From an uncultured Dehalococcoidia bacterium (lineage in GTDB: Bacteria > Chloroflexota > Dehalococcoidia > Dehalococcoidales > Fen-1064): a DNA stretch of 41,996 nt. This document shows positions 1-41,996 of the stretch, piece after piece. The stretch is taken from positions 1 through 41,996 of the forward strand of contig CAIWXV010000014.1 in NCBI GenBank assembly GCA_903916765.1, read 5' to 3'. The stretch's first letter is position 1; every line of letters begins with the position of its first letter. A program made the position numbers and the translations under genes. The notes beneath the pieces were generated by a model. The model made no database searches and was not told the origin of the DNA. It saw nothing but the letters and a program-made list of their open reading frames with translations.

Positions 1-1242
1 CATCGTTCCCAGGCCACCGGAAGAAATTAAACTATTTGGCGTATTATACAGATAGTGCTGGGCCGACCACATCTGGTGCTGTCCTACGCCGGTCACAATA
101 GTAGCTTCACCTCTTGTAGCTTGATATATCTGATGAATTACATATTGAGGTAAAACAGAGGAGCTATCTCTGATATCGGTTGACGGATGTTCCCGCCTCC
201 ATGTATCCAGTTGATGCAGCCATTCTCCATGTTGTGCCGGACTGATTGCCTTAATTAAGGGCGAAAGTACTGCCTTCACATCACCGACAATCGGCACATC
301 GACGGTCACGTTTTTCCCGATTTCCGCCGGGTCGATATCGATGTGAATTATTTTAGCATTGGGCGCAAAGGTACTTACCTCAGCAGTGGCGCGGTCATCG
401 AATCGCATACCGATGGCGATGATAACATCGGCGTTATTTACGGCCAGATTGGCATATGCCATACCGTGCATACCCAGCCAGCGGTAGCTTAAAACATGTG
501 ATTCGGGGAAACAGCCGAGTCCGAGCAGCGTTGTTACAACTGGTATCTGTCCTTTCTCAGCCAGTTCTTTCAGTTCTGCGAATGCCTTCGAGATAATCAC
601 ACCCCTGCCGGCAATGATGAGCGGTTTCTGCGCTTCATTAATCATTGCGGCAGCTTTTTGTATCTGTGCCGGATGCCCTTTTAAAGTCAACTTGTCAGTT
701 AGGTCCACCTTCCCCGGGGCATGGTATTCTGTTTCCTCGGTGAACACATCTTTGGGAACATCGACGAGCACCGGACCGGGCCTACCCGTCCGGGCGATAT
801 AAAAAGCCTCTTTGATTGTCTTTGCCAGGGATGCCGCATCACGGACCAGATAATTATGCTTGGTGATGGGTAGAGTGATGCCGGTAATATCGATTTCCTG
901 GAAAGCATCCTTACCGATAAAACGTCGTGCTACCTGCCCGGTGATGGCAACCATCGGGGATGAATCCAGGTAGGCATTGGCGATGCCGGTTACCAGATTG
1001 GTAGCGCCGGGACCCGAAGTAGCAAAGCAAACCCCCACCTTGCCTGTGGCGCGTGCATAACCTTCGGCGGCGTGAGCCGCACACTGTTCGTGCCGCACTA
1101 GGACATGGTGTAACTGGGGAAATTGAGGCAGGGTGTCGTAAAGAGGCAGAATGGCACCTCCGAGAATGCCGAAAATAGTGTCCACTCCCTCTTTTACTAG
1201 ACCATCGAGTAATATTTGTCCACCCGTCATCTTCATCGTCAT
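1..1242 (-). CDS. ilvB: Acetolactate synthase large subunit (3' end beyond window)
   Basis: Hand translation of the reverse complement: MTMKMTGGQILLDGLVKEGVDTIFGILGGAILPLYDTL...HEQCAAHAAEGYARATGKVGVCFATSGPGATNLVTGIANAYLDSSPMVAITGQV, typical ThDP-dependent AHAS; no stop before the window edge. Confidence 0.95.
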   Translation of the reverse strand, partial: MTMKMTGGQILLDGLVKEGVDTIFGILGGAILPLYDTLPQFPQLHHVLVRHEQCAAHAAEGYARATGKVGVCFATSGPGATNLVTGIANAYLDSSPMVAITGQVARRFIGKDAFQEIDITGITLPITKHNYLVRDAASLAKTIKEAFYIARTGRPGPVLVDVPKDVFTEETEYHAPGKVDLTDKLTLKGHPAQIQKAAAMINEAQKPLIIAGRGVIISKAFAELKELAEKGQIPVVTTLLGLGCFPESHVLSYRWLGMHGMAYANLAVNNADVIIAIGMRFDDRATAEVSTFAPNAKIIHIDIDPAEIGKNVTVDVPIVGDVKAVLSPLIKAISPAQHGEWLHQLDTWRREHPSTDIRDSSSVLPQYVIHQIYQATRGEATIVTGVGQHQMWSAQHYLYNTPNSLISSGGLGTM

Positions 1243-1251
1243 AATCCCCTT

Positions 1252-2919
1252 CTACTTATTAAACACTGCGCCTTTACTGGCTGAGCCGACTTTTTCAACG
1301 TAGCGTTTGAGATATCCTGTTTTAACACGCGGTTCGAACTTGCCAACTTTTGCCATTCGTGCGGCTATTTCTTTATCACTTAGTTCTACCTCGAGTTTGC
1401 ACTTGGGAATATCGATATTAATAATATCGCCGTCTTTTAATGCGGCAATCGGTCCTCTCATTGCAGCTTCAGGCGAGATGTGCCCGATGGAAGCACCGCG
1501 CGAACCGCCGGAGAATCGCCCGTCGGTAATGAGTGCCACCGTATCCGTCAAGCCCATGCCACCTAATAGGGAAGTGGGGGTGAGCATTTCTCTCATTCCC
1601 GGTCCGCCCTTAGGACCTTCGTAGCGGATGACCACCACGTCACCGGGTTTGATTTTATTCTTCATAATGGCTTTGGTAACTTCTTCTTCGGAATCGAATA
1701 CCTTGGCGGGTCCCTTATGTTTCAACATTTCCGGAGACACAGCTCCCTTCTTGACCACGGCTCCCTCAGGTGCCAGATTCCCGAAAAGAACAGCTAATCC
1801 GCCGGTTTGCGAGTGTGCTCTGAATTTGGTGCGGATAACTTCGCGGTCAAGAACCTTGCTGCCCGAAATATTTTCGCCGATCGTTTTTCCGGTTACCGTC
1901 ATCAAATCCAAATGTAAAAGGTTTTTGACCTCTTTCATTATCGCCGGGATACCGCCGGCACGGTCGAGGTCTTCGATGCGATTTTCACCGGCAGGACTGA
2001 GTTTACTGATATAAGGTGTCCGTTTACTGATTTCATTTATCTTTTCCAATGGGAAGTTGATACCTGCTTCGTTAGCAATTGCCGGCAGGTGCAAAACGGA
2101 GTTGGTACTGCCGCCCAGCGCCATATCTACGACGAAGGCATTTTCCAAAGATTTCTCATTAATGATGTCTCTCGGTCTGATATTTTTAGCGAGTATCTTT
2201 ATTATTTGTTCGCCGGCTTTTCTCGCCAGTTGAATGCGTCTCGTGTCAGCTGCGGGAATGGTGCCGTTGCCGGGCAGTGCCATTCCTATTGCTTCCGTCA
2301 AACAGTTCATCGTATTGGCAGTGAACATTCCGGCGCAACTTCCGCAACCGGGACAGGCTAGTTCTTCCAATTCAGCCAGTTCTGCTTCGGTCATCTTTTT
2401 ACTGTTGACTTTACCGACGCCTTCAAATACCGAGATTAAATCGATGACTTTAGATTTGCCGTCCACGTTTATGTGCCCAGCCATCATCGGACCGCCGCTG
2501 ATGAATATTGCCGGCAGGTTCAATCTGACTGCCGCCATCAGCATTCCTGGGATGATTTTATCGCAGTTGGGAATGAAAACGAGGCCGTCGAACTGGTGAG
2601 CCTCTACCACCACTTCGGCGGAATCGGCAATCAATTCTCTGCTGGGTAGACTGTATTTCATTCCGGCATGATTCATTGCGATACCGTCGCAGATTGCAAT
2701 GGTATTCATTTCGAACGGAATGCCGCCACCCTGATAGACACCTTCTTTCACCGCCTGAGCGATAGCATCGAGGTGCATGTGTCCGGGGACAATCTCGTTA
2801 TAGCTGTTAACAATACCGATAAAAGGCTTGCTCATATCTGCCTTGCTGACGCCGACGGCATGGAGCAAAGCCCGGTGGCCGGCGCGTTCTATGCCTTTTT
2901 TGATTGCATCGCTTCTCAT
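1252..2919 (-). CDS. ilvD: Dihydroxy-acid dehydratase
   Basis: 555 aa, [23 protein letters not shown]...[52 protein letters not shown] motifs. Confidence 0.97.
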
Positions 2920-2945
2920 TTTAGTCCCCCTTGAAATCGGTAATT

Positions 2946-2973
2946 AAAAAAAAAGCCGTCCCTGTGGGACGGC
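2946..2973 (-). terminator. Intrinsic terminator in the ilvD leader (attenuator)
   Basis: Minus strand GCCGTCCC-ACA-GGGACGGC followed by T9; between leader peptide and ilvD. Confidence 0.9.
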
Positions 2974-2998
2974 CCCAAATGCGCGGAGACGAGCCCAC

Positions 2999-3052
2999 TC
3001 ACTGGCTTAAATATGTAACAATAAGTACGAGAGAAAACGTCAAACTATTCAT
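2999..3052 (-). CDS. Branched-chain leader peptide MNSLTFSLVLIVTYLSQ
   Basis: 18-codon ORF just downstream of promoter and upstream of terminator; Leu/Val/Ile-rich (LVLIV). Confidence 0.75.
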   Translation of the reverse strand: MNSLTFSLVLIVTYLSQ

Positions 3053-3062
3053 AATAAAGCTA

Positions 3063-3091
3063 AGATAACATAATCTAAGAGTAGTTGTCAA
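3063..3091 (-). promoter_or_regulatory. sigma70-type promoter of ilv leader/ilvD-ilvB
   Basis: TTGACA - 17 nt - TTATCT on minus strand. Confidence 0.75.
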
Positions 3092-3106
3092 ATCTTGTTC
3101 CATTCC

Positions 3107-3211
3107 TACTGTCATACTGAGCGAAGCGAATGTATCTGAGGGGTAGGGCGAGGTGAGTACCGCCCCTCTCTGAGATTCATTCAGTCGCTACACTCCTTCA
3201 GAATGACAGTA
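3107..3211. repeat. Fold-back intergenic repeat (REP/MITE-like)
   Basis: Ends TACTGTCAT / ATGACAGTA form a perfect 9-bp inverted repeat (extends imperfectly); interior GAGGGG/CCCCTC pairing; contains 'gagcgaagcgaa'. Confidence 0.6.
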
Positions 3212-3227
3212 CAGGGGCAATGATGTT

Positions 3228-3662
3228 TTACTTCTCCATCGCGTTTATCATATAGACTCTCTGCTGGTGCCTGCCGCCTTCGAATCTGGTAGTAAGGAAT
3301 GCCTTTACCATCTCATTTAGTTGCGACTGGTCGTTTTTCGCACCCAGACAGAGAATATTGGCATCGTTGTGCTGTCGTGAACGAGTTGCTGTGAATTCAT
3401 TGAATACCGTTGCCGCTCTGATGCCTTTGACCTTATTCGCTGCAATACACATTCCGATACCGGTGCTGCAGATGAGAATCCCCCGTTCGAATTTACCTGA
3501 TGTAACTGCTTCCCCGACCTTTTCAGCGATTTCGGGATAATCGGCTCTCTCTTCGGTATAGACCCCAAAATCTTTATATTCCTGTCCTGCTTCTTCAAGC
3601 AGTTTCGTTACCCTTTGTTTTAAGACAAATCCTCTGTGGTCGCTACCGATGGCAATGTGCAT
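3228..3662 (-). CDS. rpiB: Ribose-5-phosphate isomerase B
   Basis: MHIAIGSDHRGFVLKQRVTKLLEEAGQEYKDFGVYTEERADYPEIAEKVGEAV...GILICSTGIGMCIAANKVKGIRAA; ORF-track start is too far upstream. Confidence 0.93.
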   Translation of the reverse strand: MHIAIGSDHRGFVLKQRVTKLLEEAGQEYKDFGVYTEERADYPEIAEKVGEAVTSGKFERGILICSTGIGMCIAANKVKGIRAATVFNEFTATRSRQHNDANILCLGAKNDQSQLNEMVKAFLTTRFEGGRHQQRVYMINAMEK

Positions 3663-3663
3663 A

Positions 3664-4320
3664 TTATCCCTCCACTGTCGATGCGATGTCGGGTAAGATT
3701 TTTCTGAGTTTTTCCACTGTGATAGCGCCTTGACGCCGGACAATCGGTTTTTCTCCCGAAAGGTCGACGATTGTGGATTCAATGCCTCCGGGGCATCTTC
3801 CTCCGTCGATTAGCATATCGATTTTGTCACCGATTTGTTTTTTTACTTCACCGGCGGTAAGCGGACTGGGATGACCGCTCAGGTTGGCGCTGGTGCCGAC
3901 AATCGGTTTACCCAACCCTTCGATTAGAGCCAGAGCCACGGGGTTGTTGGGAATGCGGAAAGCGACTGTTTTGCCGCCGGCGGTAATAATATCAGGCACG
4001 ATGTCCGATTTGGGCAGGATGATTGTCAGAGCACCGGGTAGAAATTCGGAGATAAGCCGTCGTGCCGATGGTGGGATAGAAATAACTATCTGCTCAATCT
4101 GTGCATAATCGGCGACTAAAAGCGGAAGAGCCATTCCCTTGGGGCGTCCTTTAACTTGAAAGATGCGCTCGATGGCAGGGATATTTGCCATACTGGCACC
4201 CAGTCCGTAGATGGTATCGGTAGGGTAAGCGATAACGCCACCTTCCCGCAGGATGGAGACAGCTTTTTTAATCTGTTTTTCTTTGTTTATCTCCACGAAT
4301 CTAGTATAGCACAGAGGCAT
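3664..4320 (-). CDS. tsaC: L-threonylcarbamoyladenylate synthase (Sua5/YciO/YrdC/YwlC family)
   Basis: GGVIAYPTDTIYGLGASMANIPAIERIFQVKGRPKGMALPLLV...IVGTSANLSGHPS; exact start uncertain. Confidence 0.9.
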   Translation of the reverse strand: MPLCYTRFVEINKEKQIKKAVSILREGGVIAYPTDTIYGLGASMANIPAIERIFQVKGRPKGMALPLLVADYAQIEQIVISIPPSARRLISEFLPGALTIILPKSDIVPDIITAGGKTVAFRIPNNPVALALIEGLGKPIVGTSANLSGHPSPLTAGEVKKQIGDKIDMLIDGGRCPGGIESTIVDLSGEKPIVRRQGAITVEKLRKILPDIASTVEG

Positions 4321-4442
4321 TTCTCAGACGAAAAGTACTGCGTAAATTTTGCCTAGTGCCACTTTGTAAAAATTTAGGTTATAATATGGTTACATTTTTC
4401 TTGAAATGTCATTGATGAGCTGGAGCGGAGGACTTTAAGTTT

Positions 4443-6128
4443 ATGAGTAAAGAGCAGGAGCAACCGAAACAAAACCCCACCGGAAGAGTCGCTACGAGTG
4501 GTGATATTGAAGTCACCACGTATCTGGAGATTGCCAAAGAGAAGGGAGGTGTTCAACCATCACCTTCACAACAGCCTATTCCTGACGTAGAACGTGAAGT
4601 TATCGTTGTTCTGGATTTTGGTTCACAGTACAGTCTGCTCATCGCTCGCCGCATCCGTGAATGCAATGTTTACAGCGAATTGTTACCTTTCGATACTCCC
4701 TGGGAGAAAATTGCTAATCTGAAACCGAAGGGAATCATCATGTCCGGTGGTCCCTCCAGCGTCTATGAGGCAGGAGCGCCGTTAGCTCCGTCATACATAT
4801 ATGAAAGCCGTTTGCCGGTATTGGGTATCTGTTATGGTATGCAGGCAATGACTCACCAGTTGGGTGGCAAAGTTATCTCTGCCACCAAGCGGGAATACGG
4901 TCATGCGGTTCTGCATGTTAGCGACCGTGATTCATCGCTCTTTGCCGGATTGGATTCTGACCTGACGGTGTGGATGAGCCATGGCGATAGTATCGAGCAA
5001 ATGCCGCCAGGATTCAGAGCGTTAGCACATACCGAGAATACCCCATGTGCCGCAATCGGCAATGACAAAGGAATGTATGGCATCCAGTTCCATCCTGAGG
5101 TAATTCATACTCCACAGGGCAAGGCGATCTTGAAAAATTTCGCTTACAATATCTGCGGTTGTAAAGGTAACTGGACAATCGGCAATTTCATCGCTGAGAA
5201 CATTGCTGCAATTCAAGCTCAGGTGGGGAAAGGCAAGGTCATCAGCGCGCTCTCGGGCGGTGTCGATTCGGCAGTGGTTGCGAGCCTGATTCACAGAGCA
5301 ATTGGCAATCAACTTACCTGTATCTTTGTCAATAATGGACTCCTGAGACGTGAGGAAGTGGAAAGGACTTTCAATACTTTCCGTCTCAATATGGGGATGA
5401 ACATCATCTTCGTCGATGCCGCAGAGCGATTTTTGAATCGATTGAAGGGAATTACCGACCCGGAGCAGAAGCGCAAGACTATCGGCGAGGAATTTATCAA
5501 TATTTTTGAAGAAGAAGCCACTAAACTGGGCAAAGTAGATTTTCTGGCTCAGGGCACACTTTACCCTGATGTTATCGAGAGCGCATCATCAGGCAGTACT
5601 GCCTCTGCAAAAATTAAGACTCACCATAATGTCGGTGGGTTGCCTGCCAAGATGAGATTGAAGCTGATTGAACCTCTGCGCTATCTCTTCAAGGATGAAG
5701 TGCGGAAAGTGGGGTTGGAGCTTGGTTTGCCGGAAGAAATGGTCTGGCGTCAGCCTTTCCCGGGACCGGGTTTATCCATCCGTGTCATCGGTGAGGTGAC
5801 CAAAGAGAAGCTGGAGATTTTGCGCTCCGCCGACTTCGTTTTGATGAATGAAATCAAGAAGGCGAAGCTGTATCGTCAGTTGTGGCAGAGTTTTGCTGTA
5901 CTTACCGAAGTCAGGTCGGTAGGGGTAATGGGCGACCATCGTACCTACGGTTATCTGGTGGGTATTCGTGCTGTTACCAGTGAGGACGCAATGACCGCAG
6001 ACTGGGCGCGTCTGCCTTATGACGTGCTGGCACGTATCTCAAATCGTATCGTCAATGAAGTCCCTGAAGTGAACAGGGTGGTTTATGATATTACCTCCAA
6101 ACCGCCTTCAACAATTGAGTGGGAGTAA
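4443..6128 (+). CDS. guaA: GMP synthase (glutamine-hydrolysing)
   Basis: GATase motifs ([31 protein letters not shown]), [13 protein letters not shown]-terminal KPPSTIEWE; ~50-aa N-terminal extension. Confidence 0.97.
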
Positions 6129-6178
6129 ATCAGAATATCCTTCGTCTGAAGGACTCGTAACGACAAAAAAAGAGGTGC

Positions 6179-7447
6179 GTGGTGAAAATTCTAGTTGTCG
6201 GTAACGGTGCTAGAGAACACACTATCGTCTGGAAACTATCACAAAGCACTAAGGTTAAAGAACTCTATACTGCCCCCGGTAATGCCGGCACGGCGCGTAT
6301 TTCCCAGAATCTCGATATTGATGCCACAGATATCAAATCGCTGGCAAAAACGGCACAGCAAAAGAAAATCGACCTTGTCGTCGTCGGACCGGAAATGCCG
6401 CTATCTAAGGGCATCGTCGACCATCTCGAAAGTCTGGGTATCCCTACTTTCGGGGCAAGCAGACTGGCCGCGGAAATCGAGTCCAGTAAGGTTTTCTCTA
6501 AAGCATTGATGCAGCAATATAATATCCCCTGTGCTAAAAGTATCAATTTCTCCGATTATGCTCAGGCAAAAGAATATGTGCAACAACAGAAACCGCCGGT
6601 TGTTATCAAAGCCGATGGATTGGCAGCGGGTAAAGGTGTCGTTGTTGCCGGTACTATTGACGAAGCTCTGGCGGCTCTTGCCGATTTTATGCAGTCGAAG
6701 AAGCTCGGCGCGGCAGCGAATCAAGTGCTGGTGGAAGAATACCTTTCAGGCAGGGAGATGAGTTATTTTGCTTTTAGCGATGGGATCAATGTTGTGCCGA
6801 TGGTCTCAGCCTGCGATTACAAACGTGTTAATGACGGCGACCGTGGTCCGAATACTGGTGGTATGGGCAGTTATAGCCCGCCTGTTTTTAGCAGTGCCGC
6901 GCTTCAGAAGAAGGCAATGGAAACGATTATGGTACCGACGATTAAAGCGATGGCTCAGGAAGGCAGACCGTACCGTGGTGTGCTTTACGGCGGTTTGATG
7001 GTGAATAAAGAAAGTGTCAAAGTGCTGGAGTTCAATGCCCGTTTCGGAGACCCTGAAACACAGGTTATTCTACCGCGACTAAAAACTGATTTAGTAGAAA
7101 TTATTCTGGCAATTATCAAGGGAAAGCTTAGCCAGATGAAAATCGAATCTACCGACGATGTTTGTGTTGGTGTGGTGATGGCGTCAGGCGGCTACCCCGG
7201 AAGTTACAAGACGGGTATTCCTATCGACGGTTTGCATGATGTCGATAAAGATATTATGGTTTTCCACGCCGGCACGAAAATCGGTGCCACTCCCTGGGAA
7301 GTGCTGACTAACGGCGGGCGTGTTTTGACAGTGGTGGCAATGGGTAAAACAATCGCTCAGGCACGAGAAAAAGTCTATGAGAATATTTCACGAATCAAGT
7401 TTGAGGGAGCACATTACCGGAAAGATATTGCACTATTCAAATCCTAA
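6179..7447 (+). CDS. purD: Phosphoribosylamine-glycine ligase
   Basis: ILVVGNGAREHTIVWKLSQS...ADGLAAGKGVVVAGT...GDRGPNTGGMGSYSP; ORF start codon GTG/TTG-type at 6179. Confidence 0.96.
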   Translation: MVKILVVGNGAREHTIVWKLSQSTKVKELYTAPGNAGTARISQNLDIDATDIKSLAKTAQQKKIDLVVVGPEMPLSKGIVDHLESLGIPTFGASRLAAEIESSKVFSKALMQQYNIPCAKSINFSDYAQAKEYVQQQKPPVVIKADGLAAGKGVVVAGTIDEALAALADFMQSKKLGAAANQVLVEEYLSGREMSYFAFSDGINVVPMVSACDYKRVNDGDRGPNTGGMGSYSPPVFSSAALQKKAMETIMVPTIKAMAQEGRPYRGVLYGGLMVNKESVKVLEFNARFGDPETQVILPRLKTDLVEIILAIIKGKLSQMKIESTDDVCVGVVMASGGYPGSYKTGIPIDGLHDVDKDIMVFHAGTKIGATPWEVLTNGGRVLTVVAMGKTIAQAREKVYENISRIKFEGAHYRKDIALFKS

Positions 7448-7485
7448 ATTCCAATATCGAAATACTAAATAGAGGTGTAAGGACA

Positions 7486-7950
7486 ATGGCACTAGTCGGT
7501 GTGGTAATAGGGTCTAAATCGGATATGGAAGCAATGCAACCTTGCCTTGATATTCTTAAAGAACTAGGAATTGAGCACGAGGTTAATGTCATTTCGGCAC
7601 ACCGCACTCCTGAAAAAGCCCGGCATTACGGGCAAACGGCACGGGAACGGGGCATCGAAGTTGTCATTGCTGCCGCTGGTGGTGCTGCTCATCTGCCAGG
7701 AGTGCTGGCAAGTTGGACTACTATCCCGATTATTGGTGTGCCGCTACCCAGCGGTGAATTAAAAGGTGTTGATGCTCTCTATTCTATCGTGCAAATGCCT
7801 GCCGGTATCCCTGTTGCCTGTGTTGCGGTGGGTACGGCGGGAGCTAAAAATGCTGCCTATCTTGCCGCCGAGATTCTCGGCTTAAAATATGATAATATCA
7901 AAAGGGCATACGAAGAATACCGGAAGAAATTGCAAGGAGACGGCAAATGA
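7486..7950 (+). CDS. purE: N5-carboxyaminoimidazole ribonucleotide mutase
   Basis: VGVVIGSKSDMEAMQPCLDILKELGIEHEVNVISAHRTPEKA...AAAGGAAHLPGVLASWTTIPIIGVP. Confidence 0.96.
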   Translation: MALVGVVIGSKSDMEAMQPCLDILKELGIEHEVNVISAHRTPEKARHYGQTARERGIEVVIAAAGGAAHLPGVLASWTTIPIIGVPLPSGELKGVDALYSIVQMPAGIPVACVAVGTAGAKNAAYLAAEILGLKYDNIKRAYEEYRKKLQGDGK

Positions 7951-9257
7951 TAGAGAGGTATTGCCGACCGGCGATGAAAGAAGTTTGGTCGGATGAAAAC
8001 AAATTTAATAAATGGCTCGAAGTCGAGATTGCCGCTTGTGAAGCTTGGGCTCAATTAGGGGTTATTCCTAGACAGGCTATTTCTAAAATCAAGATGGCGC
8101 GCATCAATTTCAAAAAGATGGATGAGCTTTTCAAAGAGACTCACCATGATGTTACGGCTTTTCTAGGTGCTATTGCCGATAGTGTTGGGGAGGAATCGCG
8201 CTATATCCATCTCGGTATGACTTCCTCCGATGTGATGGATACGGCTCTCAGCTTACAGCTTATCGAGGCTTCGGACATACTCGCTGATGATATTAAAGAA
8301 TTGATTTCCGTCCTCGGGAGTATGGCAATCAAGTATAAGCATACCCCGATGACCGGTCGGACTCATGGTGTTCACGCCGAACCGATTACTTTCGGTTTGA
8401 AGCTGGCATTATGGTTTGCCGAGATGAATCGTAACCGTCAGCGTCTCCAGGAAGCCAGAAGAATGATTGGGGTTGGTAAGGTTTCAGGGGCAGTGGGTAC
8501 TTATGCCACACTATCGCCGCAGGTGGAAGAAAAAGCCTGCGCTAAATTAGGGCTTGCCCCGGCGCCGATATCGAATCAAGTACTCCAGCGTGACCGCCAT
8601 GCCCAATTCGTCACTACGTTGGCAATTATTGCCAGTTCGCTGGAAAAATTTGCTACGGAGATAAGGGCTTTACAGAAAACCGAGGTGAGGGAAGTCGAAG
8701 AGCCTTTCAGCCCCGGTCAGACGGGTAGCTCGGCGATGCCCCACAAGCGCAATCCTGAGCTTTGTGAAAGAGTATGCGGTATTGCAAGATTGGTTAGAGG
8801 CTATTCCGTGACTTCGATGGAAAATATTACTCTGTGGCATGAGCGTGATATCAGCCATTCTTCTACGGAACGGGTTATTTTGCCCGATGCCTGTCTGGTG
8901 CTCGACTACTCTCTGACGGTCTTTACTTCCGTAATGAAGGGCTTGCAGGTTTATCCTAAGCAGATGAAAAAGAATATGGATATTACCCGGGGCCTGCTTT
9001 TCTCCCAGAGAGTTTTACTGGCTTTAATCGATAAAGGTCTCAGCCGTCAGAATGCCTATAAATTAGTACAGCGCAACGCTATGAAAACATGGCAGGGGAG
9101 TAAGAGATTTATCAATCTGCTGAAAGCTGATGCCGAAGTAATGGCAGTTTTGTCTCCCACGGAGCTTGAGTCATTGTTTGAAATCCAGTATTATCTGCGC
9201 TATGTGGATGAGGTTTTTGAGCGGTTGGGCTTAACCGGAAAACAGTGGGCAGAGTAG
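7947..9257 (+). CDS. purB: Adenylosuccinate lyase
   Basis: MIERYCRPAMKEVWSDENKFNKWLEVE...GRTHGVHAEPITFGLK...GSSAMPHKRNPE; overlaps purE stop. Confidence 0.97.
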   Translation: MIERYCRPAMKEVWSDENKFNKWLEVEIAACEAWAQLGVIPRQAISKIKMARINFKKMDELFKETHHDVTAFLGAIADSVGEESRYIHLGMTSSDVMDTALSLQLIEASDILADDIKELISVLGSMAIKYKHTPMTGRTHGVHAEPITFGLKLALWFAEMNRNRQRLQEARRMIGVGKVSGAVGTYATLSPQVEEKACAKLGLAPAPISNQVLQRDRHAQFVTTLAIIASSLEKFATEIRALQKTEVREVEEPFSPGQTGSSAMPHKRNPELCERVCGIARLVRGYSVTSMENITLWHERDISHSSTERVILPDACLVLDYSLTVFTSVMKGLQVYPKQMKKNMDITRGLLFSQRVLLALIDKGLSRQNAYKLVQRNAMKTWQGSKRFINLLKADAEVMAVLSPTELESLFEIQYYLRYVDEVFERLGLTGKQWAE

Positions 9258-9305
9258 CCGGAATTAGTTTAGTGGAGCCGCGATTTATTACCTTAAATTT
9301 TTGCG

Positions 9306-10076
9306 ATGAATATTAGAAAGTATAACCAGATTGTCTGGGATAACGAAGTAAAAAAGGGAAATAAGTGGACAGTTCCGGTCAGTCCGGAAGTGGTCAAACA
9401 GGCGCGTGAAGGTAATTGGCAGATTGTTCTGACTCCAACTATTCCAGTGCTTAAAGATTGGTTCCCCCTGCTAAATGCTTTGGATGTGCTTTGCCTCGCT
9501 TCAGGAGGCGGACAACAGGGACCGATTCTGGCAGCCGCGGGTGCTAATGTAACCGTTCTCGATAATTCTCCTATGCAATTGGAGGGTGACCGTTACGTCA
9601 CTGAAAGAGATTCTCTCATTATCCGAATCGTAGAGGGTGATATGAGAGACCTCAGCCAGTTTGCAGATGCTAGTTTTGGCTTGATAGTTCATCCTATTTC
9701 TGATAATTTTGTGCCGGATGTGCGTGTCATCTGGAAAGAAGCTTTTCGGGTTTTACGTAAAGGTGGCGTGTTATTATCAGGATTTATGAATTCGGCAATT
9801 TACCTTTTCGATTGGGAACTGGCAGAGAGCACTGGCAAATTGCATGTAAAATATAAGATTCCTTACGCGGATGTGACAGATTTGGATGAGCCTGAAAAAC
9901 AAAGAAGACTGGCAAAAGGCGAACCGATGGAATTCAGCCACACATTGGATGACCTGATTGGCGGGCAGATAGATGCCGGGTTTGTAATTACCGGTTTTTA
10001 TGAAGATAGACAGGGACCGGAAACTAAAGACCCGGTGTGCCATACATGGCAACATCCATTGCCACCCGCGCAGTGA
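9306..10076 (+). CDS. Class I SAM-dependent methyltransferase
   Basis: [33 protein letters not shown]...[14 protein letters not shown] motif order. Confidence 0.8.
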
Positions 10077-10093
10077 AGATGTAAAAACTTATT

Positions 10094-10813
10094 TTGGATT
10101 TTTCAAATATGTTCACGATGCAAGTCATTCCTCAGGTTAATCAAATCACTGACAGATATACCAATTTTTTCCTGATTGTTGAAGATCATTTGACATTGAT
10201 TGATACTGGCTTGCGTGGTAGTATACGTGGTTTGGTTCATTTTATCCGTTCCCTGGGGCGTTCACCGGAAGAAATTAATCTCATCATTCTTACCCATAAT
10301 CATATGGATCACTTCGGGGGATTAGCTGAACTAAGAAAATTGACCAGAGCAGAGGTAGCGGCTCCGAAAAATGATTTTGTCATCGATGATAGTCCCGTAC
10401 CATATCCTGCCGGTAATTGTATCAGGAAGTTATTACAAGTGTCGGCGCTGTCTCACTTGCGCCGTAGATTCGTTCTGGAATCTAAAGATGTCGATATTCT
10501 GCTTGAGGGCGGCGAGATATTTCCTATATTAGGTGGGTTGCAGGTTATACCGACACCAGGTCATACGGCAGGAAGTATCAGCCTGTACGCTTCGCGTAAA
10601 AAACTGCTCATCGTCGGCGACGCTCTGAAGAAAAAACAGGGTATGCTTCGTTTACCACTCATAACTTTGACCTCTGATATTCAGCAGGCAGTGTCCTCAA
10701 TTCGGCGCATGTCGGAGTTGGATGTCGATATCATTCTTTTTGGCCACGGCAGGCCGGTTACCGAGAATGCAAGAGCAGGGCTGTTGAGGTTATCGGAAAG
10801 GGTAAAAGTTTGA
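10094..10813 (+). CDS. MBL-fold metallo-hydrolase
   Basis: LIILTHNHMDHFGG, TPGHTAGSISLY, LLIVGDAL motifs; start uncertain (TTG 10094 or ATG 10109). Confidence 0.88.
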   Translation: MDFSNMFTMQVIPQVNQITDRYTNFFLIVEDHLTLIDTGLRGSIRGLVHFIRSLGRSPEEINLIILTHNHMDHFGGLAELRKLTRAEVAAPKNDFVIDDSPVPYPAGNCIRKLLQVSALSHLRRRFVLESKDVDILLEGGEIFPILGGLQVIPTPGHTAGSISLYASRKKLLIVGDALKKKQGMLRLPLITLTSDIQQAVSSIRRMSELDVDIILFGHGRPVTENARAGLLRLSERVKV

Positions 10814-10846
10814 CACCATTCTCGTTGTTTGGCTAATATTAACATA

Positions 10847-11395
10847 ATGTTACGTGTTATTACCGGCACAGCCAAAGGCACTCTTCTGAAAGTCCCCACT
10901 ACAGGTCTCCGTCCGGCAACCGACCTTGTACGCGGAGCGATTTTTTCCATATTGGAAAATCTCACCGACGATTGGTCTCGTGTACTGGATTTGTACTCGG
11001 GGAGCGGTGCTCTGGGGATTGAGGCTTTGAGCCGGGGTGCCGACTGGGTGGACTTTGTTGACCGTGAACGAAGATGTTGTGATATAATCAAATTGAATCT
11101 GGGAAAGACAAAACTCAGGGCAAAAGCCCATGTTTATTGCGGTACGGTGAACAAAACCCTCTCTTTTCTGGATAAGGAATATAGTATCGTTCTGATGGAC
11201 CCTCCTTATGCGGATACTACGATTGGTGATGTAGTGGAACAACTGGCAAATTCGAAATTGATTAATCAGGATTCAATAGTAGTGGTAGACCACTCTTCGC
11301 GGTTTCCTTTACAGGGGAAATTTGGTACTCTGAATCTTTTCAAAGAGCATCGTCATGGTGACACCACAATTTCAATCTACCGAAAGGAGAAATAA
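10847..11395 (+). CDS. rsmD: 16S rRNA (guanine966-N2)-methyltransferase
   Basis: MLRVITGTAKGTLLKVPTTGLRPATDLVRGAIFSIL...DLYSGSGALGIEALSRGA...VLMDPPYA; adjacent coaD. Confidence 0.92.
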   Translation: MLRVITGTAKGTLLKVPTTGLRPATDLVRGAIFSILENLTDDWSRVLDLYSGSGALGIEALSRGADWVDFVDRERRCCDIIKLNLGKTKLRAKAHVYCGTVNKTLSFLDKEYSIVLMDPPYADTTIGDVVEQLANSKLINQDSIVVVDHSSRFPLQGKFGTLNLFKEHRHGDTTISIYRKEK

Positions 11396-11396
11396 C

Positions 11397-11885
11397 ATGA
11401 CCGTGGCTGTTTATGCAGGAAGCTTTGACCCTATTACCAATGGACATCTCGATATCGCCGTCAGAGCATCGAAGATTTTCGATAAGCTGATTATCGGGAT
11501 CTATAGAAGTCCGGCGGGTAAGACTGTTCTTTTCGACACAAAAGATAGAGTCGCTATGGCGAAGAAAGCTACTAAAGATTTTCCTAATATCGAGGTTCGG
11601 CCTTTTTCCGGGATGGTGGTAGATTTCGCCAAAAAAATCGGAGCGCAGACAATGGTACGTGGCTTGAGAATGAGTACCGATTTTGAGCGCGAGTTTGAAA
11701 TGGCTCTAATGAACAAAAAACTGTGTCCGGAGTTAGAGTTGGTATGCTTGATGACAAGTCTGAGATATCAATTCCTTAGTTCCAGTCTACTCAAGGAAGT
11801 TGCGAGTCTCGGCGGTGATATTGAAAGTCTGGTGCCGGAGTATGTCGCCAAAGCCTTGAGAAAGAAACTTGTAAACAAAAAATAG
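11397..11885 (+). CDS. coaD: Phosphopantetheine adenylyltransferase
   Basis: MTVAVYAGSFDPITNGHLDIAVRASKIFD...TMVRGLRMSTDFEREFEMALMNKKL. Confidence 0.97.
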   Translation: MTVAVYAGSFDPITNGHLDIAVRASKIFDKLIIGIYRSPAGKTVLFDTKDRVAMAKKATKDFPNIEVRPFSGMVVDFAKKIGAQTMVRGLRMSTDFEREFEMALMNKKLCPELELVCLMTSLRYQFLSSSLLKEVASLGGDIESLVPEYVAKALRKKLVNKK

Positions 11886-11935
11886 CTTTCTAAGCACGAT
11901 GAGCTTTGTTGTCCCTAATTATCAAGGAGGTTTTT

Positions 11936-12181
11936 ATGGCGTACAAAATCAGTGAGGATTGTATCAGTTGTGGAGCCTGCGAGTCTGAGTGTCCGAATCA
12001 GGCAATCAGCGAAGGCAGTTCCACATATGTAATTAATCCTGACAAATGCACCGAGTGTGTCGGTGCTCACGATTCTTCCAAGTGTGCGGAGGTCTGTCCT
12101 GTAGATGCCTGCCAACCTGACCCCGCCCGCAAAGAAACCAAAGAAGCTCTTCTGGCGAGATATAAGAAACTTCACCCATAA
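11936..12181 (+). CDS. 2[4Fe-4S] ferredoxin
   Basis: [24 protein letters not shown]...[31 protein letters not shown] upstream. Confidence 0.93.
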
Positions 12182-12183
12182 AG

Positions 12184-12305
12184 ATAAAATTCGAAATCTG
12201 AATCTCGAAGTACGAAACAATATCGAATATCTAATATTAAAGTATTGGAGATTAGTTTTTCAGTATTATTTAGAAATTAGGATTTTGTGCTTCGGATTTA
12301 GTTTA
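12184..12305. repeat. Degenerate AT-rich intergenic repeat
   Basis: Reiterated 'attcgaaatctgaatctcgaagtacgaaacaatatcgaatatc' type sequence; short similar tract at about 7450-7475. Confidence 0.35.
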
Positions 12306-12307
12306 GG

Positions 12308-13117
12308 TTATTTCTGACTATTGCCCAATGTTTGAGCTTTTTCGTAGGCGGCTTTTACTGCCTGGTAAACCAGGTCGCTGAAGCCGCTTTCTTCGAATTT
12401 GCGGATGGCTTCTGCGGTCGTACCTCTGGGTGAGGTTACCATTCGACGCAGTTCTGAGGGCTCCTTGCCTGATTGTTTAATAAGCTGACCTGCGCCGATC
12501 ACCGTTCCGATGACCATCTCTTTTGCCATGTCACGTGGTAAGCCTATTTTTACGGCGGCATTGGTCATAGCCTCTACGAAATAGAAAAGATAGGCAGGGC
12601 CACTTCCGCTGACTGCTGTTGCCATATCTAAGAAATGTTCCTCGTTAACATAGAACTCTTTGCCCATGGCTCCGAGAATAGCGCTCACTATCTTTTTTTG
12701 TTGGTCTGTAACTTCTTTGGTAGCTGTCCAGACGGTAACGCCCTCAACAATTTGGGCAGGGGTATTCGGCATGGAACGCACGATAGCATTGTGATTAAGT
12801 CCATGTTGGAGGGTGTTAATTCTGGCACCGGCAATGATTGAAAGCACGAGTTGATTCGGTTTAAGATGACCTATCAATTCCACCATTACATTGGTGAGTA
12901 TTTGCGGTTTAATGGCGAGGATAATTATATCTTTCTCTGTTATTGTCTGAATGTTATCAGAGGATACCTTGGCCATATACTTTTGAAAGAGGAATTGACG
13001 ACGTCCCTCGCTGATGTCGCTAACTGTTATGTCTCTGGCCGCCGCTAAGTTTTTGGTTAGTATGCCTGCCAGCATTGCCTCACCCATATTCCCGCCGCCG
13101 ATAAATGCAATTTTCAT
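12308..13117 (-). CDS. proC: Pyrroline-5-carboxylate reductase
   Basis: MKIAFIGGGNMGEAMLAGIL...VRSMPNTPAQIVEGVTVW...VSGSGPAYLFYFVEAM...TSPRGTTAEAI. Confidence 0.95.
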   Translation of the reverse strand: MKIAFIGGGNMGEAMLAGILTKNLAAARDITVSDISEGRRQFLFQKYMAKVSSDNIQTITEKDIIILAIKPQILTNVMVELIGHLKPNQLVLSIIAGARINTLQHGLNHNAIVRSMPNTPAQIVEGVTVWTATKEVTDQQKKIVSAILGAMGKEFYVNEEHFLDMATAVSGSGPAYLFYFVEAMTNAAVKIGLPRDMAKEMVIGTVIGAGQLIKQSGKEPSELRRMVTSPRGTTAEAIRKFEESGFSDLVYQAVKAAYEKAQTLGNSQK

Positions 13118-13202
13118 ATTTACTCCTCTCATCCTGTTGCCATACCATTACCATATTCAAATCGGGACGTGTACTATTTTATGCGTATATAAGGATATAA
13201 AA

Positions 13203-13646
13203 TTACCGCTCGAAGTAACTTTTCGGTTTTTCTTTCGCATTAAAGTGTTCCATAAGCTTTTGCCAAACGAACTCATCGCCGTTTAGTATTGGTTGATAGT
13301 TCTGTTCTACATCAGTAGCAGTCCGAGCAACAACATTTAGAAGCTTATGCCGGGGAAACATATTTCTCTGAAGATCACTGTGGTTATTAAATATTAGTCT
13401 GTCTATAAAAAGATAGGGAATACTCCGATTTCTCCGAGTAAACAGGATGTCATAATATTGTACCTGTACTGAGGCTGGTTCTTTAATGTACTTAAAACTG
13501 AATCCGACCTTGAAACTGTTAGTTCGAGGGTATTTTTCAGAAGCTAATGAAAAACCTGATGAAACCAGAAAGGCAAAACAGTCTCTAGGTGATTGGCAAA
13601 GATCTAAAAAATCTACAAAAGGCATGCCTTCTACTGGTTTCTTCAT
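13203..13646 (-). CDS. Hypothetical protein (147 aa), orphan
   Basis: Open ORF in a non-overlapped gap between proC and leuS; no family recognised. Confidence 0.6.
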   Translation of the reverse strand: MKKPVEGMPFVDFLDLCQSPRDCFAFLVSSGFSLASEKYPRTNSFKVGFSFKYIKEPASVQVQYYDILFTRRNRSIPYLFIDRLIFNNHSDLQRNMFPRHKLLNVVARTATDVEQNYQPILNGDEFVWQKLMEHFNAKEKPKSYFER

Positions 13647-13726
13647 CTTCCTAATTATCCCGATATATTAGACTAATTTGCCTGACAATCCGGATCAAGA
13701 TTGACTAGAGATAGCTTAATGCCCCC

Positions 13727-16168
13727 TTATCTCACCACGATATTTACCAGTTTCCCGGGCACATAAATAATATTTACGACCTTTTGACCTTGGATGAAAG
13801 GCTTTATTTTTTCGCTTGCCTGAGACATCTTTTTTGCTTCTTCCTCGGTAATGGAAGCAGGTATAGTAATACGGTCGCGCAGTTTACCGTTGACCTGCAC
13901 TACCAGTGTGATTTCATCTTCTTTTGCCAGTTCCTCATCCCATTTGGGCCAGGGCTGGTTATGGATACTATACTTGTGTCCCGTCCTGTGCCATAACTCT
14001 TCCGCAAGATGAGGAGCCGTGGGCGCTATCATTAGGACCAGTTTCTCGATGCTGTTTTGCCAGGCATCGTTCGTCACATTCGCCGATTCCTTGACCTTGT
14101 TGAGGTAATTCGTGTATTCCATTAACGCGGCAATCATGGTATTGAAACGCAGACGGTCCATGTCACCCGTTATTTTTTTGATAATCTGGTGTGTGATTCG
14201 CTCCAACTCTTTCATCGCGGTGGCATCATTTATTTTCGGTTGGTATTCTTCCAGCGCCAGCTTCCAGATACGATTCAGCCAGCGACTGACTCCGCTGATA
14301 CCCGTATCGAACCACTCGCCGCCCTGTTCCCATGGTCCCATGAACATCATATAGGCGCGTACCGTATCGACACCCAGTTCATTGACATATGCATCGGGGT
14401 TGATAACATTACCTTTGGATTTGCTCATCTTCTGATGGTCAGCAATGATAATGCCCTGATTGAAGAGTCTTTTGAACGGCTCTCCGAAATCGATTAATCC
14501 CATGTCCCTGATTGCTTTAGTGAAGAAGCGGGCATAGAGCAGATGCATTACGGCGTGTTCCGCACCACCGGTATAGATATCGACGGGCATCCAGTATTTG
14601 GTTTTCTCCGGGTCAAAAGCAGCTTTGTCATAGTGCGGACTACAATAGCGTAGAAAATACCAGGACGAACACATAAAACCATCAATAGTATCCGTTTCCC
14701 GTTTCCCGGGGCTGCCGCACTTCGGGCATTTGGTGTTAACCCATTTCTCGTTATACTTCAGAGGCGATTCTCCTTGGTGGCTGAAATCGGCTTCTTCGGG
14801 GAGTAGAACCGGTAAGTCTTTTTCCGGCACAGGCACAGTGCCGCATTTATCACAGTAAATCATCGGTATGGGTGCGCCCCAGTATCTCTGTCGTGAAATC
14901 AACCAGTCGCGCATGCGGTAGCTGATTGTTCCCTTTCCCCAGCCTTTTTGTTCCAGAAATGCGGTAACAGCCTTAGTACCTTCCCTGTTAGGCAATCCAT
15001 TAAATTGGCTGGAATTAATCATAGTGCCATCGTCGATATAGGCGTTCTCTAACTCCTCACCTTTCCATTCCGGAGGGGAAATAACCGTCTTGATGGGGAT
15101 GTTATATTTCTTAGCGAAAGCAAAATCGCGTTCATCATGCGCCGGCACTGCCATCACGGCTCCGGTGCCGTAACCGACTAACACGTAATCGGCAATCCAG
15201 ACAGGGACTTTGTCTCCGGTCAGTCTGTTAGTCACATAAGCGCCGGTGAAAACGCCGTCTTTTTCTTTTTCAGTGGAGAGGCGCTCTATCTCTGTGAAAC
15301 GGCGGGTTCTGGCAACATAAGCTTCAACCTCAGCTTTTTTATCAGGTGTGGTCAGTTTTGCTACTAGCGGATGCTCCGGTGCCAGTACCATGAAGGTAAC
15401 CCCGAAGACAGTATCCGGTCGGGTGGTAAATACCTTGATTTCCTTTTCTGCCACACTGGGGTGGTCGAGTGCAAAGGAAACCTCGGTGCCGTAACTTTTG
15501 CCGACCCAGTTCTTCTGCATTATCTGAATACGTTCAGGCCAATCTATTCCTTCATGTTCCATCAGTTCATCGGCATATTTCGTGATACGGAAAAGCCACT
15601 GTTCCAAATCCCGTTTTACAACTGGGGTTTCACACCGCCAGCAAAGCCCGTTTTCTACCTGCTCGTTCGCCAGTACTACTTGACATTGAGGACACCAGTT
15701 GACAGGTGCCTTGCCCCGGTAGGCTAAATCATGCTGGAACAATTTGGTGAAGAACCACTGAGTCCATTTGTAATATTTGGGATCGCAGGTAATAACTTCT
15801 CTGTTCCAGTCGTACATTGCCCCCATAGTCTTTAATTGACGGCGCATGTTCTCGATGTTCGCCATTGTCCATTTGCGAGGATGAATGCCGCGTTTGATAG
15901 CCGCATTTTCGGCGGGTAGTCCGAAAGCATCGAAACCCATCGGATGTAGGACATTGTAGCCCTGTAACCGCTTGAAACGTGCATAAACGTCGGATGGTGC
16001 CATCGCATACCAGTGCCCGATATGCAGGTCGCCGGAGGTGTAGGGGAACATCGTCAGAGCATACCATTTAGGTCGTTTGCTGTCCTCTTTGACTTCATAG
16101 AGCTTGTCGTCAGCCCATTTTTTCTGCCACTTTTTTTCGATTTCCGGTGCATTATATTTGTCTATCAT
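13727..16168 (-). CDS. leuS: Leucyl-tRNA synthetase
   Basis: 813 aa; FPYTSGDLHIGHWYAMAPSDVYARF, GTGAVMAVPAHDERDF, KMSKSKGNVINPD. Confidence 0.98.
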   Translation of the reverse strand: MIDKYNAPEIEKKWQKKWADDKLYEVKEDSKRPKWYALTMFPYTSGDLHIGHWYAMAPSDVYARFKRLQGYNVLHPMGFDAFGLPAENAAIKRGIHPRKWTMANIENMRRQLKTMGAMYDWNREVITCDPKYYKWTQWFFTKLFQHDLAYRGKAPVNWCPQCQVVLANEQVENGLCWRCETPVVKRDLEQWLFRITKYADELMEHEGIDWPERIQIMQKNWVGKSYGTEVSFALDHPSVAEKEIKVFTTRPDTVFGVTFMVLAPEHPLVAKLTTPDKKAEVEAYVARTRRFTEIERLSTEKEKDGVFTGAYVTNRLTGDKVPVWIADYVLVGYGTGAVMAVPAHDERDFAFAKKYNIPIKTVISPPEWKGEELENAYIDDGTMINSSQFNGLPNREGTKAVTAFLEQKGWGKGTISYRMRDWLISRQRYWGAPIPMIYCDKCGTVPVPEKDLPVLLPEEADFSHQGESPLKYNEKWVNTKCPKCGSPGKRETDTIDGFMCSSWYFLRYCSPHYDKAAFDPEKTKYWMPVDIYTGGAEHAVMHLLYARFFTKAIRDMGLIDFGEPFKRLFNQGIIIADHQKMSKSKGNVINPDAYVNELGVDTVRAYMMFMGPWEQGGEWFDTGISGVSRWLNRIWKLALEEYQPKINDATAMKELERITHQIIKKITGDMDRLRFNTMIAALMEYTNYLNKVKESANVTNDAWQNSIEKLVLMIAPTAPHLAEELWHRTGHKYSIHNQPWPKWDEELAKEDEITLVVQVNGKLRDRITIPASITEEEAKKMSQASEKIKPFIQGQKVVNIIYVPGKLVNIVVR

Positions 16169-16206
16169 TCTTCTGCCCTATCTTCACTATTGATATTTGA
16201 TATAAC

Positions 16207-16232
16207 AAAAAAGCCGCCCTTGTGGGGACGGC
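16207..16232 (-). terminator. Intrinsic terminator in the leuS leader (attenuator)
   Basis: Minus strand GCCGTCC...GGGCGGC followed by TTTTTT. Confidence 0.88.
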
Positions 16233-16262
16233 CCCTATTTAATCATGTGGAGACGGACCCAC

Positions 16263-16316
16263 TTATCGGCCTGAATATGTGATGGTAAGTGTGAAGGATA
16301 GAAGCTGTCCGTTCAT
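16263..16316 (-). CDS. Leucine leader peptide MNGQLLSFTLTITYSGR
   Basis: 18-codon ORF directly after a consensus promoter and before a terminator; same length and similar sequence to the ilvD leader peptide. Confidence 0.72.
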   Translation of the reverse strand: MNGQLLSFTLTITYSGR

Positions 16317-16324
16317 TAATAGGT

Positions 16325-16353
16325 AAAATATCACAACTGGTGGTTATTGTCAA
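16325..16353 (-). promoter_or_regulatory. sigma70-type promoter of leuS leader
   Basis: TTGACA - 17 nt - TATTTT on minus strand. Confidence 0.75.
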
Positions 16354-16444
16354 TAATTCTACTCGTGGCATCGCTAATTCTTGTGCATTATCCGTTTCAT
16401 TAAATAATTAAGTGAGGCTTGCTTGCCGATATGTCCTTTTGCAG

Positions 16445-16479
16445 AGTGCCTCTTCTCCCTTGAGGGGAGAAGAGGCACT
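16445..16479. repeat. Perfect inverted repeat (hairpin)
   Basis: AGTGCCTCTTCTCCC-TTGAG-GGGAGAAGAGGCACT. Confidence 0.8.
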
Positions 16480-16654
16480 TGTTTGTAACTGGTGGGTCGT
16501 TGTGCGCAAATACCTATGCCTGTTAAAAATGTAGCATGCTTAGTTTTGGAGTGGCCGAGACATTATGATTAAATGAATATGAGTTTGCAAAAAATTGAGT
16601 AATACATTTACAATAAAACATTACACCCAAGTCGCAAAGAAAGAGAATTCGGAA

Positions 16655-16969
16655 ATGAGGCGTTCCACCATTATTGGGACCGGCTTTTATGTGCTACCAA
16701 AAGTAGTCACTAACAACGACCTTTCTAAATTTATGGATACCTCGGATGAGTGGATTCAGGAGCGCATCGGTATCAAAGAATGCCACTTTGCAGAAAATGG
16801 TTTAGGTTCCTCCGACCTTGCAAAAATTGCGGCTGAGCGTGCACTTGCCGATGCAGGTATGACTACTAAAGATATCGATATGATTGTCTACGCAACTCTC
16901 AACCCGGATTTCTGTATTCCCATCTCCGGATTTACTTGGGGAGTTTTCTTAATGAGCTGGAGTATCTGA
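16655..16969 (+). pseudogene. fabH: Truncated beta-ketoacyl-ACP synthase III N-terminal fragment
   Basis: MRRSTIIGTGFYVLPKVVTNNDLSKFMDTSDEWIQERIGIKECHF...LADAGMTTKDIDMIVYATLNPDFCIP, then loses similarity and stops at about 100 aa. Confidence 0.8.
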
Positions 16970-17210
16970 AAATGCGCAATTTGGCGTATTCATTTTGAAT
17001 TGACGTTCATAGCTAGTTCGTAGTAAAATAGCTTGATTCTTGGGTGAGACAGAGTTCAGGAAAGAGTACTGTTAGTTGATCAACAATGTCCAAATTGCTA
17101 AAAGTTCCAGCGTATTTATCAGTTTTTATTCTTGGAATGGTTCCCCATTTCGTGTTGTCGTAAATAAGGCGGGTGACACCTGCCACAGATAAGGAGTGTT
17201 TGGAGCAAAT

Positions 17211-19184
17211 ATGGCTGAATCAGATGTGAAAGGCATTACCTCCATGATGGAGGAGAAGAGGGTTTTTAAGCCCTCGAAAGAGCTTAGTAAACAAGCTTAT
17301 ATCAAGACTATGGCCCAGTACAAAAAGATGTATCAGAAATCCATTGAAGACCCCACGGCTTTTTGGGGTGAAATGGCAGAACAACTCGACTGGTACAAAA
17401 AGTGGGATAAAGTTCTGGTAGAGAATTTTGCAGAGGGCAAACATGAGTGGTTTGTCGGCGGTAAACTGAATGTTTCGTATAACTGTATCGACCGCCACCT
17501 CAAGACCGAGCGTAAGAACAAGGCGGCATTTATCTGGGAAGGTGATATCGGGGATACTAAAACGTTAACCTACCAGCAGGTATCTTATGAAGTAAACAAG
17601 TTTGCCAATGTGCTTAAGAAATTGGGCGTTAAGAAAGGCGATCGTGTTTCCATATATCTGCCGATGATTGTCGAGTTACCGATTGCCATGTTAGCCTGCG
17701 CTAGAATCGGTGCGATTCACAGTGTCGTGTTCGGCGCTTTCAGCGGCGATGCCCTGCGCGATAGAATGAACGACTGCGAGTCTTCTGTACTGGTATGCAG
17801 TGATGGTTATTATCGCAGCGGCAAAACCATTAACAGCAAAGATAATGCTGATGAAGCATTGAAATCCTGTCCCTCCATCAAGAAAGTCGTTGTCGTCAAA
17901 CGCGCTGGCAATCCCGTGAAAATGGAAGCCGGGCGTGATCTGTGGTATCAAGATTTAATGGCTGACCCCGACCTACCCAAATATTGTGAACCTGAACAGA
18001 TGGATTCCGAAGACCCACTTTTTATCCTTTATACAAGTGGCAGCACCGGTAAACCGAAAGGCGTATTGCACACGCAGGCCGGCTATTTACTGTACACTGC
18101 CTTAACTTTTAAATATGTCATGGATTATAAGGATAATGATACTTTCTGGTGCACAGCTGATATCGGTTGGATTACCGGACATAGCTACAATTGCTATGGC
18201 ACTCTTGCCAATGGCGCCACTATGGTATTGTTCGAAGGTGTTCCCACCTATCCTAATCCCGATAGATTCTGGGAACTAATTGAGAAATACAAGGTCAGCA
18301 TTTTCTACACTGCCCCGACGGCGCTCCGCTCTTTGATGAGAGATGGTGATGCCTGGCCGAATAAGCACGATATGAGCAGTCTCCGCATTCTCGCTACCGT
18401 GGGTGAACCTATCAACCCCGAAGCATGGATGTGGTACTACAATGTCATCGGCAAGGGCAAATGCCCCATTATTGATACCTATTGGCAGACAGAAACCGGT
18501 GGTTTTATGCTCACCCCATTCCCCGGCGCAACACCCATCAAACCCGGCTCTGCTACCATGCCCTTCTTTGGTATCGATCCGGCTATTATCCGTGAAGACG
18601 GTAGTCCGGTTGACGTTAATGAAGGTGGTTACCTTGTAATCAGAAAACCTTGGCCCGGGTTAATGCGCCGTGTTTACGGCGATGCCGAAAGATTCAAGAA
18701 GACCTACTTCGAGCGGTTCCCCGGTGTTTATACTACCGGTGATGGCGCTCGTCGTGATGGAGATGGCTATTACTGGCTGATGGGTCGTATCGATGATGTT
18801 ATCAAAGTATCCGGACATCGTATCGGTACGGCTGAAGTAGAGAGTGCCTTTGTTGCTCATCCTTCTGTTGCCGAAGCTGCGGTAGTCGGTATGCCTCACC
18901 CGATTAAAGGTGAAGGTATTTATGCCTTTGTTACACTGAAAGCTGGTGTAGCCAAAACCGAAGAACTGAAGAAAGAACTAGTGGCCTGGGTACGCAAACA
19001 GATTGGTCCCCTAGCCTCCCCGGATAAGATTCAGTTCGCGGATGCATTACCCAAGACCCGCAGCGGTAAAATTATGCGTCGTATCCTCACCAAGATTTCT
19101 GCCAATGATATCAACAATCTGGGTGATACCAGTACACTGTCTGACCCGTCGGTGGTGGATACTCTGGTCAAAGAAAGACTATAA
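17211..19184 (+). CDS. acs: Acetyl-CoA synthetase (AMP-forming)
   Basis: FILYTSGSTGKPKGVLHT, WCTADIGWITGHSYNCYG, TYWQTETGG, KTRSGKIMRRIL; alternative GTG start at 17196. Confidence 0.95.
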   Translation: MAESDVKGITSMMEEKRVFKPSKELSKQAYIKTMAQYKKMYQKSIEDPTAFWGEMAEQLDWYKKWDKVLVENFAEGKHEWFVGGKLNVSYNCIDRHLKTERKNKAAFIWEGDIGDTKTLTYQQVSYEVNKFANVLKKLGVKKGDRVSIYLPMIVELPIAMLACARIGAIHSVVFGAFSGDALRDRMNDCESSVLVCSDGYYRSGKTINSKDNADEALKSCPSIKKVVVVKRAGNPVKMEAGRDLWYQDLMADPDLPKYCEPEQMDSEDPLFILYTSGSTGKPKGVLHTQAGYLLYTALTFKYVMDYKDNDTFWCTADIGWITGHSYNCYGTLANGATMVLFEGVPTYPNPDRFWELIEKYKVSIFYTAPTALRSLMRDGDAWPNKHDMSSLRILATVGEPINPEAWMWYYNVIGKGKCPIIDTYWQTETGGFMLTPFPGATPIKPGSATMPFFGIDPAIIREDGSPVDVNEGGYLVIRKPWPGLMRRVYGDAERFKKTYFERFPGVYTTGDGARRDGDGYYWLMGRIDDVIKVSGHRIGTAEVESAFVAHPSVAEAAVVGMPHPIKGEGIYAFVTLKAGVAKTEELKKELVAWVRKQIGPLASPDKIQFADALPKTRSGKIMRRILTKISANDINNLGDTSTLSDPSVVDTLVKERL

Positions 19185-19211
19185 GCCTGACTTAATCTGA
19201 TTCAAGTTACT

Positions 19212-19245
19212 AAATCCCCCTTCCCATGAAGAGAAGGGGGATTTT
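19212..19245 (+). terminator. Intrinsic terminator-like hairpin after acs
   Basis: AAATCCCCCTTC...GAAGGGGGATTTT. Confidence 0.75.
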
Positions 19246-19279
19246 CTATTTTCGGGAATATTGAAAGAGGTACAGGTAC

Positions 19280-19308
19280 TTGCTTATTAGATACGTTGCA
19301 GATAAAAT
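19280..19308 (+). promoter_or_regulatory. Candidate promoter of aconitase/IDH/citrate synthase operon
   Basis: TTGCTT - 17 nt - TAAAAT. Confidence 0.55.
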
Positions 19309-19379
19309 TAAGCTGTAAATCTATTATTCTGATACTACGCTCGAAATTCGGGCGTGACTTGTATGGAGTAGGAATTATC

Positions 19380-20633
19380 GTGGGTAAAACAATTGCTGAA
19401 ATCATACTAAGTGCCAAATCGGGGAACGTTGCCCATGCCAGCGATATTGTCGTGGCTCAGATTGACCTGGCATTTGTCCAGGATACCACCGGTCCGCTGA
19501 CAGTGAGGCAGTTTCGTGCCGGCAGATTCAAAAAGATAGCATCTTCGTTGAAAGCGGCAGTATTCCTCGATCATGTGGCACCGAGTCAAAGTAGGGAGAT
19601 GTCTAACGACCATATTCTCCTGCGTGATTTTGCAAGACAGACCGGCGCACTCATCACTGAAGTTGGCGATGGGGTATGTCACCAGCTTGTGGCGGAATCT
19701 CTGGCAAAGCCCGGTGATTTGATTGTCGGTACGGATTCTCATACGGTCACTGCTGGCGGCCTGGGCGCTTTTGCTTGTGGTATGGGTTCTTCGGATGTGG
19801 CAATCGCACTCGGTTTGGGCAAAACATGGTTTCGCGTCCCGGAGACTTTCCTTGTGGAATTGAAGGGCAAGTTCTCAGAAGGTGTCTATGCAAAAGACCT
19901 CATCCTTTATATTATTGGTAAGATTGGAGCTGGCGGGGCTACTTACAAAGCGTTGGAATTCGGTGGCGATGGCGTCAGCGAGATGAATATGTCACAGCGT
20001 TTGACGGTATCGAATATGGTGGTGGAAGCCGGTGCTAAAGTCGGACTTTTCCCTTCTGACGAAGCAACGCGGCGTTTTCTTACGGAACAGGGGAGAACTG
20101 ACCATTATAAGCCGATTGTGGCTGATAGCGATGCTATATATCAAAAGATTATTGAAATAAATATGGGTGATCTCGAACCGATGGTTGCCAAACCGCATAC
20201 GGTAGACAATGTTGTTTCTGTTAAGGAAATAGCAGGCACCAAGGTTCAACAGGTATCCATCGGTACCTGTACCAACGGCCGTCTAGAAGATATAGAATTG
20301 GTTGCCCGAATTCTGAAAGGGAAACAGCGATATCCTGATACGAGACTAATTATTGCCCCTGCCTCACGAGATATATTGGTAGCGGCAACTAAAGCAGGCT
20401 ATATTGGGACACTTCTCGAGGCGGGAGCGGCTATTCTACCGCCGGGATGTGGTTCCTGTCTTGGTTTGCATCAAGGTGTTCTGGGCGATGGTGAAAGTTG
20501 CTTCTCCACGGCTAACCGTAACTTCAAGGGCCGGATGGGAAGTGCTGAGGCTTTCGTTTATCTGGGGAGTCCAGCAACCGCAGCGGCAACGGCAATTAGG
20601 GGTGAGATTACAGACCCGAGGGAGTTTTTATAG
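19380..20633 (+). CDS. Aconitase/homoaconitase/IPM isomerase large subunit family; context favours aconitate hydratase
   Basis: VGKTIAEIILSAKSG..., GTDSHTVTAGGLGAFACGMGSSD, SIGTCTNGRLEDI, LPPGCGSCLG; GTG start inferred. Confidence 0.88.
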   Translation: MGKTIAEIILSAKSGNVAHASDIVVAQIDLAFVQDTTGPLTVRQFRAGRFKKIASSLKAAVFLDHVAPSQSREMSNDHILLRDFARQTGALITEVGDGVCHQLVAESLAKPGDLIVGTDSHTVTAGGLGAFACGMGSSDVAIALGLGKTWFRVPETFLVELKGKFSEGVYAKDLILYIIGKIGAGGATYKALEFGGDGVSEMNMSQRLTVSNMVVEAGAKVGLFPSDEATRRFLTEQGRTDHYKPIVADSDAIYQKIIEINMGDLEPMVAKPHTVDNVVSVKEIAGTKVQQVSIGTCTNGRLEDIELVARILKGKQRYPDTRLIIAPASRDILVAATKAGYIGTLLEAGAAILPPGCGSCLGLHQGVLGDGESCFSTANRNFKGRMGSAEAFVYLGSPATAAATAIRGEITDPREFL

Positions 20634-21128
20634 ATGCTGACAGGCAAAGCTTTTAAATTTGGTAATGATATTTCGACCGACCACATCATTCCGGGTAAAT
20701 ATGCTTATTTAAGAAGTAATCTTCCGGAACTTGCCAAGCATGTGATGGAGGATGCCGACCCTACCTTTGCATCACGTGTCAAACAGGGTGATTTCATCGT
20801 CGGCGGTAACAATTTCGGTTTGGGTTCAAGCCGGGAACACGCTCCACTGGTCATCAAAATGGCTGGGGTGAAAGCTATTCTGGCGAAATCCGTGGCGCGT
20901 ATTTTCTTCAGGAATGCGATTAATCTGGGGTTACCCGTTCTAGTGTGCGATACGGATAATATCCGCGATGGCGATGAATTGGAAATCGACCTTCAATCGG
21001 GTGTTATCTCGAATAAGAGTAATGGCAAGAGGCTTACCTTCGGGAAGATTCCCATAGTGATGCTCAATATTCTGGATGAAGGCGGAATCTTGCCTTATAT
21101 AGAAAAACACGGCGATTTCAAGCTGTAA
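20634..21128 (+). CDS. Aconitase/IPM isomerase small (swivel) subunit family
   Basis: GKAFKFGNDISTDHIIPGKY, GGNNFGLGSSREHAP. Confidence 0.9.
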   Translation: MLTGKAFKFGNDISTDHIIPGKYAYLRSNLPELAKHVMEDADPTFASRVKQGDFIVGGNNFGLGSSREHAPLVIKMAGVKAILAKSVARIFFRNAINLGLPVLVCDTDNIRDGDELEIDLQSGVISNKSNGKRLTFGKIPIVMLNILDEGGILPYIEKHGDFKL

Positions 21129-21145
21129 AGTTTTTTGGGGGTTAT

Positions 21146-22228
21146 ATGGCTTATAATATTACCCTGATTCCCGGCGATGGTGTTGGACCTGAGGTTACAG
21201 AAGCAACGCGTCGGGTTCTGGAAGCTACGGGTGTCAAATTTAAATGGGATATTGCCGAAGTGGGGACTTCTGCAATGGAGAAGTATGGCACACCTCTACC
21301 TGCTTCAGTTGTTGAATCCATCAAGCAGAACAAGGTTGCTCTCAAGGGACCTGTAACTACACCTGTAGGTTCGGGATTCCGTAGTGTCAATGTAGCGCTC
21401 CGTAAAGAGCTGGAACTCTATGTCTGTCTACGCCCCTGTAAGACTTATACCGGTGTTCCGTCCCATTATCAGAATGTTGACCTTATTATAGTCAGAGAGA
21501 ATCTGGAAGACCTCTATGTCGGCATCGAATTCGAACGTGGTACGCCTGAAGCGGCAGGACTGATTAAATATGTCGCCGATGTTAGACGCGGCATCATCCG
21601 TCCCGATTCCGGTATCAGTATTAAACCGATTTCCGAGTTTCGCAGTAAGCGTATCGTCAAGTTTGCTTTTGAATATGCCCGGACTTATAACCGGAAGAAA
21701 GTCACAGCTGTCCATAAGGCGAATATTATGAAGTTTTCCGATGGGTTATTCCTTGCCTGTGCCCGTGAGGTTGCCAGAGGATATTCCGATATCGAGTTTG
21801 AAGATAGAATCGTGGACAATATAAGTATGCAATTGGTGCAAAAACCGCATCAGTTCGATGTTATTGTCGCTCCGAATTTATATGGAGATATATTATCCGA
21901 CCTCTGTGCAGGTTTGATAGGTGGTTTGGGTGTGGCTCCGGGTGCTAATCTCAGTGATGAGATGGCTGTCTTCGAGCCGACTCACGGTAGCGCGCCGAAA
22001 TATGCAGGAATGAATAAGGTCAATCCGATGGCGATGATGCTTTCCGGTGTCTTGATGCTCCGTTACCTTGGTGAAAAGGAGAACGCAGACCATCTGGAAA
22101 GAGCGATTGCCGGAGTAGTCGCCGAGGGCAAAAATGTAACTTACGACCTCAAATCAAATGCCTCCGATAAAGCGGTCGGTACCTCTCAGGTCACCGATGC
22201 TGTGATACGTAAACTCGAAAGAGTTTAA
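21146..22228 (+). CDS. icd: Isocitrate dehydrogenase (NAD/NADP; beta-decarboxylating family)
   Basis: ITLIPGDGVGPEVT, GFRSVNVALRKELELYVCLRPCKTY (SxN typical of IDH), NLYGDILSDLCAGLIGGLG. Confidence 0.87.
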   Translation: MAYNITLIPGDGVGPEVTEATRRVLEATGVKFKWDIAEVGTSAMEKYGTPLPASVVESIKQNKVALKGPVTTPVGSGFRSVNVALRKELELYVCLRPCKTYTGVPSHYQNVDLIIVRENLEDLYVGIEFERGTPEAAGLIKYVADVRRGIIRPDSGISIKPISEFRSKRIVKFAFEYARTYNRKKVTAVHKANIMKFSDGLFLACAREVARGYSDIEFEDRIVDNISMQLVQKPHQFDVIVAPNLYGDILSDLCAGLIGGLGVAPGANLSDEMAVFEPTHGSAPKYAGMNKVNPMAMMLSGVLMLRYLGEKENADHLERAIAGVVAEGKNVTYDLKSNASDKAVGTSQVTDAVIRKLERV

Positions 22229-22297
22229 TATTTAACACTGTTGTAACATCAGTCTGTTATATTATAGATAGAGGTATTTTTAGTCCGATCGGAGGGA

Positions 22298-23551
22298 ATG
22301 ATGGGTAAAATCTATATCATCGATGTAACCAACCGGGACGGCGTTCAGACTGCCAAACTCGGCTTATCCAAACTGGAAAAGACGATGATTAATCTCTATC
22401 TGAATGAAATGGGAGTGTTTCAATCGGAATTTGGTTTCCCTACTACCCATCATGAGACGCACTATCTTCGTGCCAATCTCAAATTAGCACATAAAGGTGT
22501 TTTGAAACCTATCCATTTGTCAGGCTGGATTAGAGCCCTTACTGAAGATGTGGAACTTACCTTCAAACTTGTGCCTGAAATCAAGCATCTTAATCTTTCA
22601 ACTTCAACCTCGAACCAGATGATTGAAGGGAAATATCAGGGCAGAAAGACCAAGAAAGACGTTTTGAAGATGATGGCGGATTCAGTCGATGCCGCTCGTT
22701 CTCTTGGTGCCGAAAGTATCGGAGTAAATGCCGAAGATGCTTCGCGTACCGACCTGCATTTTCTGACCGAGTTTGGACTGGTAGCGAAAGAACATGGTGC
22801 CGACCGCTTGCGATATTGTGATACGCTCGGCTATGACAACCCCTTTACTATTTATGAGACGATAAAAGCATTAGCTGAGAATGTTGACTTACCTATCGAA
22901 CTCCATTGTCATGGCGATTTGGGAATGGCGGTTGCCAACTCTATTGCCGGTGCTCGGGGGGCGATTGACGGGGGGCAGGATGCCTATATCAATACTACTG
23001 TAAATGGAATCGGCGAAAGAGCCGGTAATGCCGACCTTGTGGCAGTTCTTTTGGCAATCACAAAATCGAAAGATTTCGCTCATAAATATCAACTTGGCAA
23101 TGGGATCAACTTATTGAAGTCGTGGAAGGTTGCGAACTTCGCCAGTTATGCGTTTCGTGTCCCCATTCCTATTAATCAGCCCGGCGTTGGTTCTAATGCC
23201 TTCGCTCACGCTTCGGGTATTCATGCCGATGGTGTTTTGAAAGATCCAGCCAACTATGAATTGTACGGTTATGGTGAGCTTGGTAGAGGACAACCGGAGA
23301 CTGTCGAAACAGGGCGTGAGATATGTAGCGGACAATATGGCGGGATTTCCGGGTTCAGACACATTATGGATAAATTTTCCGGCGATGTGGCTCTGAGTTT
23401 CAAAACTCCTGAAGAAGCTAATAGAGTTCTCGAATTGGTAAGATATGCTAATGTGGCGGCACAAAAACCGCTGGTAGAGGATGAACTCCTCTTCATCGCC
23501 AAATATCCTGAAATTGCCAAGGAATTGCTGACGATGACACCGCTTACCTGA
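22298..23551 (+). CDS. Homocitrate/isopropylmalate synthase family; likely Re-citrate synthase
   Basis: DVTNRDGVQTAKLGLSKLEKTMINLYLNEMGVFQSEFGFPTTHHE...ELHCHGDLGMAVANSIAGARGA; directly downstream of aconitase and IDH. Confidence 0.8.
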   Translation: MMGKIYIIDVTNRDGVQTAKLGLSKLEKTMINLYLNEMGVFQSEFGFPTTHHETHYLRANLKLAHKGVLKPIHLSGWIRALTEDVELTFKLVPEIKHLNLSTSTSNQMIEGKYQGRKTKKDVLKMMADSVDAARSLGAESIGVNAEDASRTDLHFLTEFGLVAKEHGADRLRYCDTLGYDNPFTIYETIKALAENVDLPIELHCHGDLGMAVANSIAGARGAIDGGQDAYINTTVNGIGERAGNADLVAVLLAITKSKDFAHKYQLGNGINLLKSWKVANFASYAFRVPIPINQPGVGSNAFAHASGIHADGVLKDPANYELYGYGELGRGQPETVETGREICSGQYGGISGFRHIMDKFSGDVALSFKTPEEANRVLELVRYANVAAQKPLVEDELLFIAKYPEIAKELLTMTPLT

Positions 23552-23573
23552 TAGTCTGAAGAAGTCATTTTTA

Positions 23574-23607
23574 AGGGGGAGGAGGGTTTATATTCCCCTC
23601 CCTTTTT
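23574..23607 (+). terminator. Intrinsic terminator after the citrate synthase-like gene
   Basis: GGGAGGAGGG-tttatatt-CCCCTCCC-TTTTT. Confidence 0.8.
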
Positions 23608-23663
23608 ATCTTCCCTCGATTTGACGATTTGTGTCGGGCGAAGTAGAATTTAGGCGTAACTTT

Positions 23664-24884
23664 ATGAAAGAAGAATCTAAAACTAAAGAACAACTGATAA
23701 AAGAACTCGGTGAACTCCGTCAGCGTGTTACCGCACTGGAAGCTTCGAAAAGCCAGATGAGGCGTGATGAGGAAATTGTCCGAATTTTCAGAACCAGCAC
23801 ACCTATCGGACTTTTTATTGTGCAGGACGGTAAATTCAAGTTTGTTAATGAATATTTCCGTAGTGTTACTGCCGGTAGCCCGAATGAACTCATTAATACC
23901 GACTCTATGAATTTGGTTCATCCGGACGATAGGGAAACAGTGCGGGAGAATGCTATCAAGATGCTTAAGGGTGAGGGTTACTCACCGTATAAATATCGTA
24001 TTCTCAGCAAAGACGGCAAGATAAGATGGCTTCTGGAAGGCGTGGTTTCTATCCGTTATCAGGGCAAACGTGCCGTTCTGGGGCATTCGATGGATGTCAC
24101 GGAACGTGAGTTGGCACAGGCGAAACTGGAAGAAGCCTATGAGAAAGAGCATAGACTGCGCCACGAATTGGAAGCCGAAGTCCAGAGAAGGGTCGAATTT
24201 ACCCGTGCCTTGGTACACGAGTTGAAAACCCCGTTGACACCCATTATGTCTTCCAGTGACCTGCTTGTTAGCGGTATCAGGGAAGAGCCTTGGTTGAGTG
24301 TTGCTCAAAATATCCAGCGCGGTGCTATTAATCTGAACAGGAGAATCGGCGAGCTCCTTGACCTTGCCAGAGGCGAAATCGGTATGTTGCGCCTCAATCC
24401 GAAGCATGTTGATGTGTCTCAGTTACTGAGTCAGGTCGGCAATGAAATGTCGGTGGTGGCTTCCAGTAACGGGCTATCTTTGAAGGTTGAGTTATCTCCG
24501 TCTTTGCCGATGGTTTGGGCGGATGAAGACCGTCTGAGGCAGATAGTACAGAATCTATTGATTAATGCTACAAAATTTACTCCTGAGGGAGGTACGATTT
24601 TTCTAAGAGCCCGAACAGAAAATAATGCTTTCGTTGTAGAAGTTAAGGATACTGGGCGCGGAATACCGACAGAAGAACAGAGAAGATTATTCCAGCCTTA
24701 TTACCGGCAGTTGAGTGATCGTGAGCATCTTAGCGGATTAGGGTTGGGATTAGCATTGTGTAAGAATCTGGTGCAATTGCACGGCGGTAAGATATGGGTA
24801 CAAAGCCAGGAGGGTAAAGGGGCTACCTTTGCCTTTTCCATCCCGATATCCCCACTCGGTCATCAGGCGGGCATCACTACTTAG
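23664..24884 (+). CDS. PAS-domain sensor histidine kinase
   Basis: PAS-like region, H-box RALVHELKTPLTPIM, N-box QNLLINATKFTPEGG, G-boxes DTGRGIP, SGLGLGLALCKNLV. Confidence 0.92.
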   Translation: MKEESKTKEQLIKELGELRQRVTALEASKSQMRRDEEIVRIFRTSTPIGLFIVQDGKFKFVNEYFRSVTAGSPNELINTDSMNLVHPDDRETVRENAIKMLKGEGYSPYKYRILSKDGKIRWLLEGVVSIRYQGKRAVLGHSMDVTERELAQAKLEEAYEKEHRLRHELEAEVQRRVEFTRALVHELKTPLTPIMSSSDLLVSGIREEPWLSVAQNIQRGAINLNRRIGELLDLARGEIGMLRLNPKHVDVSQLLSQVGNEMSVVASSNGLSLKVELSPSLPMVWADEDRLRQIVQNLLINATKFTPEGGTIFLRARTENNAFVVEVKDTGRGIPTEEQRRLFQPYYRQLSDREHLSGLGLGLALCKNLVQLHGGKIWVQSQEGKGATFAFSIPISPLGHQAGITT

Positions 24885-24894
24885 GAGATAGATT

Positions 24895-25575
24895 ATGAAA
24901 GTTCTGGTTATCGAAGACGATAAAGAAATTGTGGATGCGATATCGCTGGCTTTCCAGATTCGTTGGCCCGAAGCAAAGGTAATTTCCACACGACTCGGAC
25001 AGAAAGGTGTGGAGTTTGTGGAAACTGAGCAACCGGATATTGTCATTCTCGATTTGGGGTTACCTGATATCACCGGCTTCGAAGTGTTACGTCAGATAAG
25101 GCGTTTTTCTGCTGTTCCTACGATTATTCTTACTGTCAGAACCGAAGAAGCTGATGTTGTTAAAGGATTGGAGTGGGGAGCGGATGATTATATCACTAAG
25201 CCTTTCCGTCAGCTGGAACTGCTCGCTCGTGTTCGTTCCATGATTCGTCGACACACTCCGTTGGAAGAGAGTAATCTCACTTTCGGTCACTTGCAACTCA
25301 ATACGGATACCGGACAATTGTATATGAATGATAAAGAGATTGCATTGACCGTTACAGAGAATCATATTCTCGGTTATCTGATGAAAAATGCCGGACGTGT
25401 CGTTACCCATTCCAATTTGGCTGAAGCAGTTTGGGGCGATGATTACCCCGGTGCTACGGATAGTTTGAAAGTTCATATCCGCCGTCTGCGTGAGAAGATA
25501 GAGCAGGACCCGGGGAAACCCCGTATTATTCTTACCAAGACGGGAGTCGGTTATTTTCTAGCTAAACCCGAATAG
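24895..25575 (+). CDS. OmpR-family response regulator
   Basis: VLVIEDDKEIVDAI, PDIVILDLGLPDITG, winged-helix C-terminus SLKVHIRRLREKIEQDPGKPRIILTKTGVGYFL. Confidence 0.94.
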   Translation: MKVLVIEDDKEIVDAISLAFQIRWPEAKVISTRLGQKGVEFVETEQPDIVILDLGLPDITGFEVLRQIRRFSAVPTIILTVRTEEADVVKGLEWGADDYITKPFRQLELLARVRSMIRRHTPLEESNLTFGHLQLNTDTGQLYMNDKEIALTVTENHILGYLMKNAGRVVTHSNLAEAVWGDDYPGATDSLKVHIRRLREKIEQDPGKPRIILTKTGVGYFLAKPE

Positions 25576-25811
25576 TCCTTTATTCCCGTTAGCTTTGCTT
25601 TGACCTCAATCCCTTGAGGTTTTCGCTATTGTAACCTATTTATTACCCCTGCTTAACTCTTTCGTTACTTATGCCCCTAGGTCTTAATGTCATTGTTACT
25701 TGACAGTTGTAAGCTTGTAATTGTAAGCGAAAAGGTACTTCCTTAGACGACCGTAATAAGCGGTTCACTACGAAAGAATTTAACCACAGAGATGGGAAGG
25801 AGGGGGGTAGA

Positions 25812-25937
25812 ATGAACAATTTTACAAAATCGGTAAAGATACTGAACACGGCTCTTAATTTGATTTTGGGTTGCAAGTTTACTACACCTGTTGAAAAGAC
25901 ACTGGAAGATTATCCGGTTACCAAATATATTATCTAA
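25812..25937 (+). CDS. Small ORF, 41 aa (MNNFTKSVKILNTALNLILGCKFTTPVEKTLEDYPVTKYII)
   Basis: Strong SD (AAGGAGG) 8 nt upstream of ATG in an otherwise empty gap; below ORF-track size cutoff. Confidence 0.5.
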   Translation: MNNFTKSVKILNTALNLILGCKFTTPVEKTLEDYPVTKYII

Positions 25938-25956
25938 TATACTTTAACCTTTTCAT

Positions 25957-25982
25957 CCGTGGGGTTAGCAATAACCCCACGG
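25957..25982. terminator. Perfect hairpin between convergent small ORF and tyrA-like gene
   Basis: CCGTGGGGTTA-gcaa-TAACCCCACGG, 11-bp stem, no clear T-run. Confidence 0.5.
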
Positions 25983-26017
25983 GTATTCTCCTCGGATTCG
26001 TCATCGAATAGCACTCA

Positions 26018-26887
26018 TTACAGTTTCTCAGTTATCTTGTACATATTCTCGTAAGCACTACGAAAATCAGGATCGGTCTTTTCCAATCTCTCCCTCAGTA
26101 GATTCATCCTTTTGGCAAAACCCTGCTTATCTTTTTTCCTCACCATATCAGCCCAGATTTCAGTATTAGTGTGGAAAAGTATTTCGATATTATTGATATT
26201 GGGGAAGTTTATTTGCAGTGAAGCATAAAGTTGCGGGTCTTCCGAAATAACGCTTTCTATCAGGGTATATAGCACTTTGAAGGTAGTGCCTCCGATTTTT
26301 TTCATCTCCTGGAATTTGTTGAAGCTGAGCAGAGTGTCAGCAGAGACGATGGCAATGAAATGTGTCAGCCCCAGCACTATCGTCATCATTTCGTCGTGTT
26401 CTTGCGGAGTCATAATAGAAACATTGGCATTTCTGGTGTCAAGCAGTTTTTTAATCTTATCGGCTAAAGCAGACTCATATTTATTGGTGGGAGTGAGTAT
26501 AATGTTCTGTTTTGCCACATCTTTAGCACCAGGCCCGAATACCGGATGTGTTCCCAGTACCATACCTTCTGTGATGTAACGGTGCATTATTTCGACGGGT
26601 CGTGATTTCAACGATGTGACATCTATGATAATCTGTTGTTTATTGGTGTGAGGCGCAATTTCTTTAACTACCGATTCGAAATTATCGAGAGGCACCGATA
26701 TGATGATAACATCTGATTGTTTGACGGCGTCGATATTTGTGGCAATTGGCACTCCCAGTTCTTTCCCTGCGGAGAGTAATTTCTCATGGTTACGGCCGGT
26801 AATAACTACCTGCATCCCTTCTTTCAATAGGTAGCGTGCAAACCAACGCCCCATGTTACCTGAACCACCGATTATGGCTATCTTCAT
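26018..26887 (-). CDS. tyrA: Prephenate dehydrogenase
   Basis: MKIAIIGGSGNMGRWFARYLLKEG...GTHPVFGPGAKD; last gene of the aro operon. Confidence 0.85.
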   Translation of the reverse strand: MKIAIIGGSGNMGRWFARYLLKEGMQVVITGRNHEKLLSAGKELGVPIATNIDAVKQSDVIIISVPLDNFESVVKEIAPHTNKQQIIIDVTSLKSRPVEIMHRYITEGMVLGTHPVFGPGAKDVAKQNIILTPTNKYESALADKIKKLLDTRNANVSIMTPQEHDEMMTIVLGLTHFIAIVSADTLLSFNKFQEMKKIGGTTFKVLYTLIESVISEDPQLYASLQINFPNINNIEILFHTNTEIWADMVRKKDKQGFAKRMNLLRERLEKTDPDFRSAYENMYKITEKL

Positions 26888-26909
26888 CCGCTCACCTCGT
26901 AAATTTCAA

Positions 26910-27977
26910 TTACATTGCTTTAGGATAAGAGCCGAGAACTTTCAGGAATAAGGTATGCTTTTCCAGTCTATCCAGCGTATCTTTTACAATCTTGTCCTGA
27001 TGATGTCCTTCGAAATCAAGGTAAAAGTTGTATTCCCATGCTTTTTGGCGGGTAGGGCGTGACTCGATTTTGGTCAGATTTATTTTACTATCGGAAAATT
27101 CTTTGAGTGCTCCATAAAGTGCCCCCGGTTTATGTTTTACGGAAAAAACGATGGAGGTCTTATCTTTACCCGTCGGCGGTGAATCATTCTTTGCAAGGAT
27201 GAAGAAGCGCGTAAAATTATTCGGGTTATCTTCGATTTCACGGGCGAGAATCTTCATCCCGTAAATTTCTGCTGCACGGGCAGAGGCAACAGCCGCACCG
27301 TCGAGGATACCTTTCTCTTTAATAAGTTTGACACTACCGGCAGTGTCGTAGGTTGGAATCAGCTCGCAATTTAGGTGTCTTAGAAATGTCTGACATTGCC
27401 CCAGCGCTTGAGGATGAGAATATATCTTTTTGATGGTATCGAGATTTGCCTCGTGATTAGCAATCAGGCAGTGGACGATTCTCAGTTCCAATTCTCCGCA
27501 GACCTTGAGACTTGATTTCAATAGCAAATCATAGACACGACTGATACTTCCTTCCAGTGAATTTTCAATCGGTACGATGCCGTAGGATACCTCGTCTTGT
27601 TCAACGATTTTGAAGACGTCATCGAAGTTTTCACAGGGTTTGGCATGGGCAGCATTGCCGAAATGTTGAAAAGCCGCCTCTTCACTGTATGCTCCAATCT
27701 CACCCTGGAATGCTACCACTGTTCCCTGTACACTTTTGGAAGATTTAATAATTTGCTGGTAAATACTTTCGATTTCCTTCTCTTCCAGATTTAAGGTGCG
27801 GGCGATCTCTCTGATGTGAGCAAGCACCTTTGCCTCGCGGCTGGGGTCATCAATCGGTTTTCCCTGTTTCTGTTTTTCCTTGCCGATTTCTTGTGACTGT
27901 CTTATCCTTTCGGCAATAAGCCTCACAATTTGCTCATCGGTTCCATCGATTTTATTTCTCAGTTCTTCCAGACTCAT
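26910..27977 (-). CDS. pheA: Bifunctional chorismate mutase/prephenate dehydratase
   Basis: [35 protein letters not shown] (CM) + [19 protein letters not shown]...[10 protein letters not shown]...[25 protein letters not shown] overlap with aroC stop. Confidence 0.95.
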
Positions 27978-29066
27978 TTGATTACCTCCGGGATAAGTCT
28001 TGCTCTCAAAGCAAAGTCGCATAGAGTGATTGCCATCATTGCCGAAACGACAGGTATCGCTCTGGGAACGATACAAACATCATGCCTGCCCTTAATTTCC
28101 AGTTCAGCATTTTTCATGGTATCGATATTAACGGTCGATTGTTTTTGACTGATGGATGGCGTTGGCTTTACAGCGACTCTGACGACGATAGGCATACCGT
28201 TACTGATACCGCCCAGAATACCGCCGGCATTATTGGTGGTGGTTAAAATCTTGCTGCGTTTGATAGTAAAGGGGGTCGTTGTTTTCCGAGCCTTTTTTAT
28301 TGGCTGCGGCAAAGCCGGTGCCGAATTCAACTCCTTTGACTGCCGGGATAGCAAATAGCGCCTTTGCCAATTCTCCTTCCATTGTATCGCAGACAGGTTC
28401 GCCCAATCCGGCCGGAATATTCAGGGCGATGCCCTCGATAATACCACCGAGGCTATCCCCTTCTTTTCGTGCCTGCTCGATAGCTTTCAACATTTTTTCT
28501 GTGGCTTTGGGGTCGGCACATCTGAGAGGATTTTGCTCGATAGCGTTTTTGATTTCGTCCATGTTTTTTGTATGTGCTTTGATACCGCCGATTTCTAAAG
28601 TATGGGCAATAATCTCGACTCCGAGCATATCGAGTATTTTTTGGGCGATTGCACCTGCCATTACGTAGCCAGTTGTGATTCTACCCGAAAATCTGCCGCC
28701 ACCTCGAAAATCGTTAAATCCGCCGTACTTCATAAATGCCGTGTAGTCGGCATGTCCCGGGCGGAGTAGGACTCTGGCTTTCTCATAAGCATCGGAGTCG
28801 CTATCCTGATTCCAGACGAGAAGGCAGATAGGGGCGCCGGTGGTATGCTTGTCGTAGATACCTGACAAAATGTCCACCTTATCCTCTTCGGCTCTTTTGG
28901 TGGATGCTGCTCCTGTCCCCGGTTTTCTTTTATTTAATTCGGTTTGAATATCTTTCTCACTAATCGGCAAACCTGCCGGACAGCCGTCAATGACAACGCC
29001 GACACATTTGCCGTGACTTTCTCCGAAACTGGTGGCGGTGAATATTTTACCCAAACTATTACTCAT
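27974..29066 (-). CDS. aroC: Chorismate synthase, split by an apparent +1 frameshift
   Basis: N-terminal ORF (29066-28230) [32 protein letters not shown]... and C-terminal frame ...[41 protein letters not shown]...[19 protein letters not shown]; junction at C5 run (plus-strand G5 at 28271-28275). Confidence 0.9.
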
Positions 29067-30321
29067 TTAACTTCACTCTCCCTCCCAGTTTTTTGAATAC
29101 TTCCCAGAACTCCGGATAGGTTTTAGTGACACATTCCGCTTGCTCGATAACCGTTTCTCCGGCTACTGAACCCAGTAGGCTGAATGCCATCGCAATACGG
29201 TGGTCGTTATGGCTGGTAATCTGTGTCCCTTTCGGCTTTTTACCGGTAATTGCCAGTAAATTTGATTCCTCAGTAACGGGGATCCCCATTTTTTCTAATC
29301 CGGCTCTGAGGGAAGTGACCCTATCCGATTCTTTAATTCTTGCCCGTTCGATGCCAGTAAATTCACTTGTACCCTCGGCTACCGCTGCTAGCACTGCCAC
29401 TGTCGGTAGCAGGTCGATGCAGTCATTCAAGTCTGCTTTAATTGCCTTCAGTTTCGACTGCCTGACGATGATGGAATTACTGCCTACGGTAACAACTGCC
29501 CCCATTTCTTGCAGGAAACGGATTATCATCCGGTCGCCTTGAAGACTTTCGGTATCGAGATTATTGACTTCAACCTCGCCTGACAGTGCCCCCAATGCCA
29601 GCAGGTAGGAAGCTGAGGACCAATCGCCTTCCACTCTGAATTTTGTCGGCTTATATCTCTGGGGCAATATCTCGAATTCATCGAGATTATCGTTGAAAGC
29701 CACTGTGATGCCGAACCATTGCATTGTATCCAGAGTCATTATGACGTAAGGTCGTGACTCCAGCGGAGAAGTCAATTTGATAACCATACCGTTTTCGGCA
29801 AATGGAGCGACTTGCAGTAATGCCGAAACAAATTGGGAACTGATATTACCTGGCAAACTTGTAGTGCCGCCGTTCAGTTTACCACCGTTTACGGTTACGG
29901 GTGGCAATTCGTTATTACTCGAACAGTCGATACCCAGTTGTCGCAGAGCATCCAGTAATGTTTTTACGGGTCTTCGTGACAGGGACGGTCCGGCAGTAAG
30001 ATGACTGGTTCCTGGAATGATGGAGCAGATGGCAGTCATAAAACGCAAAGTGGCGGCAGAGTCGCCACAAAATAGGTCTTCCTTGGTTGCGTGGAAGTTT
30101 CCGCCATCGACTAACCAGTTATTTTTCTGCTGTCGGATGCTAATGCCTATCTTTTTCAGTACGTTAGTAGCGGCAATAGTATCATCGGAAGCTAGCGGGA
30201 AGGCAATTGTGCTCTTACCGCTTGCAAGTGCCCCGCATATCAAACCGCGGATGGTGTAACTCTTGGACGATGGTGCGGTTACTTTACCGGCGATTTCACT
30301 TTTGGAAATCGAAGCCTTCAT
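29059..30321 (-). CDS. aroA: 3-phosphoshikimate 1-carboxyvinyltransferase (EPSP synthase)
   Basis: [61 protein letters not shown]. Confidence 0.96.
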
Positions 30322-30832
30322 ATGATTTCAACCTGTCGATTATTTCATTGGCAACTGCGTTAATATCCAATTTCGAGGTATCAATAGTAATATCTGCGCT
30401 TCTTCCATAAAAAGGTTTTCTGAATTTCATCAATTCTTTTATGTGCTTCGACGGGTCATCGACATCGAGGAGAGGACGACTACCTTGCTTATGGGAAATC
30501 CGTTTCAAAATTGTTGCCGGTGAGGCAGTGAGATTGACAATGACACTGTTCTCTCTCAAACGGTCGATGTTGATGGTGTTTAAGACGACTCCGCCGCCGC
30601 AGACAATGACTTTCCTCTTCTCTCTTGCGGCATTTTTAACTGCCTCGATTTCAAGTTCGCGGAAGGCAATCTCTCCGTTATCGCGGAAAATGTCTGCAAT
30701 AGGCTTTCCTGCTTTCCGTTCGATAATCGAGTCTATCTCGACCACCCGGCGGTTCAGTTTTTTTGCCAGCATCTGCCCGACGGTTGTTTTGCCCGTGCCC
30801 ATAAAGCCAATCAGAGCGACATTACTTTTCAT
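30296..30832 (-). CDS. aroK: Shikimate kinase
   Basis: VALIGFMGTGKTTVGQMLAKKLNRRVVEIDSIIERKAGKPIADIFRDNGEIAFRELE. Confidence 0.95.
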   Translation of the reverse strand: MKSNVALIGFMGTGKTTVGQMLAKKLNRRVVEIDSIIERKAGKPIADIFRDNGEIAFRELEIEAVKNAAREKRKVIVCGGGVVLNTINIDRLRENSVIVNLTASPATILKRISHKQGSRPLLDVDDPSKHIKELMKFRKPFYGRSADITIDTSKLDINAVANEIIDRLKSYEGFDFQK

Positions 30833-31700
30833 TTTTCTGTAATAACCTCATTGCCGATTGACGCATCAGGTCGACGGGAGGTTTTTGTCCGGTCCATTTT
30901 TCAAAAGAAAGCGCACCTTGACAGACCAGCATTTCCAGACCGTCGATGGTTCTGGCACCTGCCGTTTTTGCTTCTTGCAGGAGTCTGGTCGGGAAGGGGT
31001 TGTAAATAATATCGAAGACAACCATATTCGAACAAAGAAACTCTGCATCTACCGGTGTCTCGTGGCTGTTCGGGCTCATTCCGACGCTGGTGGCATTAAC
31101 CAGAATATCGGTATTTGCTAGTACCTGCTCTAAGTTCTTTTTGTTCAATTCATCGGCTCGGACATTGATGGTGTAGTTTTGTTTGATGCGATTTGCAATA
31201 TCTTGTGCCCATTCCAATTCCAGTTTGCGATTAAGTATGACCAGACTGACGCCTTGTTCTGCCAGAATAAAGCAGATGGCTTTTGCAGCTCCGCCTGCTC
31301 CTAGTACCAATATCTTCTTTCCAATGGGGTTAATGTCTTTCTCCAGTAAAGCTTGTATAAATCCATATGCATCCGTATTGTAACCAGTCAGGATGCCTTC
31401 GTCATTGACGATAGTATTTGCAGCGCCGATTTTCTCTGCCAGAGGGTCAATCTTGTCCAGCAATTGCATTACAGCTACCTTATGAGGGATAGTCACGTTA
31501 AGCCCTCTGATATTCAGTGCTCGGGCTCCTGCGATAGCTTGTTTTAGTTCTTCGTTCTTTACCTTGAAGGGCAAGTAAACATAGTCCAACCCCAGCGTTT
31601 TGAAGGCTGTGTTGTGCATTACGGGCGACATCGTGTGTTCGATAGGGTCGCCGATAATGCCGCAGATTTTTGTCTTGCCGGATATTACCTTATCTTTCAT
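30822..31700 (-). CDS. aroE: Shikimate dehydrogenase
   Basis: ICGIIGDPIEHTMSPVMHNTAFKTLGLDYVYLPF, GLNVTIPHK, GAANTIVND, NTDAYGF, VLGAGGAAKA. Confidence 0.96.
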   Translation of the reverse strand: MKDKVISGKTKICGIIGDPIEHTMSPVMHNTAFKTLGLDYVYLPFKVKNEELKQAIAGARALNIRGLNVTIPHKVAVMQLLDKIDPLAEKIGAANTIVNDEGILTGYNTDAYGFIQALLEKDINPIGKKILVLGAGGAAKAICFILAEQGVSLVILNRKLELEWAQDIANRIKQNYTINVRADELNKKNLEQVLANTDILVNATSVGMSPNSHETPVDAEFLCSNMVVFDIIYNPFPTRLLQEAKTAGARTIDGLEMLVCQGALSFEKWTGQKPPVDLMRQSAMRLLQKNEK

Positions 31701-32353
31701 ACCGTCAGCATCTCATAAAATTTGAGCATTTCGGTTACCGGTAACTGTCCCGGTGCGGATTCCTTACCTTTCTGCACGGCGCCGTAGGTAAAATCAGCTC
31801 CAAACATCGGAGCCATGACACGGCTCATTAATCCCTGTTGCCCCATCGCAAAGGCAATCATTCTTGTCTTAGGAAACTCGGTAATAAGTTTCAGGATGGT
31901 GAGATTATCTTCGAATTCTTTGGCGGTAGTCACTATCTTACAGATGTCTGCCCCGGCTTTTAATTCGCTTTGAACAATTTGCCTCAGAGTATCCAGAGGA
32001 GGAGTTTTTTGAAAATCGTGGAAGGATAACAGGCATAATGCCCTTTTCCTAACAAACTGGATAATATTGCCGACATTCTTAGCACTGTATTCGATATCGA
32101 CAATTTGTGCTCCTAGTTCTATTGCCTGAAGTAACCTCTCGATTCTTCTTGCTTCATTACCATCCCATTTCCCGCCTTCTTCGACCATGCGATTGCAGGC
32201 AATCCATGGTTTTTTCAGTTGACGGGCAATTTCGGTCCAACCGTCACCGATGAGGTCGATTCTGACTTCGAACAAATCAACCAGGGGCTCGACTTCTTTC
32301 ACGGCTTTAATGTCGGTATTGATGATACTGGCGCAAAGTTTTAATTTCTTCAT
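31697..32353 (-). CDS. aroD: 3-dehydroquinate dehydratase type I
   Basis: VDLFEVRIDLI, LLSFHDFQKTP, GADICKIVTTA; position in aro operon. Confidence 0.9.
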   Translation of the reverse strand: MKKLKLCASIINTDIKAVKEVEPLVDLFEVRIDLIGDGWTEIARQLKKPWIACNRMVEEGGKWDGNEARRIERLLQAIELGAQIVDIEYSAKNVGNIIQFVRKRALCLLSFHDFQKTPPLDTLRQIVQSELKAGADICKIVTTAKEFEDNLTILKLITEFPKTRMIAFAMGQQGLMSRVMAPMFGADFTYGAVQKGKESAPGQLPVTEMLKFYEMLTV

Positions 32354-33432
32354 TTCAATTCCACCAGAATCCTTTCTATCAGAGCAGGGCTTACATCATC
32401 GGTGATAAATACTTCACCGATTGACTTCGGCAGGATAAATCTTATCTTTCCTCTCTGGACTTTTTTATCGAATTGCATCGCCTGCATTATTTGTTCTATT
32501 TCTAATCGAGGTAACACAGTCATCAATCCGGCTTTTTTGAGTAGCTTCGCCAGTCTTATAACAGCTTTAGAATCGACAAGACTGAGTTCAGCAGCAATCT
32601 TTACTCCTGCCATCATTCCGATGCCGACTGCTTGACCGTGGGCAATCTCGAAATTGGAAACCGATTCGACTGCATGTCCGACAGTATGTCCGAAATTGAG
32701 GATATTCCTCAAACCCATATCCTTTTCATCGTTTTCTACAACTCCCGTCTTGATTCGGGCGGACTTGGTAACAATTGTTTCCAGCACATTATCATCTAAC
32801 GACTTAACCGGGTCAAGGTTTTTTTCGAGGTAAGTGAAAAATTTCTCGTCCCTGATAACTGCATATTTGATAACTTCACTGAGTCCGTTAACAATCCCGG
32901 CAGACGGCAAAGTTTTCAGAGTGGCAATGTCTGAAATTACGGTTCTCGGTTGGTGGAAAGCTCCGATGTTATTCTTTAACTTACCGTGGTTCACAGCAAC
33001 TTTTCCGCCGATACTGCTATCCACCTGTGCCAGTAGGGTGGTGGGTATTTGCACCAGTGGAATTCCTCTCATATAAGTGGCGGCAACAAATCCCGCCAGG
33101 TCACCGATAACACCACCGCCTAGTGCCAGAATGGGCGTTGTCCTTTCTGCTCCGAATTCCGTTAGCTGGTGATACAATTTACCTGCCGATTCCAGGGATT
33201 TGTACTCTTCGCCGTCGGGAACTGAGAGTATCGTTACCCAGAAACCCTCATTGATGAGGCTCTGTTTCAGGCTGGTACCATACAGTTTTTTGACAATAGG
33301 ATTAGTTATGATAATTGCCTTATCATTAAATCCCATTTCTTTTAATATCTGCCCAGTTTGGCTAAGAGTGCCGGAACCGATGCGGATATCGTAACTGTTT
33401 TGTCCCAGATTGACCCTGATTGTTTTCACCAA
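32350..33432 (-). CDS. aroB: 3-dehydroquinate synthase
   Basis: SVPDGEEYKSLE, ALGGGVIGDLAGFVAATYMRGIPLVQIPTTLLAQVDSSIGGKVAVNHGKLKNNIGAFHQP. Confidence 0.97.
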   Translation of the reverse strand: MVKTIRVNLGQNSYDIRIGSGTLSQTGQILKEMGFNDKAIIITNPIVKKLYGTSLKQSLINEGFWVTILSVPDGEEYKSLESAGKLYHQLTEFGAERTTPILALGGGVIGDLAGFVAATYMRGIPLVQIPTTLLAQVDSSIGGKVAVNHGKLKNNIGAFHQPRTVISDIATLKTLPSAGIVNGLSEVIKYAVIRDEKFFTYLEKNLDPVKSLDDNVLETIVTKSARIKTGVVENDEKDMGLRNILNFGHTVGHAVESVSNFEIAHGQAVGIGMMAGVKIAAELSLVDSKAVIRLAKLLKKAGLMTVLPRLEIEQIMQAMQFDKKVQRGKIRFILPKSIGEVFITDDVSPALIERILVELK

Positions 33433-33439
33433 GTATTAA

Positions 33440-34504
33440 CTAGCCTCCGTTTTGTTTTATGCCAATCGCTTTATGTATGCCCTGACAAGCAGTGATGAGT
33501 TCCTTCAATTCGTCGGGTGTGATTTGTTGCTGGCTGTCTACCAGTGCCTCTACCGGATTATGATGCACTTCGACTATCAAGCCACAGGCACCGACAGCAA
33601 CACTCGCACAGCTCAGGCTGAAAATCAGGTCTCGTCGCCCTGCCGCATGACTAGGGTCGACAATCACCGGTAGGTAGGTCTCTTTCTTTAGAACTGGCAC
33701 TGCCGCCAGGTCAAGCGTGTACCTAGTATAACTTTTACCCTTACCCAATGGCAAGATACCCCGCTCGCAGAGAATGATATCTTTGTTTTCTTCTGCCACC
33801 ATATACTCGGCGAAGGACAGGAATTCTTCAATACCAGCGCCGAAATGACGCTTGTAAAGTATCGGTTTGCCTGTTCGAGCAACTTTGACGAGCAGGTCCT
33901 GGTCGTACATATTTCTGGAGCCAATCTGAATGATGTCTACATATTTGGCTACCAGATCCACTTGCGATTCACCTCTGATTTCAGTAACGACAGGCAATTC
34001 GAATTTGTTGCCTGCTTCGCGGAACCACTCCAATGCTTCAGTTGCTTCCTCTTCTCCTGCAGAGCCCAGTCCCTGGAAGGAGTGAACGGAAGAGCGTGGC
34101 TTGAAGATGCCACCCCTTAGCATTTGAGCGCCGGCTTTCTTAACGCCTTCGGCAATTTTGAAAAGTTGCTTTTTACTTTCCACTGCGCATGGTCCGGCGA
34201 TGAAAACCAGTTTATCCCCGCCGATTTCAACATCACCGACCTTGATGATTCTTCGCTCGCTTTCGCCTGTGAGTTTGGCATATTCACGACTGATTAGTTT
34301 ATAAGGTGTCTCGACCATCCTTGCCTCCTTTACTCCCGGTAATATAGCAAAGTGGTCAAACGGTATTTTGCGCTCATCACCGATAAGTCCGATGATGGTG
34401 CGAAAAGCTCCTTGAGAGACATCGGCACGCAGTCCGTGGCTTTCTATTTCCTTGATAACTGCGGCAATCTGTTCTTTAGTGGCATCGCTCTTCATGATAA
34501 TCAT
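33440..34504 (-). CDS. aroF: 3-deoxy-7-phosphoheptulonate synthase
   Basis: IAGPCAVESKKQLFKIAEGVKKAGAQMLRGGIFKPRSSVHSFQGLG...LYKRHFGAGIEEFLSFAEYMVAE...VDPSHAAGRRDL. Confidence 0.95.
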   Translation of the reverse strand: MIIMKSDATKEQIAAVIKEIESHGLRADVSQGAFRTIIGLIGDERKIPFDHFAILPGVKEARMVETPYKLISREYAKLTGESERRIIKVGDVEIGGDKLVFIAGPCAVESKKQLFKIAEGVKKAGAQMLRGGIFKPRSSVHSFQGLGSAGEEEATEALEWFREAGNKFELPVVTEIRGESQVDLVAKYVDIIQIGSRNMYDQDLLVKVARTGKPILYKRHFGAGIEEFLSFAEYMVAEENKDIILCERGILPLGKGKSYTRYTLDLAAVPVLKKETYLPVIVDPSHAAGRRDLIFSLSCASVAVGACGLIVEVHHNPVEALVDSQQQITPDELKELITACQGIHKAIGIKQNGG

Positions 34505-34540
34505 TGCTTTTCTCCTGTTTTGTAGTTTTGTTGAGCATAT

Positions 34541-34575
34541 AAAAAGAAGAACCCTCTGCTTAAGAGGGCTCTTCT
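34541..34575 (-). terminator. Intrinsic terminator in the aro operon leader (attenuator)
   Basis: Minus strand AGAAGAGCCCTC-TTAAGCA-GAGGGTTCTTCT then TTTTT. Confidence 0.92.
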
Positions 34576-34628
34576 GATTTCTAACTTTGGAACTATCTGT
34601 TTCAGTCTATTTTTTTGCACAACGCCTC

Positions 34629-34694
34629 TCAAGCACTTTTCGTGCCCCAAAACGCGAAGTAGTAGTAATAATATCTCTGAGAGACGTTTAACAT
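34629..34694 (-). CDS. Aromatic amino acid leader peptide MLNVSQRYYYYYFAFWGTKSA
   Basis: 22-codon ORF upstream of DAHP synthase with Tyr5-Phe-Ala-Phe-Trp control codons; followed by mutually exclusive hairpins and terminator. Confidence 0.9.
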   Translation of the reverse strand: MLNVSQRYYYYYFAFWGTKSA

Positions 34695-34702
34695 CAATAT
34701 TG

Positions 34703-34731
34703 AATTTATCATAGGCGAATTATTTTGTCAA
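34703..34731 (-). promoter_or_regulatory. sigma70-type promoter of aro operon leader
   Basis: TTGACA - 17 nt - TAAATT on minus strand; predicted +1 at or adjacent to leader ATG. Confidence 0.75.
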
Positions 34732-34759
34732 ATGTAGCGCGCTCACGAAACACAAATAA

Positions 34760-34788
34760 TTGCACTCACAGCCTCTGGTTGGTATAAT
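34760..34788 (+). promoter_or_regulatory. Promoter of thrS operon
   Basis: TTGCAC - 17 nt - TATAAT. Confidence 0.8.
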
Positions 34789-34849
34789 TGTACAGTTAGC
34801 CTCTCGTTCCCGGGACGGGTGGGAGGTTTTGTTTCTGTAAGATGATTAG

Positions 34850-36610
34850 ATGGATAATATCGAGAAAGACGAAAAACTGGACATGATGCGCCATTCGGCG
34901 GCGCATGTTATGGCGGAAGCCGTGCAATCGATGTTCCCCGATGCTAAATTTGGCATCGGCCCTACCATCGAATACGGTTTTTACTATGATTTCGACTTAT
35001 CTCGTTCTCTTAGTCCCGAAGACTTGCCGCTCATCGAAGCCAAAATGAAGGAAATTGTGAAAAGTAATTCTCCTTTCCTGAAAGAGATGGTTTCCAAGGA
35101 GCAAGCACGTAAATTATTCGCCAATCAACCGTATAAACTGGAATTGATTGATGAACTACCCGAAGAGCAGGTAACTATTTATAAGCAGGGTAATTTCACC
35201 GATATGTGCCGTGGTCCTCATGTTAGGTATACCTCTGCGATAAAGGCTTTCAAACTGATCACGATTGCCGGCGCTTACTGGCGTGGCAGTGAAAAAAATC
35301 CGATGCTCCAGCGTATCTACGGTGTGGCTTTTAACACCCAGAAAGAGTTGGATGAATATCTCATCCGTCAAGAAGAAATAAAAAAGAGAGACCACCGGAA
35401 AATAGGCAAAGACCTTGATCTTTTCGTGTTTTCTGATTTAATTGGAAAGGGTCTTCCCATTTTCACGGAAAAAGGGTCAGTCATCAGGCGCGAGTTGGAG
35501 CGATTTGTCGTCGATGAGGAAATCAAAAGAGGCTATAAGCATGTCTATACGCCTGATCTGGCGAAGGTTGAGCTCTATAAGACGTCTGGCCACTATCCCT
35601 ATTATAAGGATACAATGTACCCGGTGATGAAAGTAGACGAAGATGAGTTGATGCTTCGCCCTATGACTTGCCCTCACCACTACCAGTATTATGCCAGCAA
35701 ACCAAGGTCATATAAAGAATTGCCTTTTAGAATCGCTGAGTTGGCAAAGCAGTTCCGCTACGAAAAGTCGGGAGAGCTTAGCGGACTTCTGCGTGTCCGA
35801 AGCTTCTGCTTGGCTGATGCACACATTATTTGCAAGTCAGAACAGGCGGTTGACGAGATAATGCAAGCACTCGACCTCATAGAATATGCAGCGAACGTTC
35901 TAGGTTTGAACGCCGGTAGGAGGTACCGTCTGTCCCTGGGTGACCGGAAAGATGAGAAGAAATACTACAAGGATGATGCGGCTTGGGATTTTGCCGAGAA
36001 TGTCTTACGTCGGGTCCTGATACAGAGGAAAGCGAATTTCTTTGAAGCCGGAAATGAAGCGGCTTTTTACGGTCCCAAAATCGATATTCAGATGAAGAAT
36101 TTCGCTGGTAAGGAAGACACCGCTTTTACCGTCCAGTATGACTTCGTGGGACCGAAACGCTTTAAATTGGCCTACATTGACAGCGACGGAAAAGAAAAGG
36201 AACCGATTGTTATTCATCGCTCTTCGATTGGTGCGATAGAAAGAACTATGGCTTTTCTCATCGAACATTATGCCGGTGCGTTTCCCGTCTGGTTGTCACC
36301 GGTTCAAGCAGCAATTATTCCAGTATCTGACCAACATCTGGGTTATGCCCGTAAATTAGAAGCCGAGCTGAAAGCTATTGGTGTCAGGGTAATGGTAGAT
36401 GACCGGAATGAACGTATGAACCAGAAAATCCGCGAAGCTCAACTTCAAAAAATACCTTACATGCTGGTAGTCGGGGATAAAGAATCAGCGGATAACACGG
36501 TATCGGTGCGGTTACGTATCGGAGAACAACTTCCTGTTATGTCTTTTGAGGAGTTTAAGAAGAAAATCAAGCAGGTTATTAACGACCGTGTTAATGAATT
36601 GAAGCCGTAA
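34850..36610 (+). CDS. thrS: Threonyl-tRNA synthetase
   Basis: RHSAAHVMAEAVQSMFPDAKFGIGPTIEYGFYYDF, MRPMTCPHHYQYY, IHRSSIGAIERTMAFLIEHYAGAFPVWLSP; appears to lack an N-terminal TGS domain. Confidence 0.97.
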   Translation: MDNIEKDEKLDMMRHSAAHVMAEAVQSMFPDAKFGIGPTIEYGFYYDFDLSRSLSPEDLPLIEAKMKEIVKSNSPFLKEMVSKEQARKLFANQPYKLELIDELPEEQVTIYKQGNFTDMCRGPHVRYTSAIKAFKLITIAGAYWRGSEKNPMLQRIYGVAFNTQKELDEYLIRQEEIKKRDHRKIGKDLDLFVFSDLIGKGLPIFTEKGSVIRRELERFVVDEEIKRGYKHVYTPDLAKVELYKTSGHYPYYKDTMYPVMKVDEDELMLRPMTCPHHYQYYASKPRSYKELPFRIAELAKQFRYEKSGELSGLLRVRSFCLADAHIICKSEQAVDEIMQALDLIEYAANVLGLNAGRRYRLSLGDRKDEKKYYKDDAAWDFAENVLRRVLIQRKANFFEAGNEAAFYGPKIDIQMKNFAGKEDTAFTVQYDFVGPKRFKLAYIDSDGKEKEPIVIHRSSIGAIERTMAFLIEHYAGAFPVWLSPVQAAIIPVSDQHLGYARKLEAELKAIGVRVMVDDRNERMNQKIREAQLQKIPYMLVVGDKESADNTVSVRLRIGEQLPVMSFEEFKKKIKQVINDRVNELKP

Positions 36611-36687
36611 CTTGATTATTACGTATAGAATGTATTATATTGAGTTCTGGTAATATACATAAAGCTTAGAAGGGGGAACTACAGCAC

Positions 36688-37248
36688 ATAGTTAAGCCAC
36701 TACGTATCAACAATCAGATAAGGGTTGCCGAAGTTCGTGTCGTCGGTGAGAAAGGCGAACAACTAGGAGTTATGTCCTTAATTAATGCTTTGGACGCTGC
36801 TAGGAAAGCCGGACTCGACTTGATCGAGGTAGCACCCACTGCCGTTCCGCCCGTTTGCCGGGTAACAGATTACGGCAAATATCGCTACGAACAAACAAAG
36901 AAAGAAAAGATTGCCAGGAAAAGCCAAAAGGTCTCCGAACTCAGGGAAATCCGGTTAAGACCTAAAATTGGTGAACATGATCTCGAGTTTAAAGTCCGGG
37001 CAATCAAGAAATTTCTACTAGACGGTGACAAGGTCAGAGTGACAGTGATGTTTCGGGGGCGTGAAATCAGTCACGCTGATTTAGGTTGGAAACTATTACA
37101 AAGAGTAATACAGATATTAGGAGAGGTGGCGGTACTGGAAAAGCAGGCGGTGATGGAAGGGCGGAGGATGTTTATTATTCTGGCGCCGGGCACTACCCAG
37201 AAATCAAAACCAAAGGAAACACAGGATGCCAAAACTAAAGACTCATAA
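36688..37248 (+). CDS. infC: Translation initiation factor IF-3, likely AUA start
   Basis: In-frame upstream extension (IVKPLRINNQIRVAEVRVVGEKGEQLGV) before track ORF at 36772; only canonical start in frame is the internal ATG; SD-like AAGGGGG upstream of ATA. Confidence 0.85.
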   Translation: MVKPLRINNQIRVAEVRVVGEKGEQLGVMSLINALDAARKAGLDLIEVAPTAVPPVCRVTDYGKYRYEQTKKEKIARKSQKVSELREIRLRPKIGEHDLEFKVRAIKKFLLDGDKVRVTVMFRGREISHADLGWKLLQRVIQILGEVAVLEKQAVMEGRRMFIILAPGTTQKSKPKETQDAKTKDS

Positions 37249-37429
37249 GGGTGCAAAAGCGCGTTTCCATGTTACAGGAAGCGGTAAATTTCTACGGATG
37301 AAGGGCGGCTCGAGCCATCTGCGACGGAATAAGCCGGCGCGGGTCAAGCGTGAGTATAATGATAAATTGCCCATCAGCCCGGTGGATAAGAAGAAACTCA
37401 GCAGGCTGATGCCCTATGCGGGCAAATAG
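37226..37429 (+). CDS. rpmI: 50S ribosomal protein L35
   Basis: MPKLKTHKGAKARFHVTGSGKFLRMKGGSSHLRRNK. Confidence 0.96.
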   Translation: MPKLKTHKGAKARFHVTGSGKFLRMKGGSSHLRRNKPARVKREYNDKLPISPVDKKKLSRLMPYAGK

Positions 37430-37508
37430 TAATTACAGCCTGATAAGTTATTGATAATTTTAGAAGTATCGGGAGTAGGGGCTACTCCCTGTAGTCAGGA
37501 GGGGTATT

Positions 37509-37862
37509 GTGCCACGCGTTAAGAGAGGGGTAACTACACATCAAAAGCATAAGAGTTTATTAGCTCTGACCAAGGGTCATAGAGCTACAAGACATGCTCT
37601 TGTCAAACGTGCTACAGAATCAATGATGAAATCCCTGAGTTATGCTTACGCACATCGTCGTGAGCGTAAGGGAGATATGCGTCGTCTTTGGATTACTCGT
37701 GTTAATGCCGCTAGTCGTTTACAGGGTATGACCTATGGTGAATTGATGGATGGCTTGAAAAAGTCGGGTGTGCGCATCAATCGCAAGGTATTAGCTGATA
37801 TGGCAGTGACACAGCCGGAAGTTTTTGCTGAACTGGTGACTGTTGCCAAAAAACAATCTTAA
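37509..37862 (+). CDS. rplT: 50S ribosomal protein L20
   Basis: MPRVKRGVTTHQKHKSLLALTKGHRATRHALVKRATESMMKSLSYAYAHRRERKGDMRRLWITRVNAA; GTG start. Confidence 0.97.
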   Translation: MPRVKRGVTTHQKHKSLLALTKGHRATRHALVKRATESMMKSLSYAYAHRRERKGDMRRLWITRVNAASRLQGMTYGELMDGLKKSGVRINRKVLADMAVTQPEVFAELVTVAKKQS

Positions 37863-37889
37863 AGACTCCACTACGTATTCAATATTATC

Positions 37890-38945
37890 ATGTTACAGCG
37901 TCTTGACGAACTTAAGCAGAATGCCTTTCGTGAATTGGAAGTCATCAATGACCTTTCCAATTTAGAGTCTTGGCGTGTTCGTTATCTCGGTAGAAAAAGT
38001 GAACTGACCAATATTTTGCGCGGTTTGGCAGAGCTTTCTCTGGAAGAGCGTAAATCTGCCGGCGCTTTAGCCAATCATATCAAAAATGAGCTGGATTCAC
38101 TTCTGAATCAAAAGACAGAATCTTTGAAAGCTGAGTTTCAGAAGCAGGTACTCCGTTCTGATGAATCCCTTGCCGCACGTGGTGATATTACCTTACCCGG
38201 CCGTCCCATTCCGATGGGTCGGTTGCATCCTATCACGGAAACCCTCCACGAAATTTGCGATATTTTTGTTTCGCTTGGTTTTCAGATTATGGAGAGTAAT
38301 GATGCGGAACTCGACTATTATAATTTCGAGGCATTAAATATACCTGAGGAACATCCTGCCCGGGATGATATGTCCACTTTCTGGCTCGATTACGAAGATG
38401 AACGTGGTAAACGTCCTATGCTTTTACGTACTCATACTACCTCCGTCAGTGCCCGTTGTGTGGCGACAATGAAACCACCTATCAGAGTTATCGAACCCGG
38501 CAGGGTTTATCGCTATGAAGCTACCGATGCTACACATCTGACAATGTTCCATCAACTCGATGGATTGGCGGTAGATAAGGGTATCACAATGGCTGACCTT
38601 AAGGGCACTTTCTATGAGTTTGCCCGCCGTTTCTATGGTGATGGTCGAAGAGTGCGTTTCCGCCCCGATTATTTCCCATTCGTCGAACCGGGTGTGGAAG
38701 TAGCTGTGGAGTGTGCTCTTTGTAAGGGTAGCGGTTGTCGGCTCTGCGGTAATAGCGGCTGGATTGAGATCGGCGGTGCTGGTATGACTCATCCCAAAGT
38801 GCTTGAGCGTGGCGGTATCGACCCCAATGAATATACCAGTTTCGCTTTCGGTTTTGGTATCGACCGTATTCCGATGTTGCGCTACGGCATCAATGATATG
38901 AGATTGTTCTTTGGCTCTGACCTGAGATTTTTGAGGCAATTCTAA
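37890..38945 (+). CDS. pheS: Phenylalanyl-tRNA synthetase alpha subunit
   Basis: LPGRPIPMGRLHPITETLHEICDIF...LLRTHTTSVSARCVA...FGFGIDRIPMLRYGI. Confidence 0.97.
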   Translation: MLQRLDELKQNAFRELEVINDLSNLESWRVRYLGRKSELTNILRGLAELSLEERKSAGALANHIKNELDSLLNQKTESLKAEFQKQVLRSDESLAARGDITLPGRPIPMGRLHPITETLHEICDIFVSLGFQIMESNDAELDYYNFEALNIPEEHPARDDMSTFWLDYEDERGKRPMLLRTHTTSVSARCVATMKPPIRVIEPGRVYRYEATDATHLTMFHQLDGLAVDKGITMADLKGTFYEFARRFYGDGRRVRFRPDYFPFVEPGVEVAVECALCKGSGCRLCGNSGWIEIGGAGMTHPKVLERGGIDPNEYTSFAFGFGIDRIPMLRYGINDMRLFFGSDLRFLRQF

Positions 38946-41348
38946 ATGAAGGTCTCTTTTAACTGGTTAAAACAATATGTTGATGTCAAGCTATCGGCGG
39001 CGGAGATTGCCGGTCGTTTGACGATGGCGGGCATCGAAGTTAAATCCTCTCAGGTTATCGGTGCTGATTGGGCGGGTATTATTGTCGGACAAATAACTGC
39101 CGTAAATCCTCATCCTAATGCCGACCGCCTTACTCTGGTGACATTGGAATTGGGTGACAGGCAGGAAACTGTCGTTTGCGGTGCGCCTAATGTTGCCGTC
39201 GGGGCAAAAGTTGTCTATGCGCCGGTTGGTTCCAAATTGATTGACGGACATACCGGCGAATCTGCAATACTGAAACCTGCCAAAATACGCGGCGTTGCCT
39301 CTAACGGTATGGCTTGTTCTGAGAAAGAACTGGGGATTTCGGAGAGCCATGAAGGTATTTTGCTTTTGCCGTCGGATATTGCCATCGGAACGTCGCTAAC
39401 GGAACTCCTCGGTGATGTCATCTTCTCTATTGAAGTTACACCGAATCGCCCAGATTGCCTTTCGATGATTGGGTTGGCAAGAGAGATTGCTGCACTGACC
39501 GGTGAGTCTCTGTATTTGCCGGAAGCTAAATATGCTGAATCGGGAACATCTATTAAAGACCATGTTACGGTTGAAATTGACGACCCGGATTTGTGTCCAC
39601 GGTATTGCGCCAGTCTGATTACCGGTATCAAAATCGCCGAGTCTCCGGAATGGCTCAAAGAGCGTCTGGTTTCTTATGGGATGCGTCCCATCAATAACAT
39701 CGTCGATATTACTAATTTTGTGATGCTGGAGTATGGACAACCGCTCCACTCTTTCGATTATGAGAAAATTGAAGGTAAGGGTATTATCGTACGTCGTGCT
39801 AAGAGCGGTGAGAAAATCACCAGTCTGGATGGGATTGAGCGTGCCTTATCACGTGATATGCTGGTGATTGCTGATAAAGAACGTGCCGTGGCAGTGGCAG
39901 GTATTATGGGTGGTGCTAACAGCGAAGTTTCGGAAAACACTTCCTCTATCCTGCTGGAATCTGCCAGTTTTAAGCCAGCCAGTATCCACCATACCGGACA
40001 CGCTTTAGGAATGCCCAGCGAGGCTTGTGTGCGCTTCGAGCGGGGTATCAGCGTGGAGTTGACTATTCCTGCCCTGAAACGTGCCACACAGTTGATTGCA
40101 GAACTAGGTGGCGAGCATGTGGCAAAGGGTATTATCGATGTCTATCCCGGTAAATTGGAACGGAAGTCGATTAAACTATCTACCGCTGATGTGAAACGGG
40201 TAGTGGGGTTAGAATATAGTATCGAACAAATTACTTCTTCTTTAACAGCGGTCGGTTTCGAGTGTCAGGCAGACAAAGGGAGTTCGTCAGTGTCAGCGAA
40301 AGCTCCTTACTGGCGGACTGATATTAATATTCCTGTCGATGTTATTGAAGAGGTGGCACGTATCATCGGCTATGAGCAAATACCAACGACTTTACTCGCC
40401 CAACCGATTCCCAAACAGAATCCTTTCCTCATCACCGCCTTGAAGCGCCGTGTCAGAAACATAATGGTTGGTTACGGTTTTCAGGAACTGGTTTCTTTCT
40501 CGCTGACGAATCTGGAGATTCTCACCAAACTATCTCCCGGGTCACGAAAACCGGAATCTTTGCCTGTTCATATTGCTAATCCTGCATCTTCGGAACAGGA
40601 ATATCTTCGCCCGACCTTGAGAGCCGATCTGCTTTCGGCACTTTCATCTAATAAGGCATATATCGAGGAAGGGCTCCGTCTCTTCGAGCTCGGTAAGGTT
40701 TATCTGGCTAAAGAGGGTAATCTACCAGATGAACCTGAGATGCTATGCGGCGTGTTGTACGGTCGCAGATTAGAGGGTTGGTGGCAAGGTGGAAGCGAAT
40801 CAATGGACTTTTTTGATGCTAAAGGCATGGTAGAAGGTTTGCTTGAGCAAATCGGCATCACTGCAAAATTTGAAAAATCCGATGATGAAAGTCTGCATCC
40901 TGCTAACCAGTCAGTGGTTATAGCTGGTGGCAAACGGATTGTGTTAGTCGGCGAATTGCATCCCTCGGTCAGCGAGCATTTTGAAATTCCGTCGAGGGTC
41001 TATCTTTTTGAAATCGATTTGCCTTCACTCCTGCCTCTTATTAAGCAGAAGACTTACCATACTATTCCGAAATTCCCGGCGACCATTCGGGATATTGCAC
41101 TGGTGGTTGATATCGGAGTGAATTATCAGCAGGTATTAGATATTATTAGAACGTTCTCACTGGTTACCGATGTAGCTCTCTTCGATGTCTATGCGGGTGA
41201 ACAGGTTCCTGCAGGTAAGAAATCACTGGCTTATCGTCTCATCTTCCAGACTCCCGACCGTACTCTTACCGACCAGCAGGTGAATGGTGTCCAGCAAGCA
41301 ATCCTCAAAAAGCTGAAATCCGAACTGGGTGCCAGTTTAAGAGGGTAA
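38946..41348 (+). CDS. pheT: Phenylalanyl-tRNA synthetase beta subunit
   Basis: MKVSFNWLKQYVDVKLSAAEIAGRLTMAGIEVKSSQ, VTPNRPDCLSMIGLAREIAALTG; start immediately follows pheS stop. Confidence 0.97.
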   Translation: MKVSFNWLKQYVDVKLSAAEIAGRLTMAGIEVKSSQVIGADWAGIIVGQITAVNPHPNADRLTLVTLELGDRQETVVCGAPNVAVGAKVVYAPVGSKLIDGHTGESAILKPAKIRGVASNGMACSEKELGISESHEGILLLPSDIAIGTSLTELLGDVIFSIEVTPNRPDCLSMIGLAREIAALTGESLYLPEAKYAESGTSIKDHVTVEIDDPDLCPRYCASLITGIKIAESPEWLKERLVSYGMRPINNIVDITNFVMLEYGQPLHSFDYEKIEGKGIIVRRAKSGEKITSLDGIERALSRDMLVIADKERAVAVAGIMGGANSEVSENTSSILLESASFKPASIHHTGHALGMPSEACVRFERGISVELTIPALKRATQLIAELGGEHVAKGIIDVYPGKLERKSIKLSTADVKRVVGLEYSIEQITSSLTAVGFECQADKGSSSVSAKAPYWRTDINIPVDVIEEVARIIGYEQIPTTLLAQPIPKQNPFLITALKRRVRNIMVGYGFQELVSFSLTNLEILTKLSPGSRKPESLPVHIANPASSEQEYLRPTLRADLLSALSSNKAYIEEGLRLFELGKVYLAKEGNLPDEPEMLCGVLYGRRLEGWWQGGSESMDFFDAKGMVEGLLEQIGITAKFEKSDDESLHPANQSVVIAGGKRIVLVGELHPSVSEHFEIPSRVYLFEIDLPSLLPLIKQKTYHTIPKFPATIRDIALVVDIGVNYQQVLDIIRTFSLVTDVALFDVYAGEQVPAGKKSLAYRLIFQTPDRTLTDQQVNGVQQAILKKLKSELGASLRG

Positions 41349-41363
41349 TTTTCTCAAAACACA

Positions 41364-41401
41364 AAGTGCCTGATCTCTAATCAATCAGAGATCAGGCACT
41401 T
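41364..41401. terminator. Bidirectional terminator hairpin after pheT
   Basis: AAGTGCCTGATCTCT-aatcaatc-AGAGATCAGGCACTT then ATTTTT; convergent gene end. Confidence 0.85.
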
Positions 41402-41417
41402 ATTTTTGCGTTGACTA

Positions 41418-41775
41418 TTATTTTTCAGCGGCAGCTTTCTTGTTTAGTAATCCTAAACCAGCTAGAATCAAACCTACTCCGATGACCATATCGACAATGC
41501 CGTTCATCTGTGTGAATGCAATAGGCCCGATATTTGACTTAGCTAATCCCAGTGAGGTTCTCTGCTCGGAGAGATAGACATATGTAGTGCTTGGTGCTGC
41601 TTGTTTGGCTTGTCTTTACGGTTTCGTAGGTAGCATTTACCTGTGATATTGTCAGTGGTGCGAGTTCATCGGCAAGTGCTTGTCTCCCTGAGTTAGCTTG
41701 TACAAAGAAGATAATGCCTGAGACAAGGCTTGCCACTCCCATGATGGCGACAATCAACGCGATGCAACGATTCAT
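41418..41775 (-). pseudogene. Frameshifted small membrane protein (two predicted TM segments)
   Basis: MNRCIALIVAIMGVASLVSGIIFFVQANSGRQALADELAPLTISQVNATYETVKT / AKQAAPSTTYVYLSEQRTSLGLAKSNIGPIAFTQMNGIVDMVIGVGLILAGLGLLNKKAAAEK*; frames join at about 41608-41622. Confidence 0.6.
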
Positions 41776-41845
41776 TTGTTTCCCACTCCTTAAATTTATA
41801 GAATATATTGGGCTTTTGCCGTTTTATCCAGGTAATTTCATGTGA

Positions 41846-41866
41846 ATACCTAGATATACTAGGTAT
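41846..41866. promoter_or_regulatory. Perfect palindrome, candidate operator
   Basis: ATACCTAG-ATATA-CTAGGTAT overlapping predicted -10/+1 of the 41775 gene (TGGACA at 41887-41892, TATTAT at 41865-41870). Confidence 0.6.
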
Positions 41867-41943
41867 AATAGGGTAAAATTCACCATTGTCCAGTATTAAA
41901 AAATTGAGAGTAGTACTTGCTTGTGGTTGTTGTATATTTCCAT

Positions 41944-41970
41944 TGCGAGCAAAGCGAAGCAATCTCGCTT
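41944..41970. repeat. Dispersed intergenic repeat motif
   Basis: 'ccattgcgagcaaagcgaagcaatctcg', resembling widespread 'attgcgagcgaagcgaagcaatctc' intergenic repeats; extends to window end. Confidence 0.45.
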
Positions 41971-41996
41971 ATGCGAAAGTCCGTTGTTACCAGAGA

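Follow-up and report, generated by a model that had tools for sequence, protein, structure and literature searches.

The leuS gene, the putatively regulated gene of this locus, encodes a leucyl-tRNA synthetase (TIGR00396, 1054 bits) and lies on the minus strand at positions 13727-16168 of the window, as we call the whole stretch of 41,996 nucleotides that was analysed. Directly upstream of it, on the same strand, is a leader that spans positions 16353-16207. The leader begins with a predicted sigma-70-like promoter that matches the consensus (TTGACA-17-TATTTT, 16325-16353) and is conserved before leuS across all genomes of the window's family, and it continues with a 17-codon ORF (16263-16316), whose translation, MNGQLLSFTLTITYSGR followed by a stop codon, carries the control codons CTT, CTA and CTT for Leu5, Leu6 and Leu10. 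Because the ATG stands only 8 nt past the -10 hexamer, the ORF is predicted to be leaderless or nearly so. The stop codon is abutted by segment 2, GTGGGTCCGTCTCC (16249-16262), the 5' strand of a putative antiterminator, and the stretch GTGGGTCCGTCTCC...GGGGCCGTCCC (16262-16225) leads into the terminator and a T-run that ends at 16207. Segment 3, GGGGCCGTCCCCAC (16222-16235), is common to the antiterminator (2:3) and the terminator (3:4), and segment 4, GGGCGGC with a run of six T (16207-16219), completes an intrinsic terminator between the ORF and leuS. About 105 nt, ORF for the most part, separate the ATG of the leader from the end of the terminator. The promoter, the ORF, the Leu codons and the downstream segment had been named in the initial annotation, and each of these elements is present on the minus strand.

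A second leader of this kind (3091-2946, minus strand) precedes ilvD (1252-2919), the first gene of an operon that continues directly with an ORF read from its sequence as ilvB-like and cut by the contig end (1-1242), both on the minus strand. It comprises a consensus-matching promoter (TTGACA-18-TATCTT, 3062-3091), a peptide ORF encoding MNSLTFSLVLIVTYLSQ and a stop codon (2999-3052), and segments 2 (GTGGGCTCGTCTCC), 3 (GGGGCCGTCCCAC) and 4 (GGGACGGC) with a T-run (2946-2998), all on the minus strand. The two leaders therefore have in common a promoter, a near-leaderless 17-codon ORF, an antiterminator segment and a terminator, the stem of which is perfect in the ilvD leader and encloses a larger loop (CCACAA) in the leuS leader. 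Both peptides are 17 residues long and share M1, N2, S7, L10, T13 and Y14, as had been described. The alignment of the two leaders scored 50.5, whereas 2000 base shuffles averaged -9.0 (sd 4.9) and reached 17 at most; a strict core pattern occurs at exactly two places in the 1.37-Mb genome (an assembly of 149 contigs), namely the leuS and ilvD leaders, and a reversed control version of it at none; and a covariance model (R2) trained only on ilvD leaders matched the leuS leader of the window with 44.3 bits (E = 2.7e-10), its other matches in the window having E values of 0.13 or worse. Shuffled alignments, pattern search and ilvD-only model thus all reject chance similarity, and at the level of sequence the two cassettes are homologous. 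The proposal that a tRNA synthetase gene shares a peptide-leader cassette with ilv biosynthesis is supported by this homology and by the conservation described below, and its regulatory side is put forward here as a prediction.

To look for further members we scanned the genome with R1, a covariance model whose seed comprised leaders of ilvD and leuS and none of valS. Besides the ilvD and leuS leaders, it found one further strong place (E = 1.8e-12), between a coaBC-like ORF and a gene that NF004349 and TIGR00422 confirmed as valS, encoding valyl-tRNA synthetase. The valS leader peptide reads MTINPVVVVM before its stop codon, and the ilvD-only model matches this leader as well (47.0 bits). The matches next in rank, to a tRNA gene at E = 0.012 and to an unrelated terminator at 0.06, were rejected, and no other synthetase gave a credible match. 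The expectation that a covariance scan would reveal more members was thus borne out by valS; it failed for the genes that had been guessed, leuA, ilvC and ilvE, before which the scan found no member in this genome. The only credible members in the genome are those of ilvD, leuS and valS. The presence of homologous copies at several loci might suggest that a promoter-terminator unit devoid of regulatory function has been dispersed as a repeat or copied by recent conversion. Only three clear copies exist in the genome, however, all of them before branched-chain amino acid genes, and the position before leuS is kept in all 14 family genomes and that before ilvD across several families, so that such a repeat is a very improbable explanation.

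The occurrence of the cassette among relatives was followed by gathering the leuS and ilvD upstream regions of the order and scanning them for a promoter, a short ORF and a terminator. The cassette was recovered before leuS in 14/14 genomes of the window's family and in one genome of another, more distant family (G119); the leuS leader of G049 is the same in a near relative, the Dehalococcoidales MAG L205 (JAURWL010000163), for which reason we take the order to be Dehalococcoidales. Before valS it is present in 6 of the 13 family genomes with readable upstream DNA, the relatives being G044, G045, G046, G048 and G050 with runs of VVVV, VVIV or VVV; G049, whose contig is cut there, stands outside this count, and the cassette is absent upstream of valS in G047 and in genera g2 and g5. 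A leader peptide with a run rich in I, L and V was found in 29 of 50 ilvD upstream regions from several families, mostly as LVLIV, LVLV or a close variant. Across the order, 66 of 156 genomes gave a match at E up to 0.01, a count that includes ilvD leaders with no peptide. In a set of 393 genomes of the class, the matches outside the order were those of G471, G280, G160 and G415. Of the two that were read, neither was a convincing member: that of G471 (L320) is a T-box terminator, and no branched-chain gene was recognised downstream of that of G280.

The composition of the leader peptides tracks the downstream gene, with leucine before leuS, valine runs before valS and L-V-L-I-V before ilvD. 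Averaged by gene over 42 leaders, a leuS peptide contains 3.2 Leu, 0.3 Val and 1.0 Ile, a valS peptide 1.0, 3.7 and 0.5, and an ilvD peptide 2.7, 2.3 and 1.7. The leuS peptides have at least two Leu, mostly in runs such as LTLTL, LALAL, LLLAL and LILLL, and since they keep one Ile on average, their specificity for Leu is not absolute. When gene labels were permuted within genomes, the observed contrast was reached in 0 of 50,000 permutations, a result that speaks for these genomes and not for 42 independent trials, because the leaders are related by descent.

This composition bears on the possibility that the leader works without its peptide, the terminator sensing the NTP level, start-site choice, a protein or an RNA equilibrium, and the ORF being incidental or a relic. 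Some ilvD leaders of other families would fit such a scheme, for they keep the promoter, a GTGGG:CCCAC-like pairing and the terminator and leave no room for a peptide. However, the ORF is kept in every leuS leader read in the family, and an untranslated relic would not be expected to match its gene, with Leu codons before leuS and Val runs before valS; we therefore regard a peptide-independent leader as unlikely. The ilvD leaders with no peptide (L053 in G107, L055 in G068, L062 in G014 and L103 in G150) consist of the promoter and then only about 30-60 nt with CTGnAGGTGGGATTnCGGA...ATCCGTCCCCRC and the terminator, and the one at L085 (G027) is shorter still; they keep the antiterminator-like pairing despite the lack of an ORF.

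In the proposed switch, segment 3 (GGGGCCGTCCCAC) has two alternative partners, segment 2 (GTGGG..CG.CTCC) on its upstream side and segment 4 (GGGACGGC) on its downstream side. When transcripts were cut in silico before segment 4, the 2:3 antiterminator formed in 39 of 42 leaders, with about 10 expected pairs, and when GTGGG was masked in silico, as it would be by a ribosome standing on the stop codon next to it, the 3:4 terminator dominated in 41 of 42. In these folding models the antiterminator and the terminator exclude each other, and the former lies close enough to the stop codon for a ribosome on that codon to reach it. The cut leaders were on average 2.0 kcal/mol more stable than versions with a shuffled upstream half; within single leaders the 2:3 helix was no better than in shuffles, the shuffle test not being significant. 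Segment 2 hardly varies, which leaves the antiterminator with modest covariation. This covariation includes the ilvD leader of G121, in which segments 2, 3 and 4 change together (CTGGAG:CTCCAG, GTCT:AGAC) and both pairings are kept, and a compensating change in the valS leader of G046 (GTGGAC:GTCCAC). As for a 1:2 hairpin, a protecting or pause element that would bring termination back when the leader is not translated, a CGGAC:GTCCG pairing was seen only in G000 and G047; in the fold of the G000 leuS leader the peptide region pairs with segment 2, a pairing that is not general among the leaders. The equilibrium fold of the uncut leaders strongly favours one state in some genomes, and the switch would therefore depend on folding during transcription. 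To bring the arms of the seed alignments into register, a single C was deleted from the C-run of 5/14 rows (A3) and 3/8 rows (A4), and one G was trimmed from the G048 leuS row of A3; the edited rows served for searching only and were excluded from the pair counts. RNAalifold on a MAFFT alignment of 32 cores was uninformative because MAFFT misplaced the terminator arms.

As synthetase genes are often targets of T-boxes, we also considered a degenerate or divergent T-box, in which tRNA would bind the leader RNA directly. Genomes of the order do use T-boxes: ileS of this genome has a true one (109 bits), ileS was under a T-box in 6/6 genomes checked, and T-boxes were found on ileS, trpE or trpB in other genomes examined. 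This is in line with the T-boxes on ileS, trpE and trpB in Dehalococcoides (PMC2494555). The attenuator model, too, weakly matches the terminators of ileS T-boxes, because both use a CCGTCCC arm. At the leader itself, however, there was no T-box match in the window at the gathering threshold and none to either leader at E values as high as 10, the T-box consensus RGGTGGNACCGCG is absent, and the short distance from the ATG to the terminator leaves no room for a stem I; before valS, too, no T-box consensus was seen. No Rfam family, T-box included, reached its threshold over the leuS and ilvD leaders, so that no known Rfam element explains the same bases, and we consider a T-box of any kind to be highly unlikely here. 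The weak matches to ileS T-boxes, at L155 (G122:C40) and L320 (G471), fall on their antiterminator/terminator end.

Outside the window's family, leuS is often preceded by a different, start-proximal hairpin, GCTCTTCGCTG...GGCGGAGGGCTTTTATTTA (L012, L016, L020, L032, L033, L034 and L077), sometimes after a tRNA-like gene. A hairpin of similar layout, CCTCTCGTTCCCGGGACGGGTGGGAGG with a T-rich tail, stands in the window just past a TATAAT-like box on the plus strand (34800-34833), before thrS (34850-36610). The window also holds, upstream of aroF (33440-34504) of an aro operon, a leader ORF encoding MINSILMLNVSQRYYYYYFAFWGTKSA (34712-34629) and, after it, a terminator (34575-34541), all on the minus strand. 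Aromatic runs (YYYYYFAFW, YYWYYFYF, NFYFYWYF and the like) together with a CCCTCTCAAGCAGAGGG terminator were present in 12/12 family genomes with a close copy of aroF, and this leader has the appearance of a shikimate-pathway attenuator of composite Tyr/Phe/Trp type.

The leuS leader is best explained as a ribosome-mediated transcription attenuator of the classical type, a reading to which we give a probability of about 0.87. Whether the gene is transcribed probably depends on a short test peptide in which the matching amino acid is abundant. Transcription would start at or beside the ATG of the short test ORF. With leucyl-tRNA plentiful, the ribosome would reach the stop codon and cover the adjoining segment 2 (GTGGG...), segment 3 would pair with segment 4, and the terminator would form and turn leuS off. 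With charged tRNA-Leu scarce, the ribosome would stall at the Leu codons, so that segment 2, left free, would pair with segment 3 ahead of the synthesis of segment 4 and leuS would be transcribed. The homology, the conservation, the codon content that tracks the gene and the mutually exclusive predicted folds are properties of the sequences; the transcription start, the stalling, the read-through and the direction of copying, with ilvD first, are what we infer from them. By all sequence criteria tested, the 1:2 hairpin apart, the leader conforms to classical attenuation.

The same RNA core stands before ilvD-ilvB, leuS and valS, and because the three copies differ chiefly in their test-peptide codons (L-V-L-I-V, Leu and Val), we suggest that one cassette has been copied and retuned. 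It seems likely that the ilvD operon was the source of the core (the near-leaderless ORF and GTGGG...CTCC / GGGGCCGTCCCAC / GGGACGGC), that leuS received a copy of it and valS a later one, and that its specificity was changed mainly through an exchange of control codons, resulting in a modular branched-chain attenuator regulon that shares the work with the T-box of ileS. The order of events (ilvD, leuS, valS) is taken from their nested distribution only.

Attenuation of this kind is well known in E. coli, where ribosome stalling at control codons selects between antiterminator and terminator in pheST (pheM), ilvGMEDA, ilvB and leuA. The pheST operon is the classic peptide-attenuated synthetase and demonstrates that a synthetase can be controlled in this way. 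In contrast to the E. coli attenuators, the present cassette has a near-leaderless ORF and a single core, conserved in sequence, that is common to a biosynthetic operon and two synthetase genes. The T-box riboswitch (RF00230) likewise acts by antitermination upstream of synthetase genes, but it binds tRNA directly and uses no peptide. A survey of attenuation in synthetase operons was reportedly made by Lopatovskaya and co-workers in 2010; our literature search, which did not cover that survey, turned up neither a peptide attenuator of valS nor any report of this kind for the class. Candidate leuS attenuators have been predicted in Streptomyces (Seliverstov et al. 2005, PMC1262725), with pheST named as their gamma-proteobacterial counterpart, and the kind of attenuation is therefore already known, peptide attenuation of leuS being not unprecedented. 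The Streptomyces candidates likewise have a leader peptide with Leu codons, an antiterminator and a terminator before leuS (PMC1262725), although they belong to Actinobacteria and that paper reports no core shared with ilv or valS; the likeness is drawn from their description. The LEU element of actinobacterial leuA likewise consists of a short ORF containing Leu codons and of RNA that can fold in alternative ways, but by its description (PMC1262725) it acts before leuA through a pseudoknot that involves the Leu codons and the Shine-Dalgarno box and has no terminator, whereas the present leader precedes leuS and ends in an intrinsic terminator.

The paralogous set of three genes (ilvD, leuS and valS) and its valS member appear to be new. 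They would extend peptide attenuation of synthetase genes to Chloroflexota, with what is apparently the first case for valS, and divide the branched-chain synthetases of one genome between peptide attenuators and T-boxes. Such closely related RNA switches, which differ mainly in the amino acid counted by the test peptide, would amount to a natural codon-swap experiment, the history of whose copying and retuning may be traced directly through relatives.

Follow-up and report, generated by a model that had tools for sequence, protein, structure and literature searches.

A short open reading frame with a run of tyrosine, phenylalanine and tryptophan codons lies on the minus strand between the divergent thrS gene and a DAHP synthase gene, and the question raised by this locus is whether the frame controls the operon that follows it, and by which mechanism. 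The window, i.e., the whole stretch of 41,996 nucleotides that was analyzed, belongs to a contig from a 1.37-Mb assembly that is 97% complete. An earlier note on this DNA had proposed a classical attenuator, and according to our analysis the whole aro-pheA-tyrA operon is very probably controlled by this leader through ribosome-mediated transcription attenuation of the trp/phe/his type; we infer translation of the leader, stalling of the ribosome and sensing of the individual amino acids from the features described below.

The leader locus and its operon

The elements of the leader locus are collected in Table 1. Re-reading of the sequence bore out everything that the earlier note had stated about the bases, namely promoter, reading frame, strands 1 to 3, terminator and the DAHP synthase gene downstream, with the amendment that the antiterminator formed by strands 2 and 3 is longer than noted: UGCUUGAGAGG pairs with CCUCUUAAGCA at 11 of 11 positions, including one G-U pair. 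The terminator is the sole site detected on the minus strand of this region by a terminator scan, and the Shine-Dalgarno-like motif AGGAGA precedes the DAHP synthase start at 34504. The predicted +1 is located about 1 nt ahead of the leader ATG, and the window leader probably has a (near-)leaderless start. Scanning of both strands showed that 8 aromatic codons among 10 open codons are unique in the 42-kb window; an equally rich aromatic run occurred in 1 of 20,000 simulated 401-nt upstream regions of the same base composition, and the fold of the leader RNA is 3.2 sd more stable than that of shuffled sequences.

Table 1. Elements of the leader locus and of the operon downstream, listed in the direction of transcription.
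Feature	Positions	Strand	Basis
Promoter TTGACA (34731-34726), N17, TAAATT (34708-34703)	34703..34731	-	consensus promoter, read in sequence
Leader ORF MLNVSQRYYYYYFAFWGTKSA*, 21 codons, with 5 Tyr, 2 Phe and 1 Trp	34629..34694	-	sequence and comparison
Strand 1 AACGTCTCTCA, partner of strand 2	34678..34688	-	
Regulatory codons TAT TAT TAC TAC TAC TTC GCG TTT TGG (Y5, F, A, F, W)	34647..34673	-	
Small hairpin GCAC-GAAAA-GUGC between codon run and strand 2, 3' arm overlapping the 5' end of strand 2	34633..34645	-	
Strand 2 TGCTTGAGAGGCGTT, includes the UGA stop, partner of strand 1 or 3	34621..34635	-	
Intrinsic terminator, 13-bp hairpin AGAAGAGCCCTCT-TAAGC-AGAGGGTTCTTCT (34575-34545), then U-rich tail TTTTATAT	34537..34575	-	
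Strand 3 CCTCTTAAGCA, 5' arm and loop of the terminator, 11-bp antiterminator with strand 2	34557..34567	-	
aroF-type DAHP synthase, first gene of the operon	33440..34504	-	NF006421 and TIGR01361 over cut-off
Remaining operon: aroB, aroD, aroE, aroK, aroA, aroC, pheA, tyrA	26018..33432	-	curated models

The operon had been described as a shikimate operon of nine genes, and the identities of all nine (aroF, B, D, E, K, A, C, pheA and tyrA) were confirmed, with the qualification that aroC is frameshifted in the assembly. The genes overlap or abut, pheA codes for a chorismate mutase/prephenate dehydratase, and the gene order aroF-B-D-E-K-A-C-pheA is also found in locus L143. The frameshift near 28251-28294 splits aroC on the minus strand into two overlapping frames and is due to either an assembly error or real decay.

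Two further regions of the window were noted. Directly upstream of thrS, on the plus strand, a terminator-like hairpin of 12 bp with a weak T tail (34798-34828) lies downstream of a TTGCAC-N17-TATAAT promoter, and control of thrS via its 5'-UTR, with no T-box motif, appears possible from the sequence. Upstream of ilvD-ilvB, on the minus strand (2955-3052), a leader-like frame MNSLTFSLVLIVTYLSQ (2999-3052) is followed by a terminator (2955-2974, then a T run); several relatives (L172, L173, L189) retain its core SLVLIVTY(S/L)S, and a multivalent branched-chain attenuator is suggested by this conservation.

Conservation of the aromatic codon run

For comparison, we took the sequence upstream of aroF at 45 distinct orthologous loci (63-100% protein identity). 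The set comprises the window, its relatives at the level of genus, family and order, two further groups of the class and named metagenome-assembled genomes (MAGs), the latter being Dehalococcoidales/Dehalococcoidia MAGs of the phylum Chloroflexota. Among these genomes, G021, G088 and G137 are most likely Dehalococcoides and the g33 genomes most likely Dehalogenimonas. In 45 of 45 loci, aromatic codons are clustered in a short ORF at the same place as in the window, and G027 and G028, which were missed at first, carry an aromatic leader as well, so that the run is kept in 47 of 47 orthologous loci. The earlier note had named orthologous upstream regions as a check on its attenuator reading, which gains support both from these leaders and from the conserved, covarying pairing of strands 2 and 3 described in the next section.

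The leader peptides diverge widely, as exemplified by RYYYYYFAFW, SQNFYFWYYF, YYWYYAF, YYAYFTFTW, SFYAYYYFTW and NYYYFTK, and thus the aromatic codons are their constant element; even the poorest run, that of L017, has 4 aromatic codons out of 10. Between the window and G002 of the same genus, four of the nine codons in the run are different, three by synonymous changes (TAT/TAC twice and TTC/TTT once), as expected if selection acts on the run as translated codons. Alternatively, the leader could encode a functional small protein, in keeping with a conserved short frame that has a promoter of its own; the hairpin would then be only a partial constitutive terminator. We regard this as the least probable of the readings considered, close to negligible, since peptide length (about 20-48 residues) and the sequence outside the aromatic cluster vary freely and since a plain terminator would not call for the observed covariation among strand 2, strand 3 and the terminator loop.

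An exact TTGACA is present just upstream of the leader in about 40 of the 45 loci. The distance between the predicted +1 and the leader ATG is at most about 2 nt in roughly 20 of them, including the window and the Dehalococcoides-like genomes, and about 8-30 nt in the others; given this proximity, leaderless initiation of the leader mRNA is likely in part of the group. For ilvBNC of Corynebacterium glutamicum, PMC4046766 cites earlier work (its reference 42) in which a leader peptide is synthesized in the absence of a ribosome binding site. Outside the orthologous set, none of the 17 upstream regions of DAHP synthases of 42-45% identity from other orders contained an aromatic cluster. The exception comes from yet another family: in G058, a DAHP synthase of about 46% identity is immediately preceded by a frame encoding YDFYFWYWF, the contig ending within the ORF.

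Tyrosine codons occur in all 45 leaders (174 codons), phenylalanine codons in 44 (94 codons) and tryptophan codons in 34 (36 codons), and all three are combined in 33. About a quarter of the leaders, including the Dehalococcoides-like L024, L056 and L057, have no Trp codon; comparison by eye revealed no clear relation between its absence and possession of a second DAHP synthase. The earlier statement that the leader reads all three products of the pathway is therefore retained for the codon content, from which sensing would follow only by extension. Tryptophan usually accounts for about 1% of the residues in proteins, and the finding of a Trp codon in or adjoining the run of 34 out of 45 peptides, each about 25 residues long, clearly exceeds this frequency. 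Moreover, its position is typical of the lineage (FTFTW, YYWYY), and the operon supplies the precursor that the three amino acids have in common. These observations argue against the possibility that the same attenuator is effectively a sensor of Tyr (or of Tyr and Phe), with the Trp codon, and in some lineages the Phe codons, being incidental. This narrower specificity, which we consider possible although rather doubtful, would be in line with the ranking of the codon counts, with the Dehalococcoides-like leaders devoid of Trp codons and with the fact that Trp-specific genes have T-box sensors of their own. Furthermore, AroR of C. glutamicum (Phe-Tyr-Phe) responds to Phe only (PMC11802643), so that the presence of a codon need not mean that the amino acid is sensed.

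Alternative RNA pairings and the proposed switch

A terminator is located just ahead of aroF in nearly all loci, and its 5' arm and loop complement the strand-2 motif, the consensus being CGCUUGGGAGG for strand 2 with CCUCCCAAGCG for strand 3. In a 24-sequence alignment, the 2:3 helix was paired in 92% of the cells as compared to 44-60% after a shift of 1 to 3 columns, and 20 double changes were counted versus 7.4 in shuffles. The terminator (3:4) covaries likewise, and unconstrained RNAalifold took 2:3, not the terminator, as the consensus structure. A simple best-match measure of covariation was set aside as biased because the pairing itself had picked the segments, and it was replaced by a comparison in which own and foreign partners were optimized alike: strand 2 fits the strand 3 of its own locus better than those of other species (z about 5, 0 of 20,000 permutations). 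This advantage persists with one sequence per family, and it is still seen, at reduced size, when the anchors were picked without regard to pairing (z about 3). Examples of covarying strand 2/strand 3 pairs are CACCCGGGAGG/CCUCCCGGGUG in L019, UGCUUGAGAGG/CCUCUUAAGCA in the window and CGCCUGGGGGG/CCUCCCAGGCG in L022; the covarying bases extend into the terminator loop, where the terminator imposes no constraint. A covariance model of the leader RNA (R1), built on this 2:3 consensus, was searched in Chloroflexota. The leader locus was the clear top match of its own genome, with an E-value of 7e-15 in that genome, which is partly so by construction because the site is in the alignment of the model.

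Three mutually exclusive pairings had been claimed for this leader. Two of them, 2:3 and 3:4, are conserved and covary, while the third, 1:2, is strong in the window and its family; in the Dehalococcoides-like and Dehalogenimonas-like loci and in several further lineages it is weak, absent or no better than chance, even though its total over all loci exceeds every shuffle total. A default state set by 1:2 without translation is thus not general. The small hairpin between the codon run and strand 2, in relatives often GCGCACC..GGTGCGC, is frequent in the lineages without a clear 1:2 pairing, and the default state may be set differently there. In several relatives the leader stop lies 20-30 nt beyond strand 2, and masking of strand 2 by a terminating ribosome must differ in these. 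Of the features typical of ribosome-mediated attenuators, the leader shows a short ORF with a run of end-product codons, a terminator before the first gene and an antiterminator that excludes it by sharing strand 3.

Folding with alternative states, which had been suggested as a further check, gave computed switching in nascent RNA. For nascent window RNA up to strand 3, the computed probability of 2:3 was 0.18 without a ribosome and rose to 0.95-0.98 when a stalled ribosome was placed on the first, the middle or the last codon for an aromatic residue, and with strand 2 masked the terminator formed at 0.98. For full-length RNA at equilibrium, the terminator was preferred in nearly all loci even with a stalled ribosome, and 2:3 was at 0.00 in the window; the switch must therefore be kinetic. 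Classical attenuators are generally held to decide kinetically.

In the switch that we propose, the first ribosome would follow RNA polymerase closely as it translates the leader. When charged tRNA-Tyr, tRNA-Phe or tRNA-Trp is short, the ribosome would stall in the aromatic run and cover or block strand 1, whereupon strand 2 would pair with strand 3 including the terminator loop, so that the terminator would be prevented and the operon transcribed. With charged aromatic tRNAs the ribosome would reach the stop inside strand 2 and mask this strand, and 3:4 would terminate transcription; without translation, 1:2 would form in the window lineage and termination would again be the default. The codon mix would act as an OR-type sensor, dominated by Tyr, for the three end products of the shared pathway. 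If the switch works as proposed, the pathway is made only when ribosomes run short of Tyr, Phe or Trp.

The 2:3 and 3:4 alternatives by themselves would fit any antitermination system, and T-boxes do occur in the same genomes, which raises the alternative of a switch that is independent of translation or set off in another way (by a T-box, an RNA-binding protein or a metabolite riboswitch), the ORF being incidental. This is very unlikely, as the aromatic codons persist while the nucleotides drift and as little conserved sequence exists outside the pairing strands for ligand binding. In addition, an Rfam search of the window and the leader returned no family over its gathering score and nothing near threshold at E up to 5; Phe_leader reached 21.2 bits on the leader strand, compared to a gathering score of 55, and 21.9 bits on the opposite strand. 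A T-box at aroF was rejected, since RF00230 did not match and the motif AGGGUGGNACCGCG was not above chance in the window.

Related leaders, T-boxes and known attenuators

The control of other aromatic genes in these genomes was also compared. In the same order, trp operons carry T-boxes (RF00230; noted for L084-L106 upstream of trpE and for G000:C50), in agreement with the T-boxes published for trpE and a trpB-like gene of Dehalococcoides (PMC2494555). Trp-rich leader peptides were considered at trpE, and none was convincing; T-box motifs are found there instead. The genome of the window has two T-boxes; no trpB was found over the model cut-off in this genome, and its one trpE-family match lies beside pabA- and pabC-like genes. 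A second DAHP synthase, 45-49% identical, is often located near trpE/trpB in the order. T-boxes on Trp-only genes together with a multi-codon leader on the shared trunk suggest a division of labor between single-tRNA sensors and the leader peptide. A T-box binds one tRNA, whereas one leader peptide can monitor several amino acids together, which offers a reason for this lineage to keep both mechanisms.

The covariance model also detected a second site in the Dehalogenimonas-like genomes, in G017 and, weakly (22.9 bits), in the genome of the window; it was not seen in other members of the window's family. The second leaders, noted at G000:C51:17583-17699 (L114), L134-L139, L118 and L191, are rich in Phe and Tyr (MFFGRFSYTFAFTKRTRVRLG..., MYSRFEQMTFTFTGRTKCAWG... 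and MSVAVYRLENFKFIFTTRTRCACGW) and have a similar pair of strand 2 and terminator. The operon behind them comprises an AMP-forming (acyl-CoA) ligase, two LIV-type permeases, a binding protein, an ABC ATPase and a PaaK-like ligase, and in the Dehalococcoides-like G021 MKYAGYTYFYFMFTGRTLCALSGAADE occupies the equivalent place before a ligase/ABC-transporter operon. Our guess is that this operon takes up aromatic acids and activates them to supply Phe and Tyr, a role that would fit the control logic. Two further matches of the model were L141 (G017:C21:63747-63864), with a leader-like ORF containing FEQMDYIYAVRTRCAGGLG... before a molybdopterin-oxidoreductase-like gene, and L133 (G121:C2:63827-63944), before an aminotransferase-like gene, where an aromatic leader is missing and a Leu-rich short frame (ECLLLL*) precedes strand 2.

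It is conceivable, and somewhat short of an even case, that these elements form an aromatic regulon with two mechanisms across Dehalococcoidia: one OR-gate leader for tRNA-Tyr, tRNA-Phe and tRNA-Trp on the shikimate trunk, a related Phe/Tyr leader for aromatic uptake and CoA activation (possibly arylacetate salvage), and one-tRNA T-boxes for Trp. The leader and the T-boxes predict how synthesis of aromatic amino acids is controlled in Dehalococcoides-type bacteria, which are important for the removal of chlorinated solvents, and the covariance model of the leader RNA is usable for annotation.

The open-access papers searched contained no report of aromatic genes controlled by a leader peptide in Chloroflexota or Dehalococcoides and none of a leader combining Tyr, Phe and Trp codons. 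A comparative attenuator survey by Lopatovskaya et al. from 2010, cited in PMC4833913, may list some of these leaders. The mechanism is classical, and what seems not to have been described before is the three-in-one leader and its wide conservation in Dehalococcoidia. With the trpL, pheL and pheM leaders of E. coli (Rfam Trp_leader and Phe_leader), it shares the four-strand logic of 1:2 pairing, 2:3 antiterminator and 3:4 terminator with the codons between strands 1 and 2; those leaders are single-amino-acid sensors of terminal branches or of a synthetase, and neither family matches here above its gathering score. In E. coli, aroF, aroG and aroH are under repression by TyrR/TrpR. Multivalent leaders are textbook knowledge for branched-chain amino acids: like the Ile/Val/Leu attenuator of E. 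coli ilvGMEDA, the leader described here would read several end products of a shared pathway, although ilvGMEDA is branched-chain rather than aromatic and no sequence relation is expected.

The uORFC-13-1 motif of Acholeplasma is likewise a candidate upstream ORF with a terminator ahead of aroF, but as described it has at least one Phe codon only, is restricted to the genus and differs in structure (PMC8632094). The T-box leaders of Dehalococcoides at trpE and the trpB-like gene also sense tRNA charging and control an aromatic branch in the same genomes; they do so by direct binding of one tRNA each, with no leader peptide, and are found on Trp-specific genes, not on the aro operon. By functional analogy, the closest precedent is aroR-aroF of C. 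glutamicum, in which a short leader with aromatic codons (Phe-Tyr-Phe) precedes a DAHP synthase operon and ribosome-mediated attenuation responds to limitation of Phe but not of Tyr, as far as this is described in PMC4046766 and, for Neshat et al. (2014), in PMC11802643. With regard to this published leader, the earlier view that the present one had not been described holds, within the papers searched, for the combination of three kinds of codons and for Chloroflexota, but not for an aromatic leader at aroF as such. The aroR leader belongs to the Actinomycetota, and the accounts of it in these two papers report no Trp codon, whereas the leader of Dehalococcoidia has up to 8 aromatic codons of three kinds, dominated by Tyr, stands before a nine-gene operon and is conserved order-wide.
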